Shown here: piece by piece, positions 1 through 56,011 of the stretch
Numbering within the stretch: position 1 is the first letter of the stretch
Layout of the letters: each line of letters opens with the position of its first letter
Source of the DNA: a virus
Length of the DNA stretch: 56,011 nt
Virus record (IMG/VR): IMGVR_UViG_3300021197_001910
Location: 1 to 56,011 of that record
Strand: one strand, 5' to 3'
The notes under the pieces: model-generated
Seen by the model: the letters and a program-made list of their open reading frames with translations, nothing else
Databases searched by the model: none
Told to the model about the DNA's origin: nothing
Translations under genes and position numbers: made by a program

Positions 1-521
1 GCGGCAGTAGTTGCGCGGTCTATCCCAGGCATTACCCGGAAGGTACCTTTGCGGGCGCGCACACACTCGGCGGCGATCTGGAACTTGTGCTCTACCTGTC
101 CAAAATAGTATCTGGTATCGTCATGAATGCGCACAATCTCATAGAAGAACTCTCCATACTGTACAAAGTCGCCCACCCGGACATAGAGATCTTGATCTTC
201 GGCAATTCGTCGCTCGCTAAAGTAGACCTTCAGCTTTGTTTGGTATTCATATCCAAAAGTTTTATTAGTTTGTTCATTTTCAACTTCAACAAATGCATAT
301 ACGCGGATGGGAGGCAAAGAAACTTTCTCTTTAGCCTCTCCATATACATCATTAAAACTAGATTCCTCAATGCTTATGGGATAATAAGCAATAGTCTGAC
401 CGAGCACACGTTCGGCTAGCTCGTCATTAATCTGTTTTACTAAGTCGCGTTCTTTTTTTCCGAAGAACATCGGCGCCGGGGGCGCCAATGGGCGAGTCCA
501 TTTATCCTTTGGGTCTGACAT
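1..521 (-). CDS. Virion/neck-like protein, paralog of the next gene upstream (3' end cut by window edge)
   Basis: The minus-strand frame is open from ATG at 521 down to base 1, about 173 codons with no stop, so the gene runs off the left edge. The translation matches the 171-aa protein at 534-1049 almost throughout. Both begin with M-(S/A)-DPKDKW, then share the FFGKKERDLVKQ motif, a GQ-x-IAYYPIS stretch, YGEA, the VYFSERRI block, DLYVRVGDF, and a RYYFGQVEHKFQIAAECVRAR stretch near the C-terminus. Since the paralog is 171 aa, only the last few codons are probably missing. The spacing pattern (an early 'ERDLV' helix, a 'YYPI' strand, then a 'VGDF-x-QYGE' strand) loosely recalls phage neck or head-tail connector proteins, which is a guess. 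What is certain is the tandem duplication. Confidence 0.85.
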   Translation of the reverse strand, partial: MSDPKDKWTRPLAPPAPMFFGKKERDLVKQINDELAERVLGQTIAYYPISIEESSFNDVYGEAKEKVSLPPIRVYAFVEVENEQTNKTFGYEYQTKLKVYFSERRIAEDQDLYVRVGDFVQYGEFFYEIVRIHDDTRYYFGQVEHKFQIAAECVRARKGTFRVMPGIDRATTA

Positions 522-533
522 TCATCTTATCCC

Positions 534-1049
534 CTATGATGGTCTCGTGGGAGACTGTTTTATCTTAAACACTCCCTCTCGGGCGCGTACGCACTCTGCC
601 GCAATCTGAAACTTATGCTCTACCTGTCCAAAGTAGTAACGAGTGTCGTCAAAAGTCTTGACTATCTCGTAATAAATCTCTCCGTATTGAATAAAATCTC
701 CCACACGGACATAGAGATCCTGATCTTCTGTAATACGTCTTTCACTAAAATATACTACTAAACTAGTTTGATAGTCATAGCCAAACTGTTCATTGGTCTG
801 GTTATTATCGACCTGTACATATGCATAGACGCGTACAGGTGGGAGTGAGACTTTTTCAATAGCCTCCCCGTAGGTCGTGTTGAAGTTGGTGTCTTCCATG
901 CTTATTGGATAATAAGCAATTGGCTGTCCGATAACCCGCTCAGACAACTCATCATTAACTTGTTTTACTAAGTCACGCTCTTTTTTTCCGAAGAACATCG
1001 GAGGCGGAGGCGCAGCCGGTTGGGTCCATTTGTCTTTTGGATCTGCCAT
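534..1049 (-). CDS. Virion/neck-like protein (171 aa), first copy of a tandem pair
   Basis: The protein is 171 aa with a proline-rich N-terminus, the FFGKKERDLVKQ motif near residue 20, GQPIAYYPIS near 42, and a C-terminal beta-rich half with VGDFIQYGE and RYYFGQVEHKF. ATG at 1049 is preceded by GGAGG with 6-nt spacing. It lies 12 bp upstream of a second gene with closely similar sequence (1-521), so the two are a tandem duplication that has diverged. The position downstream of the prohead protease and bS21 genes in the head operon suggests a virion role, such as a neck, head-completion or connector protein. No catalytic motif or membrane segment is visible. Function is inferred from context only. 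Confidence 0.8.
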   Translation of the reverse strand: MADPKDKWTQPAAPPPPMFFGKKERDLVKQVNDELSERVIGQPIAYYPISMEDTNFNTTYGEAIEKVSLPPVRVYAYVQVDNNQTNEQFGYDYQTSLVVYFSERRITEDQDLYVRVGDFIQYGEIYYEIVKTFDDTRYYFGQVEHKFQIAAECVRAREGVFKIKQSPTRPS

Positions 1050-1084
1050 CAGCTGCCTCCGCTATTCAGGGTGTATATATCCCC

Positions 1085-1492
1085 TTAGCCTACCCGAGCA
1101 GCTAACGAACCAGACCAGTTGGACCCTGAAGGAGATACAGCGATATTATCAATGGCTGTGGTCTCAATTCCTGTGAGTCCTGCCATGACTCCACAGTTGG
1201 TAGACCCGGAAAGCCAGATTTCGGTCACTTTTAGCTCCAGGCGCGGCGAGACGCTTGCTTGCGGGATTTCGATGAAAGCATTACCAGTGGTAACACCATC
1301 TTGGGAAAAACCTACCTTAAGATTGCCGGTGCCAGGATTGTTTGCTATAACTACCCAACGAGTTACGCGAGGGAATCTTACTACTGCGCCCCCATCTGCC
1401 TTGGCATTAACAGCTCCCTGAGCATAGGGAACTCCTGATACTTCGTAGGATGCTCCGTTGCCCAATCCTGGTTTATAGTTATAACTTGCCAT
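1085..1492 (-). CDS. Small beta-rich protein, probable virion component (135 aa)
   Basis: The predicted protein is rich in Gly, Ser, Val and Thr, with alternating hydrophobic residues typical of beta strands, for example the RWVVIANN and LKVGFSQDG segments. It has no Cys pairs, coiled coil or membrane segment. It lies in the head gene cluster between bS21 and the tandem 171-aa pair, all on one strand. An SD-like GGAG sits about 8 nt before the ATG at 1492. A decoration, fibre or connector beta-sandwich would fit the composition and position, but I do not recognise the family. Confidence 0.75.
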   Translation of the reverse strand: MASYNYKPGLGNGASYEVSGVPYAQGAVNAKADGGAVVRFPRVTRWVVIANNPGTGNLKVGFSQDGVTTGNAFIEIPQASVSPRLELKVTEIWLSGSTNCGVMAGLTGIETTAIDNIAVSPSGSNWSGSLAARVG

Positions 1493-1503
1493 TTTCTATC
1501 TCC

Positions 1504-1531
1504 GTCTAGTAAATAGACGCCACGAAGGCGT
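1504..1531 (-). promoter_or_regulatory. Two overlapping small hairpins between bS21 and the next gene
   Basis: Just after the bS21 stop codon the minus-strand RNA can form a 5-bp stem (1527-1531 with 1517-1521, loop of 5) and a second 5-bp stem (1514-1518 with 1504-1508). The stems share two bases, so only one may form at a time. They lie immediately 5' of the SD of the 135-aa gene. There is no U-run on the minus strand, so this is not a standard terminator for these genes. On the plus strand the first stem is followed by TTTAT, which could act as a weak terminator for antisense transcription. A role in translation control or RNA processing is inference. Confidence 0.3.
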
Positions 1532-1532
1532 T

Positions 1533-1754
1533 TTATCTAAACAATTTTTGTTGTTTCTTTCTTTCTAGTTTTCGACGCTCTCGTCGGGCAGCCTCAGACT
1601 TAAGTTTTTTGCTTATTGAAGGCTTAATGTAATGATCTGTTTTGGCACGATAAAGTTTTACAATGCCTTCTTTCTTACACTTACGATTAAAGCGGCGGAT
1701 TAATCTCTCAGATGTCTCTCCGCGTCGTAGATCTACTTTCACATTTACTGGCAC
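1533..1754 (-). CDS. rpsU: Ribosomal protein bS21 homolog (73 aa)
   Basis: The 73-aa protein begins MPVNVKV and has the bS21 layout: a short beta start, then a helix with the LIRRFNRKCKKEGIV motif matching the bacterial (A/L)-L-R-R-F-K-R-x-C-x-K-x-G signature. An aromatic (HYIKPS) stretch and a long basic C-terminal helix full of Lys and Arg follow. Bacterial bS21 is about 70 aa and sits near the anti-Shine-Dalgarno end of 16S rRNA, where it helps translation initiation. Phage-encoded bS21 is known from some aquatic phages. A virion-borne or late-expressed bS21 could swap into host ribosomes and favour phage mRNAs; that role is inferred. The gene sits between head genes, 3 bp after the 149-aa core-protein candidate, so it is probably expressed late. 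Confidence 0.9.
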   Translation of the reverse strand: MPVNVKVDLRRGETSERLIRRFNRKCKKEGIVKLYRAKTDHYIKPSISKKLKSEAARRERRKLERKKQQKLFR

Positions 1755-1757
1755 AAC

Positions 1758-2207
1758 TTACCTACTTTCTTTCTTTACATCGCTCATGTGAGCATTCCAG
1801 TTTCTTCCAACACTTCCAAATAGATTTCCTATATCGACGCCGGCATCATTTGGAGCATGTCCTGCTAGGGGGCTAGCGGATTGTGCCGGGCTTGCCTGTG
1901 CTGGGGCTGGGGTGGTACCTTCGAAGAGATTAACACCATTGTAAGACTCTCCACCAATGGCGGACATAAGTTTTGTTCGGTGCTCCTGAATCTTGGAGGT
2001 CTGCTGATCACTGAACGCATTCTTCTTCATACGTTCTATTTGAGGGTCCGGTGTTTCCACCCTCTGTTCTACTATGGGTTGAGCAGTCGACATCCCTCTT
2101 ACAACCTCAGCAATGATACCGGAGATCATGCCGTCCTCCATAAGGGACTCTTTGATGCACTCATGGACGAGTGGCTTGATTAGTTTCTTAAATTCTGACT
2201 TCTTCAT
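1758..2207 (-). CDS. Probable head core/scaffold-type protein with basic amphipathic leader (149 aa)
   Basis: The protein starts MKKSEFKKLIKPLVHECIKE, a Lys-rich amphipathic helix, followed by an acidic ILE/VAL helix and a Pro/Ala/Gln-rich, probably disordered, middle and C-terminal part. The gene directly follows the gp21-type prohead protease and overlaps it by 4 nt (ATGA). In T4 the protease is next to the scaffold (gp22) and acts on core proteins at (L/I)-x-E sites; here I-K-E occurs at residues 18-20. This makes a small core or scaffold protein plausible. It is shorter than T4 gp22 (269 aa), and I see no decisive homology, so the role is inferred from order and composition. Confidence 0.75.
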   Translation of the reverse strand: MKKSEFKKLIKPLVHECIKESLMEDGMISGIIAEVVRGMSTAQPIVEQRVETPDPQIERMKKNAFSDQQTSKIQEHRTKLMSAIGGESYNGVNLFEGTTPAPAQASPAQSASPLAGHAPNDAGVDIGNLFGSVGRNWNAHMSDVKKESR

Positions 2208-2809
2208 TTCTCACCGACGATCTCGTTCATTAACGTAATGATCTTATTGTTCTTCTCGACTTGTTCGTTTACTAGCTTGCTTTCCGACAGCGACATAAAG
2301 GCGCCTGGAGTGGAAGGCTCTGACACAATATCAAAACAGATAAGCTGGAAGTCGTCTTCCACAATAGTCTGTCCCTGGCGTTCTGTGACCGAACCCATCC
2401 CGCGAGAAGAGATACCGATCTTAACGCCCGCATCCACCAGCGAACGGAGGATCTGTCCCGATGGGGTGTCGAGTACTTTGCACTTGCCCATAACTGTTAG
2501 ACCATCCATCCAGATGTCTATCACCATATGCGAGACATTAACAAGATTAATGATCGAAGAGTCGGGATGGTCCAATTCCCCCAAGGCGCGGCGGTCATCT
2601 ACAACGTTTTTATACCGATCGACTTCTCTCTTGAGGACACCCTCCGGGTACAGACGATTATTGCCGTTGGGGGTGTTGCACTTTTGCATCGGGCCAGTGA
2701 TAAACATAGCGTTATCTTCGCGGACTGCTCTCTTCTCAGCTTCCGTCAGTAAATCCTGACAGACGCCGCCTTCGCATAGTTCATAAAATTCTCGGAGAAG
2801 TTGTGCCAT
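2204..2809 (-). CDS. gp21: Prohead core protease, gp21 type (201 aa)
   Basis: This is the maturation protease that degrades the scaffold and trims capsid proteins inside the prohead. The T4 gp21 family signature is present: NGNNRLYPEGVL near residue 48, GELDHP with the likely catalytic His81, and GISSRGMGS with the likely nucleophile Ser134 or Ser135. A final ICFDIVSEPSTPGA strand follows, as in herpesvirus-type/S77 proteases. The length of about 200 aa is normal. It lies in the head operon downstream of the portal and next to a probable core protein, as expected. A TATAAATA late-promoter-like sequence ends 19 bp before the start codon. The SD is weak (AAGGA 13 nt upstream). Confidence 0.92.
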   Translation of the reverse strand: MAQLLREFYELCEGGVCQDLLTEAEKRAVREDNAMFITGPMQKCNTPNGNNRLYPEGVLKREVDRYKNVVDDRRALGELDHPDSSIINLVNVSHMVIDIWMDGLTVMGKCKVLDTPSGQILRSLVDAGVKIGISSRGMGSVTERQGQTIVEDDFQLICFDIVSEPSTPGAFMSLSESKLVNEQVEKNNKIITLMNEIVGEK

Positions 2810-2826
2810 TGTTTAATTAATATCCT

Positions 2827-3192
2827 TTATTTATAAGCGCCTGCTGCAGCTAAAGCTTTAGCAATATATCTTAAATCACCGTCGTCATACTCCCCATAGA
2901 TCTTGGTATGGAGGTTGTCGAATTCCTTCTCGAGTTTCTCCCAGCCGGCGAGGTCCTCACCGTCGAGGGCGTTATCCCCAAAGTCCGGCTGATCGTGGTT
3001 GAGGGAACCAGATTTGGTAACCACTGCGTGTCCGATTCCGTCGTAGGAGAGCGGCGCTGTGTATTCATGAATCTCCAGCGCTTTCTGGAGCAGCGCGCGC
3101 ATGGCGGCTTGGGTGGCCTCTTCGCCACGATTCACTGTCTCGTTCAAGAAGTATCGTGGATCTATTCGTTTTGTATTCTTTCTGCGCGACAT
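2827..3192 (-). CDS. Hypothetical head-cluster protein (121 aa)
   Basis: The protein starts with a basic segment (MSRRKNTK) followed by RIDPRYFLNET, then an Ala-rich helix and an acidic, Asp/Glu-rich middle with a C-terminal Ala/Leu helix. No Cys pairs, membrane segment or catalytic motif are visible. It lies between the hairpin/micro-ORF region and the gp21 protease, in the interval where T4 carries the small prohead core genes 67 and 68. A core or assembly role is therefore possible but rests on position alone. Confidence 0.75.
   Translation of the reverse strand: MSRRKNTKRIDPRYFLNETVNRGEEATQAAMRALLQKALEIHEYTAPLSYDGIGHAVVTKSGSLNHDQPDFGDNALDGEDLAGWEKLEKEFDNLHTKIYGEYDDGDLRYIAKALAAAGAYK
2828..2835 (-). 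promoter_or_regulatory. T4-type late promoter candidate (TATAAATA) upstream of gp21
   Basis: The minus strand reads TATAAATA, identical to the T4 late -10 element recognised by the gp55 sigma factor. It overlaps the stop codon of the 121-aa gene and lies about 19 bp upstream of the gp21 start codon, leaving room for a transcript starting around 2820-2822. The window also encodes a gp55-type sigma factor (50065-50757), so a promoter of this class is expected. It is a single AT-rich 8-mer and partly coding, so a chance match is possible. Confidence 0.4.
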
Positions 3193-3224
3193 TGTTTTAA
3201 TTCCCTTGAAGTTTAAAGTTTAAC

Positions 3225-3244
3225 GTGGGGGCTTTCACCCCCAC
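3225..3244 (-). terminator. Strong GC hairpin downstream of the micro-ORF (possible terminator or processing site)
   Basis: A perfect 7-bp stem (3238-3244 pairing with 3225-3231) with a 6-nt loop stands in an otherwise AT-rich gap between the 105-aa membrane gene and the 121-aa gene. On the minus strand it is followed by GTTAAACTTTAAAC rather than a clean U-tract, so intrinsic termination would be weak. It could instead be an RNA processing or stability element, or a partial attenuator separating portal-side genes from protease-side genes. Confidence 0.45.
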
Positions 3245-3250
3245 ATAAAT

Positions 3251-3301
3251 TCAGCTACCGGAGCAGCATCGTCGGACAGGCTGGATTAACCATTTTTTCA
3301 T
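3251..3301 (-). CDS. Candidate 16-aa micro-ORF with perfect Shine-Dalgarno
   Basis: ATG at 3301 overlaps the stop of the preceding gene as ATGA and opens a frame of 16 codons ending with TGA at 3251: MKKWLIQPVRRCCSGS. Upstream lies AAGGAGGTGA, a 10-base perfect complement of the 16S rRNA 3' end, at good spacing. That SD is the best in the window, much stronger than most genes here have. The SD is also the coding end (Lys-Gly-Gly-Glu) of the 105-aa gene. The product would be basic with a Cys pair. It may be a real micropeptide, or the SD may serve to couple or stall translation before the hairpin at 3225-3244. Confidence 0.5.
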   Translation of the reverse strand: MKKWLIQPVRRCCSGS

Positions 3302-3615
3302 GATTCACCTCCTTTGTGGATCACACGGATCCCATAATCATCCACTAACATACTAAGAAAGTAGGATGTTCCAGCGCCAATACACCCATATAGAAATGCA
3401 TCTACGAGCGTATAGTCAAAGTTAAATAGTTCTGTATAGGGACTTATGCCCCATAGAAACACTCCAACCCAAAATCCCATACACAAATGGCAATGGAATA
3501 AGCGGCCGAAGCCACCCATTGATTTGCAGGCTGGTCGGATCTTATTAAAGATGTGTCCGTGTATAATAATAAAGGTCATGCCATAAGCGGCAAGCACAAA
3601 ATGTAATAGTTCCAT
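3298..3615 (-). CDS. Small membrane protein, DUF1360-like (105 aa)
   Basis: Hydrophobic segments near residues 3-20, 45-58 and 74-90 suggest two or three membrane passes. The central HCHLCMGFWVG motif (His41, Cys42, His43, Cys45) resembles the C-x2-C-x-G-F-W-x-G motif of small DUF1360-type membrane proteins. Its function is unknown. It lies in the head cluster between the 170-aa gene and the micro-ORF. Its last codons encode a very strong SD for that micro-ORF. Confidence 0.75.
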   Translation of the reverse strand: MELLHFVLAAYGMTFIIIHGHIFNKIRPACKSMGGFGRLFHCHLCMGFWVGVFLWGISPYTELFNFDYTLVDAFLYGCIGAGTSYFLSMLVDDYGIRVIHKGGES

Positions 3616-3618
3616 ATT

Positions 3619-4131
3619 CTAGTAACGATTGCGGAGCGGATAGTAGTAGTAACCCGGTCGCATCGAGCCTTTCTGTGCATTTTGTGGCACTTCACCGTAC
3701 TCTGTTGAATCCCGATCGGAAGGATGCACAAACATGTCTTCTAGATTCTTCTCGTACTGGTCGGCAATCTGCTCGTGCTCTGCCTCAGTTTGAATGAACT
3801 CGGCAATCACATAGGTGGCTGCTTGCAGCGAGTTTACTTGATCATTCTCGAAGACCTTGCCTTCTAGAGAGCGAAATACATTGCCTCCCTGAATAGTAGC
3901 GCGATCGATGATTCCTTTATCAGACAGAAGTTCCAGCAAGCGATTCTGGAATTCATAAACATCCTCTGTGGATGTCGTCTTAGGAAACGTGGTAATCTTC
4001 ATGGAAGAAGGAACAACAGCGATGTCAATCTTCTGGTGATCCATGATCAGCAGCGACCCATCGAGCCCTCGTCGTGCCTTAAGTTCTACGGTTGCCTGGA
4101 CTGCAGGCTCGCCAATCTGAATCTTAATCAT
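3619..4131 (-). CDS. Hypothetical conserved-looking head-cluster protein (170 aa)
   Basis: The N-terminal half is beta-rich (MIKIQIGEPAVQATVELKAR). A helical, acidic middle and a Tyr-rich C-terminus ending YYYYPLRNRY follow. The gene overlaps the 268-aa gene by 8 bp, so the two are probably translated together, and both follow the portal gene. No known motif is visible. A capsid assembly or portal-associated role is suggested by position only. Confidence 0.75.
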   Translation of the reverse strand: MIKIQIGEPAVQATVELKARRGLDGSLLIMDHQKIDIAVVPSSMKITTFPKTTSTEDVYEFQNRLLELLSDKGIIDRATIQGGNVFRSLEGKVFENDQVNSLQAATYVIAEFIQTEAEHEQIADQYEKNLEDMFVHPSDRDSTEYGEVPQNAQKGSMRPGYYYYPLRNRY

Positions 4132-4930
4132 GTGCTGAAAGCTCCTTAACTAATTCTTGTGTCTTGAGGATCTTGTTGAGATCTCTGTCGGTAAAGTCCC
4201 TCTTTCGGAACTCTTCAAGATATTCATTTACGTTGTTCAGTTTCTGAACAATCAGTGTTTCTTCTGTAGACTTCTTGGCGTCTGCTACCAGGGACTTCAG
4301 TCGGGTGAGTTCCTCATTAAGATAGACGCGCAACTCAAACCCCTCATCAGCAAAGCTGGTGATGTATCGATTCAGAAGATCTTTCTGCTCCTGTAGTAAA
4401 TCGGTGTACTTGCTGTTAAACTTCTTAATGAACGAGTGATATGTAATATTATCAATGGTTTTGAGATTTTCATTTAACTCATCGGTAGCTGTCATCTTCT
4501 CAATAATCTGTTGTTCAAAGAGCACCTTTGTCTTAACGGGCATCTTTGTGTTGAAGATCGCATTAACTGAAGCTAGGGATTTAAAGTTAGGCACAAAGTT
4601 AGACCAAACATGTTTTCCGAGATTCTTGTTGATTGTAGCAATGATTCGGGACTGGGCGTCAAAAACTGCCTTCTCATCGAGCTTGGAGTAAGCAAACTTA
4701 GTTTCCTGAAGCATACGCTCTGCAAGGTTCTCGGGGACATTCTGCGACTCAAGCAACACCTTATAAAGATTCAACTCTGCTGTGAGTGGAGAGTCCGGGG
4801 TGAAATGTTCTTTCACAATTGAGATCACTAAAGCCTTTTGCTCTGTTTCCTTCTCTACGATAGCCTTTGTCAGCTCTCGTGAGAGGGTTTCATAAATAAA
4901 GGCGGTGTTTCTTTTCTTATTATGTTTCAT
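4124..4930 (-). CDS. Hypothetical helical protein after the portal (268 aa)
   Basis: The protein is almost entirely helical, with many Lys, Glu and Leu and coiled-coil-like stretches near residues 140-170 and 195-265. It starts with a basic MKHNKKRNTAFIYETL segment. The gene overlaps the portal gene by 11 bp and the 170-aa gene by 8 bp. T4 has prohead core genes 67 and 68 after the portal gene, so a scaffold or core role would suit a highly charged helical protein here. I see no sequence proof. Confidence 0.78.
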   Translation of the reverse strand: MKHNKKRNTAFIYETLSRELTKAIVEKETEQKALVISIVKEHFTPDSPLTAELNLYKVLLESQNVPENLAERMLQETKFAYSKLDEKAVFDAQSRIIATINKNLGKHVWSNFVPNFKSLASVNAIFNTKMPVKTKVLFEQQIIEKMTATDELNENLKTIDNITYHSFIKKFNSKYTDLLQEQKDLLNRYITSFADEGFELRVYLNEELTRLKSLVADAKKSTEETLIVQKLNNVNEYLEEFRKRDFTDRDLNKILKTQELVKELSAHD

Positions 4931-6881
4931 CTTTCTTTACCTCTTTGCGCTCCATCGCTTCTACCAAACGTCTGACTTTAGAAGTGTTCTCGAACAAAAC
5001 CGACTCGTCATTAGTATAAGTAGGTCGGTTTGCTTCCTCTAGACCAATGTTACCGCGAAGAGAGGCGAGTGTCACCTTGCCGGGATGCTTGGTTCGCTCG
5101 GTGGTTCCCATCTCAGGTCCCTTAATCATTCTCCTCATCTCCCGGCGCATTGGGCCGGCCGAGTGTTGAGCAGCCGAACCTTCCCTCCCATCGGATTCAA
5201 CGGCCACATAGGCGGCGCCCTGATGTCTTGTTGGATTATCCTCTCGACGTCCTGGTGTAGCCAGAAGCGCTGTGTCATCGACTGGTGCTTCCTCTCCGCC
5301 TGGTTCTCCCCCGAGTCCCAGGTCGCCACCGAGTCCCGGGTCGCCACCGAGATCATCTAGCCCGCCCATGTCGCCGCCTAGGTCACCTAAGCCTTCGCCG
5401 CCGGCATCAGCCATAGCGCCTTGTTCTGCCAAGGATTCTAGGTCCTGCTGATACTTACGATCGTAGAATGTCTCACGCTGGTTGCGCAAGAACTCTGTGT
5501 CCGACATTCCGAGAATATTGCGAGCAACCCAACGTTTGCTATACACTCCTTCGGGGACGCCTGCTGCAGTATCGAACTTGGTCTTCATGTACTCAAGTTG
5601 TTGCAGCTCCGCGAGGCGAGAAGGATTGTTGAGAGTGATTTTAAAAGAGAGAAGATCCTGTCCGCGGTAGCCTAGAGTATAAAGATGAACAATGGCCATC
5701 TTCTCAAGCTCTGCGATAATGGATCGCTGGAGTCGGTGAATGGTTCGCGCAAAACGAATATCCTTCTGAGCCAAGGTTGTCTTGTCTTCGTTACCGCCCT
5801 CTAGATTTGTCAGGTATGCCTGCGGGATCTTGATTGCGGCGAAGAGTTTGTCTCGCAGGTATTTAACATCTTCAATGTCGTTAAGACTAGCTGCACCCGG
5901 GAGAGACTGGATATCTGATCCTACTCCTCCGCGCATTGGAATGAAGTAGTCCTCTTCTAGAGAGAGTGGATTATAACGAAGGTCGACTCGACCTGTATTA
6001 GCATCAACCAGAGAGTTTCGTTTCATCTCTGTCTTGACCTTCTCCATATACTGCGGGACGTCCTGAGGCGGAATATTGCCGACGTCAATCTTAAACATGC
6101 GTCGCTCAGGAGCGCGGACGACACGATAAGCAATCATAGCGTCCTCAAGCAACACAAGCTGGCGCCAAATACGGCGGGCTGGGTCTAAGACCGATGTTCC
6201 GTAAGGGCTGTACTTGTCGTTTCCGAGAATGCGGAAGTGAGCAACCTGCCAGTTCTCAAAAGTCATTCCGGCGCCGTTCCACTGATACTGAACATAGTTC
6301 GGGTTGGAAGCGTCCTGTCCTTCAAGGCGCTCGACCTCGTTGTTGGGCATTCCAATTACCGAGGTGATTCCCAGCTTCTCATCAATATCCAAGTACAAGA
6401 AGAAGTCTCCGTACTTGCACATGGACCGTGCCCAACCAAAGCAGTTGAACTCAATGTTAAGTGCGTCGTAGAACAAGGACTCAAGGATAGTTTTGATCTC
6501 GTGGTTCAGGCAGTCAATATTAAGGAGACGATCAAACTCATTGGAAGTCGTCATCTCGTCAGCATAGATATCAAGTGCCGAGGCAATCTCTGGCATATAC
6601 TCCATCTGCTCAAAATCTACATAACGTTCGGCGCGGCCTTGGTTGCGGAAGGCAGCCGAGGTCATCATATTATAGTTCTGAGAGTATTGGCTATCGGAGC
6701 GCTTGAACTCTTGTCCGCTCATTGAACGGAATCGGAAGCGATATTTGTCTAGGTTGTTGCGTCGGTCTTGACGCGCTACCTGTGTGCGGTAGTTAACAAT
6801 CGGTCCCGACAGGAGGCGTGTAAGCCTCTTAAATAATGGGGATGCCGGATTTCTTGTGTTGTTGTCGTTGTTTCGTGCCAT
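4920..6881 (-). CDS. gp20: Portal vertex protein, gp20 type (653 aa)
   Basis: This is the dodecameric portal at the unique capsid vertex, through which the terminase pumps DNA. Features of the T4 gp20 family are present: the MPEIASALDIYADEMTTSNE segment near residue 94, the VAHFRILGN stretch, the YRVVRAPERRMFKIDVGNIP block, and KIPQAYLTNLEGG in the crown-side helical region. It follows the large terminase gene, as in T4. The protein is longer than T4 gp20 (524 aa). The extra length is mainly a C-terminal low-complexity Gly/Asp/Leu segment (about residues 489-534), encoded by imperfect DNA repeats, plus a basic tail. Confidence 0.93.
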   Translation of the reverse strand: MARNNDNNTRNPASPLFKRLTRLLSGPIVNYRTQVARQDRRNNLDKYRFRFRSMSGQEFKRSDSQYSQNYNMMTSAAFRNQGRAERYVDFEQMEYMPEIASALDIYADEMTTSNEFDRLLNIDCLNHEIKTILESLFYDALNIEFNCFGWARSMCKYGDFFLYLDIDEKLGITSVIGMPNNEVERLEGQDASNPNYVQYQWNGAGMTFENWQVAHFRILGNDKYSPYGTSVLDPARRIWRQLVLLEDAMIAYRVVRAPERRMFKIDVGNIPPQDVPQYMEKVKTEMKRNSLVDANTGRVDLRYNPLSLEEDYFIPMRGGVGSDIQSLPGAASLNDIEDVKYLRDKLFAAIKIPQAYLTNLEGGNEDKTTLAQKDIRFARTIHRLQRSIIAELEKMAIVHLYTLGYRGQDLLSFKITLNNPSRLAELQQLEYMKTKFDTAAGVPEGVYSKRWVARNILGMSDTEFLRNQRETFYDRKYQQDLESLAEQGAMADAGGEGLGDLGGDMGGLDDLGGDPGLGGDLGLGGEPGGEEAPVDDTALLATPGRREDNPTRHQGAAYVAVESDGREGSAAQHSAGPMRREMRRMIKGPEMGTTERTKHPGKVTLASLRGNIGLEEANRPTYTNDESVLFENTSKVRRLVEAMERKEVKKDET

Positions 6882-6884
6882 CTC

Positions 6885-8468
6885 TTAACCTTTGATTAAA
6901 CCTAGATATTTCTCGTTGAAACTTGTGGCTTCTCCGACCCTTTGGTTTTCCTTTGTGATTTTGTGTCCGGTCATGCCCGGAATAGTGGTAGAAATAGATG
7001 TAGAAGCCGTGCTGATGCCAGCAATAAAGCTCTTACTATATTCAACATTCTTTTGACTTTCGATGATCACAGTATCTCTCACCCAACAACCAATTGCAAA
7101 CGACATCACTAAGTCGTCGTTATAACTTCTCATCGCTTGAGGTCGGCCATGATGCCAGATAAAGGTTTTCATTTCTGATAACAGGCGATTAGAGTTGATA
7201 GTAATTAGTTTGTTTCTCATAAACTCTTCCATCTTCGCAACAATCAGTGGTCTTGTTTTAGAAGATGTGGTGAATCCAGGTATCGCATTGGATTGCCATT
7301 GCGCTGTTACTGGATCGACATACTGGTGATCTCCCTTAGTAGAATAGTATAGGTTAGGATACTCTTTATCCTGGAGTTTTTTAAGTACCGCGAAGCCAAT
7401 ATTGTTGTTTTCTATTACTAACATAGGATTATTGTACTCTGCGGCTATACTATAGAGTATATCAGCAAAGTCATCAGGCGTTGGCTTGCCGATGTATTCC
7501 CCTACTTGCTTCATGTCATCAAGCTGAATAATATGAAATGCGCTATTGTCTTTGCCGTCGCCGCGCGCTACATCAGCCACAATCAGATAGGACTTCTCGG
7601 GGTCATACTTTTCCCAGATCCAATAGTTGCGATCAAATCCAGTTCTATATTCGGGGGTGGCGATGCGCTCTAGGAACCACTCTAGATCCTCAGGATGGAT
7701 TACTGTCTCACCTGAAACATTAAAGTTGCATTCAAGCTCTTGGGCAATTTGCCGCTTGGACATGTTTCGGGTTTCTTTTTCGAACCACTTCTTATCTCTG
7801 TCAGGGTGGGCATCCCACATCAACGTGGTCATATGGAAGTCGTTTGTGCCGCTCTCAGCTTCTACGCAGTTCTGATGGAACCAGTTACCCACGCCATTAG
7901 GTGTGGAGAGTGCGATGCACCGACCACCAGTTGATAGTGTAGGATATAAAGCAGTCCAGAGTTCATCTAGACGCTCAACGTGAGCAGCCTCATCAATGAT
8001 AAGGAGCGAGAGAGCTTCGGAACGACCAGCGTCTCCTGATGTCGAGGAGCCCTTAATCTGGGACCCGTTACTTAGTTCAAACGATGTTCTGTTATCTACT
8101 ATGATGTCAGCGATTTGCATCCACGGTGGGAGGTTCTTGATGATCGCTTTTACTTTTTTAACGAGGTTGGTGGCTGTCTGTAACTTGGTTGCAACGACGA
8201 GGATGTTCTTATCCTTGTGAAACAGCATTAGCCATGCTACGTAGGCTGCACTAATAGTGGAGATACCCAACTGGCGGGCTTTGAGAATAATATTGAAGCG
8301 ATAGTCTCGGAAGTCTTTTAAGAGTTCTTGCTGATAGTCGTATGCCTTAAAAGGAATCAGTCCCTTTTGCGGATGGGAAATGCGGCAATAATTAACTGTA
8401 AAATATACCGGGTCTTTACCGGCTTTGACTACTTCCTTTAATATCTCTTTCTTGGTAAGAGCGGCCAT
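6885..8468 (-). CDS. gp17: Terminase large subunit, gp17 type (527 aa)
   Basis: This is the DNA-packaging motor with ATPase and headful nuclease. The N-terminal ATPase has a Walker A variant ARQLGIST (residues 64-71), Walker B with Glu in LLIIDEAAH (Asp159, Glu160) and the coupling motif STPNG (188-192). The C-terminal RNase-H-like nuclease shows Asp299 in LIVADVARGDGKD, Glu353 in VIENN and Asp451/Asp452 in SYNDDLV. The length is normal, and the gene lies 3 bp before the portal gene. No small terminase (gp16) is obvious in the window; the upstream 181-aa protein does not look like one. Confidence 0.95.
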   Translation of the reverse strand: MAALTKKEILKEVVKAGKDPVYFTVNYCRISHPQKGLIPFKAYDYQQELLKDFRDYRFNIILKARQLGISTISAAYVAWLMLFHKDKNILVVATKLQTATNLVKKVKAIIKNLPPWMQIADIIVDNRTSFELSNGSQIKGSSTSGDAGRSEALSLLIIDEAAHVERLDELWTALYPTLSTGGRCIALSTPNGVGNWFHQNCVEAESGTNDFHMTTLMWDAHPDRDKKWFEKETRNMSKRQIAQELECNFNVSGETVIHPEDLEWFLERIATPEYRTGFDRNYWIWEKYDPEKSYLIVADVARGDGKDNSAFHIIQLDDMKQVGEYIGKPTPDDFADILYSIAAEYNNPMLVIENNNIGFAVLKKLQDKEYPNLYYSTKGDHQYVDPVTAQWQSNAIPGFTTSSKTRPLIVAKMEEFMRNKLITINSNRLLSEMKTFIWHHGRPQAMRSYNDDLVMSFAIGCWVRDTVIIESQKNVEYSKSFIAGISTASTSISTTIPGMTGHKITKENQRVGEATSFNEKYLGLIKG

Positions 8469-8470
8469 TA

Positions 8471-9016
8471 TTAGATCTTCACATTAGAAGGCTTTTTGGC
8501 TTTGTCTCTCCCCATTGAAAGAAAATCACGGATGGAGGACTCAAGTCGCTCCTCTTCAGTTTTACCACTAACTTCACCAACATCAGTTAAACCACCAATG
8601 CGGTAGTCGCAATGCGCCTGACAGTCTGTGCGATAGTTGGACACACGCTGAACAAGGATAGTAGCGTCTCCTTCTTTCGTTAGTGTAAGTGTGTTGCCCG
8701 TGATAGCTTTGTATTCTTTCTTCAGGAACTTTACGATTTCCTGAATCTGGTTTTCGATGTCACCTTCAAAACCTTTGTCTTGGACTTCTTTGATTCTTAT
8801 TTCGGACTGGTATGTAACCCGGAGGATGGGTCCATGGAACTTAACGCCAAAACCATCAATAACTCGTCGGTCATTAATAAAGTGTCCGTTTGCTCGCTTA
8901 AGACCAGCGTCGCGGGCTTTGCCATCGGCTGCTAGGTCTGCGGAGTGTGCGCCATCCCATGCGCCGTTAGCGGCTGCTTGGTTAATTCCCTGGATGATTT
9001 CGTATACTGTTGCCAT
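8471..9016 (-). CDS. Hypothetical protein upstream of terminase (181 aa)
   Basis: The N-terminus is Ala-rich and helical (MATVYEIIQGINQAAANGAWDG). The middle is beta-rich with FHGPILRVTYQSEIRIKEV and a helix rich in Lys, and the C-terminus is charged. Cys residues (TDCQAHCDYR) lie near residue 135. In T4 the gene before gp17 is the small terminase gp16, but I see no helix-turn-helix or gp16-like coiled-coil core, so I do not assign it. The tight spacing (2 bp) to terminase suggests a packaging or head role. Confidence 0.75.
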   Translation of the reverse strand: MATVYEIIQGINQAAANGAWDGAHSADLAADGKARDAGLKRANGHFINDRRVIDGFGVKFHGPILRVTYQSEIRIKEVQDKGFEGDIENQIQEIVKFLKKEYKAITGNTLTLTKEGDATILVQRVSNYRTDCQAHCDYRIGGLTDVGEVSGKTEEERLESSIRDFLSMGRDKAKKPSNVKI

Positions 9017-9017
9017 G

Positions 9018-9401
9018 TTATTCTTCCTCGTTAGGTCGCCAGCCTGTTGCCCATCTTTCTTCTCTGTGCTGGATGTATTGTATATAGCACCCGAAGCATG
9101 CTTCGAATTTATTCATATACAAATCATCCCGAGGGTGAAAAGAATATCGCGAACAAACAGGACAAGTCCTATTATGATCTCTAGTAAGTAGTTTTTTGTT
9201 TATTAAAAATCCGTCTTGTTCTACTTTGTCTTGGGATTCGGCCAGTTTAGCAAACTTGCGTTGCTCCTCTTGTGATTGAGCAATGTAGTTCTTTTCTTTC
9301 TCATCATCCCAGAATCTCTTCGGATTGTTGATCGCTTCGGTGCCATACTTTTGAGATATAGCTTTCTCTAGATTGGCTATATAGTCCTGTTTATCACTCA
9401 C
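9018..9401 (-). CDS. Zinc-ribbon-type protein (127 aa)
   Basis: I place the start at GTG 9401 because GGAG lies 7 nt upstream and the start overlaps the end of the preceding gene by 8 bp; a longer upstream frame exists but would run well into that gene. The N-terminal half is helical and charged. The C-terminal part carries CPVC (Cys80, Cys83) and CFGC (Cys102, Cys105), a four-Cys zinc-binding pair spaced by 18 residues, like a zinc ribbon or treble clef. It may bind nucleic acid or protein in DNA packaging, judging only by its place before terminase. Confidence 0.75.
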   Translation of the reverse strand: MSDKQDYIANLEKAISQKYGTEAINNPKRFWDDEKEKNYIAQSQEEQRKFAKLAESQDKVEQDGFLINKKLLTRDHNRTCPVCSRYSFHPRDDLYMNKFEACFGCYIQYIQHREERWATGWRPNEEE

Positions 9402-9861
9402 GCACAATCTCCGTTGACAGTGCAAAGATGCCCAACGATGTAAGAGTGCCAATTCCAAAACCTAGTGCAACCATAAAAGGCTCACTTCCGGGTTTGGTCT
9501 TAGTTACCAGATCATATAGCCTCTCATTCTCTGTCGTCTTTAGAATCATCATAGCCTCGTACTTGTCGGTCCATGAGGCAATCTCAATATCTTTATAAGA
9601 CAGAAGCAACTCATAGTTGTCTTTCTGAATCTGGAGTTCGTATTCTAGGCGCAGATCACATTCAACGTCCTCGTACTTCTTCTCTGTAAGGATCTTGGCG
9701 GCGGCATCAAGAGAAAGAAGAACTCCCTCAAACGGTACTGTGTCGCCTGCTTCCACCGGCAAAACCACATAGTCTGGAAATGTCTCCGCCTCTTCAGCCA
9801 TCACCACAGCAGGTGCTCCAACCCAAAGAGCAAGATAGACTGCTAATATTTTTTTAACCAT
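9394..9861 (-). CDS. Exported membrane protein with C-terminal anchor, possible spanin-like (155 aa)
   Basis: A signal peptide is clear: MVKK basic start, hydrophobic core to residue 20, and a likely cleavage after Ala22 (VMA-EE). The middle (about 50-125) is a charged helical stretch with coiled-coil character. A hydrophobic segment near residues 129-147 would anchor the C-terminus in a membrane. Periplasmic coiled coil plus membrane anchor resembles single-gene spanins, but no lipobox Cys is present, so the assignment is tentative. It ends a three-gene run of small membrane proteins (see 9854 and 10270), which looks like a lysis cassette. Confidence 0.75.
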   Translation of the reverse strand: MVKKILAVYLALWVGAPAVVMAEEAETFPDYVVLPVEAGDTVPFEGVLLSLDAAAKILTEKKYEDVECDLRLEYELQIQKDNYELLLSYKDIEIASWTDKYEAMMILKTTENERLYDLVTKTKPGSEPFMVALGFGIGTLTSLGIFALSTEIVRE

Positions 9862-10273
9862 TTTTTATCCCAAACGCTTCAGCTAGTTCTCTAGCAAGCT
9901 TTTCAGGATTATTATAGCTTTCATCTACGATTCTTTTAAGTTCTGCTTCTTTTTCTTTGTCAAGCGATTCGCCGCGTTTCTTAAATTCTTCTTCGATTTC
10001 GGTTCGTCGCCTGAGGTGTTCTTGTAGCCGTGCATTCTTTTCCGCTATTTCGGTGTTGTGAATGTGGGCAAGAGTTTCCATCTCTTGGTCGTGTTGGTCT
10101 CGCTTGGCGTCCAACAGGTCCACCACCGCAGCTAGCACGGCAGCGTTCTTGGTCAGCATGGCGACTAGTCCTGCGATAATAAAAAGCAGCCCTAGCGCAA
10201 TCGCCCACCAAAACTTTTTAGCCCATAACCAAACCTTCTTGGATAATGTTCGTAGGCGCAATAAAGTTATCAT
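9854..10273 (-). CDS. Membrane-anchored coiled-coil protein, possible inner-membrane spanin (139 aa)
   Basis: The start is taken at ATG 10273, which overlaps the stop of the upstream gene as ATGA and has AAGGGG a few bases upstream; an earlier in-frame start would run through the upstream gene. A single membrane helix lies near residues 18-47 (WWAIALGLLFIIAGLVAML), followed by a long charged helical region (about 50-125) rich in Glu, Lys and Arg. This N-in, TM, then coiled-coil layout is that of Rz-type i-spanins and also of unrelated phage membrane proteins. Position between a holin-like and an exported protein supports a lysis role. Confidence 0.72.
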   Translation of the reverse strand: MITLLRLRTLSKKVWLWAKKFWWAIALGLLFIIAGLVAMLTKNAAVLAAVVDLLDAKRDQHDQEMETLAHIHNTEIAEKNARLQEHLRRRTEIEEEFKKRGESLDKEKEAELKRIVDESYNNPEKLARELAEAFGIKNG

Positions 10274-10455
10274 TCCAGCCCCTTCAGGCGTGCCACTGTG
10301 TCCACCACAGTCTGTCCGCCAATATATACACAGGTGATTATAACCCAATCGCTGGATGCCAAATCAGCGAACATCAACAGACATGTTGCAGTTCCCCAGG
10401 CCATTAGTTTTCGGGAAATAAGTTTATTCAGTCCTTTATCAATAATATGTTTCAT
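10270..10455 (-). CDS. Small two-helix membrane protein, holin-like (61 aa)
   Basis: ATG at 10455 follows GAGGAAGG at good spacing; an in-frame GTG one codon upstream is less likely. After a basic start (MKHIIDKGLNKLISRK) come two hydrophobic stretches, LMAWGTATCLLMFADL and WVIITCVYIGGQTVVD, joined by a short ASSD turn. Size, two hydrophobic helices and a charged N-terminus are typical of small phage holins. The next two genes encode membrane-anchored proteins, so the three may form a lysis cassette. No endolysin adjoins them. It is divergent from the plus-strand gene at 10497, with only 41 bp between. Confidence 0.7.
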   Translation of the reverse strand: MKHIIDKGLNKLISRKLMAWGTATCLLMFADLASSDWVIITCVYIGGQTVVDTVARLKGLE

Positions 10456-10496
10456 CACTACCTTCCTCTCTCACTAATTAGCCCCAGGAGCAATGT

Positions 10497-11216
10497 ATGT
10501 CGAAACAAGTTAATCTTAAGTTTAAAAAATCCCTAAAGAATGCCGAATTTGTTCATGCTGATCTTGAATATCACGAAGAAATGGTCTCTGAGGCAAAGAG
10601 AGAGTTTTTTGCGAAGGTGGAGGAGGTCTTCAATAAGCTTAGTCCCGAGGATAAGAAAAAAATCAATGAAGCAAAAAACAAAAAAATGAAGGAACTGTCT
10701 AGGCAAAAAGAACTAGATGAAACAGAGGAAGAAGAGATCGAAGAACTAGAAGGACTTCCGGAGAGTCAGGATCTGTTGTCCGACGAAGAGACCGAGGAAG
10801 AGGGATGCGATGAACCCAGGACAACAAGAAAGAAGCCCTCCATAAAAACGTCTGACCTAAAGAGCTTGTTTCACAGTATAGCCGACATGTGCCACCCTGA
10901 CAAGACTTCTGCGAGAGGACTTGCAGAGCATGAAGTTAAAAAACTAGAACTAGTATTTAAGGATGCACAGTCCGCATACAAGGGTGGTAACTGGTATCTT
11001 TTATATGTTATCGCGTTAGATTTGGGTATCGATATCGGAGAACCCACCAAAGAACATATTGAGTGGGTAGAGGAAGATATACGACGAACACTGGCGGAGA
11101 TTTCCAAAATCGGTACCCTACTTGTGTGGGTATGGTATAATGGCGATGGACTTACAAAGCTAATGGCTATGCAAAACTATTTCCGCCAATCATTCGGATT
11201 TGATCTGCGTATCTAA
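10497..11216 (+). CDS. J-domain (DnaJ-like) protein, the only plus-strand gene (239 aa)
   Basis: The first 110 residues are helical and very acidic, with Lys/Glu-rich stretches. A J-domain-like region follows at about 119-175: a helix with LKSLFHSIADMC, the HPDK signature (His133-Pro134-Asp135), then a helix with FKDAQSAYKGGNWYLL. J-domains stimulate host DnaK-type Hsp70 ATPase through HPD. The rest (about 176-239) is a helical C-terminal part with Trp-rich VWVWYNG. ATG at 10497 has AGGAG with 6-nt spacing. Most J-proteins carry the domain at the N-terminus, so a C-terminal placement is atypical. The gene meets the SbcD-SbcC gene tail to tail, with its TAA directly adjoining the other gene's stop. 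Confidence 0.85.
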   Translation: MSKQVNLKFKKSLKNAEFVHADLEYHEEMVSEAKREFFAKVEEVFNKLSPEDKKKINEAKNKKMKELSRQKELDETEEEEIEELEGLPESQDLLSDEETEEEGCDEPRTTRKKPSIKTSDLKSLFHSIADMCHPDKTSARGLAEHEVKKLELVFKDAQSAYKGGNWYLLYVIALDLGIDIGEPTKEHIEWVEEDIRRTLAEISKIGTLLVWVWYNGDGLTKLMAMQNYFRQSFGFDLRI

Positions 11217-14200
11217 CTACTGACTGACCGAGGCAAACCCCTTAGTCTTATCAATAGTAATTTCCATATCAACTATGTCCTTGAGTGAATCCAAATGAGA
11301 AATAAGAATAACTGTCTTAAAATACATTTTGATCATTTGAAGCATACGAATGAAACCTTCCATGTTCTCTGCGTCCAGGGCAGTTCCAGGCTCGTCTAGA
11401 ATAAAGATGTTACCCTTAGGTAGCGAGGATATGGACAACAGCGCAAGGCGGATGCCCATAGAGGCTATGGTCTTTTCTGCACCAGAGCCCATCTCAATGG
11501 GGCGTTCTTCATGCTTGGGGTGTTTAAGTAGGACATTTAGTTTCCTTCCGTCTTCTTGAAAGAATACTTCAAAGTCGACAAGATTTGATAAAACCTTGGC
11601 AATCTCTGCATTAATGACAGGGAGTCTCTTTTTGATAATGTCGTAAGCAATACCGTTTGAGTGCATGCATCGCATAAATAAGTCATAAGCTGCATACTCA
11701 GCACGAATGTCTAGGGCTTCCTGCTCTTTCTCCTTGAGGTCTGTGAGTTTTTGTTCAAGAGAACCGAGAAGGCGATTGGAGCGATTAAGAGTTTCTTCGC
11801 CCTTTTCAATAGCCTTCTTGGTCTTATTAATGGTTACACTGACCTGATCACGAGAGTTTAAGAGCTTTTCAATATTCTGAATGAGTTCTTTCTTCTCTTC
11901 ATAGAGGTCTATCTTTTCTTGAGTTGCGGCTAGGTTAATCTTAAGATTCTTAATCTTTCCGTAGAGAACCTCAATAGAAACCTTGTTGTCCCTCTTTTCA
12001 AGTTCCACATTATTCTTTTTAACTATGGTCTCGTTGTATCGGTTGATTAACTCAATCATTTCAACTGTATCAACAGAAGCAATCTTGGTTTTATATGTCT
12101 TGGCGTCCTCAATCTCGGTGATAATATCCATTTCTAACGAGGGCAACTCAACTGTGGCCAAATGGGCATCACTAATAAAACGACAGGTAGGATAGTTATC
12201 TCCACACGGAACCTCGTCTAAGAGTCGGAGCTTCTTACTCATTGACTTATATTCGGTGTCCATGACTCGGGCACGATTTACTGTGTCATCGTACTTCTGC
12301 TTAAACTCGTCATACTCTTTCTTTTGTGAAAGAAGATCTTCAATATCCATTCCCATCAAAAATTCATCATACTCTGTGAGCTGGGCTTCAAACTCTGCAT
12401 TCTCATCCTTCAGTTCGCTGATGTTGGTATAGGAGTTTTGTATTTTCTTTTCTAGTGTATTACGGCTTTCGACCATCTTTTTGATATCTAGGCGCTCTGC
12501 GGGTATAGAATCAATCTTTGTTGTAAGGGTAGCATACTCTTCTTCTGATGTCTGTAGCTTTTGTCGGAGGACGTCGGTAGCTTTTGTCTCGCTTGCTAGC
12601 TCGGCAGTAGCTTCATCTAGCTGAACCTCTGCAACAGCGATGTCAATCTTGTAGTCTGTCTCTCCGAGGCGTCGTAGGACGCCCTTTAAGTCCGAAGAAT
12701 CTTCTTTTGCAAGATTAAACTTTTTCTCAAAGATGTCTAAATCTAAGAACTTAGCTAAGATTTCCTTGCGCTTTGTAGAGCCCTCCTTGATGAAGGACAG
12801 ACTATCTAGCTGACTTGCCATAGATGTAAGCAGGAAGTCCTCTACTGTACCAAATCTTTTCCGGATATGGGCATCTGTCTCAGTACGAGTAGTGCCATTA
12901 AGACTTGCGCCTTCGCCAAGAACAGGGTCTGAACCTCTAAAATCCAGGAACGTTCGCGCCTCGTTGGTGACCTCGCCCTTGAGCTTCTTAACATACTTCT
13001 CGGATGAGCGTTCAATCGTATAGACCTTATCGCCCACCTGCAACTCTACTGTGCCGCGGCAATCTGGCTTGTGCTGGTTAATAATGTTATAGTTCTTACG
13101 CTCGTTCTTAGAGGTCGTATTGAACATAGTGTAAAGCAACCCATCAATAACACTAGACTTGCCCGAATAGTTCTTACCGAAAATGCCCACAATACCATTA
13201 AGGTCATTAAAGTTTAGGGAGTTTCCTTCTCCATAGTTGAAGAGATTGTCCCATTCAAAGCTGTTGATATTCCAATTAACGTTGCGAGCGATCTCTTCAG
13301 TCTCTTCAATCTTAGAGTTATACTTCCGATTGAGTTCAAAAACACGAGATAACGTTTCCTCAGTGGGTTGGTAATCAGTTAGGTACTCGCGGATGAGATC
13401 CTCTTGCACGCCCTTGTCGCGGAGATTCTCCACCTTAAATCCAGAGCCAATCTCAACGGTGCCCGTTTCACCAGATGCACGATTAAGAAATGTAATACTC
13501 TCAGGTTTAAAGCGATGCTTGGCCACTTCCACAGCCTTACGCATAACGTCAAGGGGCAGATTGTTATTACTTACAAGACGCAAGCGCGCTCCTGCGGGAA
13601 TACTGGTACCCTTAGGCATCCTACCCTTAGGGGTAAGCTCTATGGTCACAAACGGCTTCGGGTTCAAAAGAATGTGATGCTTTACTGTAAAGGTATTCTT
13701 ATCTTCAATGTCCCAGATCAAGAAGCCCTTGTCATTGGTCTCACCATGATTCTGCTGAACAGTTGAGCCGCAATAACGTACGCGCCCTTCTGTATCAAGA
13801 ATCTGATTAGTCTTGTGAATGTCTCCGAGCATTGCAAAGTCGTGACCGGAGAAGACGCCAATGTCATGGTCGCCATGATCCATCACCCAACCGGTGTCAG
13901 TTTTGACTCCAGAGACGGCGCCGTGATATAAAGCAATATTTATGCGTGAGTTGTCACTAGGTGCCACCCAGTTGTCCTCATCAAAGACCGATAGCACGTT
14001 GAGCGCGAGATCGGGCTCTAGGACGGTTTCACCTGCGTTCTTGAGTAGATGTAGGTCCGGGAGGTCCAGAGCCTTCACAATGGGCGACAGGGCGTCCTGA
14101 CGGGTACTGTTCTTTAGGTTACCGTCGTGGTTGCCCAAGATGATGTAGGTTGGTGCGATTTTCGCAAGATTTGAAAAGAAGTCGGAGCAAAGCTCAACGA

Positions 14201-14372
14201 ACTCTGGTGAAATCTGTGTCTTGGTGTGGGCGATGTCGCCGCAATGAACGATGTAATCTACATCCTCTTTACGAAGAGTCTCGTAAAGTTGTGCGAATAC
14301 CTTCTTGTACTCGTAATGAAATTTTAAGTTTTTTATGTGTGTATCTGCCAAATGTGCTAGACGATAACTCAT
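11217..14372 (-). CDS. Fused SbcD-SbcC (gp47-gp46, Mre11-Rad50 type) recombination nuclease (1051 aa)
   Basis: In T4, gp47 (nuclease) and gp46 (ATPase) are separate proteins that resect DNA ends for recombination-dependent replication. Here one continuous frame encodes both. The N-terminal metallophosphoesterase has ADTHI, the HCGD motif near 44-46, GNHD near 80-83, YHG near 149 and SGHD near 175. After a linker (about 340-375) comes the ABC-ATPase half with Walker A GKNYSGKSS (about 399-407), a long coiled-coil with a CGDNYPTC hook-like motif near 720, and near the end a signature MGSGAEKT, Walker B IFILDEPGTALD and a switch His (ISHLDS). ATG at 14372 has GGAGG five bases upstream and overlaps the endonuclease stop as ATGA; an earlier in-frame ATG at 14384 is unlikely. 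Confidence 0.93.
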   Translation of the reverse strand: MSYRLAHLADTHIKNLKFHYEYKKVFAQLYETLRKEDVDYIVHCGDIAHTKTQISPEFVELCSDFFSNLAKIAPTYIILGNHDGNLKNSTRQDALSPIVKALDLPDLHLLKNAGETVLEPDLALNVLSVFDEDNWVAPSDNSRINIALYHGAVSGVKTDTGWVMDHGDHDIGVFSGHDFAMLGDIHKTNQILDTEGRVRYCGSTVQQNHGETNDKGFLIWDIEDKNTFTVKHHILLNPKPFVTIELTPKGRMPKGTSIPAGARLRLVSNNNLPLDVMRKAVEVAKHRFKPESITFLNRASGETGTVEIGSGFKVENLRDKGVQEDLIREYLTDYQPTEETLSRVFELNRKYNSKIEETEEIARNVNWNINSFEWDNLFNYGEGNSLNFNDLNGIVGIFGKNYSGKSSVIDGLLYTMFNTTSKNERKNYNIINQHKPDCRGTVELQVGDKVYTIERSSEKYVKKLKGEVTNEARTFLDFRGSDPVLGEGASLNGTTRTETDAHIRKRFGTVEDFLLTSMASQLDSLSFIKEGSTKRKEILAKFLDLDIFEKKFNLAKEDSSDLKGVLRRLGETDYKIDIAVAEVQLDEATAELASETKATDVLRQKLQTSEEEYATLTTKIDSIPAERLDIKKMVESRNTLEKKIQNSYTNISELKDENAEFEAQLTEYDEFLMGMDIEDLLSQKKEYDEFKQKYDDTVNRARVMDTEYKSMSKKLRLLDEVPCGDNYPTCRFISDAHLATVELPSLEMDIITEIEDAKTYKTKIASVDTVEMIELINRYNETIVKKNNVELEKRDNKVSIEVLYGKIKNLKINLAATQEKIDLYEEKKELIQNIEKLLNSRDQVSVTINKTKKAIEKGEETLNRSNRLLGSLEQKLTDLKEKEQEALDIRAEYAAYDLFMRCMHSNGIAYDIIKKRLPVINAEIAKVLSNLVDFEVFFQEDGRKLNVLLKHPKHEERPIEMGSGAEKTIASMGIRLALLSISSLPKGNIFILDEPGTALDAENMEGFIRMLQMIKMYFKTVILISHLDSLKDIVDMEITIDKTKGFASVSQ

Positions 14373-15052
14373 TGAGTCCTCCATGCCTTGTGGTTTACAA
14401 TACTGTTTATATGTGATTGTGATACATCATGCTTCTCGGCAAGTGCTTTCTGTGTATATCCGCCTGTGGCGTAGTCTTCTCTAATCATCTCAACTTTTTC
14501 CCAGTTCATCTTTGCTTGTCCGTTCCCGGCGCCGGAGTTTGCTTTGCTTATCTTTTGTTTGGTTTCTTCGGAGTGAGCGCCTTTTGGGGGCAACTTCTTT
14601 CCCTTATTCCAGGGGATGTTACCTTTGTGGCTTTCGCTCAACTTTCTTCGGTGCTCTTCACTTAACTTTTTCCCAGCGTTCCACGAAGATCTGCCATGCA
14701 TGCCGTTGTTCTCTCCTTTGTTGGAGAGAGAAATCTTTTGTTTGGTCTCCTCGGAGTGGGCGCCACCTTCGCCACCGGCGCGAAGATTGTATCCCTTATC
14801 CGGGTTCGTGGTCTCTTGCTCCATAATCTGTTTTCTTTCCACTTGATTCATTATGTCTATTGTATCAGGTGTAGACAGGATGTCAACCTTTATTTTGTCC
14901 CAGCCATGTTTCCTTATAGCCTTATACAAATAGGTTTGTCCGTGTTTTGCGCAATGCCTATGCGATCGCATGCGCGCCTCAAGTCCCTTTTGGGTCTTGC
15001 CTATGTATTTTTTTCCGTTTGGGAATGTAAAGCAGTATACTACTAAATCCAT
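14369..15052 (-). CDS. GIY-YIG homing endonuclease with NUMOD3 repeats (227 aa)
   Basis: This resembles the free-standing Seg/I-TevI-type homing endonucleases. The N-terminal nuclease (about 1-90) has a degenerate GIY motif (VYCF), KKYIGKT with the YIG triad, an Arg in EARMRSH and a Glu in QVERKQI. Three NUMOD3-like repeats follow: two with GAHSEETKQKIS and one with KKLSEEHRRKLS, each with basic Gly/Asn/Lys-rich linkers. The end is a helix-turn-helix (about 200-227) with TQKALAEKHDVSQSHINSI. ATG at 15052 has AAAGGAG upstream. A near-consensus sigma70 promoter lies about 100 bp upstream, and the stop codon overlaps the SbcD-SbcC start. Such genes spread by cutting relatives that lack them; the target site is not identifiable here. 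Confidence 0.93.
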   Translation of the reverse strand: MDLVVYCFTFPNGKKYIGKTQKGLEARMRSHRHCAKHGQTYLYKAIRKHGWDKIKVDILSTPDTIDIMNQVERKQIMEQETTNPDKGYNLRAGGEGGAHSEETKQKISLSNKGENNGMHGRSSWNAGKKLSEEHRRKLSESHKGNIPWNKGKKLPPKGAHSEETKQKISKANSGAGNGQAKMNWEKVEMIREDYATGGYTQKALAEKHDVSQSHINSIVNHKAWRTQ

Positions 15053-15152
15053 TATAAATCTCCTTTATAATAAATAGTTTCGTATCCGCTATATGACCGA
15101 TATACTTTATATGCGATTCTATACACGTAGTTATCCCCTAATCTATGTTACT

Positions 15153-15180
15153 AGTATACAGGATGTGTGGGTGGTGTCAA
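15153..15180 (-). promoter_or_regulatory. Near-consensus sigma70 promoter upstream of the homing endonuclease
   Basis: The minus strand has TTGACA (15175-15180), a 16-nt spacer and TATACT (15153-15158): 6/6 at -35 and 5/6 at -10. Transcription would start near 15145, giving a leader of about 90 nt before the endonuclease ATG at 15052. It lies in the 140-bp gap at 15053-15192, the longest in the window, so it is unlikely to be coding. It would let host RNA polymerase read the endonuclease and SbcD-SbcC without phage factors. Confidence 0.8.
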
Positions 15181-15192
15181 GGATTATTTTGA

Positions 15193-15552
15193 TTATTCTG
15201 GCGCTGGCGGTCTTGTTAGAGCTTGACTTTGGGTTTGTGTTCCGCGCGGGAAGAAACTATCAATCTTTCGCTCGATGTTACCCATTAATTTTTCCAATTC
15301 TTGTCGCATAATGGCTATCTCTTCTTCCGCAACCTGTCGCGGATCCTTAGACTCCTTGCGCGCCTTATTTCGAATAAGGCTGAGGATCTCGTTCATGAAC
15401 TCGTTGCTGTTGGGCATCTTTCCCCACCGGAGTCCAAGCAGGCGATTAATCATTCCATCACCATCATCAAAGGGATCTTCTATAAAGCCCTCACTCACTT
15501 GCGATATTTCTTCCTTGATAATCTGTCGTAGTTTTGCTTTTGAAATCTTCAT
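15193..15552 (-). CDS. Small protein with MKISK-type leader, family member A (119 aa)
   Basis: It begins MKISKAKLRQIIKEEISQV, a leader shared with three neighbouring genes. The rest is helical with a charged middle (NEFMNEILSLIRNK) and a Glu/Arg-rich helix, and ends in a Pro/Thr-rich tail. Acidic and basic residues alternate in coiled-coil-like fashion near residues 70-95. No domain or catalytic residues are visible. An I-K-E sits at residues 12-14 in the leader, which would fit a T4-type prohead protease site. It is the last gene of this series before the promoter gap. Confidence 0.75.
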   Translation of the reverse strand: MKISKAKLRQIIKEEISQVSEGFIEDPFDDGDGMINRLLGLRWGKMPNSNEFMNEILSLIRNKARKESKDPRQVAEEEIAIMRQELEKLMGNIERKIDSFFPRGTQTQSQALTRPPAPE

Positions 15553-15579
15553 GCTTTTGGTTATCCTATAATATTTTTA

Positions 15580-15981
15580 TTATTTAGAGAGCACTGGCTC
15601 CGGGTTATCAACTGGGCTACCGTCGTACACATTGACGCGGCCGGAAGTGCCGATATCTTTCGCAACTTTTGCCAACGCTTCCTCTGGAGTCTTAGCATCA
15701 GCTTTTGAAACCTTATCAACACCCATGTCGCTACCCACATACCAATGTCCGGTGCGGAGCGTCTCTCGGGATCCGATCTCTTGCTCTTCGCCAGGAAGAG
15801 GCGGTGTGATGCGCTTAGACTGATCCGTGGGGCGGGCGCGCTTCGGAGTGCGCACGGTCTTATCTAAAGGAACAGTGATCTTCGTGGTTTGGCGGCCGCG
15901 AGGGGCTATCACTGTTCCTGTGCCATAGTCGCCTATGACCTCTTGGATAATCTCTAGTAATCTGGTTTTGGATATCTTCAT
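15580..15981 (-). CDS. Small protein with MKISK-type leader, family member B (133 aa)
   Basis: The true start is the ATG at 15981, which gives MKISKTRLLEIIQEVIGDY and falls 2 bp after the stop of the previous gene; a longer frame upstream is a shadow of that gene. After the leader comes a low-complexity basic and Pro/Thr-rich region. A C-terminal stretch with WYVGSDMGVDKVSKADAKTP and a small alpha/beta-like tail (EALAKVAKDIGTSGRVNVY) follows. The leader carries I-Q-E at residues 12-14. No known domain is visible. Confidence 0.78.
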   Translation of the reverse strand: MKISKTRLLEIIQEVIGDYGTGTVIAPRGRQTTKITVPLDKTVRTPKRARPTDQSKRITPPLPGEEQEIGSRETLRTGHWYVGSDMGVDKVSKADAKTPEEALAKVAKDIGTSGRVNVYDGSPVDNPEPVLSK

Positions 15982-15982
15982 T

Positions 15983-16492
15983 TTATTTACCGCGCCAGTT
16001 CGTGTTAGCAGAGCCGAGCGCGCCTTGGCGAGCGTTTTGCTTACGCTTATCGGCTTCTTTTTCTTCCGGGGAAGGGCGATAAGTCGGGCGCCTCTTAGGT
16101 TCGCCACGATAAGTCGAGCGCCTCTCAGGTTCGCCGCGATATTCCTCCAGCTCCATCTCGCCATCAGTATCGCCCACAGGCACTGGCTTATCGTAGTGAC
16201 TAGTGGGGTCATACATCGGGTTGTCGCGCATGGCAGCAACAACGCGTGCCGTCACTTCGTCGCGGTCGATGCCCTCGATGGCATCAGCCAACTCATCAAA
16301 GCGCGCAAATTGGTCGATAATCTTTCGTGCCATTATTTTTGCGATCATAGTTCCCTCTGGTGTGCCGAGAAGTTCGGCAACATGAGAAGAGTCGTCTTCA
16401 ACTTCGGGTTCGGCGAATTGATCTATCGCCGGGCCCATAAATTCAAGCTCTTCCTTGATAATCTCTTTAAGTCTTTGTTTGGTGATTTTCAT
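15983..16492 (-). CDS. Small protein with MKISK-type leader, family member C (169 aa)
   Basis: It begins MKITKQRLKEIIKEELEFM. A helical region with AIDQFAEPEVEDDSSH and AKIMARKIIDQFARFDELAD follows, then a Pro/Arg/Glu-rich, probably disordered half that contains two near-identical YRGEP-(E/K)-RR-x-TYR repeats (about residues 118-138). The ATG overlaps the previous stop as ATGA. The highly charged, disordered C-terminus suggests a nucleic-acid or capsid-interior role, but no function is known. Confidence 0.78.
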   Translation of the reverse strand: MKITKQRLKEIIKEELEFMGPAIDQFAEPEVEDDSSHVAELLGTPEGTMIAKIMARKIIDQFARFDELADAIEGIDRDEVTARVVAAMRDNPMYDPTSHYDKPVPVGDTDGEMELEEYRGEPERRSTYRGEPKRRPTYRPSPEEKEADKRKQNARQGALGSANTNWRGK

Positions 16493-16845
16493 GGCTTTCT
16501 AAACCTCTCCATATCTGATCGGAAATCGCCTGCCGATCGGGGGCGGGAAATCCTTTTAAGTCCCCGTCGCGATTGTTGGGCTCGGGAACCAGCAGTGCGG
16601 TTGAAAGCATCCCTGTAAGCTTCCATATAGTGTTTTGATGCAAAGCCGTGGGGAGGCGTTGGCTCTCTACCGGCGGCTCCGTCAGCTTCGCCGTCTTGTT
16701 TCGCCTTCTCCCACCGATTTGGCCGGCCTGCTTGGCGCGCCTGGATGAACGCGTCGTCCGCTTCGCCTTCATGATCGCGACCCTCATGCACAGCAGAGAG
16801 TTCTTCTTTGATAATCTCTATGAGTCTAGCTTTTGAAATCTTCAT
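16489..16845 (-). CDS. Small protein with MKISK-type leader, family member D (118 aa)
   Basis: It begins MKISKARLIEIIKEELSAV and is followed by an acidic segment (HEGRDHEGEADDAF), then a strongly basic, Arg/Lys/Gln/Pro-rich region ending RFRKP. The protein is basic overall after residue 35. The I-K-E at residues 12-14 is the same as in members A and C. It overlaps the small upstream gene by 20 bp and ends in an ATGA overlap with member C. No known domain is visible. Confidence 0.78.
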   Translation of the reverse strand: MKISKARLIEIIKEELSAVHEGRDHEGEADDAFIQARQAGRPNRWEKAKQDGEADGAAGREPTPPHGFASKHYMEAYRDAFNRTAGSRAQQSRRGLKRISRPRSAGDFRSDMERFRKP

Positions 16846-16984
16846 TCTGTGTTTCCTTGTTATGGCGGCGCTTCATGTCTCTCAACAAATCCTCGCCCAT
16901 ATCCCGTATTTCATGCACCATCTTTGCTCGCTTATGTATCTCTTCAAGAATGATCTCCATTACACGATGGCGTCTATTCTTCAT
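16826..16984 (-). CDS. Small basic protein (52 aa)
   Basis: I take the start at ATG 16984 because AGGAG lies five bases upstream and the gene then begins 8 bp after the primase stop; the longer frame begins inside the primase gene. The product starts MKNRRHRVMEIILEEIHKR and is helical and highly charged throughout (Arg, Lys, Glu, Met). The MEIILEEI stretch resembles the EIIKEEL of the MKISK leaders of the genes downstream, but the N-terminus differs. No known domain is visible. Confidence 0.7.
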   Translation of the reverse strand: MKNRRHRVMEIILEEIHKRAKMVHEIRDMGEDLLRDMKRRHNKETQNEDFKS

Positions 16985-16992
16985 GAGATCTC

Positions 16993-17928
16993 CTACAGCG
17001 ACATAGCTAGTGTCAACAATAAATAGTTGTCTGATGTGATAAGAGTAGCATTTTCCAAGCATTTCTGAAAGTCATCTTTTTTCATTGACCCTACATCCTC
17101 GTGGTCTCCGATATTTACTTTCCAAACTTCAATATCAAAATCCAATAGTGTTTTAATAATCTCTAGTTCTTTTTTTGTGGCGTCGGGATCTAGTGCAATG
17201 TATACGCCTGCGTCTTCTTTGACGATCTTGCGTAGCAGAACCGAGTATTCGTTTAGCGTGGATCCCAGGATGGGCACCGCATTACGTCCCGCCAGAATCG
17301 CATCAAAGACTCCCTCCACCAAAATGATATCTGATGTCCAATCAACGAACAAATCATTAAAAACAACATTCTTGCTAGCTGGTGGATTCTTATACTTTGG
17401 ATATGCCTTGTTGTCGTATGACCGAGAGATGAAGTAGTTTAAATCCCCCTCATCATCAAAAGAAGGAATAATGATGCGACCTTCATAATCGCCCTGAGAA
17501 CAATACCCCATCTTCCACCATACAATATCTTGTTTGCTGATTCCTCTTTTACGAAGGTAGTTGCGCGCTGCGAAGCCTGTCGGTGGAATGTCCTTGGCGG
17601 CCAAGGAAATAAATCCTTCTGGCATATCCAGGATCTGCTTCTCTTCAATCTTCTCGCCGAAGAGATCTTCTAGCTGATCAAAATTGATTTCAGTTGTTAG
17701 CTCACGCCACTGTGACTTATCAGTGTTTGTTCCGAAGCGTCGGATGACGCGGTAGATGTTTTTGCCGCGGGTGTCGCAGACCCAGCACTTGTAGTAGCCT
17801 TTTTCTACGTTGACAGAAAACTTACGCTTGTGATGCTTGCAATAAGGGCAAGCAAATAAATACTCATTGTTGGATCGGTAAGAATGTCCGAGAACATTAG
17901 TTAGTATCTTGAGTTTCTTCGTTTTCAC
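16993..17928 (-). CDS. gp61: DNA primase, gp61/DnaG type (311 aa)
   Basis: Primase lays down RNA primers for lagging-strand synthesis with a replicative helicase. A zinc-binding domain sits at residues 24-51 (CPYC at 27-30 and CWVC at 48-51). A TOPRIM domain follows, with Glu205 in IILVEGVFDAI and the Asp pair in IALDPDA (Asp247, Asp249). A middle segment (about 105-185) has WWKMGYCSQGDYEGRIIIPSFD, as in the DnaG RNA polymerase core. At 311 aa it is close to phage T4-type primases (about 340 aa). It overlaps the ruvC-like gene by 32 bp, so the two are probably co-translated. No gp41-type helicase is present in the window. Confidence 0.92.
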   Translation of the reverse strand: MKTKKLKILTNVLGHSYRSNNEYLFACPYCKHHKRKFSVNVEKGYYKCWVCDTRGKNIYRVIRRFGTNTDKSQWRELTTEINFDQLEDLFGEKIEEKQILDMPEGFISLAAKDIPPTGFAARNYLRKRGISKQDIVWWKMGYCSQGDYEGRIIIPSFDDEGDLNYFISRSYDNKAYPKYKNPPASKNVVFNDLFVDWTSDIILVEGVFDAILAGRNAVPILGSTLNEYSVLLRKIVKEDAGVYIALDPDATKKELEIIKTLLDFDIEVWKVNIGDHEDVGSMKKDDFQKCLENATLITSDNYLLLTLAMSL

Positions 17929-18430
17929 TGATCCAGCCTGCCCTTGCTATGACATAGCTATCCGACCGGTCAGCGTAGCCAGCCTTTGGATTTCCATATC
18001 TAGTGTATTGTACATCAAAGCCAGGCACGTTGTCAACAACAAACTGCAAAGAAACTACTTTTGCCTTCTGTCCCTTGGGGATCTTGATGCCGCATAGCTT
18101 GCGGGCGGAGGTGGCGGCGAGGTATTTGGGTTCGCCATAAAACATATTATAACACAACCACGAAACAATGCCATTTATTTTTGATAAAAGTGATAAGGTT
18201 TGGGCTGATGAGAATCCTGAGCGGAATGATTGGAGCGATTGTTCAATATATACTTGTTCTATATCGTACTCCTCATTTATCACCTCAAGGCGAGTACTCA
18301 CGATTTCTATTTTCCGGAAGAAGCTCTTTTCTTTTCGCAAATCGATGTGATCGCAGGCAAGAATATTGCCCTCATAGTCAAGCACTGTATAACCAGTGAT
18401 GCTGGTGGATATGTCTAGTCCTAAAATCAT
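17897..18430 (-). CDS. ruvC: RuvC-like Holliday junction resolvase (177 aa)
   Basis: The RNase-H-fold resolvase signature is present: GLDISTSITGYTVLD with Asp6, a strand with YIEQS (Glu63), and a C-terminal GYADRSDSYVIA with Asp154 and Asp157, giving the expected acidic metal-binding set. Length is normal for phage RuvC-like enzymes. Such proteins cut branched DNA before packaging, the job T4 gives to endonuclease VII. The gene overlaps the primase by 32 bp and lies next to tail genes. A sigma70-like sequence lies inside it (18007-18036). Confidence 0.9.
   Translation of the reverse strand: MILGLDISTSITGYTVLDYEGNILACDHIDLRKEKSFFRKIEIVSTRLEVINEEYDIEQVYIEQSLQSFRSGFSSAQTLSLLSKINGIVSWLCYNMFYGEPKYLAATSARKLCGIKIPKGQKAKVVSLQFVVDNVPGFDVQYTRYGNPKAGYADRSDSYVIARAGWISENEETQDTN
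18007..18036 (-). promoter_or_regulatory. Possible sigma70 promoter inside ruvC, reading toward primase
   Basis: The minus strand has TTGACA (18031-18036), an 18-nt spacer and TACAAT (18007-18012), 6/6 and 5/6 matches. It would start transcription near 18000 and could drive the primase, whose start is at 17928, and the small genes behind it. It lies in coding sequence, so chance is a real possibility. An early promoter would be sensible for primase next to late tail genes. Confidence 0.3.
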
Positions 18431-18442
18431 GAGGATATACTA

Positions 18443-19726
18443 TCAGAGATCTAGCTTAATCTTAAAAGTAAAATCTCTTTCAACCGTTTTTCTAACCGGG
18501 GTGGCCACCTTTGCAATAGCAATCAAATTCTTGTTGCCGTCATAAAGTCCGACCTTGGAAATATATGTAGTCTTCTCAAAGGATCCGGTAGGATCGGCAT
18601 AAGAGGAGCTTACAACGTTCTTAATCTCCATCTTATCATTTTCAATGTATGCCTGCGAGCTACTGTTGGCAAAGTTGTTGGCAGTATACTTGATAAAGGT
18701 GGGATTTGTTGATTGGTTAAGTTCTCCTTTGGGAGCGCTAGCAAACGCGGTCAAAGTTTGAACCATCGATGTGCCACTCATTTCCATCAGGAAGGACGCA
18801 CTAGGCGCTGTGATCAATCCCACAGCAGGATCGGGTCCAGGACCTAGGTCGTCGCCGACAGTGCCCAGTACAGAGCCTGTGAGGGACTGTGCGAATACTG
18901 TCCATCGAGGGCGGCTCAATACCGATGGGCTCGTGTAATAACTCTGATCATCTGACAAAGATACTGAGCTTGTTAAGATAAGGAACCCCTCATTGTAAAG
19001 CGCCAACCCAATAGCACTGCCAGAGGTCTCTCCGTAGGTACCATACAATACGCCGTCGCGATTAGTGTCTTGTGCGCGTGCAATCAGGGTACCCGTAATA
19101 TAATAGTTAAGATCCACGGTTCCCTGTTTAATGGTTGACCCATAAAAAATGCTGGGTATATTGATCAGCCCTAGTTCTATTAAATTAAAGTCTCGTACGC
19201 TGCTAGAGTAAGTAAATTGTGGATTAAGATAACCATAGTGATTGATTGTGTTCTTTAATGCCAGGATGTGTGACACCGCCCCAGTCATATTGGTGGGACT
19301 TACATAAAGTGGGTTACCGGAGGATCGAGGGGTCGTGGCCGAATAAAACTCTTTAGCGATGCTGGCAGTGTAGGGATAGTTGTTAATCAGAACATCACCA
19401 TATTGAGATGCATCCCATGAGGCTGCGGCTTCTGACCTAAATCCTAAACGGTCTCCTCCCTTGACCACCCAGGAATAGATAAGTCCGTTGTCGGTGACGT
19501 CCCCTCCGATGAAGCGATCAGTCGAAGAACTAACTCTATCGACATTCATCTCATAGAGGGATACGTGTCCCCCATCGGTTAATCGGATTGGATCCGCAAA
19601 AGCTCCCGAGATATTGGGAGTATTATTATAGTATGCCGAACCACTATAAACTAGAAATTTAACACTTGGAAAAGTCTTTAATGTGTTGCGGTAAACATCA
19701 TTTTTGTTAAACTTATAGTACGGCAT
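18443..19726 (-). CDS. Tail/fibre-type structural protein, member of a paralogous pair (427 aa)
   Basis: The protein is beta-rich and rich in Ser, Thr, Gly, Tyr and Asn, with no obvious catalytic motif. Its C-terminus (about residues 395-427) carries YISKVGLYD, LIAIAKVATPVRK and DFTFKIKLDL. A matching set, YVTAVGLYS, LLAVAKLSEPLKK and EFTARVRLDY, ends the adjacent 360-aa protein, so the two are paralogs or share a module. The gene is the last of the long tail/baseplate run before ruvC. A baseplate-attached or fibre-like virion component is likely; no receptor-binding domain is recognisable. Confidence 0.85.
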   Translation of the reverse strand: MPYYKFNKNDVYRNTLKTFPSVKFLVYSGSAYYNNTPNISGAFADPIRLTDGGHVSLYEMNVDRVSSSTDRFIGGDVTDNGLIYSWVVKGGDRLGFRSEAAASWDASQYGDVLINNYPYTASIAKEFYSATTPRSSGNPLYVSPTNMTGAVSHILALKNTINHYGYLNPQFTYSSSVRDFNLIELGLINIPSIFYGSTIKQGTVDLNYYITGTLIARAQDTNRDGVLYGTYGETSGSAIGLALYNEGFLILTSSVSLSDDQSYYTSPSVLSRPRWTVFAQSLTGSVLGTVGDDLGPGPDPAVGLITAPSASFLMEMSGTSMVQTLTAFASAPKGELNQSTNPTFIKYTANNFANSSSQAYIENDKMEIKNVVSSSYADPTGSFEKTTYISKVGLYDGNKNLIAIAKVATPVRKTVERDFTFKIKLDL

Positions 19727-19746
19727 GCCATGACCACATCATCTTA

Positions 19747-20829
19747 TTAGTAGTCTAGACGAACTCGAGCCGTAAACTCGGTTGCTGGAGTCTTCTTGAG
19801 AGGTTCCGACAACTTAGCAACAGCTAGAAGTTCGTTATCTGCCGAATACAGCCCAACAGCTGTGACATATGTTACTGGCTGATCCATGGAGTCCGTCTTC
19901 ACGACTATCTTACTACTTGACAAATAAGTTGGATTAGCCGAATAGTTAAAGTCCGTATTATTAGCCCGGCAGAAATAAACGGTGGAGTTAAGCTCTACGG
20001 TGTTGTTGAACAACAGGTTCTCGGTTCGGTGGCGCAATGCATCACAGTTGCCCGAGATGGCTGATCCAGACAGAATAGCCGACACACTCGCACTAGGATG
20101 CGAAGCGGCCCCCTCCGTGCGACTCATGCTAACCGGTACAGTCAGTAGGCTACCGAAAGCCGAGGCCGATAAGACGGCAATGCCTGCTTGATAATAAAGA
20201 AGTCCACAAGGCACATTATCTGCACTCAATGCGCCGGGCGAGCCAACGCTGCTTGAAGCAAACAGAATACCATATTCGCCGGCGGGGGAGTTAACCTTAA
20301 ATCCATTGGAGCCACTAGCATCTGTGATATTGATAGTCTCAGAGAAGGGATTTGCATAGTCTGCGCCTACGCCCAGAGTAAGCGTAAAGGAGCCTTTCTT
20401 GATCTCATCCTTAGACAAAAGCCGAGTGATATTAATGAAGTACGCCTCCTCGATCTTGGTGCCGTCTGTGAGGTCTCCGTCTTCATCAAACTCACGCACG
20501 ACACCTTGAGCGTTAAAGCCAGCAAGGACCTGGGCCATTTGATTATAGATGTTGATCTTTTTCGAATTCTGTAGGTGCGTGGCGCTGGCGCCGGACAACT
20601 CAGATCCTGCAGAGTAACCAGCAGTGAGATCAAAAATATGATTTGCGGACGAACTCAAGAAGGGATAGTCATAAACGGACTGAAACATCCCATGGCTATA
20701 GTTCTTAATGTTATTGTCCGAATATGTGCCTGATACAATTGTACCAGTTATCGGGATCGCCTCATGTAAGAGGTTCCTAGTTACACCCGAATCTTTGGTC
20801 GGATCAAATGTTTTAAATGAAGTTGCCAT
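19747..20829 (-). CDS. Tail/fibre-type structural protein, second member of the pair (360 aa)
   Basis: The protein is beta-rich with Ser/Ala/Gly-rich stretches and no membrane segment. It shares the C-terminal (VGLY-x8-LLAVAKL-x3-LKK-x5-EFT-x-R-V-x-LDY) module with the 427-aa neighbour. The upstream halves resemble each other much less. It lies between the 313-aa gene and the 427-aa gene with small gaps. A role at the tail periphery is probable, because the shared C-terminal module may be an attachment or trimerisation unit; this is inference. Confidence 0.83.
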   Translation of the reverse strand: MATSFKTFDPTKDSGVTRNLLHEAIPITGTIVSGTYSDNNIKNYSHGMFQSVYDYPFLSSSANHIFDLTAGYSAGSELSGASATHLQNSKKINIYNQMAQVLAGFNAQGVVREFDEDGDLTDGTKIEEAYFINITRLLSKDEIKKGSFTLTLGVGADYANPFSETINITDASGSNGFKVNSPAGEYGILFASSSVGSPGALSADNVPCGLLYYQAGIAVLSASAFGSLLTVPVSMSRTEGAASHPSASVSAILSGSAISGNCDALRHRTENLLFNNTVELNSTVYFCRANNTDFNYSANPTYLSSSKIVVKTDSMDQPVTYVTAVGLYSADNELLAVAKLSEPLKKTPATEFTARVRLDY

Positions 20830-20844
20830 TATTATATCCTTTTA

Positions 20845-21786
20845 TTAGCTTGTCTTCTTCACGAATCGAACTGCGATGTCTACGGTGTATCCCGTGGAGA
20901 CGCCCGACACTCGCAGGGTGGAATCAATAAACTTATAGTTTGCTGCAGCCAGTGTCTCGGTGCCGCTTGTGATTGCGGTGGTTCCATCGGTGCCTAGCTG
21001 ATTGAACAGGGACGTACTTGTCTTGAGATTGAGTGAGCTAGCTAGCTTCATCTCTGTTCGGGTACCGCGAGGTCCGTCAATATCCGATGCGGCTCCCGGG
21101 GCAATATTAGAGACGATATTGGCGCCAGACCGAGTGGCACTGTTAAGAGTCACGATATAGGTGGCGATGTTATCATCATCAATCGATGAAGGGCTTAGGG
21201 AAGTATTGCCGCCGTTTGGCATCAATGAAGCAAATCGGTTGTCAATCTGCACGAAATATTGTGTCTCTAAAAGTTTAGAGCTGATTGCAACTTGATCTGA
21301 GATTTCATTAGTGTTGAGTCCTTGGTCTGTCCGAATCATGTTTGTTCCTAGGTCGGGGCGGTAACCATTAAGGAGCCCAGCATCCAGACTATTGTTAGTG
21401 GTAGTAAGAGCGTTAACTGTCTCTTCATCAACTAAGACAACGTAGCTTGAAAGTCCGCTGTAATAACCGGAGCCACCAATCGTAGTGGCTGGTACAATGA
21501 CTGGTAAATATAAGAGATCGTTTTCGGCATACGAAATAAGACGCGACTTCATACTTGACATGTTATTAGTCATTGCCTCCAACACGGGAGTCTGGAGGAT
21601 ATTGATATCGTAGTATGAAGATCCCCTTTGACTGCTTTTATCATACAAAGTATAATCTATCTCATCGTCACCAAAGGCATACTTGGAAATATTAAAACTC
21701 CCATTGCCTTCGGCTAGTCGCTTCCGACCTAAGTCGGTTAATACGGCGTCCAAAATAATGTCGCCGGAGTTATCTAAGAATCCCAT
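20845..21786 (-). CDS. Structural protein with LTxxG...FxDDEIxY N-terminal motif (313 aa)
   Basis: The N-terminus reads GDIILDAVLTDLGRKRLAEG, then SFNISKYAFGDDEIDY. This pattern is shared with the 309-aa protein at 27212-28141. The middle and C-terminus are Ser/Thr/Asn-rich and probably beta-structured, ending with TGYTVDIAVRFVKKTS. The gene sits between two larger structural genes in the tail/baseplate run. No catalytic motif is visible. A virion protein is the likely call; its exact position is unknown. Confidence 0.83.
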   Translation of the reverse strand: MGFLDNSGDIILDAVLTDLGRKRLAEGNGSFNISKYAFGDDEIDYTLYDKSSQRGSSYYDINILQTPVLEAMTNNMSSMKSRLISYAENDLLYLPVIVPATTIGGSGYYSGLSSYVVLVDEETVNALTTTNNSLDAGLLNGYRPDLGTNMIRTDQGLNTNEISDQVAISSKLLETQYFVQIDNRFASLMPNGGNTSLSPSSIDDDNIATYIVTLNSATRSGANIVSNIAPGAASDIDGPRGTRTEMKLASSLNLKTSTSLFNQLGTDGTTAITSGTETLAAANYKFIDSTLRVSGVSTGYTVDIAVRFVKKTS

Positions 21787-21823
21787 GTTGCTGTCCTCTT
21801 CATATAAATAGTCTTAAATGTCT

Positions 21824-24532
21824 TTATTCGCTAGGATTTACTATCCCAGAGTTTTTAAATGTCACGTTTAGATCAAGTTTTCTACCTGTCTTCGTGCTAG
21901 TTACTCGAATTTTGTAGGAGTTACTCCATACCTTATCTTCCAAATCACCCCCAAGGATGGTATCATTCGGCGCCACATTAACATTAGCAATTCCAATGTT
22001 TGGGACCAGATCACCATTCTCATTTACAGATTGTTCAAAAACAACCTGCTGAGTGCTTGGTTCTATATAAATAAATCTTCTGCCGCTTTTGCTGAATGTT
22101 TCTTGTGGCTGTTCAAACATAAATATGTCTTGTCTCAAGAAGATCTGTCCGCCATTATCCACCATCTCGATTTCAAAGATGTGTGTGGGGTTTGAAATAT
22201 TGCCTCGAATGTCGACTGCGCGTGCACAATAATAATAAGTTCTATTAGGGATGATATCGTCGAGTAGGTCGCCGGGGATACCAAATGTGGGGTTGATTAA
22301 AATCATCCCATTTTCAAAGTCCCCGTAGGAGGTGGGTTTAGTGTCAATCCGAAATAACTGATATGCATCCACGGGGTCGTCAGACCTAAAGGTGAGTGCG
22401 TTAGGGATTGCTCTGAGTTCCTCAAAGGTAACCTGTTGTCCAGTTTGAGCTAAGTACTCATCAACGTAGTACTGTTTGTCACTTTCGAGAATCGCAATCG
22501 GAGTCTGTTCAGTTACTCCGATGGAGGCGTTCAACAGAATCTTAACTGTGTTATTTGATCCGCGGAGGGGGTAGAAGGAGACGTCAGGCGTCACGGGGGG
22601 ACTATCTACTGTGATCACAGAGATGTCCCCAATAACATGAGGAACCAATAGTACTTTAACATCGGCCGAGTTGGTGAGATTAATCCCTTTTCTCAAAGGA
22701 GGGAGAAGATTGTCAACGGGAAGAATAGAGGTTTCTCCTGGTATGAGAGGTTCTGGTGGAGGCGTATCGTAGGCTGCGGCAGTTGTAGAGTTGTAGCTAT
22801 ACTCGTTGCCGAATACCAGAATCATCTTTTCTATCTCGTACCGATAGACCTGATCGGATTTAATCTGGGTGTCATAATAGGTGAGAGGTCCGTCTGTGCC
22901 ATCGAAGCGATTGGAGATAAAGTAGGTCTGCACTGGCGTGGTTTCGTCACCTCGATACTTCTTGACCACATACATAAGTGTTTCTACATGGCATGGCTGA
23001 TTGTCCAAGACCTCTTCAAACTGTCGTGTTACTTGTCCCACGAGTCCATGAGGAGCATACAGAAGATCGCCTGACTTCATGGCGTCCGCGATCGTCAACT
23101 CCGCATACTCATAGTCGGTCAACCTTGTAGCTGTCCCTATAGGATCATCATTATTTATGGTAGTAATGATCGGAAGAAGCTGGGGATTGGTGGAAATTTG
23201 GAGTGAGAATAGCTCCTTATCAAGATCTTCAAGGTCTAAAAGTACTCGATAACCTGAAGTATAAACACTGTTGGTATAATCCTCAGGATTATCGGAGCCC
23301 ATAGCTTTAAGGGCGGTCACAAAAGTAGCACTAATCTCGTCCCCATAATAGGCTTCAATGGCTTTTGCTTGCAATATGTTAATATAATCTGTGGATTGAT
23401 CGGCGACCGTTTGTAGAACGTTGGTCTCCATCTCATAGCCCGTGGGAGCCTGAGGAATTAGTGTGAGTGTATTATAGAATGGAGAGTGGATGGGTGGTCC
23501 CGAGCCTGGTCCGGAATCAAGAACTGTTAGATCAGCATTAAGTACTACGAGATCTTTGCTTGTAAGACTCAGAGTGCTAGTAACGGACTCTAGTGTTCCC
23601 TGCTGTAACACAGTTGCTAAGCCAGCGGCATACTGATCATAATATCGCTGGGCGGTATTTTCTGTTAGTCCAGTCTCCTCCTCCGTAAGCCACCCAACAT
23701 TGCCGGCGAGGTTCAGGGAGGTTTGGTAGCGATCGTTCAGTGGCTGAAGAGTGGTGTTTACCAGCTCAAGCTGCAAGTAATAGCTATTTGGCAGGATAAA
23801 CTCGTCGATGGCGGTTGCATCGATGAGATTTTCGTATTGAGGTACGGACTGGATATATCTCAAATATGTTGGTTCAATAGATAATCCATCGATCGATGCA
23901 TCACGAATGACAACATCGGCTGATGGCAAATAAAGGAGCATGGTATGGTCTAGTATAGACTGCCCAAGGAGTCCAAAAAGAAGTCCGTTGATAGAGAGAG
24001 CACTCGTTTGAAGTCCAGTGCCGGGGTCCTGATCTGCTGCAGCAATAGAGTCTATGTAGCCATCTAAGCGGCGCTCTGGAATACCATATACCGGAGCGAT
24101 CTCTAGCCACTCGGCAGGGGAACCGTAACTGTCCGCCATCAAGGGCAACTGATAGTTGGCACTCTTCCAACCATCTGCGCTATACGTGAGAGAGAGCCCA
24201 TTAAAGCTGACAGTGTACGCAAATGGTATATTAGTTCGAGAATTGCCGCCAACAAACTCAGCGGCTACGCGTTGTCCGGCCGCAACATCATATGCTCCAG
24301 CGTTGGCATCAGGTCCATTATCTAGGGCGTAACCAGCATTATAAAGGGTTGCTCCTTTGGTTCCGGTATAAACTGTCAGATATCTACCCAACATTCCGCG
24401 GATGCGATCAGTTATTCCCCAATCGTTACGAATCATAGGATGAAAGTCGCTGGGGTTGTTGGTACGTGTTAGTGGTCCAATTAGTCCTTGGTTAACGAGG
24501 CGGATTCTATCTTTTAGGCTGTTATTCGACAT
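21824..24532 (-). CDS. Large virion protein with FN3-like domain (902 aa)
   Basis: The protein is long and beta-rich. Near residues 710-800 a stretch with PNRTYYYCARAVDIRGNISNPT and FEIEMVDNGG looks like a fibronectin type III beta-sandwich, a common adhesive or spacer unit in phage tail proteins. The N-terminal part is rich in Tyr, Ser, Leu and Asp with no recognised enzyme motif. The C-terminus (SYKIRVTSTKTGRKLDLNVT) is another beta segment. It lies 2 bp from the start-side 892-aa gene. Tail/baseplate role is inferred from gene neighbourhood and size. Confidence 0.83.
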   Translation of the reverse strand: MSNNSLKDRIRLVNQGLIGPLTRTNNPSDFHPMIRNDWGITDRIRGMLGRYLTVYTGTKGATLYNAGYALDNGPDANAGAYDVAAGQRVAAEFVGGNSRTNIPFAYTVSFNGLSLTYSADGWKSANYQLPLMADSYGSPAEWLEIAPVYGIPERRLDGYIDSIAAADQDPGTGLQTSALSINGLLFGLLGQSILDHTMLLYLPSADVVIRDASIDGLSIEPTYLRYIQSVPQYENLIDATAIDEFILPNSYYLQLELVNTTLQPLNDRYQTSLNLAGNVGWLTEEETGLTENTAQRYYDQYAAGLATVLQQGTLESVTSTLSLTSKDLVVLNADLTVLDSGPGSGPPIHSPFYNTLTLIPQAPTGYEMETNVLQTVADQSTDYINILQAKAIEAYYGDEISATFVTALKAMGSDNPEDYTNSVYTSGYRVLLDLEDLDKELFSLQISTNPQLLPIITTINNDDPIGTATRLTDYEYAELTIADAMKSGDLLYAPHGLVGQVTRQFEEVLDNQPCHVETLMYVVKKYRGDETTPVQTYFISNRFDGTDGPLTYYDTQIKSDQVYRYEIEKMILVFGNEYSYNSTTAAAYDTPPPEPLIPGETSILPVDNLLPPLRKGINLTNSADVKVLLVPHVIGDISVITVDSPPVTPDVSFYPLRGSNNTVKILLNASIGVTEQTPIAILESDKQYYVDEYLAQTGQQVTFEELRAIPNALTFRSDDPVDAYQLFRIDTKPTSYGDFENGMILINPTFGIPGDLLDDIIPNRTYYYCARAVDIRGNISNPTHIFEIEMVDNGGQIFLRQDIFMFEQPQETFSKSGRRFIYIEPSTQQVVFEQSVNENGDLVPNIGIANVNVAPNDTILGGDLEDKVWSNSYKIRVTSTKTGRKLDLNVTFKNSGIVNPSE

Positions 24533-24533
24533 A

Positions 24534-27212
24534 TTAGTATCTCAACCCCCCTGTAGGTCGTGGGCGTCGTCGTCCAGGACGTCGGGGAGTCTCATTATCC
24601 TGATTGGGATCTGCTGTTATCGCAACTTTACTCGAAAGAGGCATATTGTTTGCATACAGTGTACCAACTGAGTCAACGTCTTTTAAGTTTATATTACCGG
24701 CTTCCACAAAACTTGTAAGGATTGTGTTGAAGCGCGCCCTAAAAGTCGGGAATGAAGGCTTAGTGAAACCAGGTCCCAAAGTAAAGAGAGAGGACAACGT
24801 ACTTAGTTGGACTATCGACGGAGCATCAAGTGTATTAGATACTGCAACGAGTCGACAAATTAAAGTTCGATTTGTTGCAGCTGCATCCCGTACGACCTTA
24901 TCCGTGAGAAGTCTCCAGTTCTGCCTCTTCACTCCTAGTCTCCTATCATACTCTGTAAGATACTGAACTTGTACTAAGGATCCAAAGTTCAAAATATTAG
25001 TCATGGCGTCGGAGTCTTCGATCAGTGCAGTATCTTGTTCAGCTTTGGCTAGTGCTATCGACCCCTGAATACTGTCCGTATTTGTCAGTTTTGTGATTGT
25101 CTGAAACTCGGTGATCGTTTTATCTATCAGATCTGTAACAACCGCGGCAGTTGTGGGGCGTGCTGTGAGCTTCTTAGATTTGGCAACAGATTCAGTAGAA
25201 CCAGAAACCCTAGTTTCCTCGGGAGTTGTGACTGTCGTGAAGCCAGAATCGCTAGAGAGATAGTTTTTGGAGTCCATAGTGGTAGGCTTAACAATAGCCA
25301 GATCAAAGACCTGCTTCCTCAGACTAGTCTCATTGGACTTAATCGACACACCAATAAGTGCTAGTGTCTCTTCTTTGTCTGCTGCCATGTCCTTATCGGG
25401 CTCTGGGCTAGTAACTAAGTTCAGCTCCTTAGTGCTTCGGAGGATTGACACAAAGTTGTCATTACTGTTTTGAAGAGTGGTCGTAGGGACTGGGTTGAGC
25501 TTTGGACCTAGCTTGGCTAGCTCGGGGCTCAGGTACCCTACCGTGTTGACACTGTTAGCTGTAGGGTTATTAATGTTATATTTTTTTAACTCATTTTTCG
25601 AGCGAGTATTCATAGCCTCATAGCTTAATGCTGGTAGGATATTCTTATTCTTGACCAAGTGAGATTCCAAATAGTCCAGACCATAACCCGCAGAGTCTTT
25701 TACCTGATACTTGTCAAAGAACACATGTGTGGTGCGAGAGCCGGCATCGCGAGTTGCGGAATAGATCTTGGAATGATAGTTGGGTACTGCGCTCGCATTA
25801 TTCTGGGTTGTAGAAATAGCTCTGTTGAGTTTATTTGTAAACTCTTGGATTGTCTCTAGGACTGAACCCTGATCTTCCGTCGCATGCAGTCCGGTAGGAG
25901 CTGTCAAAGCTATTAAGCTTTTCTGCCACATGCTAGCTGTCAAGGTGCGAAACGGTGCAGATCCAAAGACTGCCTGAACGGATGCCAAGTAAAGGTCGAT
26001 GACATCTTTATAGGGAGGCGAAGAAGGACTTTGGTATCGCGGGAGGACAGCGCTTAGTTGTTTTACTATAGACTGAAGTGCATCTCCGGTGTTGTCGACC
26101 AACAGAACCTCTACGGAATACTCAACCAGATTACCTACAAGGTCTTCGGTCTCCAGATCTTCAAACGAAACGTTTAAGATAGTATTGTTGTTCAAAGTGC
26201 TTGTGACCCTAAGTCCGGCGCCCAGTGAGGCTACGCGAGTACTCATCTTCTGCTCATTGAGAGCGCCATGTGAAGAGCGACCTGGAGTAAGTTCATTGCC
26301 GGCTGTGTCCACTGTAAGAATCTTCTGGTAAATTACAATATCTTTAAGGCGCGCTGCAGAGAGCAGGGTGCCGTTGTTCTTTATCAATCTTCCGAAGCGA
26401 GTGCTTTCAGCAGCAAAGCGGAGATGATCAAAAGAGAACAATCCAGTGATAGCGCCCTGACTATTTCGAGATAATGTCAGTTCTGAAAAATAGCTCCGAG
26501 AAGCCCCGGGGTCTTTTTGGCGCTCGTCAAACCTTAAGGACTTAGCTAATTTGATAACTCTCATATCCTTAGACTTAATATTCATAGCGGGGCGAGGGGC
26601 CATATAAGGGTGGGCAAACTCAGTATGACTAGCGCCGGCCATGATCTTCTTCTCATGAAGGTGTCCAGCTCCGGGCCAAATAGAACCCTCGGCGCCATAT
26701 CCAGCTACTGTCTCGCTTAGAATATACAGCTTTGCTTCTGTGGGAAGTTTCTTTTTATTTAAGAGTTTGTCGGTTACTATGTTTCCAATCGTGTATTGTT
26801 CTTGAAAGTTTGTGTAGGAAACCACAAGCGCATACAAATCGTCGGACCTCTTTACGACCCTCGTTGTCTCATATACATAATTAAATACCTGCTGAGATGC
26901 GAGTTCGGGATTGTTAGTTGTAATCTTGGGAGTAAAATCGCTTTGCGCCAAGCTTAGCTCGGTGCGTCCCTCTGCGTCGCTCTTTATGACCTCTATGAGG
27001 CGTGGAATATTCCGAGAAAGACTAACAATATCTGCTTTCTTATCACTGACCATTACATAGTTACCTAGTCTTACCTCTCCGGTGGGAGTAGAAGTCTCGT
27101 TAGATATTCCTAGTGTGACCACCAGGTCACCTTCCGTATTGGTATTGAGCCGTATCTCTTGAATATTTACAAAAGGTATGGGATGATTATATGGTCCGCT
27201 AGCAACTAGCAT
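24534..27212 (-). CDS. Large virion protein with His-rich motif and Arg-rich tail (892 aa)
   Basis: The 892-aa protein is mostly mixed alpha/beta with many Ser, Thr and Asn. Around residues 178-200 it carries WPGAGHLHE then GASHTEFAHP, a cluster of four His within about 20 residues that could bind a metal. Its last 20 residues are strongly basic (RRPGRRRPRP). The start codon overlaps the stop of the 309-aa gene as TAATG, so the two are probably translationally coupled. No known enzyme domain is visible. A tail/baseplate protein is likely from context. Confidence 0.83.
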   Translation of the reverse strand: MLVASGPYNHPIPFVNIQEIRLNTNTEGDLVVTLGISNETSTPTGEVRLGNYVMVSDKKADIVSLSRNIPRLIEVIKSDAEGRTELSLAQSDFTPKITTNNPELASQQVFNYVYETTRVVKRSDDLYALVVSYTNFQEQYTIGNIVTDKLLNKKKLPTEAKLYILSETVAGYGAEGSIWPGAGHLHEKKIMAGASHTEFAHPYMAPRPAMNIKSKDMRVIKLAKSLRFDERQKDPGASRSYFSELTLSRNSQGAITGLFSFDHLRFAAESTRFGRLIKNNGTLLSAARLKDIVIYQKILTVDTAGNELTPGRSSHGALNEQKMSTRVASLGAGLRVTSTLNNNTILNVSFEDLETEDLVGNLVEYSVEVLLVDNTGDALQSIVKQLSAVLPRYQSPSSPPYKDVIDLYLASVQAVFGSAPFRTLTASMWQKSLIALTAPTGLHATEDQGSVLETIQEFTNKLNRAISTTQNNASAVPNYHSKIYSATRDAGSRTTHVFFDKYQVKDSAGYGLDYLESHLVKNKNILPALSYEAMNTRSKNELKKYNINNPTANSVNTVGYLSPELAKLGPKLNPVPTTTLQNSNDNFVSILRSTKELNLVTSPEPDKDMAADKEETLALIGVSIKSNETSLRKQVFDLAIVKPTTMDSKNYLSSDSGFTTVTTPEETRVSGSTESVAKSKKLTARPTTAAVVTDLIDKTITEFQTITKLTNTDSIQGSIALAKAEQDTALIEDSDAMTNILNFGSLVQVQYLTEYDRRLGVKRQNWRLLTDKVVRDAAATNRTLICRLVAVSNTLDAPSIVQLSTLSSLFTLGPGFTKPSFPTFRARFNTILTSFVEAGNINLKDVDSVGTLYANNMPLSSKVAITADPNQDNETPRRPGRRRPRPTGGLRY

Positions 27213-28141
27213 TAGCAGGGCTCCTCGTTCTCAGTAGTGTAGAGGTCTCTATTAAGTCTCAAACGGGAGGCGTTCGACACCAAGGCTCTTCTAGATATAT
27301 TTAGTTCATTTACAACTTCTGCTGGCATTTCATTATCTACGAGTACATTCATATAGAACTCTACATTATTTACAGTAGACTGAATAAACTCTGTCGAACT
27401 TTCGGGTGTGTAGGATTTAGGAGTGAAGACTCCGACGCCATCTGTTCCGGAAGCAGAGTGAAATACTTCAATCTCAAAGTTCTCTTTTTGGAACTCCGTA
27501 TTATTTTCTATCAGCTCAATGACCAAATAGTTCTCTTTAAGTGCTAGCGAAATATTATCACTGCCTGGCACTATCTGACTTATCGACTCTTGAATGAACT
27601 CGCCCTGATGGAAAAAGGTCTCATAGTCTATCGTTATATCAATTTGAGGGATATACTCGTGGGTTCCACTGGGTTCAGACTGAAAGAAGCGTGTGGCTGA
27701 TGTGATCTCGGGCTCTGAAAGGACCTGAAGTTGCCATGAGGCATTATACTCCTTATCAAGGGACGAGTTGCCTAATGGGCTAGCGGCTAGTTTACCTTTT
27801 TGTGCAAACGGCTGCTGTACGTGGAAAGTGGAGACATTCTCGGCTGGGTCTGAGTTTGCCGTCAATGCCAATGCATCACCTACGTCTGTGAGGAACTGGT
27901 TTACGCGGGTCTCTACGCCTGTGCGATTTGCAAGGATCTTTAGCTTAGGAGTGTCGTACTGGATGCGGTTCGCAATATCATTTTGTACCTCGGTATATCC
28001 CGATCCGCTCACATCATATTGAATCTCATCATCAAAAAATGCGTAATAGACCGGATCGAGCTGCCCTATAGATAGGAGGTATTTTCCGTATTCAGTTAGC
28101 TCTACATCAAGAACTTCTTCTTTCTTGTTAAAGAATTCCAT
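27212..28141 (-). CDS. Structural protein with LTxxG...FxDDEIxY N-terminal motif (309 aa)
   Basis: The start MEFFNKKEEVLDVELTEYG leads into LLSIGQ and YYAFFDDEIQYD. The same arrangement occurs in the 313-aa protein (20845-21786), so the N-termini are homologous. The rest is Glu/Ser/Thr-rich with beta segments and no membrane helix. The start overlaps the 2881-aa gene's stop as TAATG, and its own stop overlaps the 892-aa start the same way. A role as an accessory subunit beside the giant 2881-aa protein is plausible but not shown. Confidence 0.85.
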   Translation of the reverse strand: MEFFNKKEEVLDVELTEYGKYLLSIGQLDPVYYAFFDDEIQYDVSGSGYTEVQNDIANRIQYDTPKLKILANRTGVETRVNQFLTDVGDALALTANSDPAENVSTFHVQQPFAQKGKLAASPLGNSSLDKEYNASWQLQVLSEPEITSATRFFQSEPSGTHEYIPQIDITIDYETFFHQGEFIQESISQIVPGSDNISLALKENYLVIELIENNTEFQKENFEIEVFHSASGTDGVGVFTPKSYTPESSTEFIQSTVNNVEFYMNVLVDNEMPAEVVNELNISRRALVSNASRLRLNRDLYTTENEEPC

Positions 28142-31100
28142 TAGTTATCGTCTCTCCTGCGTCTAGTTCGGTTGCGCTCGTTGCGTGGGGCGCGTCGTGA
28201 GGTTGGGGTTACCGTAGCTGTCTCAGTTGGTCCAGAGATATTTGAAGTTTCGTTATTAGAGGTGTTGGTAGTTCTATCTACATCAAGCGCTTCTGCCTCT
28301 GAAACACGAGTATTCTGTTTCAGATCTGTTGAAACGTACTGCACCTGCTCGTCCATCTTCGCAAGTTCAACCAGAGAGAAATAATCATAGGGCCAGTTGT
28401 AACTCAGTGGGGTGGTAATGTTGGGCGACAGTGCACCGACGCTATCTGTAACAAGTTTGCGGCGCGTTATTTCAAAATCTTTCGGCGCAGCCTTCTTGAC
28501 CTTAAAGACCATCCACTTGGTATCCGAGTCTTTGCTTAGTACTAGGTCGATGAGTTCTTTCTCCTCGATTACTGCTTCTTGTGTCTCGAACTTCTCTCCA
28601 AGATCGGGAGGAACGTTCTGCCAGATATCAGACACATCTTGTTGTGTTAGGTCCGCGGAGAATTCAAAGACATACATCAGAATAGGTGTGACTGTCTTAA
28701 ACTTGGTAAAGTCGAACTTGGGCGGGAATATATACTTGTTCATAGCTGCAGTGAGTTTGCGATAGGTGTTGGAAGTCTTGTCGGTCTCGGTGATTTCTAT
28801 GAACTTGCGACGGTTTTTAACCTCTCGGTACGGAACTGCTACAATAGCTTCTTCTAACTTGAACTGTTTCTTGACACTGCCGAGTCGGCGAGGGTCACCT
28901 ACCGAGAATCCAGTAATGGCGGCTAGAGAATCGTGAGTGGAGCCGGAGCCGGCATTAATGACCGCAAAGACGCCTTCGTCCGAGCCTGTAGGGATCTGTC
29001 CGTATTGGTGCCACATTCCTCGGATCTGTAGATCGTCTGCGCTGTCGCCACCAAGAGGGACTGATGAAGTTGGGGGAACTACTGTGTTTACACCGGCAAA
29101 GTTGAGAATAGGAGTCTCGAACTTAGATTGGATCAGCCAGCGATCTTTCAGACTAACGGTACCACTTGGTACCTCCTGGAGCGTATCCGTAAAGTTGAAG
29201 CAACTATCCAGCTGCATGATTGCGTTTTCCGATTCTCCGCTAATGTCAGTGGCGCCATAGTTAATGGTTCTCCCATATTGGAGTGTCGTATTGGCGAAAA
29301 TATCTTGTAGAGAAGGTACACCAGATTCCTGTGGAGTAAAGGTAAAGCGGACGTATCCGGGACCACTATAATAGGGCGGAGACACGTGAGCCATAGTAAT
29401 GTCGTTATTACTAGAGGGATCGAAGGTGACGAGGGGAGTGCCGTAAGCCAGCTCATTATTATACATCGTAAAGCGCTCCTTATCCGGGACTCCGGCAGCG
29501 GAACCTGTCTGCTTGGTTCTATAGAGCTGGAACTCCATCTTATAAGTCGATCCCGACGTCACAGGCAAGAAATCTTCTTCTCGTGCAGATTGGAAGTTCA
29601 CATTCCCCTCAGTGAATATGTCTGTTGTCGCACACAGAAAGTTGTCAATAGCCAAACGATAGAGTTGTGAACCGTTAAAGGAGTACATATCCAAATAAGC
29701 GGTTCGAGGATTGCCCAACAGGGAAGCGGAGATGTGCGCCAGACTACCAGAAGGTGCTGTGTCATAAATCCTGGTACCAGCGGAGCCACTTATACCGGGG
29801 AGTGCAAACTGATTGAAGTAGCTCTCGGGTTGATAAATTGCTTCAAAAGGTACCTTAGCTGGAACAAAGCCGCCACCCTTTGTGGTCTGGTTAGCTGGAG
29901 CATAGAGAGGCAGCGTACCGGTAACTCGGAAGTCCTGAGGAGAGGGTTGCGTGTTATCCCTATAGCTATAGAAAGTAGCATTGCTGGCTGCCTTCAGCTC
30001 AGTGTTTGGATTAGAAGATGTGTTCACCAATACAAAGTTAGAAACAGCAAGTCCCGATTTAATCGTGTTAAACATAATACCCGGAGCATACATGGGTTCA
30101 AGAAGTATTCGTAAAGCCTGGTTGCTGTCGGCTGAATATCCGGACTGTCTATTCACAATACTGTTCCCGTAAGACTGTGAGAAAAGATGAGCCAACTCTA
30201 GCGTGCGCTCAGCGGGGTAGAAACCCTTGTACGGCAAGAACTTAATCAGCGCGTCGCACTTCAATGCCACTTTATCTCTAAGGATCTTGAGATCTCCGGA
30301 GCGCTGGTCATTTAGGTCATCATCAATAACCTTAAAGTAGCGCAAGAAGTCGGCATTGGTATAAGTCTTATAGAAGTTGTCATCACTGCTATTCGGAATT
30401 GATGCACCCGTGAGGCTGAAGATATTGTCGATCGATGCGAGGAAATCCCCCTCATTGGTGTTGATGTAATCTTCCATCAACTCACTAACACGATACTCTG
30501 GGATTATCGAAAAGTCTTTGCCAACTGCTCGTATCTTTTCAGCATAGGTGGAATACTCAACATATGGCGTCTTGCCAGATTGTTCTGCTACGAGCCACTT
30601 GGTGTCGCCGGCGAGGACGGGAAGACTCGCTGTCGTTCCGAGAGGTACCCTCATCGCATAGGTGGGAGCTGCTGTGATCCCCGCTGCGGTCGAGCCCGAG
30701 TAGCGCGAGTAGGAGTTCATCAACTCACCCGCTCCATCGGTAGCATTGACGGATGAGGTGGTGGTATAGTTGAGATGCGCGTCGGTGGGCCAGACACTGG
30801 CTGATGCTATTGACTGCCCCATTGACCCCTGCTGTCCGCCATAGGTTAGGCTTCGCGCGGGTCGGCTGTTATTCCAGATGTTATTGATTGTATAGTTCTC
30901 GCGACCTCGTACTGCCGACTTGTAGGTGTTCAGCGCGGATGGATAGAGACGTTCTTCGTAGTTAACGACCACACTCAAAGAACTCTTAATGGTATAATCT
31001 ATAAGAGAGTTATAAGCCCTCTGAGTGTCCAGATCAATTTCTAGTCCCAAACGATTATTTAAGCCATTGTTGGTGAAATAATCTAGTTCATTTCGGAAAG

Positions 31101-34100
31101 GAACGGTCAGGACCATATTATTGGCCGTATTAGAATCTTCTGTGTTGTCTTCAAAATAGAAGTATAGTGGAGACGAGTTGTTTGCCACCGGTGCTTCGTA
31201 ATAGTCAACGAAAGTATTTGGGCGCAGTGGTTGTATAAAGCCCGTGTCTTTTCCACCCACTCTGTTGGGGACCTTTGATGGTGACAAAGCAGTACCGAGT
31301 AGATTAGCCTCTCGGAGCTTTCGAGCCACAGGGTTTTCGCCAGAGCGGATTTGTTTCCAGCTTGAATACCCAAAGGCGCCCCCACGATTATTTATCAAGA
31401 CATTAAAGTAGTCGGAGCCATTATTGAGTCCCAGATTCAAAGCAGAGTTATAATATGCGGAGCTAGCTTCTGTGGCCAGGGGGAATCCTAGGATATGACT
31501 AGACTGAGATACGGGATCTATCACCAAGGATCGGAGTCCCACAAAGTCTGAGGATACATATGTGCCGCTTGTTACAAGTTCAGAGAGCACAGAGGCACTA
31601 CAGCACGAGACCGGCTGCAGTTCCAGAATAGAGCGTCCGCTGATCAGTGAGCCTGTAACCCAACTATACTGTTGGGTAGATCTAGGGATGGCGTACTGAA
31701 CAAACAAGTTGTCATAGACTGCGCCTGTCACATATGTCTCGCCTACCTGCTCGATGCGACGTTGAGCGTTTCGGTTAGTCTTTTGCCACGAAGGTACTGT
31801 TACATAGGTTAACTCTGGCACAGAACCATATGCCGCGTCGGAGCCAAACGGTCCACAGTGAAGAGTAGATAACTGATTAAGTCCACGGTTCTTCTGGATT
31901 TGATCAACAACACGAATAGTATTCTGGATTGACGGGTCGAGGGACGCTGACCCCGAGAGGCCAAAGTTAATGACACGCTGGTTGCGATAGGGTAAAACAT
32001 TGTTAACAGATAGCTCTTCGTGAGCCGGCTCCATGTAGCCCCGAGACAAAACACTATAATCGCCCGGTGCGCTGAACCTGTTAACTATGATAGTCTGATT
32101 TGAGTTAGGTCCTGAGCGATTAGGAAGCTCAAACTCTAGATTACCATCAACATTTGCCGTAGATGTTGGGTCCAGAGGGAATCTGCCGCGGGTGGCTAGA
32201 GTCTCTGGATTGAGAGCAAAGACGAAAGACTGATCCTGGAAATACGGATCGTTGTAGGTGCGTCCGGCGGTGTTGATAACCTCATAGTTCTTCTGGTAAT
32301 TGCCGATTGGATTATGAGTTATCGTGCCCGAGAGGCGAGTATCTACAGAAGCCGTGGTCATCAAGATGTTCTTGATATTTAGCGGACGTTTGGCAGTCTC
32401 ATCACGGAATCTTTGTGCGGTGGGCACCTCGGGAAGGAAGCCCTGAGGCGCTGAGCCAAAGGGAGATGAGCCAAAGGGATAGTTAGGGGGCACAATCCCT
32501 ACTGTGCCTGTCATAGGTGATGCTAGGGATCCTAGCTCGACTCGGAAGCCCTCTGCTCGGTCATCGCGGGTATCATTACCGTCGTTGATTTCAGTGTGGC
32601 GATAGAAGCGGCCGCCAACAAACTTCTCGGCGAACGGGCCCTGCATCGGAATGTCATGACTCTGCACAAAATCATTATGCAAGTTAGTAATCATCGAGCC
32701 TGACTTATACTTGTTCATCACATGAACGTTATAGCCAGTCTTAACTGAGGAGCTGTACAAACTAAATGGCGCATATACGTTACCATCGAGTTTTCTTTCC
32801 TCCGGGACGTCGTTAATGCCAGGGTCCAGACCAAAGCCTAGACGCTGCTTAAGGGCGCCAGTGGGGAAGAAAATATCTGTGGTATCAATCAGCTGTTCGA
32901 CGTCTCGTCCAAAGCCCAGCATAATGTTTTTGGGGATGTTGGTACTTGGGACCGTTGGTCCATAGGGGGCCGTAGCGCCAAACGTGTAGTTGGGACGGTT
33001 ATTGTGGTGGCGTCCCACTCCGCCGAACGATACTCCACCGTCACCTGTCAAGCGGACGACACTGCCGACGCGGCGATTGTATGTCTGCTGGATGGCTGTC
33101 AGGAGATCAGATCGTGCTGAGTCTTCACGTTCTTGGCGGTAGCGATGCCAGTACAGATCTACGGACTCGGATCCAGAGAGGTCAGCAGCAGGGGTCGTAC
33201 CGAAAGGCGCGTGGAAAAACTTCCATGCCTTTGAGTATGGAGGGTTAGACGAGCCGAGCTGACGTCGTGTTAAGGTAGAGTTGGCGATGATGCCCAATCC
33301 GGATGGGAAGTCATCAGGCGAGGTGTTGTCGGTGGAGTCGCCATCCGGAACCACATCACCAGCAATTTCGTTTCCACCTACCCTCTGAAGGAACGGGAAC
33401 TTGTTTCGATATTTGGGGCGTTCAAGGACATGATTCTCAATCATGGTTGTCACGGCTTCGGCTACATCTGCGGAAGCTGGGACAAGTTGTGACAGCATTA
33501 TCGATAATGAAGTGTCAAACCACTTATAGAACTCGTAGAATTTGTCGAAGTCTAATACTTCGTTTTCTACATTCTCGAAGAATCGTTGGCGCATATGGGC
33601 CAGCTGCTTGTAGTGCGGTCGATATCTTTCAACGGGGTCGCCGATTAGATTATTGAAATCCTTGAGGTTGGCAAAATAGTTGATAATCTCTTTCGAGATA
33701 ACCTGATACATACTCTTTTCAAATGAGAAGAAGTAGTTGATGGGGCGGGAATCCGAAGTGAACGTGTCTTGATCCTCGGCGGACAAGACTGAAACCATGT
33801 CTTCGGAGTAAATGTGCTCTGGCAGATTCATTTTAGATGAGACAACAAAATCCTTGTCTATGGGTGTTGTCGATGAGGGAGCAAAGAAGGAGCCGCTCGC
33901 AGTATACTGCCTATTAAGGATCTGTCCTAGTAAGCCGAATCGAGTAAAATCTGCGGATCCCGAACTAAGGTCACTGACTGTGAACTGTCCGGCAGCATTA
34001 GACCCCGTGTTGTTCAGGAACTCCCAGTTAAAGACCAAAGTATCAAACTTTGTAATGTCTCCAAAGGATGCAGAGGGATCAAAGGGATAAGCATAAAGAT

Positions 34101-36786
34101 GCGGCTGCAGAGCACCATGATTTTCAGTATCCAGGATGTGTCCTTGGAGAGCTTCGTCTTCGACATAATCCAGCCAATAGCGAGATGCATTGATCTTGAC
34201 ATCTGTCTTTTCTAATACGGACCCGGTGAAATCCTGTCTATGGGCGCCCACATATGCTCGGCGCGAGCCGGTGATAAATCCGGCCGGAGGAGCTGTCAGT
34301 GTTTGCGAGACGGTGAACTCTTCTATAATCTCCCCTGCTTGCGCTTGAACTCCATAGAGTTCAACGATATAGTTATTGTTTACTGCAGGCAGCCCAGCGT
34401 CGGAGCCTGTGGGCATTCCCTTAAAGGGATAGGTTTCTGGCTTAATCCGCACTGCAAGGTTCCAGCGGGTATTGTTATATACATCCTGGTATAGATTAGA
34501 CGTTAGTCGAGGGACGTATCCGCCGGCTGTTCCCGTAAGAACAAAGCGCACATTGGAAGAATCCAATTCGTCTCGTTCAGCATAAACCTGAAAGTTGATT
34601 CGGTCTTCTCCATCCCATGTAGTATCTGTGGTAGATCGACGAGAACCATGCATTCCGAAAAGAGAGGAGCTGATAACATTAGTATTGATATAACCCAGCT
34701 GTGACTGTTCGAGTTTAAGAGGGAAGAGTACTTCTGTCTCCATCGTTATCGCGTATCCTCCAGTTAAGTGAGTGTTGGAAGGAATAAAACTAAGCGTGTT
34801 GGGATTAGATGGATCTGCGTAGTTGTAAACAACGGCTTCTGTTCCGGGACGAGTATTAAAATCTACGAACCTATCAGCAACTGCAATGTTTTTTCTGTTA
34901 TTCTTTAGCTCGTATTCAACATTATCGGCATACATGTTGATTTTAATCAATTCTTCATCAATGCCAAAACAGCGAATCAGATTGCGGAAAGCTTTGGTCG
35001 TTCCCTTTGTCTTATAAATGTAGGATAAGTTGTTGTAAATGTTCTGATATATGGTATTTTTAGTGTCATGGAGAGACTGCTCATATACCAAATCTTCGCT
35101 TCGGTCGGCCAGCTTTTCTAATAGGTCTGCATCTAGGAAGAGATCGGGAGCTACGAAGCCCTGTTGCGCCAAGAGCTTTTCGGCAAAGGGCAGAGGCTTA
35201 TCGCTTCCACTTGGATATTGCTTATTCTTCAGAGTATTAAGACTCTCAATTTGTAGCTGCAATGTGTCAAAATAGCTAGACATAATCTGTGTCATAGACA
35301 CTAGATTTTTCTGCCCCTCAAAGTCTTCCTCTGTGATCCATGCAGGAATAGAGTTATAAATCGACGCATTGTTCGTGCCGTCGTGAGCAGAGCCAGAGAG
35401 TTTGAGCGACTCGCTCAGTGATTCCACTGCAGGGTGAAAAGAATAGATGATGGGGTCACGGAACTCTTTGATGGCTGCGCTGGAAGAAACAATAGCAGAG
35501 CCTGTGTTTCGAGAGTTAGCGGTGTATCCGGTCCACGCACCATTAGAGAAGCGTCCCGAGTAATCTAGGACAACACTGTCAGTCGCCGCTACACCCGTTA
35601 TACCTTCGTTGAACTTAAAGTAGACACCCAGATCCACGTTACCCGATTCAACGGTATCTATGAAGGGCTGAGGGTCTGTGTTGACGCCGCCACCGACCTG
35701 GGTGAACCAGAAGCGACCGATGTCTTTGGAAGATCGTTGAGTTTTCCAGTAGCGCAGCTCGTCAAGAGATCCTGAAAGCTTTCCATCGCCGGCTTGTGTA
35801 ACGCTGGGAGTAGTTGTTCCTGAGACAGATGTAATGAGCGCTCCTACATAAGCGCGAAGAGTAGAACTATCAAAGTCATTAATACCCACAGTTCCTTGTG
35901 TGGTTTCGTTGTTCAGGTCTCCATCAACATAGAATCGAGTGGTGATCCCCGCAGAAGCAGACTTCAGCGTTACTGCATAGTGGTGCCACGATCCGTCCGC
36001 GACGGAAGCGCTAGTGACCGTGGAGGCGGCAATAGGTTGTCGGTAAATACCGGCGGTACCAGAAAGAACAGTCAACAAGAAGGGGTCTGAGCCGTCGGCC
36101 ACGTTTCCTGTTAGTTCCAGTCGCAAACGACCATAGTCTACTGAGGATGAGTTTTCGCCATTCCACAGGTCAAAAATAACCTCACGGTTGGTGATAGTGG
36201 GGTCCAAGAATCCATCTTTCTTAAACCAGAATTCTAGAGATACACCATCTGTGGCAAGATTTAGCTCCAAGTTAGAGCCACGATTCATCGATGGCTCATA
36301 ATAGTTGGAGCCCGTGAACTGTGTAGAAAATGGAGTAGCGCTCACGGGATGGGGGTTTGGCCCACCCTCAACATAGATATATTCTAGAGTACTAGGGCGG
36401 CCATATCCATCAGCGATATTATCGGTCGCAGCCCCATTCGCTGACATGATGACATAGCCATTGGTCCGAGGATATTTCTCATCATAGATGTAGAGATCCA
36501 GATAGGTAGACTCATTAACCCATTTTAGACGCTCTTGGAGCGAGCCGTCATATGGATAGGTGTTGTAGATACGCTTGATAGAACTATCATAGTATTCTTC
36601 GGCCGAACCATACCGTGCGAAGTTTTCCGGCTTGGAAAAATCGATACGAGGTATAAATCTCTCTTCTTCAATGATATCTTGCTCGTGATACCCAACAGAT
36701 TCAATCTCCGATGCAATATCGGCGGCTGACTTGTTTGCGAGAGACTGTATGGTTGCAGCAACTTCGAAATACTTCTTAATGCTCAT
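28141..36786 (-). CDS. Giant tail/baseplate protein with LamG-like lectin domain (2881 aa)
   Basis: This is the largest gene in the window. Near residues 175-355 a concanavalin-A-like/LamG jelly roll is apparent, with LEFWFKKDG, WHHYAVTLKS, RFYVDGDL and a GSLDELRYWK block, the standard LamG order of strands. Such domains often bind carbohydrate. The rest is Gly/Ser/Tyr/Asn-rich, with many beta-like stretches and no protease or glycosidase motif seen by eye. The end is Arg-rich (RRAPRNERNRTRRRRDDN). It lies between gp6 and 522-aa genes on one side and the 309-aa gene on the other, so a tail fibre, baseplate or host-recognition part is likely. Confidence 0.85.
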   Translation of the reverse strand: MSIKKYFEVAATIQSLANKSAADIASEIESVGYHEQDIIEEERFIPRIDFSKPENFARYGSAEEYYDSSIKRIYNTYPYDGSLQERLKWVNESTYLDLYIYDEKYPRTNGYVIMSANGAATDNIADGYGRPSTLEYIYVEGGPNPHPVSATPFSTQFTGSNYYEPSMNRGSNLELNLATDGVSLEFWFKKDGFLDPTITNREVIFDLWNGENSSSVDYGRLRLELTGNVADGSDPFLLTVLSGTAGIYRQPIAASTVTSASVADGSWHHYAVTLKSASAGITTRFYVDGDLNNETTQGTVGINDFDSSTLRAYVGALITSVSGTTTPSVTQAGDGKLSGSLDELRYWKTQRSSKDIGRFWFTQVGGGVNTDPQPFIDTVESGNVDLGVYFKFNEGITGVAATDSVVLDYSGRFSNGAWTGYTANSRNTGSAIVSSSAAIKEFRDPIIYSFHPAVESLSESLKLSGSAHDGTNNASIYNSIPAWITEEDFEGQKNLVSMTQIMSSYFDTLQLQIESLNTLKNKQYPSGSDKPLPFAEKLLAQQGFVAPDLFLDADLLEKLADRSEDLVYEQSLHDTKNTIYQNIYNNLSYIYKTKGTTKAFRNLIRCFGIDEELIKINMYADNVEYELKNNRKNIAVADRFVDFNTRPGTEAVVYNYADPSNPNTLSFIPSNTHLTGGYAITMETEVLFPLKLEQSQLGYINTNVISSSLFGMHGSRRSTTDTTWDGEDRINFQVYAERDELDSSNVRFVLTGTAGGYVPRLTSNLYQDVYNNTRWNLAVRIKPETYPFKGMPTGSDAGLPAVNNNYIVELYGVQAQAGEIIEEFTVSQTLTAPPAGFITGSRRAYVGAHRQDFTGSVLEKTDVKINASRYWLDYVEDEALQGHILDTENHGALQPHLYAYPFDPSASFGDITKFDTLVFNWEFLNNTGSNAAGQFTVSDLSSGSADFTRFGLLGQILNRQYTASGSFFAPSSTTPIDKDFVVSSKMNLPEHIYSEDMVSVLSAEDQDTFTSDSRPINYFFSFEKSMYQVISKEIINYFANLKDFNNLIGDPVERYRPHYKQLAHMRQRFFENVENEVLDFDKFYEFYKWFDTSLSIMLSQLVPASADVAEAVTTMIENHVLERPKYRNKFPFLQRVGGNEIAGDVVPDGDSTDNTSPDDFPSGLGIIANSTLTRRQLGSSNPPYSKAWKFFHAPFGTTPAADLSGSESVDLYWHRYRQEREDSARSDLLTAIQQTYNRRVGSVVRLTGDGGVSFGGVGRHHNNRPNYTFGATAPYGPTVPSTNIPKNIMLGFGRDVEQLIDTTDIFFPTGALKQRLGFGLDPGINDVPEERKLDGNVYAPFSLYSSSVKTGYNVHVMNKYKSGSMITNLHNDFVQSHDIPMQGPFAEKFVGGRFYRHTEINDGNDTRDDRAEGFRVELGSLASPMTGTVGIVPPNYPFGSSPFGSAPQGFLPEVPTAQRFRDETAKRPLNIKNILMTTASVDTRLSGTITHNPIGNYQKNYEVINTAGRTYNDPYFQDQSFVFALNPETLATRGRFPLDPTSTANVDGNLEFELPNRSGPNSNQTIIVNRFSAPGDYSVLSRGYMEPAHEELSVNNVLPYRNQRVINFGLSGSASLDPSIQNTIRVVDQIQKNRGLNQLSTLHCGPFGSDAAYGSVPELTYVTVPSWQKTNRNAQRRIEQVGETYVTGAVYDNLFVQYAIPRSTQQYSWVTGSLISGRSILELQPVSCCSASVLSELVTSGTYVSSDFVGLRSLVIDPVSQSSHILGFPLATEASSAYYNSALNLGLNNGSDYFNVLINNRGGAFGYSSWKQIRSGENPVARKLREANLLGTALSPSKVPNRVGGKDTGFIQPLRPNTFVDYYEAPVANNSSPLYFYFEDNTEDSNTANNMVLTVPFRNELDYFTNNGLNNRLGLEIDLDTQRAYNSLIDYTIKSSLSVVVNYEERLYPSALNTYKSAVRGRENYTINNIWNNSRPARSLTYGGQQGSMGQSIASASVWPTDAHLNYTTTSSVNATDGAGELMNSYSRYSGSTAAGITAAPTYAMRVPLGTTASLPVLAGDTKWLVAEQSGKTPYVEYSTYAEKIRAVGKDFSIIPEYRVSELMEDYINTNEGDFLASIDNIFSLTGASIPNSSDDNFYKTYTNADFLRYFKVIDDDLNDQRSGDLKILRDKVALKCDALIKFLPYKGFYPAERTLELAHLFSQSYGNSIVNRQSGYSADSNQALRILLEPMYAPGIMFNTIKSGLAVSNFVLVNTSSNPNTELKAASNATFYSYRDNTQPSPQDFRVTGTLPLYAPANQTTKGGGFVPAKVPFEAIYQPESYFNQFALPGISGSAGTRIYDTAPSGSLAHISASLLGNPRTAYLDMYSFNGSQLYRLAIDNFLCATTDIFTEGNVNFQSAREEDFLPVTSGSTYKMEFQLYRTKQTGSAAGVPDKERFTMYNNELAYGTPLVTFDPSSNNDITMAHVSPPYYSGPGYVRFTFTPQESGVPSLQDIFANTTLQYGRTINYGATDISGESENAIMQLDSCFNFTDTLQEVPSGTVSLKDRWLIQSKFETPILNFAGVNTVVPPTSSVPLGGDSADDLQIRGMWHQYGQIPTGSDEGVFAVINAGSGSTHDSLAAITGFSVGDPRRLGSVKKQFKLEEAIVAVPYREVKNRRKFIEITETDKTSNTYRKLTAAMNKYIFPPKFDFTKFKTVTPILMYVFEFSADLTQQDVSDIWQNVPPDLGEKFETQEAVIEEKELIDLVLSKDSDTKWMVFKVKKAAPKDFEITRRKLVTDSVGALSPNITTPLSYNWPYDYFSLVELAKMDEQVQYVSTDLKQNTRVSEAEALDVDRTTNTSNNETSNISGPTETATVTPTSRRAPRNERNRTRRRRDDN

Positions 36787-36793
36787 GCTCTAA

Positions 36794-38362
36794 TTATTCT
36801 TCAACTCTAAATTTGAACGTTTGTGGTTGTTCTTGCCAAGCTCCTATGCTATCATTGTAATAAGACAACTTAATTTCATACATGTAATCGGGTTCTAGGA
36901 GTCCCATATCAAAGTCAAAGTAGTTCCCATCTTTGTCGTAAGACAGATATGTACTTAAGTCTGACCCGGTTCCATACCCTACCGCTAAATAGTTGTCTGT
37001 CACTCTTGTAATACTATAAGAGGCGCTCGGGATAATATCGGTCGGGTTATTCGTGGTGGAAACCACATAGAGAGTAGGACTCCAGTTGCGGTCACGCACA
37101 AAAAATCGGAAGCGCGCAGTGTCTTGGGCGGAGTATACTTTCTTGAGGTTAGTACAACTGGTGATGCGATTAAAGGTGGGCGCGAAATCATATGTTGGCA
37201 TTAACTCAGGATAAATGGATCCAGTAAAGAATTGTACTCCGCCTGAATGCCACACATCATGGATTGCTAGAAGCGGAGTTGCCGCAGCAGTCAGAGCGAC
37301 GTCGCAGGAATAGATTCCCGCGCTCACATAACTAGCGGTAGCATTAATATCACCGGCTGTGACCGTACTGCCCCCCGCGGAGAGAGCGATTGCGGATCCA
37401 GTAGGTTCTCCATTAGAACTAGAATAGAATGAGACCTCCAGGTCATTTGTTCCTACTGCCGGAATATTAACGAGGCGGCCTCGGATATAGTTGTAGAGAT
37501 GCAGGCTGTTAAGGTTATCCAGAGCAGGCGCCATTGAGCTAGAGTAATAGAAGTTTTCCCTGTCATCCATGATTCGGGAATCCCAGCGAGCCTCGATATA
37601 TGGACGGCGGTAGAAGAACTCGCTAGATCGAGCAAAAAACTTCTTAGTATAATATGATTGAGTGGCCCCTACAGTATTTTGGATCACCGATCCAGAGTCT
37701 GCTGCGGCTCCCTCCACCCCATCGCCAACTGAGGAGGAGAAGTAAGCTTCTTGACTCGCGGTGAGATGCACTCCAACTCCATAGTTCTTAATGACGCCGG
37801 GGGCGGCTGAGGTATCAAGATAGGTGATCCACTCCTCGACCAGATGGGATATATCAGTCTCTAGGTTTTCGTAACCTAGAGGAAAGTGAACGTTGTTTAT
37901 TAGGGCCGAAGCAGTGTGGTAATCGCCGCCCACGCGGGTCCAGCCAGCAGTGGCACTGGCGGAGCCCCAGTTTGAAACTCCTAAATCTTGGTAGTTATCC
38001 ATATCCAAGCCAGTACCCTCACTCCATGAGCGAGACACCGGTGCTACAATAAGATTAAAGTCTTGTGGTAGTGTAAACGGTGTTTCGGCATTAAACATCT
38101 TAAGATAGAAAGATACGCTACCGGAAGCGGGAAGCTTGCCGCTCGTGCGATCTGCTTTAACAGCGTCAATAGGAAATTTAATCAAGATCCGTGAAAGTTC
38201 TTGGGACTGCCCGTTAGATCCCGACTCCTGTCCATAGATTGAGAACACCTCTAGGGCATCTGCATATCCCATATTGGAGCCAGTGCCGCGCGTAACTAGA
38301 TTAGCTTCAAATGCATTGGTGATTGTGGTATCGGCACTTGCTGTGTATCTAAAAATAGCCAT
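36794..38362 (-). CDS. Baseplate-region structural protein with DNRLRE-like start (522 aa)
   Basis: The N-terminal part (residues about 1-170) has TASADTTITNAFEANLVTRG, a Ser-rich stretch and RILIKFPI followed by beta strands. This resembles the DNRLRE/CBM-like beta-sandwich layout found in extracellular and phage adhesive proteins. The C-terminal part has YDFAPTFNRITSC and a FRFFVRDRNWSP segment. It overlaps gp6 (TAATG) and lies 7 bp from the giant gene, so it is part of the baseplate/fibre operon. The domain call is by eye and uncertain. Confidence 0.82.
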   Translation of the reverse strand: MAIFRYTASADTTITNAFEANLVTRGTGSNMGYADALEVFSIYGQESGSNGQSQELSRILIKFPIDAVKADRTSGKLPASGSVSFYLKMFNAETPFTLPQDFNLIVAPVSRSWSEGTGLDMDNYQDLGVSNWGSASATAGWTRVGGDYHTASALINNVHFPLGYENLETDISHLVEEWITYLDTSAAPGVIKNYGVGVHLTASQEAYFSSSVGDGVEGAAADSGSVIQNTVGATQSYYTKKFFARSSEFFYRRPYIEARWDSRIMDDRENFYYSSSMAPALDNLNSLHLYNYIRGRLVNIPAVGTNDLEVSFYSSSNGEPTGSAIALSAGGSTVTAGDINATASYVSAGIYSCDVALTAAATPLLAIHDVWHSGGVQFFTGSIYPELMPTYDFAPTFNRITSCTNLKKVYSAQDTARFRFFVRDRNWSPTLYVVSTTNNPTDIIPSASYSITRVTDNYLAVGYGTGSDLSTYLSYDKDGNYFDFDMGLLEPDYMYEIKLSYYNDSIGAWQEQPQTFKFRVEE

Positions 38363-40161
38363 TATCTTATAGATCCTTTGATATCAACGTTAGCATACTT
38401 AAGTTCAAAAACAACGTTGTTAGCAGCTTCGATTCTCTGTCCGTTGGGAGAGAGGTTTTCAATAAAGTCATAACTTAGATCAGAATATTGGGCGCCTGTT
38501 TTCGCGACGATCTCTAGATCTTCTACGTCAACAATGCCGGGTACCTTCTGCAGTACTTTATAAAAGTCTGTTATTTGAATCGACTCTCCGATCTCGTATT
38601 GATTTTCGCTGATATAGCGCTGGAGTGCTACTGTGGCTCGATTCAGGGCTGTAAATCGATTCGTATTAGGGTCTATAACAGCCACAAAGTTAATTCCAAA
38701 GTTAGCAATAGTCGCATCGAGGATGTCTATTGTATCGTTGATCATCTTATACTGTAGAAGCCAAGTTCTTAAGTTATTTTTCAATGTCTGGTTTGGCGCC
38801 AACAGTTTTCCGCTGGTATCCTCGGAGATAACATAGATATTAATGTTTCGCTTAAACTCATCGAAATCTCTAACAACGGCGGCGCGCTTGACGGACCCAA
38901 ACTTACCTGGCATGCCATATGAAATCGACTGATAATCCTGGGCAGTCACCGCGCGGTTCTGGGACGCATAGTAGCCCATGACCCTCTGCTTGATCTCCTC
39001 TGAGTTGGGGAGTGATATGTCTCCCACAAAGGGCTCTTCGTTCAAGACCTCCAGGGAGTTAATGACACTATTACGCTGAGCCTGCGATAGCGAGCCCTGA
39101 GAAGTAAAACGAATGAGCGGACTGTCGACACGGGTGATAGTATTCACACCAGCATTTACATCATTTACAGTATTGACACGATATCCAATACGCAACGAAG
39201 TGTTTGAAGGTCCGATGCCAAACTTATCAGTGCTGATAAGTTTCGTTGGGTCGAAGTCGGGGTCTGTTATGTAGGTGCGCCCATTCATGTCAAGGACAAC
39301 ATTAGATGGATCAGTTACTGAGGTACCCAATAATTCTGAGTCCGAACCATATCCAAACTGTAAATATGTGTTATCGCCTTCATGCTCGACCGTAAAGCGG
39401 CGAGCTACTGGGACCGCCTTTAGAATATTACGAACTGTAGTATTGGTGGCGGAGTTCGAGTTTTTGATCGCTTGAAAGACGATGTTTTGCGACAGGTGAT
39501 CCACTTCCACATACTGATGCCCCTCTAAGTCTACTACCGACAGCACCTCTGCAACGTTTCGCACTCCTAGACTCACTCGGCGGAATCGTTGGAAGGCTCC
39601 CACTTCAACTTCATGGAAGGCGGTTCGTCCCGAGACTGCTCGACCTTGGGCGCGAATGACATAGTTAGTCGGTGCACCGGTGGATGTGTTCACGGTGCCC
39701 ACAACAATCTGGTTTGTAGGAGTCGCGAAGTCTACGTCTTCCAGTAGTGTGTATTGTCCGCCTCCGGTGGATGAAAATGTGGAACCGGCTCGGAGGACCG
39801 GTGCATACGCAAGATCAGGTCCTACTGCCGTTGCTTGTGCAGGAATCTGAATGTAAAAAGAGAGAACGCCATAGGAAGATGGGCTCGTGTTAAGTTTGAA
39901 TCCCATCTGTTTGGCGAGACGTACTACATTGTTATACTCAATAGCAGTGTCTAGAAAACTCTCATTAGTCTGGTAGTCCAGATAAAAGGAGAGAATATCA
40001 CCAACATAAGCCACTGTGTCGAGCATTAACGAACCAAAAGAAGCCTCACTAAAGTCTTTGTAAGTATCAGAATAGTATCGACGCGCGTAGTCTTCGAGGT
40101 CCTTACGAATGGAATCGAAATCGCGGCTAGTGTAGTTGATAGGTTGCTGCTTTTTTGTCAT
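38362..40161 (-). CDS. gp6: Baseplate wedge protein gp6 type (599 aa)
   Basis: Gp6 is the main wedge subunit that rings the hub in contractile tails (J-like in P2). The N-terminus INYTSRDFDSIRKDLEDYA, then FGSLMLDTVAYVGDILSFYLDYQTNE and VVRLAKQMGF, follows the conserved gp6/J pattern. The rest is mixed alpha/beta, with the QDYQSISYGMPGKFGSVKRA segment typical of the middle of gp6. Length (599) is close to T4 gp6 (660). It follows gp25, as in T4, and its TAATG stop overlaps the 522-aa start. Confidence 0.93.
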   Translation of the reverse strand: MTKKQQPINYTSRDFDSIRKDLEDYARRYYSDTYKDFSEASFGSLMLDTVAYVGDILSFYLDYQTNESFLDTAIEYNNVVRLAKQMGFKLNTSPSSYGVLSFYIQIPAQATAVGPDLAYAPVLRAGSTFSSTGGGQYTLLEDVDFATPTNQIVVGTVNTSTGAPTNYVIRAQGRAVSGRTAFHEVEVGAFQRFRRVSLGVRNVAEVLSVVDLEGHQYVEVDHLSQNIVFQAIKNSNSATNTTVRNILKAVPVARRFTVEHEGDNTYLQFGYGSDSELLGTSVTDPSNVVLDMNGRTYITDPDFDPTKLISTDKFGIGPSNTSLRIGYRVNTVNDVNAGVNTITRVDSPLIRFTSQGSLSQAQRNSVINSLEVLNEEPFVGDISLPNSEEIKQRVMGYYASQNRAVTAQDYQSISYGMPGKFGSVKRAAVVRDFDEFKRNINIYVISEDTSGKLLAPNQTLKNNLRTWLLQYKMINDTIDILDATIANFGINFVAVIDPNTNRFTALNRATVALQRYISENQYEIGESIQITDFYKVLQKVPGIVDVEDLEIVAKTGAQYSDLSYDFIENLSPNGQRIEAANNVVFELKYANVDIKGSIR

Positions 40162-40173
40162 TATTAAATCTCA

Positions 40174-40572
40174 TTAAATAGGTCGATTGACTTGTATTTC
40201 CAGGACTGAAGATTGGTTAAGGGATACTATACTAAATAGCACGCTCACATTAAGATCGTGCGGAAATAGGTCAGGATTGTTCTCGGGTGTGCTGAACCGT
40301 ACGTCCTCAATTGTAATGTAGCTTAGGTATTTTTGAACCTGCTGTTGGATCGCCGTGGTAATATCCATATAAGTAGTGACATTATTTAACTCAAAAGAGT
40401 AAGATTTTAAACCCACACCAAAGCCCGGGTCCATCATTCGCTCCCCGGGGCTGGTCAGGATCAGCATCTTAAGATTCTGAGTAGCCATTTCCACATAGTT
40501 TTGATTCAGTCCATACGGACCAAAAGTCTCGCTGACTTCTAAAGGTAATTTGACTGATAGTCCTGAACTCAT
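40174..40572 (-). CDS. gp25: Baseplate wedge protein gp25 type (132 aa)
   Basis: Gp25 (lysozyme-like fold, W/gp25 family) links the wedge to the sheath start. The family signature NLKMLILTSPGERMMDPGFGVG sits at about residues 32-53, then a helix (TYMDITTAIQQQVQKYL) and the ITIEDVRF strand, as in bacterial T6SS TssE and phage gp25. Length matches T4 gp25 (132 aa). It precedes gp6, as in T4, and is encoded just after the 560-aa gene. Confidence 0.95.
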   Translation of the reverse strand: MSSGLSVKLPLEVSETFGPYGLNQNYVEMATQNLKMLILTSPGERMMDPGFGVGLKSYSFELNNVTTYMDITTAIQQQVQKYLSYITIEDVRFSTPENNPDLFPHDLNVSVLFSIVSLNQSSVLEIQVNRPI

Positions 40573-40584
40573 CTCACTCCCTCT

Positions 40585-42267
40585 TTAGCACTCTTCGGTG
40601 CGGGTGCCGGCGTCTGAAACGTTTTCGGTTTCCCCTATTGCATTCTTAACTAGTTCTAGAAGCAAATAAAGTAACCCAAATGGGCTCGGAGGAATCATGA
40701 ACATTCCGGGGATTGTGCCTGTAAAGTCAATACCATCGAGAGACACAGACGGCAATAAATCACCGGGCACCTCAGCCATATCCGGAGGAAGCAAAGCTTC
40801 GATTGCCTCCTCGGTGGTCTCGAATCCTGCCTCAATTAAACACAATACTACCTCCATCAGGCGTTGTCCTGTGAGGTTATTAGGAATACCTTCTGCCGCA
40901 AGTTGAGCCTTTATTTGCTGGGCCACAGGATTGAGGTACTCGATCCCCTCATTGAAGGCAGTGGCCGAGCCGATCTTGATAATCTTTGTGATGGCTACAT
41001 GAGGGTCGATCAGTTCCACAAGTCCCTTCAGGATACTAATAGGAGTTTGGATGATCATTTTCAGGATGAACTCCCTTGCGTCCACATCGAAGTTACCAGT
41101 TGCCTCCTTAATAGCAGCCGTGGAGGAAGGGCGACTCAGGTCAGGCTCCATCTGGAACTGCTCATCATTATTGATTGTGTTAAGAAGGACTGATAGTGCT
41201 GCTCTCTTGGGCGGAAACATTGCTGTAGTGATTCCGCTAAAATATTTTTCTGTCAGATATAGGTTCTGTATGAGAGGTATAGTAGTTATCAGCTCTTCGT
41301 TGAATGTGGTTGCAAAATACTGTTTGTAGGCTTCTTGTTGAGAGATCGCATTAATCTCTCCGCTTGTAAGCGATTCTACAAAGGTAAACTCAGGCGCTAC
41401 ATCTCCAAGGAGCCCTTCTAGTTCTTCCTGTTGGGCTTCGGTGCCTTCATCCAGAAGTCGCTGAACTTCATCTGGATAATCATCAATGGCTTCTCGAAAG
41501 ACATTCAGCGCCGCATCTATGTTGCCTAGGATCTTAGGGATGACCCTCAGATCACATCGGACGCTCACTAGATCAAAGGAGGTAGGAGTAAGGTCCGACC
41601 CCAGCAGAACATTATGTAGGGCATATAAACGAATAACAATGCGCAGCGCGACCCAGCGACCCAGATCACCATAGGGCGGCAGCGTAGAGGCAGGGGGGAG
41701 GTAAAAAGTAAATAAGGCAGGGGGCAGCGGTAAGATCGGTCCCGGGTCGCGAAGCATTGAGTCAAATGTGGCTTCATCATCAATATAGATATTAGACTCG
41801 ACCTGGAAACGGGTGCCGCCTCCGGATCTCAATATTGCATCATAGACTGGGCGTAGTGGTTCACTGATTTTTGCTTCAAGATCATCTAGCTCGGTACTCA
41901 TCATTTCTAAAAGAGTCTTACGAGTGGCAATATAGTCTTCGTATGGAGTACCCGAAGCTAGCGGAGGTAATGGATAGGGGTTGATGTTGTTAAGGCTCCG
42001 GGCAGTGCTAATCAGTTGATTCCCTAATGCTAAATAAGAGTACCAAGTTTCACGGTCAGGGGTTTGGATATTTCCTAAGTTTCCAACAACGTCGAGAGGG
42101 GATAAATTTCTCCATGCGTCAGCATTGGTGGCACCTAGGCGTCCGCTGGAGTCATAAACAAAATCGCTTTCTGTTTGTATAGGACTTGTCCCAGAGGTGT
42201 CCGGAGAGAGAGAGTTCGGGTCATTGATTGCTGTTGCAATCTGCGATGGCTGTAAGAATCGTGGCAT
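40585..42267 (-). CDS. Structural protein in the baseplate cluster (560 aa)
   Basis: The protein is acidic, with an unstructured N-terminus (PNSLSPDTSGTSPIQTESD), a long helical middle (residues about 120-480) rich in Leu, Ile, Glu and Pro, and a C-terminus with a Pro-rich stretch. No enzyme motif, membrane segment or recognised domain is visible. It lies between the 1744-aa gene and gp25. Tail/baseplate role is inferred from the gene order. Confidence 0.8.
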   Translation of the reverse strand: MPRFLQPSQIATAINDPNSLSPDTSGTSPIQTESDFVYDSSGRLGATNADAWRNLSPLDVVGNLGNIQTPDRETWYSYLALGNQLISTARSLNNINPYPLPPLASGTPYEDYIATRKTLLEMMSTELDDLEAKISEPLRPVYDAILRSGGGTRFQVESNIYIDDEATFDSMLRDPGPILPLPPALFTFYLPPASTLPPYGDLGRWVALRIVIRLYALHNVLLGSDLTPTSFDLVSVRCDLRVIPKILGNIDAALNVFREAIDDYPDEVQRLLDEGTEAQQEELEGLLGDVAPEFTFVESLTSGEINAISQQEAYKQYFATTFNEELITTIPLIQNLYLTEKYFSGITTAMFPPKRAALSVLLNTINNDEQFQMEPDLSRPSSTAAIKEATGNFDVDAREFILKMIIQTPISILKGLVELIDPHVAITKIIKIGSATAFNEGIEYLNPVAQQIKAQLAAEGIPNNLTGQRLMEVVLCLIEAGFETTEEAIEALLPPDMAEVPGDLLPSVSLDGIDFTGTIPGMFMIPPSPFGLLYLLLELVKNAIGETENVSDAGTRTEEC

Positions 42268-42275
42268 TTTTTATT

Positions 42276-45200
42276 CTACTCCGGTGGCTCAATATTATCT
42301 AACGCATTACTCAGTCCGGCGGCAATACCCTGAAGGACTGAAAACCCTTCCACAGTTAGATTTGCAGATAGTCCAGAGAAAGGAGTGGCAGATTCTGGTG
42401 GTGTCAATCCTCCAGAGAACCCTGACTCAGCTACAAGTGAGGGTGGTCCGAACATCTCGGTATCGATCGGGTTACGTCCAGAGAGATTTGCGCCTCCGGG
42501 TCCGTCCCCGAAGGGTCCTGCCCAGATGCCTGTGCCGACTTCTCCGTTAAGAGTAATTGTCGCGAGACCGGTTTCTTCATTTGTGCCTGTAGTAAAATCG
42601 GAACCGAAATCGTCGCCGGTGGCGCTTGAAGTTCCCGAGTCGTCATCGTCGCCGGAGTTTGGATCATTACCATCTTGTCCTCCGTCCGGAGACAGATTGT
42701 TCATAAAGTCCATGACGCCGGCGGGGTTGGCTCCTATCGCGGAGAGATCCAAGAGATTCATCATACCCGGAATATCAAAGCCTAAGTTATTAAACTGTCC
42801 CATGAGCGCGTCAATCTCAACTAGTGTATCCTCTACCATTGCGTCGCCGCCTGGAGTGTTATAAACATAAGATCCAGCGACTTGAGGAGAAATCAGTATG
42901 GACCGTATTGCCGTAGGATCGACAAGCGCATCGTCATTAATAACTTCTTCCATAGTAGTGTCTTGTGCAAGATCCTGCACTTCCACAATCGTGTCAAAAT
43001 CAACTCCCAAGTCCTCTTGGAATTCGCTGGAACTGCTAGGTGGTGCTTGTTCCCCAGCTGCGGATTGAGTATCACCACTCGTGACTTCATTGGGATTCGG
43101 AATAACTCCGGTATAGAACTCAGGGATCAACGGTACAGCCTGAGCCCCAGCGACACTATCCAGCACTCCGTCGCCATCAGCATCTGCATCGACGACGTCT
43201 GGGATTCCATCATTATCGGTATCCGTAAGCAGCTCGGAGATCTCCTCGATGTCCTGAGAATCATAGGGGGATGTATCGTCCACGATTTCCGGTGGTTCTC
43301 CAGCATCATAGAACCACAACGCATAGTGAATACCTACTGTTGAAATACGACGGACAACAAATACGGTAGGCTGCTGAGCAAATATGGCACCAGCTGCCGT
43401 GGTGACACTCGCAATGGTAGGAGCCACTTCGTTGGTGATTTCCAGTACTGGGTAGGTCGACAGGAGCGCGAGGTTCATCGGGAGTGCCGTGTTATCTCTT
43501 AGGGCTCGTCGAATAGTGTTGTTGATCGGATAGCGCGCGGAATACAGACGCTCGGAGATTAAGTATTCGATTATCTGGTCAAAACTTTGGGGTGGTGTGG
43601 GACCGGCGTTAGGTCCCGTCAGCGAGAGAAGATATTCATCCAATGTGAAGAGAGTACCTGTTGGGAAAGCTATGTCATGCGGAGCTTGAGTATATCTAAT
43701 ACCACCTGACTCCTGGACGCTAGCCCGGGCGATCTTGGCATTAAAGTACGCAACGAGATTCTCTTCTATCTTACCTTTATCTAGCTCGTCAAACATCTTA
43801 CCCCGGAGTGATGGAGTATCCAGGAAACGCGTCAGAGAGCTAGTAACCTGGCTCTTGAAGTATTTAAACAAGAATCCGTCTGTGTTTTGTAATAGGCTAT
43901 CGATTGTAAATGCTGAGAACACAAAGATGTTCTTGAGAATGAACTCGGCGATGTGCAGCTGAATAAGGAGAAGATATAGTCCGTACTTGACGATGTTCCT
44001 TACCTTTGCGCGCATAGTGAGGTTTGGGTTTTCGAGGCTCTCAAACGAGTTGCACGCCTGCTCACGATATTCGGCAGCCATGGCGGCAAGGATGCCGTTG
44101 ATATCTAGAAGGTCGGCTACTTCATTTGGGGGACAGTTCTCATTGAGATGGAAGAAGTTCAGCGACTGGAGCTTGGCAGCTGTAAACACACCGTTCTCTA
44201 ACACATAATCAAACATGCCGTCAACAAGTGCTGCATAGGCTTCGGGGAAGCGGAACGTTTCTACTTCCAATACCTCGGGGTTGGTGAGCACTTCTCCATT
44301 TTCGTCAGCCGCGGCCCGATAGGCATCTACAAACTGATCCACATATGGGTTAGCAGCGCGGCTAGTAGTGTAGTCGGCAAAATCCTCTAGGTACTCAGCG
44401 TCATTTGATGCCAACGATTCGGCGAATTGTGTGTCGATAACAGTTGAGCGGAAGTCTATAATCACCCGTGGGTTATTGAACTCCTCTCGGGGGTAGCGGA
44501 TCCGTAAGTAATCCGGGTCACCACCCATACGGACGGGCCATGACAACGTAGGGAGATCAAACTTGATGTACTCTGCGTAGTAATCCCCCTCCTGTGGAGG
44601 GTCCATAAACTCGGTATCGAGCATCATGGATGTCTGAGTTTCTCCGGAAACTACTGCTGGTATCGAAGGATCTACCGGCTGCGGAGGAACCCGCATGGCG
44701 CTCATATTTCTCTCGACCGTAAAGGGGTAGTTCTCGGGAGTGTCATCATATGCGTACTGTGATGCATCGATGTAGTTACTGAACTCATTGAGAAACTCTC
44801 TATTAAAGTCATACGTCTGAATAATAGGTGCCGAGATCCCCCCAGGTGCATCCATGCTATTGATATTGTTCAGTTTTGTGTTAATATTTGATAGTGAGCC
44901 AAGGAACGCTGGATCATTAATGGCTCCTTGGATGGTTTCGGCGATGGTAGCACCCGTAGAAAGAGCCAGACTGGTATCAAACCCCAAGATCTCAGAGGGA
45001 GGAGGGTCGCACGCCTCCTCTAGGGTACCAGCAGCTGTAGCCAAGGTCTCGATCGCCGTCATGATTGTATTCAGTACTTGCTGGTTGATTCCCTCTAGGC
45101 TTCCTGTGGCATCTGTCTGTCTGCCCATTTCGGCTACAATATCTAAGCGCCGGAGAACTTCCGAATCATCCGCATTCTTAAGATCAGGCTCTAGGAGAAT

Positions 45201-47510
45201 CGATTTAATGGCTTCAGCTGAGTTGATGAAATGCAGCTCAATTGATTCGGAAATAGTGCTAAACAGTTCGGGGATTGCTTTGGTAAGCGTAGGGTCATTA
45301 ATAAAGTTCTCTTTGTCTGCACAATCAAAGTTGAGTGTGGGGTACTGAAGCTGCAGTCCGTTCTCTATGACGTCGAGAATGTCGTCTAGGTTTGTTCCCA
45401 GAACCAAACAGATGTCGTCGGCATTTAGTTGGTATACTTCGTTTGCAATCTCCTCGCAGAGTTCGGTTACATCTGCAACACCCGAGACATCCAAGAAGAA
45501 GCCCATGATAGCGTTTTCGGTGTTAAGATACTGAGAGATTCGATCAACCGGATATTCCTCATTGAAGGCGATGATCTTGTTGATAAGTTCGCCAGTTACT
45601 CCGGCTTGATTAATAAGCAGATTACAGAGGTCCACGGAGCTTAAGATCGTCGACACATCTCTGAGATATTGCATTAGTTGCGCGGGAGTGAGTCCGTTCT
45701 TCTCGGCGATTCGGTCTAACTGATTTCCTCGCGGAGAGGCTGCCGCTGCTAGCGGATCTGGGTCAATGTAGTCCTCTAGGTTCGTGGCGCCGTAGTCAGT
45801 GGCGCGAGGATTAGTGAGGGGGCACGTTTCGCGGATTAGTTCAACCATCTGCTTGATTGCTTCTAGGGCAGCCTCTTGAAGAGTATCAACCAAAACCCCC
45901 AAGATGATATCCCCCACATTTCCATCCTTTAGCTTAGGTTTGAACATAGCTTCGTCGATCTTTGGGATAACGATAGTTTTAGGGGGTTGTGGTTTCTTGT
46001 AGTAGTTCTTTGACAATACCTCAGTCAATGAATTTCGGACTGCTTGGGTAATACGGCTTGTTTCAATATTAAATCCACCGGTCAGACAAATAACAATCTC
46101 TTTTGCCAACGCATCGAGTCCGAATGTACGGAATACCTTGGAGATGGCCTTACCCGCAGGAGATTTATCGAGCAGTCCTAATGGTCCCTTATTCATCACC
46201 TCATCAATCACATTGGTAACTTCTAATGCATTTTTGAGCATCCTGGTTTTCTGACGGGAGGCAACTTTAGTATAGAGAGCAGGGTTCATAGCTATCTGTG
46301 TCTTAAGTTTATTGATCTCTTCGGTGGTAAAACTCTCTGCAAAACCTTTTTCTAGTTCCTTTGTATCTGAGATATCGATAAGTCCAGCTTCTGCAGCAAC
46401 TTTCAAGAACTCGGCTTCTAAGGCTTTTTGTGGTTCTGGGTCTACATTTAAGATGAGTGACCCGGAAGCTTCTGCTAGGAGGCTCAACTCGGCGCCGAGA
46501 CTCTGTATGGTCTCTGGCTTGTTCAGAAAGTCCATGAAGTTAAGACCAGCAGTTGAGCCATAACCCCCATTACCACCTGCTGCCAAGCTCTGGACTCCAT
46601 TAATAATGTTGCGGTAATCCTTAAGCACGGCTAGACTCATCGGGTCCTTGAAGCTTCTGTGATATAGGGCGTAGGAGAACTCACCGACTTTAAGGGGCTG
46701 GGATTCGATTGACTCTTCGCTAATCAAATATTGGATACCTGTCACAACGGCTTGACCCCTATCGCCGGATCCAAACTGAATAGTGATAGTATCCGCATCG
46801 GTGATCCTTACTCCCGGGGCCGTCTGTTTGATCTGATGCATAAGTTGTTGTACGATCATATTAAGGATCATCAAGGTAGAATTCTGCAAGGATGTAAAGT
46901 TAACATTAACGTTAAGTTGTCCTTCAAAGTTTCTGAACTGTGTGTCGAACGTTTGGAGCCCACTGTTCAGAAGGCTATTATCTTGGAGAAGGGTGCTAAT
47001 AGTTAAAACTGTTTGTGACGTAGGATTAGAGAAATCATTCTTTTCACGGAAGAACGCGGCATTATCCTCGTAGGACGGCATTTTCTCTTCATCAATCCAT
47101 TGTTGGCGAGTGTCTGCGAAGTCGTAGTATGTATTCAATACCACCAGGCTCTTGTTCGGATTAATGTCGGCGAAGAAAGTCTCCAGCTGTATACTACGTT
47201 GTATCTCGTTGACCACATCTTCCACCTCGTTAAGACTGGTATTTTCAGGAAGCATTTCCTCAAATGCATTCCGATCAAACAAAAAGGCATAGAACTCCGG
47301 GAAATAATATGTAATGTAGTACTGGATTGCATCTTCTCGAAGTCCATCAATATCAATGCTGTTCGGATCTTGCTGAAACTCTGCTCGATTAATCTTACGC
47401 ACTCGGAGTTTAAGACGATAAAGCTTGTCCCTATCCGCGTAAAAAGGTATCTTGACATCTTTTCCAGGATATCTCTTCGGGGTCTGTGTGATTGTGGGGA
47501 TAGTAGCCAT
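42276..47510 (-). CDS. Giant structural protein with TSP3-like calcium motifs (1744 aa)
   Basis: The first 1300 residues are mostly helical, acidic and rich in Leu/Ile/Asp/Asn, without a recognised domain. Near residues 1427-1453 DTDNDGIPDVVDADADGDGVLD has the D-x-D-x-DG spacing of thrombospondin type-3/EF-hand-like calcium loops, usually found in extracellular proteins and absent from the known T4 structural set. The last part is a Gly/Asp/Pro-rich, low-complexity region with DDDDSG and several PESG-like stretches. It lies in the baseplate cluster after the 333-aa gene. A tape-measure role is possible by size, but strong coiled-coil or TM features are absent. Confidence 0.85.
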   Translation of the reverse strand: MATIPTITQTPKRYPGKDVKIPFYADRDKLYRLKLRVRKINRAEFQQDPNSIDIDGLREDAIQYYITYYFPEFYAFLFDRNAFEEMLPENTSLNEVEDVVNEIQRSIQLETFFADINPNKSLVVLNTYYDFADTRQQWIDEEKMPSYEDNAAFFREKNDFSNPTSQTVLTISTLLQDNSLLNSGLQTFDTQFRNFEGQLNVNVNFTSLQNSTLMILNMIVQQLMHQIKQTAPGVRITDADTITIQFGSGDRGQAVVTGIQYLISEESIESQPLKVGEFSYALYHRSFKDPMSLAVLKDYRNIINGVQSLAAGGNGGYGSTAGLNFMDFLNKPETIQSLGAELSLLAEASGSLILNVDPEPQKALEAEFLKVAAEAGLIDISDTKELEKGFAESFTTEEINKLKTQIAMNPALYTKVASRQKTRMLKNALEVTNVIDEVMNKGPLGLLDKSPAGKAISKVFRTFGLDALAKEIVICLTGGFNIETSRITQAVRNSLTEVLSKNYYKKPQPPKTIVIPKIDEAMFKPKLKDGNVGDIILGVLVDTLQEAALEAIKQMVELIRETCPLTNPRATDYGATNLEDYIDPDPLAAAASPRGNQLDRIAEKNGLTPAQLMQYLRDVSTILSSVDLCNLLINQAGVTGELINKIIAFNEEYPVDRISQYLNTENAIMGFFLDVSGVADVTELCEEIANEVYQLNADDICLVLGTNLDDILDVIENGLQLQYPTLNFDCADKENFINDPTLTKAIPELFSTISESIELHFINSAEAIKSILLEPDLKNADDSEVLRRLDIVAEMGRQTDATGSLEGINQQVLNTIMTAIETLATAAGTLEEACDPPPSEILGFDTSLALSTGATIAETIQGAINDPAFLGSLSNINTKLNNINSMDAPGGISAPIIQTYDFNREFLNEFSNYIDASQYAYDDTPENYPFTVERNMSAMRVPPQPVDPSIPAVVSGETQTSMMLDTEFMDPPQEGDYYAEYIKFDLPTLSWPVRMGGDPDYLRIRYPREEFNNPRVIIDFRSTVIDTQFAESLASNDAEYLEDFADYTTSRAANPYVDQFVDAYRAAADENGEVLTNPEVLEVETFRFPEAYAALVDGMFDYVLENGVFTAAKLQSLNFFHLNENCPPNEVADLLDINGILAAMAAEYREQACNSFESLENPNLTMRAKVRNIVKYGLYLLLIQLHIAEFILKNIFVFSAFTIDSLLQNTDGFLFKYFKSQVTSSLTRFLDTPSLRGKMFDELDKGKIEENLVAYFNAKIARASVQESGGIRYTQAPHDIAFPTGTLFTLDEYLLSLTGPNAGPTPPQSFDQIIEYLISERLYSARYPINNTIRRALRDNTALPMNLALLSTYPVLEITNEVAPTIASVTTAAGAIFAQQPTVFVVRRISTVGIHYALWFYDAGEPPEIVDDTSPYDSQDIEEISELLTDTDNDGIPDVVDADADGDGVLDSVAGAQAVPLIPEFYTGVIPNPNEVTSGDTQSAAGEQAPPSSSSEFQEDLGVDFDTIVEVQDLAQDTTMEEVINDDALVDPTAIRSILISPQVAGSYVYNTPGGDAMVEDTLVEIDALMGQFNNLGFDIPGMMNLLDLSAIGANPAGVMDFMNNLSPDGGQDGNDPNSGDDDDSGTSSATGDDFGSDFTTGTNEETGLATITLNGEVGTGIWAGPFGDGPGGANLSGRNPIDTEMFGPPSLVAESGFSGGLTPPESATPFSGLSANLTVEGFSVLQGIAAGLSNALDNIEPPE

Positions 47511-47514
47511 AAGA

Positions 47515-48516
47515 TTAGTTGGTGCTATTGTATTTGCTCAGAACATTCAGTGCTGGATTAATTTGTCCCTTGTCTTCACCTAGAACTAGGTCGAACGGAT
47601 CTACTGTGTCCGCAACTTGTACTGCCCCTAAGTAGTTGGTCTTTATTAATGCAGTCTTGCTCGCATGTAGTGGAAGCTGAGCCGTCACATCGGTTACTTT
47701 ATCGATTAGCGTCTGGATGCTGGTAGGTAAGTTTTCAAAGTCGGGAGATGTGCGTCCGCCGTTGAAGGTCCCATAGTGTGCATGAGTAGCTAGAGACCGG
47801 GATACATTCCGATCCGCCTCTACAAAGTTATTAAACAGTCCGCGCAGTTCATTGATAGAGTCCACAATAGCGTTTAAGCAAGCCTGTAGATTATCTCCCT
47901 TTACTAGTGGCTGGAGACTAGTAGTATCGTTTAGGGCTATGAGTTCAATCCCAAAGTCTTTGGTACTGAGGTTGCTCACTTCGCCGCCTTGGGAATTAAA
48001 CTGGTCCGTTCGAGTTACAATTTTAATGTTTTCGCGGCCCACTAGACGGATTGTGTCGGCTTTTAAAGCTACTGTGCTCCTCGGGGATTCATCTGTGGTA
48101 TAGCGAGGGGCACTTAATCCTAATTCCCCATCAATGTTGCATTTTTGAGATATATAGACGCGCGCCGCATCTAATGTCATATCGGGGTCGACATTCATTA
48201 ATTTGCCTTTTGCATTACGTCGGCGACCCAAAAAGCTCTTTCTCCCCACCACTAGATCAATTGCAGCCGCATGCGTTTCGCGTCTTTGGGAGAGAATAGT
48301 GTTGGTGCGATCTAGCCCAAGGACTATAAAAGATCCGTTCTTTTTAATCACCTTCTCGTTTTGATTGGTAATATATTGAGGAACATCAAAGGCTGGGCGA
48401 GTACTTTCGCCGTAACCAATATATTCTGCTTGTTGTTTAGGGTCGAGAGCCTCGTAGTGGGCTCGCTCTCCCGCGGACATCAGGTCTACATTTACGGTAG
48501 GTGTTTTATTGCTCAT
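47515..48516 (-). CDS. Structural protein next to the hub peptidase (333 aa)
   Basis: The middle of the protein (about residues 85-185) has repeated short hydrophobic beta strands, such as AAIDLVVGRKS, DAARVYISQKC, and ALKADTIRLVGRENIKIVTR. These look like an extended beta structure and suit a spike or OB-like hub component. The C-terminal third is helical. The start overlaps the stop of the M15 gene (ATGA). It is most likely a baseplate hub or spike protein; the exact homolog is not recognised. Confidence 0.8.
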   Translation of the reverse strand: MSNKTPTVNVDLMSAGERAHYEALDPKQQAEYIGYGESTRPAFDVPQYITNQNEKVIKKNGSFIVLGLDRTNTILSQRRETHAAAIDLVVGRKSFLGRRRNAKGKLMNVDPDMTLDAARVYISQKCNIDGELGLSAPRYTTDESPRSTVALKADTIRLVGRENIKIVTRTDQFNSQGGEVSNLSTKDFGIELIALNDTTSLQPLVKGDNLQACLNAIVDSINELRGLFNNFVEADRNVSRSLATHAHYGTFNGGRTSPDFENLPTSIQTLIDKVTDVTAQLPLHASKTALIKTNYLGAVQVADTVDPFDLVLGEDKGQINPALNVLSKYNSTN

Positions 48517-49784
48517 GGTCCAGCCTCTTGCGAGTCGAATCCGGAGGGGGTGCTCTCCTCGTTATCCGTACTTGGGGTCGAGCCCGGGCGGAATGTATCA
48601 GGAGGAGATGATTTAACCCCTTGACCGAAAACTTTATCGCGATCATGGCCGCCGACTCCTGTAGCTGAGTGTCCGGCTGCTTCGCCCACCGACCAGTGCC
48701 AATATTCCCGGTTAATGCGCCGTAAACCAGCATTGTATAGAGCTTGATATATGGGTCCATGAGCCAGAATATCAGCCTTTTGCGCGCTTGTCTGTTCGAT
48801 ATCTATTGCTTGTCCCTCCGTATGATATCCTGCGCATGGATGAGCCACTAGAGAGCGATTCGTAAGGGTGTCAAATTTCGGTTGCCCGGGTTGACCTTTG
48901 TTCATGTATGCGCTACGTTGAACATCGTAGGAGCGGAGTGAGTCTCCTACGGATAGTATAATCCCTTGATCTTCGAGGTCTCGATAAGCTGCCTCAACTT
49001 TTTTGATAAAGGAGGCTTTACCTTTGATATATCCGCCGTACGCGTTTGGAACGATTTCGGACGTAACGATTGGCTCATTCAAGATATTCCTTTTGGCTTT
49101 AAACCCTGTAGCCGCATGGTCAGCGCAGCCCTCTAGTGTGTCCGGGACTAGGCGACCTTTAAAATCTCTTCCGCCATAGCCACCCACTGTCGAAGGACGT
49201 CCGTCCTGAAATTGGATTTTACCTGATATATTTGAAGAAAGATTGGTGATTCTCAACACTTCATCTGATACTTTCACGATTTTCGGTCCGAAAAGATTGC
49301 CGGGATCTTCATAGCGGACCGTCACAAAAGAACCAAGAGCAATATCTCTCTTTCCTTCAAGTGGTAGATCAACACCCACATCAGGATAGTTAAAAATAAT
49401 AGGATCATCGAAACTTGCAGGAGGACAGAGTGGCTGCAGCTCTGGGATATACACTTTATAGAGATACTGATTGATATCTGCGTCTTCCAGCTTTGGTTCC
49501 GGGTCGGCTGCAGCACCCTCTTGCTGTATGGTAGGGAAAGTGTTGAGGACTGTCGGGCGATAGTCATAGACCGCAGTCGTGATCACTCGGCGCCCCACTA
49601 CAATCCCATAAAACTCTGATATCCCTTGAAGAGTGTCCCGGGCAAAGGCTTTTTCTGTTGCTATGCGCAGAGCTGTGACAGGATCAGTACGGCGCCGATC
49701 TCCGGAGGCATTAGAATCATTCTCCTGAAGATTGTTGAGCTGCCCATAAGTTAACTCTTCGAGGGTGAAACCGCCGTCAGCCAT
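48513..49784 (-). CDS. Baseplate-hub-type protein with M15 peptidase domain (423 aa)
   Basis: A VanY/D-Ala-D-Ala carboxypeptidase M15 zinc peptidase is visible in the C-terminal half: SLRSYDVQR near 282-290, then HTEGQAIDIE with His321 and Asp328, then REYWHWS with Glu360 and His363, the usual metal ligands and catalytic Glu. Upstream, residues about 105-190 (YLYKVYIPEL, then a beta-rich GSFVTVRYED and PKIVKV) look like the OB-fold of hub proteins such as T4 gp5. The C-terminal 40 residues are Pro/Ser/Gly-rich. This would be a tail-borne peptidoglycan hydrolase in place of the gp5 lysozyme domain. It is followed by structural genes, not by holins. Confidence 0.87.
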   Translation of the reverse strand: MADGGFTLEELTYGQLNNLQENDSNASGDRRRTDPVTALRIATEKAFARDTLQGISEFYGIVVGRRVITTAVYDYRPTVLNTFPTIQQEGAAADPEPKLEDADINQYLYKVYIPELQPLCPPASFDDPIIFNYPDVGVDLPLEGKRDIALGSFVTVRYEDPGNLFGPKIVKVSDEVLRITNLSSNISGKIQFQDGRPSTVGGYGGRDFKGRLVPDTLEGCADHAATGFKAKRNILNEPIVTSEIVPNAYGGYIKGKASFIKKVEAAYRDLEDQGIILSVGDSLRSYDVQRSAYMNKGQPGQPKFDTLTNRSLVAHPCAGYHTEGQAIDIEQTSAQKADILAHGPIYQALYNAGLRRINREYWHWSVGEAAGHSATGVGGHDRDKVFGQGVKSSPPDTFRPGSTPSTDNEESTPSGFDSQEAGP

Positions 49785-50086
49785 TAGTCTTTATTCTCGT
49801 TCAACAGGTCAAAGAGTTCTTCTTTGTCATTTTCTGTAAGTCCAACGTTGGTTGTCTTTTGTCTTTGGAGGATCGAAGCAAGCTTAACCATCTGTTCATT
49901 GGAGCGCTGCAGGTTTTCTACGAACTTTGCGGCGATGGGTCCCATCTCCCGTCGGTCGGTTGCGGACGAAGCCATGTCAGCCATAACGTCCATAAGGAGC
50001 GACTTGGCCATTGCCCTGTCTTCTCTGATGTTTTTTGTGGTCTCTTCTAGATATTCGTCTAGGCTTAGATCTCGCCGTTTTGCCAT
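49784..50086 (-). CDS. Small helical protein after the sigma factor (100 aa), gp33-like candidate
   Basis: The protein is wholly helical and charged (DEYLEETTKNIREDRAMAKSLL, then EMGPIAAKFVENLQRSNEQM). Its C-terminus reads EELFDLLNENKD. In T4 the late coactivator gp33 (112 aa) also ends in a hydrophobic clamp-binding motif. The short acidic/hydrophobic ELFDLL here is the only visible analogy, together with its location overlapping the gp55-type sigma gene by 22 bp. I do not assign gp33; it is an idea to test. Confidence 0.72.
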   Translation of the reverse strand: MAKRRDLSLDEYLEETTKNIREDRAMAKSLLMDVMADMASSATDRREMGPIAAKFVENLQRSNEQMVKLASILQRQKTTNVGLTENDKEELFDLLNENKD

Positions 50087-50757
50087 TTGTTCTTAAACGT
50101 CCTATATCGTTTTCTTAGTTTATTAAGATTATTAACGACTTGTTTGGTATTCAGTCCTGTAATCTCCCTAAGATATAAGTAAATAGCTTTTTTATTGAAA
50201 ATTTCTATCTGATCGGCTGATTCTAGGAGGATCCGGACAGCCATCAGAACCTTTTTTTCATTTTCCTTGAGCATGAAGGAGTCCCAAGTATCGATCTCAC
50301 CGTGGAGCGAAGACCAAAACTCCATCTCCGATCGCATCTGAAAATAAGTTTTTTCCTGAGAGATTAAGTCTTCGTCCAACTGGCTGATAATATCCTCCAT
50401 GAAGACTTCGGTACGATTTCGTTTTTGGGTCCTCTTGACTTTATGGATAAACCAGTTCTTCGTTACTACCGAAAAATAGGAAAATGCTTTGGATCCCTTA
50501 CTTGGATCGTACTTGTTTAAGATTGTGGTGAGCCACACTTTGCAGTCAGCTTTTAAGTAATCAATATTTGGCAACGTTGTAAAGCGATAGGTATAGATAA
50601 TTTTATCAACCATTTGATCAAACGCCGGTTGGATGTACTCTACGTATAACTTTGAGCGAAGCTCTCGGTCTTCGGTGTTGGCATATTTAATGATCGCATC
50701 TTCGTGGACGCTCGTAAAATAATGATTCTTTTTTCTAGTTCTCTTCTTGCGTGGCAT
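50065..50757 (-). CDS. gp55: Late-transcription sigma factor, gp55 type (230 aa)
   Basis: Gp55 redirects host RNA polymerase to T4-type late promoters. The protein is about 230 aa (T4 gp55 is 185), with a basic start (MPRKKRTRKK). The conserved sigma region 2 is at residues 82-108: KYDPSKGSKAFSYFSVVTKNWFIHKVK, the standard core- and promoter-binding helices. A second, more helical half (residues about 150-225) ends with a helix-turn-helix-like TGLNTKQVVNNLNKLRKRYRTFK. The T4 C-terminal clamp-binding motif is not apparent. It overlaps the next gene by 22 bp and the previous one by 23 bp. Confidence 0.9.
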   Translation of the reverse strand: MPRKKRTRKKNHYFTSVHEDAIIKYANTEDRELRSKLYVEYIQPAFDQMVDKIIYTYRFTTLPNIDYLKADCKVWLTTILNKYDPSKGSKAFSYFSVVTKNWFIHKVKRTQKRNRTEVFMEDIISQLDEDLISQEKTYFQMRSEMEFWSSLHGEIDTWDSFMLKENEKKVLMAVRILLESADQIEIFNKKAIYLYLREITGLNTKQVVNNLNKLRKRYRTFKNKWQNGEI

Positions 50758-51052
50758 TCAGTTCTTCCTCTAGTTCTGCGTCGAGACCATATTCAAATAT
50801 TTCTCGGAAATCTTCCATCTCTGCTAAGACTTCTTGGATGCGGAGCATCATCTCCTGAATCATTGGTTCGCCGTGGTAGTTGTCCATGCTATACATTGAT
50901 TTTAGAAAAGCCTCGAACGCCTTGTTAGTGAGAAATAGATCTGCCATATTTTCAGATATAAATACAAACTTCCGGAGGAGTTTGGAAATATACCATATTA
51001 AACATATATTTATCCCTACTGAGACAGCTAATAATATGTAAAGTTCCATCAT
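50735..51052 (-). CDS. Small membrane-anchored protein (105 aa)
   Basis: A single hydrophobic N-terminal segment, about residues 3-20 (LYILLAVSVGINICLIW), is followed by a basic K-LLRK and a helical, acidic cytoplasmic or periplasmic tail ending EEELNATQEEN. No catalytic motif is visible. It overlaps the gp55-type gene by 23 bp and the FmdB-type gene by 4 bp (ATGA). Function unknown. Confidence 0.78.
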   Translation of the reverse strand: MMELYILLAVSVGINICLIWYISKLLRKFVFISENMADLFLTNKAFEAFLKSMYSMDNYHGEPMIQEMMLRIQEVLAEMEDFREIFEYGLDAELEEELNATQEEN

Positions 51053-51297
51053 GCTTTCTCTTCCTGGGTCTTTTTTTGCTGCTTGAGATCTTCTCTGGCG
51101 TCAGCTATAAATTCTTCAGTCACTTGTCCTACTTTCTTGCGTAGGTTTTTTTTGGGAGCCGTAGTAAAACGATTCAAAAGTTTTACCATTGTTCCCAACT
51201 CTTTGCAATCGCTGCAGTCCGAAAGTGTTTCCGATGAAAGATGTTGGACTGTGCTTGTTTGTTCACAAACTGTGCAGCGATAGCTATAACGGGGCAT
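51049..51297 (-). CDS. FmdB-type zinc-ribbon protein (82 aa)
   Basis: The start MPRYSYRCTVCE is the FmdB/putative regulatory zinc-ribbon signature. Cys8/Cys11 and Cys28/Cys31 (CSDC) form the two knuckles. Residues after about 40 are basic and helical (LRKKVGQVTEEFIADAREDLKQQKK). Such small zinc ribbons are common in bacteria and phages; functions are mostly unproven. It lies in a row of small genes between sugar genes and the late sigma factor. Confidence 0.82.
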   Translation of the reverse strand: MPRYSYRCTVCEQTSTVQHLSSETLSDCSDCKELGTMVKLLNRFTTAPKKNLRKKVGQVTEEFIADAREDLKQQKKTQEEKA

Positions 51298-51298
51298 A

Positions 51299-51526
51299 TC
51301 AACCCTCAGGGATCAAAACGGTTGAGTCCGTGATGGTCTCAGTGCCGGCGAGATCTACTCCCTCTAAAGACACAACCGGAGGATTGGTCACCACCAGGGT
51401 ACCATCGTCCGACAGCTCTAGATCCATCTCTGTGAGGACCGGCACAATATCGCTCTGCTCCAGGAGCGACTTCTGGAGAGCCATCATCAGGGCTCCAACT
51501 GCTTGATTTGATAATTTCATGATCAT
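51299..51526 (-). CDS. Small conserved-looking protein (75 aa)
   Basis: The protein begins MIMKLSNQAVGALMMALQKSLLEQ and continues DIVPVLTEMDLELSDDGTLVVTNPP. The amphipathic helix plus IVPVL stretch is a pattern I associate with small phage proteins of unknown function. A GGAG lies 3 nt before the ATG at 51526; the in-frame ATG at 51520 (9-nt spacing) is an equally good start. It lies between the RmlB-like gene and the FmdB-type gene. Confidence 0.72.
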   Translation of the reverse strand: MIMKLSNQAVGALMMALQKSLLEQSDIVPVLTEMDLELSDDGTLVVTNPPVVSLEGVDLAGTETITDSTVLIPEG

Positions 51527-51535
51527 TTTCTCCTT

Positions 51536-52486
51536 TTACCAATGAAAGTTGTTTTTATAGTATTCAACTATTGAATCTATTTCGTTATCGAATATCCTGC
51601 TGGGTTCCCACCCTAAGGATCGTAGTTTATCGTCGTTTAGTGAATACCTCACATCTTGTCCTGGGCGTGTGTGATCTAGGTTTGTATAGTCCTCTATGTT
51701 CACAGAGCGGTTAAAATAAGATGTTAGGATTTTTTGTACAGTTTCAAGATTCTTTTGTTCAAAGCCGCCGGCCACATTATATATCTCGTTAACAGTCCCG
51801 CTGTCTATGATAGTGATTACGGCTGAGGCGGTATCGGCTGCATGCAACCAGTTTCTCACTGGCTCCCCTCTATCATGGAGGCGAATCTTCTTGTTACGCT
51901 GCAGTAGCTTGATGGTCAGGGGCACTAGCTTTTCCCAGTGTTGATATATGCCATAGTTGTTCGTGGGACGAAGGATCAGATACTTCAGTCCGTAGGTGCG
52001 GGTCCAAGCCTTGATTAGCATGTCTGATGAGGCTTTTGAGGCTGAGTATGGATTACTCGGGTGGAGAGGATCTGTCTCTACGTGGGCGCCTGCAGTGATG
52101 TCTCCGTAGACCTCGTCTGTGCTGAAATGGAATAAAATAGGTGGTTCGCAAATGTTTGTGGGCTTTTGTCGTATCAGGTCTAAGAGGTTTTTAACACCGT
52201 TAACATTGGTACGAATAAAGTCATCGCTCTCAATGATACTGTTTCCCACATGCGTCTCAGCGGCTGTGTTAATAACATAATCACAATCTGGAAGGCTGGT
52301 GAGTGTTGCAATATCAGCTTGCTCAAATGTGAATAAGGGATTTTCATTAAACTCCTGAATCAAGCCGGTATTAGCTGCGTATGTGCACTTATCTATGCCA
52401 TAAACACGCCAACCGCGTTCCAAGCAGGCTCGGGTTACATACGACCCAATAAAGCCTAGGCACCCTGTGACTGTAACTAACCTCAT
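51536..52486 (-). CDS. dTDP-glucose 4,6-dehydratase-like SDR (RmlB type, 316 aa)
   Basis: An extended SDR. The Rossmann motif is VTGCLGFIG near residues 6-14, the acidic-base triad is in HFSTDEVYGD (Thr123, Asp124, Glu125) and the catalytic Tyr-Lys pair is PYSASK (Tyr147, Lys151). STDEVYG is the signature of nucleotide-sugar 4,6-dehydratases such as RmlB. It would make a 4-keto-6-deoxy sugar on a nucleotide; the nucleotide (dTDP or other) is not fixed by eye. At 316 aa it is shorter than RmlB (about 350). It follows the cupin gene directly and ends the sugar gene cluster. Confidence 0.87.
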   Translation of the reverse strand: MRLVTVTGCLGFIGSYVTRACLERGWRVYGIDKCTYAANTGLIQEFNENPLFTFEQADIATLTSLPDCDYVINTAAETHVGNSIIESDDFIRTNVNGVKNLLDLIRQKPTNICEPPILFHFSTDEVYGDITAGAHVETDPLHPSNPYSASKASSDMLIKAWTRTYGLKYLILRPTNNYGIYQHWEKLVPLTIKLLQRNKKIRLHDRGEPVRNWLHAADTASAVITIIDSGTVNEIYNVAGGFEQKNLETVQKILTSYFNRSVNIEDYTNLDHTRPGQDVRYSLNDDKLRSLGWEPSRIFDNEIDSIVEYYKNNFHW

Positions 52487-52867
52487 CTAATCACCCTTTT
52501 TAATTCTATGACTGTCTGTGTCAAAATGCTGCGTCGAGAACTCAAAGAGTTCCGTGTCTTCGAGCGCAATCATTTGGTGACGAAGTCCTCGATAAACATG
52601 AAAGTTATCGCCGCGCTCTAATATAAGCTCATGGGCAGAGTTAATATCATCTCTATCGGAATATTTTACCAAAACTTTACCCGATTGAATATAAAACACT
52701 TCATCCTTCAGCTCGTGATAATGCCACGAGCAACGTTTGCCCTTTACAAAATATAACAGCTTACCACAATATTCTTCAGTGTTGACAATCCACTTCTCAA
52801 ACCCCCAGCCCTTAGGGACAAAGGTCATTGGGAGGTCGGGGCTTTGGTCTAAATCCTTTACAGTCAT
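52487..52867 (-). CDS. Cupin-fold protein, sugar-pathway type (126 aa)
   Basis: The cupin core has motif 1 HYHELKDEVFYIQSGKVLV (His49, His51, Glu56) and motif 2 with GLRHQM (His97), a metal-binding cupin pattern. Position between two SDR genes and a WGFEKWIVNTEEYCGK start suggest a sugar isomerase or epimerase-type cupin, as in mannose-6-phosphate-isomerase-like cupins. The substrate is not identifiable. It is 12 bp from the SDR gene upstream. Confidence 0.82.
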   Translation of the reverse strand: MTVKDLDQSPDLPMTFVPKGWGFEKWIVNTEEYCGKLLYFVKGKRCSWHYHELKDEVFYIQSGKVLVKYSDRDDINSAHELILERGDNFHVYRGLRHQMIALEDTELFEFSTQHFDTDSHRIKKGD

Positions 52868-52879
52868 ATATCGTTCTCT

Positions 52880-53818
52880 CTAAAAGTATTTGGCGTTATG
52901 ATAATGATCATCAAAATTCATCACCTTTAATACTTCCAGGATCTCGTCGATCCCCTCTTCCATAGAGATTTGAGCATTAAAGCCTAGCTGATTGATTTTA
53001 TCATAACTGACAATATAATTTCTCTTGTCGGCGTCTTCACCAATATCCTCGAAGTGTACAAATGCGTCTGTCTTTTCGGCTATCATATTGCAAACTGCTT
53101 CTTTACTGTAGTTCATGTGGTCCGAACCAACATTATACACATTATCCATCATATCTGAAAGGTTGTTAATGGCAAAGATAAACGAATCGGCGATGTCGGA
53201 CACATGAATAAACGTTCTCATAAAGTGCTTCTCATAGACAATCAAATACCCATCTCTTAAGCACTTATTGGAAAAATCATTAACCAGTAGATCAAGGCGC
53301 ATGCGGGGCGCGACGCCAAAAGCGGTAGCGAATCGATACGCTACGGCATTGCCGCGTTCCATCAAAAGGTATTCTGCCTCCGTCTTAGTTTCTCCATATA
53401 GACTCAAAGGATTAAGAGGAGTCTCTTCGGTGCATACATCTGTAACAACCCCATAGTTGCTGCCGGTAGAGCCGTAGAGAATAGGCTGATCTGCCGTGCA
53501 TGCGTTAATCAAGTTAATGGTTCCGTCTACATTTACCTCCCGGGCCATTTCGGGATTCATCCTGCACGCGGGAAAGCCCACTATGGCGGCTAAGTGGATT
53601 ACAATATCCTGGCCAGTGACGGCTTCTTGAAGCTTTTCAAATTCTCGAATGTCACCGCGAATAAAATTAAAGTTCTTATGCCTAAAAAAAGGAATGATTT
53701 GATTTCCACCGTGGAGCAACATATCAAATACAGTAACTTCATGACCTAAATCTAGTAATTTAGGAACCAACGTGGTGCCAATATAACCAGCACCTCCTGT
53801 AATAAAAATCTTAGACAT
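52880..53818 (-). CDS. NAD-dependent nucleotide-sugar epimerase/dehydratase (312 aa)
   Basis: An extended SDR with GGAGYIG at residues 8-14, Ser117/Thr118, and the Tyr141-x3-Lys145 pair in LYGETK. Its overall pattern (VIHLAAIVGFPACRMNP, TFIHVSDIADSF, VYNVGSD) is that of GalE-like epimerases and related 4-reductases. It could act at C4 or C3 of a nucleotide sugar in the cluster, but the reaction cannot be told from sequence alone. Encoded directly after the DUF962 gene. Confidence 0.85.
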   Translation of the reverse strand: MSKIFITGGAGYIGTTLVPKLLDLGHEVTVFDMLLHGGNQIIPFFRHKNFNFIRGDIREFEKLQEAVTGQDIVIHLAAIVGFPACRMNPEMAREVNVDGTINLINACTADQPILYGSTGSNYGVVTDVCTEETPLNPLSLYGETKTEAEYLLMERGNAVAYRFATAFGVAPRMRLDLLVNDFSNKCLRDGYLIVYEKHFMRTFIHVSDIADSFIFAINNLSDMMDNVYNVGSDHMNYSKEAVCNMIAEKTDAFVHFEDIGEDADKRNYIVSYDKINQLGFNAQISMEEGIDEILEVLKVMNFDDHYHNAKYF

Positions 53819-54103
53819 CTATATTCTCCTTAATAAAATATCTTTAAGCATTACCCAATCACAGGCTTTCGCCCAAAGAGGCTTAGACCAAGCGGCCGGG
53901 GTGTTTTTTTCAAAAAACATATGTCCGCTCCACGCAAAGGGGTAGACCACAAAGGGAGCAGCGAGTAAAAGAATCCAATACCCGGTGGATATCACCCACA
54001 CAATATAGGCGATTGTGGCGGCCTGTCCCAGGACATGCAGAAGCCTGTTCCAGGGATTCTGGTGAAGGGTTAGATAATGTTTATAGTAATCCTGAAAACT
54101 CAT
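53819..54103 (-). CDS. DUF962/Mpo1-like membrane protein (94 aa)
   Basis: The N-terminal HYLTLHQNPWNRLLHVLG (His9, His14, His23) and the later SGHMFFEKNTPAAW (His61, Glu65, Asn66) match the conserved motifs of DUF962/Mpo1-type proteins, and two or three hydrophobic segments lie between them. Yeast Mpo1 is an iron-dependent dioxygenase that shortens 2-hydroxy fatty acids. The family is usually longer (about 170 aa in yeast). It overlaps the ColD-like gene by 23 bp, so it is co-expressed with the sugar cluster. A lipid or envelope role is possible but not shown. Confidence 0.82.
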   Translation of the reverse strand: MSFQDYYKHYLTLHQNPWNRLLHVLGQAATIAYIVWVISTGYWILLLAAPFVVYPFAWSGHMFFEKNTPAAWSKPLWAKACDWVMLKDILLRRI

Positions 54104-55244
54104 GAAGCATCTCCTCTAAGGTGTCTAGTTCTGAATCAGTTATCAGATGATTGTTGCCGATGAAGAATCCATTTTCGTGTAGAAAATCCACATTCGCGGT
54201 GGTTTCAATGTCAAGGTCATAGTCTTTGAGAAAGGGCTGACGTAATAGGTTGCCACTACACAGAGGACGAGTTTCCACTCCACTCTCGCTTAAAAAGGAT
54301 TCGAGCTTTTCTTTTACTTCTCTTTGGTAACAGATAAACGGAAGACAAAAGCTACTGTTTCCCTCTTGAGATGGGATGTGAAATAGATCATAACTCTCAA
54401 TCATTCTTAAAAATCTATCATAAATTTCTTGGCGGCGGGCGATGCAAGCGTCAAGCCGAGGGAGTTGTGAAAGCCCCAGGACTGCATTGAGTTCCATGCT
54501 TCGGAAGTTATAGCCGTCCGTGACAAATAGAAACTGAGGGTGTACGTCGGGATATCTCTCTTTATACTCCTCGAACTTACCCCCTTGGGCTTCACGGGCC
54601 ATGCCATGGCTTCGCTTCATTTTCATAAGGTTAAATAGTTCATCGTCGTTAGTGCAAACAAATCCACCCTCAATAGTAGTCATGTGGTGCCCAAAATAAA
54701 AACTAAACGTTGAACCTTCGCTGAGAGTTCCGGCTTTTTGCCCCTTGTAGGTAGCGCCATGTGACTCACAAACGTCCTCCATGTAAACCGCGTCCGGGAG
54801 GATCTGTCGATAACTATCCATATCAGCAGGAATTCCAAATAGGTGGGTTACAAAGACTGCCTTAATATCAGGATGCTTAGTAGCGACGCTTTGTAAGTGT
54901 TCCAGGTCAAAGCCAAAGTTATTGCTATCAACATCGCAAAAGATAGGCTGTAGACCTAACTGTATAATAGGTGAAATGTTTGTCACCCAAGTCATGGCGG
55001 GTACCAATACTTTATCACCGGATTCAAGTCCATATTTCTCTTTGATCGCGGCGACGAGGAGAAGATTAGCTGTGCTCCCAGACGATACGAAGAGAGAGTG
55101 TTTGCAGCCGAGCCATTCAGACCACTGCCTCTCAAACTCCCTCACCTGTGGTCCATTAGTGAACCGATCCGTGGAAGTAATGAAATTAATCATCGCTTCT
55201 TTATCGGCTGCGGTGACGCAATCTTTCATAAGGGGCCAATACAT
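54081..55244 (-). CDS. PLP-dependent sugar 3-dehydratase, ColD/RfbH type, His replaces Lys (387 aa)
   Basis: A DegT/DnrJ/EryC1 fold, with SSGSTANLL near 54-62, PAMTWVTN near 82-89 and DVCESHGATYKG near 157-168. At residues 186-187 the sequence is GHHMTT-IEGG, where ordinary aminotransferases have K in S/x-x-K-x2-T-x-GEGG. His at this position is characteristic of PMP-dependent 3-dehydratases: ColD (GDP-4-keto-6-deoxymannose-3-dehydrase, colitose) and RfbH/E1 (CDP-sugar). The enzyme therefore probably removes a C3 hydroxyl from a keto-sugar and does not aminate. It overlaps the fcl-type gene by TAATG. See the finding for the colitose case. Confidence 0.9.
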   Translation of the reverse strand: MYWPLMKDCVTAADKEAMINFITSTDRFTNGPQVREFERQWSEWLGCKHSLFVSSGSTANLLLVAAIKEKYGLESGDKVLVPAMTWVTNISPIIQLGLQPIFCDVDSNNFGFDLEHLQSVATKHPDIKAVFVTHLFGIPADMDSYRQILPDAVYMEDVCESHGATYKGQKAGTLSEGSTFSFYFGHHMTTIEGGFVCTNDDELFNLMKMKRSHGMAREAQGGKFEEYKERYPDVHPQFLFVTDGYNFRSMELNAVLGLSQLPRLDACIARRQEIYDRFLRMIESYDLFHIPSQEGNSSFCLPFICYQREVKEKLESFLSESGVETRPLCSGNLLRQPFLKDYDLDIETTANVDFLHENGFFIGNNHLITDSELDTLEEMLHEFSGLL

Positions 55245-56011
55245 TATTGCTTCTCTCCCTGGCGGAGTGCCTCATATACTTTGAGCACTCCATCTCTAAA
55301 ACTTGTAAAACTAACCTCTCCGAGGCTTTCTATCATTCTATCACAACTAACATCTTTTCTAAACTGACCATCTGGTTTTGTTGCATCATAATCAATAGAC
55401 CAGTTTCCGTTGCCCAGAACATCCAAAGCCATAGTAGCCATTTGATGAATACTATAATTCTGACCGGGTGGTGCTACATTGAAAGATTCAGTAATGTTGC
55501 CTTCTACGACTCTTTTAATGACTGCTGCTAAATCGCCGCTGTACATAAACTGGCGCATTGGAGTCCCGCTGCCAAAGAGGGAAATCTTATTGTTTCCTTG
55601 GTCTTCTGCATCAATGATTTTTTTAATAAGTGCTGTAACAAAATGACTTTTATTAGAATTTTCAAAGTTGTCGTGTTCCCCGTAGAGGTTGCACGGAATA
55701 AGGTAACTATAGTCTAGTCCATACTGGTGACGATAAGCCTCAATCTGTACAGCCATACATCGTTTAGTATATGCATAACTAAAGTTGGCATTTGCAGGAG
55801 GACCCTTGTGAACATCCTCTTCAACCATCGGATAGGACGAGACCGTATCCGGATACATACATGTGCTCAAAACAGCAATGAATTTCTCAACTCCACACTG
55901 GTGAGCAGCCATAAGTGTATTAGTGTTTATTTGAATGTTCTCATCATAAAAAATCGCTGGATTTTGAATGTTTTCGAGGATTCCCCCCACACGAGCAGCA
56001 AGATGGATAAC
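55244..56011 (-). CDS. fcl: GDP-fucose synthase-type epimerase/reductase (Fcl/WcaG or ColC), 5' end cut by window edge
   Basis: The frame is open to the right edge and extends past the apparent GTG at 55990: the seven codons 55991-56011 read VIHLAAR, giving VIHLAARVGGI, the normal internal motif of this family. So the gene begins beyond the window. The rest follows the GMER/GDP-fucose synthase pattern: Ser-x-Cys-Met-Tyr-Pro near the catalytic Ser, SYAYTKRCMAVQ with Tyr-x3-Lys, CNLYGEHDNF, RQFMYSGDLA, and the family's TKPDGQFRKD substrate motif. Fcl makes GDP-L-fucose; ColC in the same family makes GDP-L-colitose. Given the ColD-like neighbour, ColC activity is possible. Stop overlaps the next start (TAATG). 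Confidence 0.9.
   Translation of the reverse strand, partial: VIHLAARVGGILENIQNPAIFYDENIQINTNTLMAAHQCGVEKFIAVLSTCMYPDTVSSYPMVEEDVHKGPPANANFSYAYTKRCMAVQIEAYRHQYGLDYSYLIPCNLYGEHDNFENSNKSHFVTALIKKIIDAEDQGNNKISLFGSGTPMRQFMYSGDLAAVIKRVVEGNITESFNVAPPGQNYSIHQMATMALDVLGNGNWSIDYDATKPDGQFRKDVSCDRMIESLGEVSFTSFRDGVLKVYEALRQGEKQ

What the first reader, a model, noticed from the sequence alone, without database searches (positions are those of the whole stretch)
54081..56011. Possible phage-encoded GDP-colitose (3,6-dideoxyhexose) module
A ColD/RfbH-type dehydratase with the diagnostic His sits directly beside a GDP-fucose-synthase-type SDR, and in colitose synthesis ColD and ColC (a GMER-family SDR) are exactly such a pair. 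The motifs and adjacency are seen in the sequence; the family assignments are established knowledge; the colitose interpretation is inference. Dideoxyhexoses are terminal O-antigen sugars and host recognition targets, so a phage that makes one could modify host LPS or its own virion. I am not aware of a phage case, but cannot search.
Basis: partly seen in the sequence, partly recalled or inferred. Interest (0 to 1): 0.65.

Follow-up and report, generated by a model that had tools for sequence, protein, structure and literature searches.

The report
Phage 3-deoxy-sugar genes, probably not colitose
This virus of bacteria carries a tight gene cluster for making an unusual sugar that lacks the oxygen at carbon 3; its relatives in other phages look like makers of colitose, but this one appears to use a different first enzyme and so probably makes a cousin of colitose, a variant so far made only in test tubes.

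Summary
Window 54081-55244(-) encodes a ColD-type PMP-dependent 3-dehydratase: ColD is the best PDB hit by sequence and by fold, and H186 aligns with catalytic His188. The RfbH/E1 Fe-S cysteines are absent. 55244-56011(-) is a GDP-fucose-synthase-family SDR with all five catalytic residues; its start lies beyond the edge, across an artefactual 10-N gap.

Colitose is the best reading for the relatives rather than for this phage. Of 74 distinct viral ColD-like genes, 63 sit beside GDP-mannose 4,6-dehydratase (Gmd), usually with a GMER and often a GT11 (cyanophages S-CAM7, ACG-2014f): a colitose-type gene set for which I found no paper. The window's gene lies in a small sister clade where Gmd is replaced by a relative of Cj1427, the GDP-manno-heptose C4-dehydrogenase (window 52880-53818, 40% identity, TM 0.94). 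No viral locus has both, and six records of this type lack Gmd. Cj1427 plus a C3-dehydratase makes GDP-3-deoxy-heptoses in vitro. Best reading: GDP-sugar, C4 oxidation, C3 deoxygenation, C5 epimerisation/C4 reduction, GT11 transfer; a 3-deoxy-L-sugar that keeps its 6-OH. Substrate (GDP-mannose or GDP-heptose) unresolved; no assay.

The parts
55244..56011 (-). GMER / GDP-fucose-synthase-family SDR (C3/C5-epimerase + C4-reductase); 5' end lies across a scaffold gap, full 305 aa, start at G000:56298
   Evidence: catalytic S99 C101 Y129 K133 H173 = E. coli GFS S107 C109 Y136 K140 H179 (residue roles in PMC7949155)
54081..55244 (-). ColD-type PMP-dependent GDP-4-keto-sugar 3-dehydratase, catalytic H186
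   Evidence: (phrog_3139)
53819..54103 (-). Mpo1-like (PF06127) 94-aa protein, overlaps the ColD frame by 23 bp; role unknown; present in L004 and L119, absent in L005/L120
52880..53818 (-). Cj1427-like NAD-dependent GDP-sugar C4-dehydrogenase: proposed source of the 4-keto substrate for the 3-dehydratase
   Evidence: PDB 6vo6/6vo8, 269 bits, next best 99; TM 0.94, 40% id
52487..52867 (-). small cupin (phrog_7851); sugar-phosphate or sugar isomerase-like, substrate unknown
51536..52486 (-). RmlB-like dTDP-glucose 4,6-dehydratase family SDR; probably a separate sugar branch
   Evidence: (299 bits, below TIGR01181 cut-off 365)

Best explanation
A phage operon for a GDP-3-deoxy-sugar that keeps its 6-hydroxyl. 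The Cj1427-like enzyme (52880-53818) oxidises C4 of a host-supplied GDP-mannose-type sugar (GDP-mannose or GDP-D-glycero-manno-heptose). The ColD-type enzyme (54081-55244) uses PMP, regenerated from glutamate, to remove the C3 oxygen. The GMER-family SDR epimerises C5 and reduces C4 to a GDP-L-sugar (from GDP-mannose: 3-deoxy-L-galactose, i.e. 'colitose with a 6-OH'). A glycosyltransferase, probably the GT11 protein about 5 kb away, puts it on host surface glycan or the virion. Shown: gene content, family membership, catalytic residues, operon-like spacing, partner swap. Inferred: reactions, order, substrate, product, destination.
For: (1) 52880-53818 is by far closest to Cj1427: 269 bits against 99 for the next PDB hit; AF2 model TM 0.94 to 6vo6/6vo8, 40% id, next best about 0.84. 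(2) Viral ColD-like genes: 63 beside Gmd, 6 beside this dehydrogenase, 5 neither, none with both (Fisher p 2.5e-6, rows not independent). (3) The window's ColD lies in a starred 8-row clade, 7 of 8 dehydrogenase-partnered, sister to a 67-row viral clade of which 63 are Gmd-partnered; the partner label needs 4 changes on the whole tree against 37 shuffled. (4) No Gmd in six records of this type, about 460 kb; the same query finds it in Gmd-type records. (5) Among the 78 nearest bacterial loci scored, 44 have the dehydrogenase near a ColD-like gene and 61 the heptose kinase HddA; L115 is a near-complete GDP-heptose operon with L-2-hydroxyglutarate oxidase, which fits Cj1427 reducing alpha-ketoglutarate (PMC10680097). 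(6) Cj1427 + HS:5 C3-dehydratase + reductases make GDP-3-deoxy-heptoses in vitro (PMC10680097). (7) The dehydrogenase-ColD pair usually has an epimerase next to it: GMER (window, L004, L005, L119), RmlC-like (L182), GME-like (L039); none recognised in L122.
Against: No enzyme of this phage was assayed. The viral dehydrogenases are sister to, not inside, the Cj1427/heptose-operon group, so their substrate may differ. No heptose or GDP-mannose synthesis gene was found in the records of this type, so the host must supply the substrate. L121, in the same ColD clade, has Gmd and a window-type GMER, so the 3-dehydratase and GMER may accept 6-deoxy substrates too. All six records are fragments. Only about seven dehydrogenase-type loci of this clade were found.
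Confidence: 0.52

Rival explanations
1. GDP-colitose: a Gmd of the host (or in an unsequenced part of the phage genome) supplies GDP-4-keto-6-deoxymannose, ColD and the GMER convert it to GDP-L-colitose, and the Cj1427-like enzyme belongs to another pathway.
For: ColD is the closest solved relative and its substrate is GDP-4-keto-6-deoxymannose. 63 of 74 viral relatives sit beside Gmd. L121, same ColD clade, has Gmd and a window-type GMER. L069 (Planctomycetota) has GT11, Gmd, window-type GMER and ColD together. GMER keeps the C/H epimerase pair of hexose GFS.
Against: No Gmd in six records of this type; Gmd and the dehydrogenase exclude each other next to viral ColD; the dehydrogenase is present in every window-type locus. 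The SDR does not group with ColC.
Confidence: 0.27
2. A dTDP-linked 3,6-dideoxy sugar: the RmlB-like dehydratase at 51536-52486 makes the 4-keto-6-deoxy sugar that the ColD-like enzyme uses.
For: An RmlB-like gene (299 bits to TIGR01181) is in the same gene run in the window, L004 and L119.
Against: RmlB-like is absent next to ColD in L122 and L182 and only 29% similar in L005; the ColD and GMER families act on GDP sugars (established for ColD and GFS); the solved 3-dehydratase for another nucleotide (E1, CDP) scores far lower.
Confidence: 0.09
3. A mixed cassette in which the neighbouring SDRs and the 3-dehydratase serve different sugars, the GMER making GDP-L-fucose or GDP-L-galactose alone.
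For: The record's cluster is large and varied (UDP-glucose dehydrogenase-like, GT4, GT11, sulfotransferase, formyltransferase, second DegT fragment). The nearest GMER reference is human GFUS.
Against: GMER, ColD and dehydrogenase are adjacent or nearly so and co-conserved in L004, L005 and L119 at 57-75% identity; GMER and ColD frames overlap.
Confidence: 0.12

Closest known systems
GDP-colitose pathway of E. coli O55/O111 (Gmd, ColD, ColC; GT11 WbgN)
   Same: ColD-type dehydratase with catalytic His; GMER-family SDR just upstream in the same order; a GT11 gene in the cluster
   Different: No Gmd or ManC in the record; ColD identity 33%; SDR not in the ColC branch; Cj1427-like dehydrogenase present instead
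C. jejuni GDP-heptose pathways (Cj1427 C4-dehydrogenase; HS:5 C3-dehydratase; C4-reductases), PMC10680097 and PMC10440746
   Same: C4-dehydrogenase plus PLP/PMP C3-dehydratase logic; that combination makes GDP-3-deoxy-heptoses in vitro
   Different: In C. jejuni the HS:5 dehydratase works with a 4,6-dehydratase; the epimerase is a separate protein; no heptose-synthesis genes found in the phage
Cyanophage cassettes Gmd-GMER-ColD-GT11 (S-CAM7, ACG-2014f)
   Same: Same ColD family (52-55% id) and GMER family, GT11 in the cluster
   Different: Gmd present there; GMER only 32-33% identical to the window's; no Cj1427-like enzyme next to ColD
Cyanophage S-SCSM1 GDP-fucose gene set (PMC9602691)
   Same: Phage-encoded Gmd, GDP-fucose synthase, GDP-mannose 3,5-epimerase and fucosyltransferases
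   Different: The passages read describe fucose and galactose sugars, not a ColD-type dehydratase or colitose

Membership tests
ColD-type PMP-dependent GDP-4-keto-sugar 3-dehydratase | DegT fold with ColD as nearest solved relative | tested here: met
ColD-type PMP-dependent GDP-4-keto-sugar 3-dehydratase | catalytic His in place of the PLP-binding Lys | tested here: met
   H186 aligns with His188; the HH...EGG motif is in all 154 tree rows
ColD-type PMP-dependent GDP-4-keto-sugar 3-dehydratase | turnover of GDP-4-keto-6-deoxymannose | not testable with these tools
   needs an assay
RfbH/E1 CDP-sugar 3-dehydratase | cysteines of the [2Fe-2S] cluster (CYCAPGCDNTC stretch in 3bcx) | tested here: not met
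   the aligned stretch MAREAQGGKFEEYKERYP has no Cys
DegT sugar aminotransferases (PseC, ArnB, perosamine synthase) | PLP-binding Lys at the active site | tested here: not met
   His at that position
GMER / GDP-fucose synthase family | SYK triad and Cys/His epimerase pair | tested here: met
   S99, C101, Y129, K133, H173; roles from PMC7949155
ColC | groups with ColC rather than other GMERs | tested here: not met
   own starred branch with human GFUS and L069 nearest; ColC is long-branched and elsewhere
Cj1427-type GDP-sugar C4-dehydrogenase | closest to Cj1427 in sequence and fold; T/Y/K active-site residues | tested here: met
   T118, Y141, K145 invariant in 17 rows
Cj1427-type GDP-sugar C4-dehydrogenase | falls inside the Cj1427/heptose-operon group | tested here: not met
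   viral proteins lie outside as a sister set
GDP-colitose pathway | GDP-mannose 4,6-dehydratase encoded with it | tested here: not met
   absent from the 82.6-kb record and five relatives, all fragments

The most novel reading that the evidence does not exclude
The ColD-type step exists in phages in two versions. A widespread one (Gmd-GMER-ColD, often GT11) makes GDP-colitose. The window's version swaps Gmd for a Cj1427-type C4-dehydrogenase and makes a GDP-3-deoxy-L-hexose ('6-hydroxycolitose') or 3-deoxy-heptose, a pathway so far assembled only in vitro; many bacterial heptose operons carry the same trio.
Probability: 0.4. Interest if true: 0.72.

Novelty: new variant of a known kind. Interest (0 to 1): 0.55.

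Why it matters
Phages that modify host surface sugars or their own particles are known, and cyanophage sugar genes are usually annotated as fucose or generic epimerases. If right, deoxy- and dideoxy-sugars are common phage products, the ColD subfamily's natural substrates extend beyond 6-deoxy sugars, and a ready set of genes exists to test whether these sugars alter phage adsorption or superinfection. It also points to bacterial operons that may make 3-deoxy-heptoses, so far seen only as in vitro products.

Tried and rejected
RfbH/E1 and ordinary aminotransferase readings of the 387-aa protein (His present, Fe-S Cys absent). A real frameshift in the GMER gene (the exact 127-bp duplicate around 10 N shows an assembly artefact). 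Gmd elsewhere in the record (only the RmlB-like gene, 24%, answers). Heptose kinase, GmhA and ManC in the window-type records: only a weak SIS hit in G008, and a weak ManC-like hit in the Gmd-type G007. Specificity positions between Gmd- and dehydrogenase-partnered ColDs: six candidate sites (15, 84, 106, 195, 361, 368), none clearly tied to the partner. Literature for phage colitose: none found in the held open library, which misses most subscription papers. A first regex count of the catalytic His failed and was replaced by the HH...EGG count. A CxC..C pattern used to look for Fe-S cysteines also hits a dozen Gmd-type viral rows whose positions I did not check; the window row is not among them.

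Full report
What is there. The window is bases 1-56011 of an 82,592-bp IMG/VR virus record, a tailed phage: portal protein nearest Microcystis phage Mel-JY01 at 43%, with terminase and baseplate families. At 51-60 kb of the record, a run of - strand genes lies end to end: radical SAM, NAD synthase-like, UDP-glucose dehydrogenase-like, GMER-family SDR, ColD-like, Mpo1-like, Cj1427-like SDR, cupin, RmlB-like, with gaps of -23 to +12 bp. This looks like one operon. The window edge falls at a 10-N scaffold gap with an exact 127-bp duplicate on both sides, so the GMER gene is very probably whole in nature and 305 aa long.

The 387-aa protein. It is a ColD-type 3-dehydratase by sequence (ColD 2e-65, E1 3e-40), by fold (TM about 0.90, ranks 1-12) and by the catalytic His, H186 against ColD His188. 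The E1/RfbH iron-sulphur cysteines are missing. It belongs to a known phage family, phrog_3139 'aminotransferase' (8e-125).

The SDR beside it. GMER family, with S99, C101, Y129, K133 and H173 at the positions of E. coli GFS S107, C109, Y136, K140 and H179. In GFS the Cys/His pair epimerises C3 and C5, and the heptose reductases DdahC and MlghC lack the Cys (PMC7949155); the GMERs of the bacterial heptose operons below keep both. On a 99-row tree it forms a starred branch with L004, L119, L120 and L121; the nearest reference is human GFUS; it is not with ColC or Fcl. Several of these branches are long, so finer placement is unsure.

Relatives in phages. Cyanophages S-CAM7 and ACG-2014f carry Gmd, GMER, ColD-like and GT11 in a row (S-CAM7 Gmd 63% identical to E. 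coli Gmd). Across viral contigs, 63 of 74 distinct ColD-like genes have Gmd within 4.5 kb, most with GMER, many with GT11 or a ManC-like fragment. Some pair Gmd-ColD with a GDP-mannose 3,5-epimerase-like SDR. This is a full set for GDP-colitose or a close relative. I found no paper that describes it, though the library is incomplete and the genes themselves are deposited, one annotated as 'CDP-4-keto-6-deoxy-D-glucose-3-dehydrase'.

Why the window differs. Its ColD sits in an 8-row clade (support 95) of which 7 have, next to ColD, not Gmd but a relative of Cj1427. No viral locus has both. Six records of this kind lack Gmd; the same query finds Gmd in the Gmd-type records. The window's copy (52880-53818) matches Cj1427 at 269 bits with the next solved protein at 99, and its AF2 model (pLDDT 92) fits 6vo6/6vo8 at TM 0.94. 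Cj1427 oxidises C4 of GDP-D-glycero-manno-heptose, passing the electrons to alpha-ketoglutarate (PMC10680097). Such an enzyme would hand ColD a 4-keto sugar that still has its 6-OH.

Bacterial parallel. The nearest bacterial ColD-like genes (mostly 36-42% identical) largely lie in GDP-heptose operons: HddA-like in 61 of 78 loci, HddC 33, GmhA 24, the C4-dehydrogenase in 44. L115 reads HddA, GMER, two transketolase halves, ColD-like, HddC, GmhA, C4-dehydrogenase, L-2-hydroxyglutarate oxidase, GmhB (several below the curated cut-offs). The oxidase fits a dehydrogenase that makes 2-hydroxyglutarate. This set was chosen by similarity to the window's protein and is not a census. In vitro, Cj1427 followed by the HS:5 C3-dehydratase and a reductase gave four GDP-3-deoxy-heptoses, which the authors call novel (PMC10680097).

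Which substrate. The window-type records hold no HddA and no ManC, and GmhA gives only one weak hit, so the host provides the GDP sugar. The closest chromosomal relative, a Legionellales MAG with the pair C4-dehydrogenase-ColD and a GME-like SDR (L039, ColD 64% identical), has ManC but no HddA and no Gmd match above 31% in the 1.5 Mb searched. That leans towards GDP-mannose, but the MAG is incomplete. The viral dehydrogenases are sister to the heptose group, not inside it. I leave hexose or heptose open.

Verdict. Colitose is a good reading for the wider phage family and a possible one here if the host supplies the Gmd product. The better-supported reading for this phage is a 3-deoxy sugar made through a C4-dehydrogenase. 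Reactions, product and destination are inference; no function was tested.

Noticed in passing
G000:56012-56021 (just past window end), L002 5885-6148: 10-N scaffold gap flanked by an exact 127-bp duplicate: the two sides overlap and the assembly failed to merge them, so the GMER gene looks broken but very probably is not.
   Followed up: yes
L006-L021, L126, L147, L157, L166, L175: Viral cassettes Gmd - ColD-like - GDP-mannose 3,5-epimerase-like SDR, without a GMER next to ColD; the epimerase may replace the GMER.
   Followed up: partly
L115 1225-10220 and similar loci L068, L076, L100, L102, L103, L116, L117: Bacterial operons with HddA, HddC, GmhA, GmhB, transketolase- or dehydrogenase-E1-like TPP protein pairs, ColD-like, Cj1427-like and L-2-hydroxyglutarate oxidase (L115). 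The TPP enzymes could supply sedoheptulose or add a carbon branch to the sugar.
   Followed up: partly
window 53819-54103: Mpo1-like (2-hydroxy fatty acid dioxygenase family) gene inside a sugar operon, overlapping ColD by 23 bp and conserved in L004 and L119; perhaps linked to 2-hydroxyglutarate from a Cj1427-type reaction, pure speculation.
   Followed up: no
G000:57404-66429 (L002 7404-16429): Further surface-sugar genes: NAD synthase-like, B12-binding radical SAM, GT11, 207-aa DegT fragment-like protein, methyltransferase, GT4, formyltransferase, sulfotransferase.
   Followed up: partly
L003 8953-16397 (G000:74953-82397): Seven tRNA genes among metabolic genes, an aminotransferase-like ORF, a PhoH-like ORF nearby and a complete-looking DnaK-like 608-aa ORF at the record's end.
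   Followed up: no
L039: A Legionellales MAG contig carries the phage-type pair (Cj1427-like, ColD 64% identical to the window's) with a GME-like SDR and a sugar transferase, apparently in a chromosomal polysaccharide cluster; a possible donor or recipient of the phage genes.
   Followed up: partly
L182 7158-7628: RmlC-type epimerase directly after a Cj1427-like/ColD-like pair in a viral contig, resembling the separate epimerase of the C. jejuni heptose pathways.
   Followed up: partly
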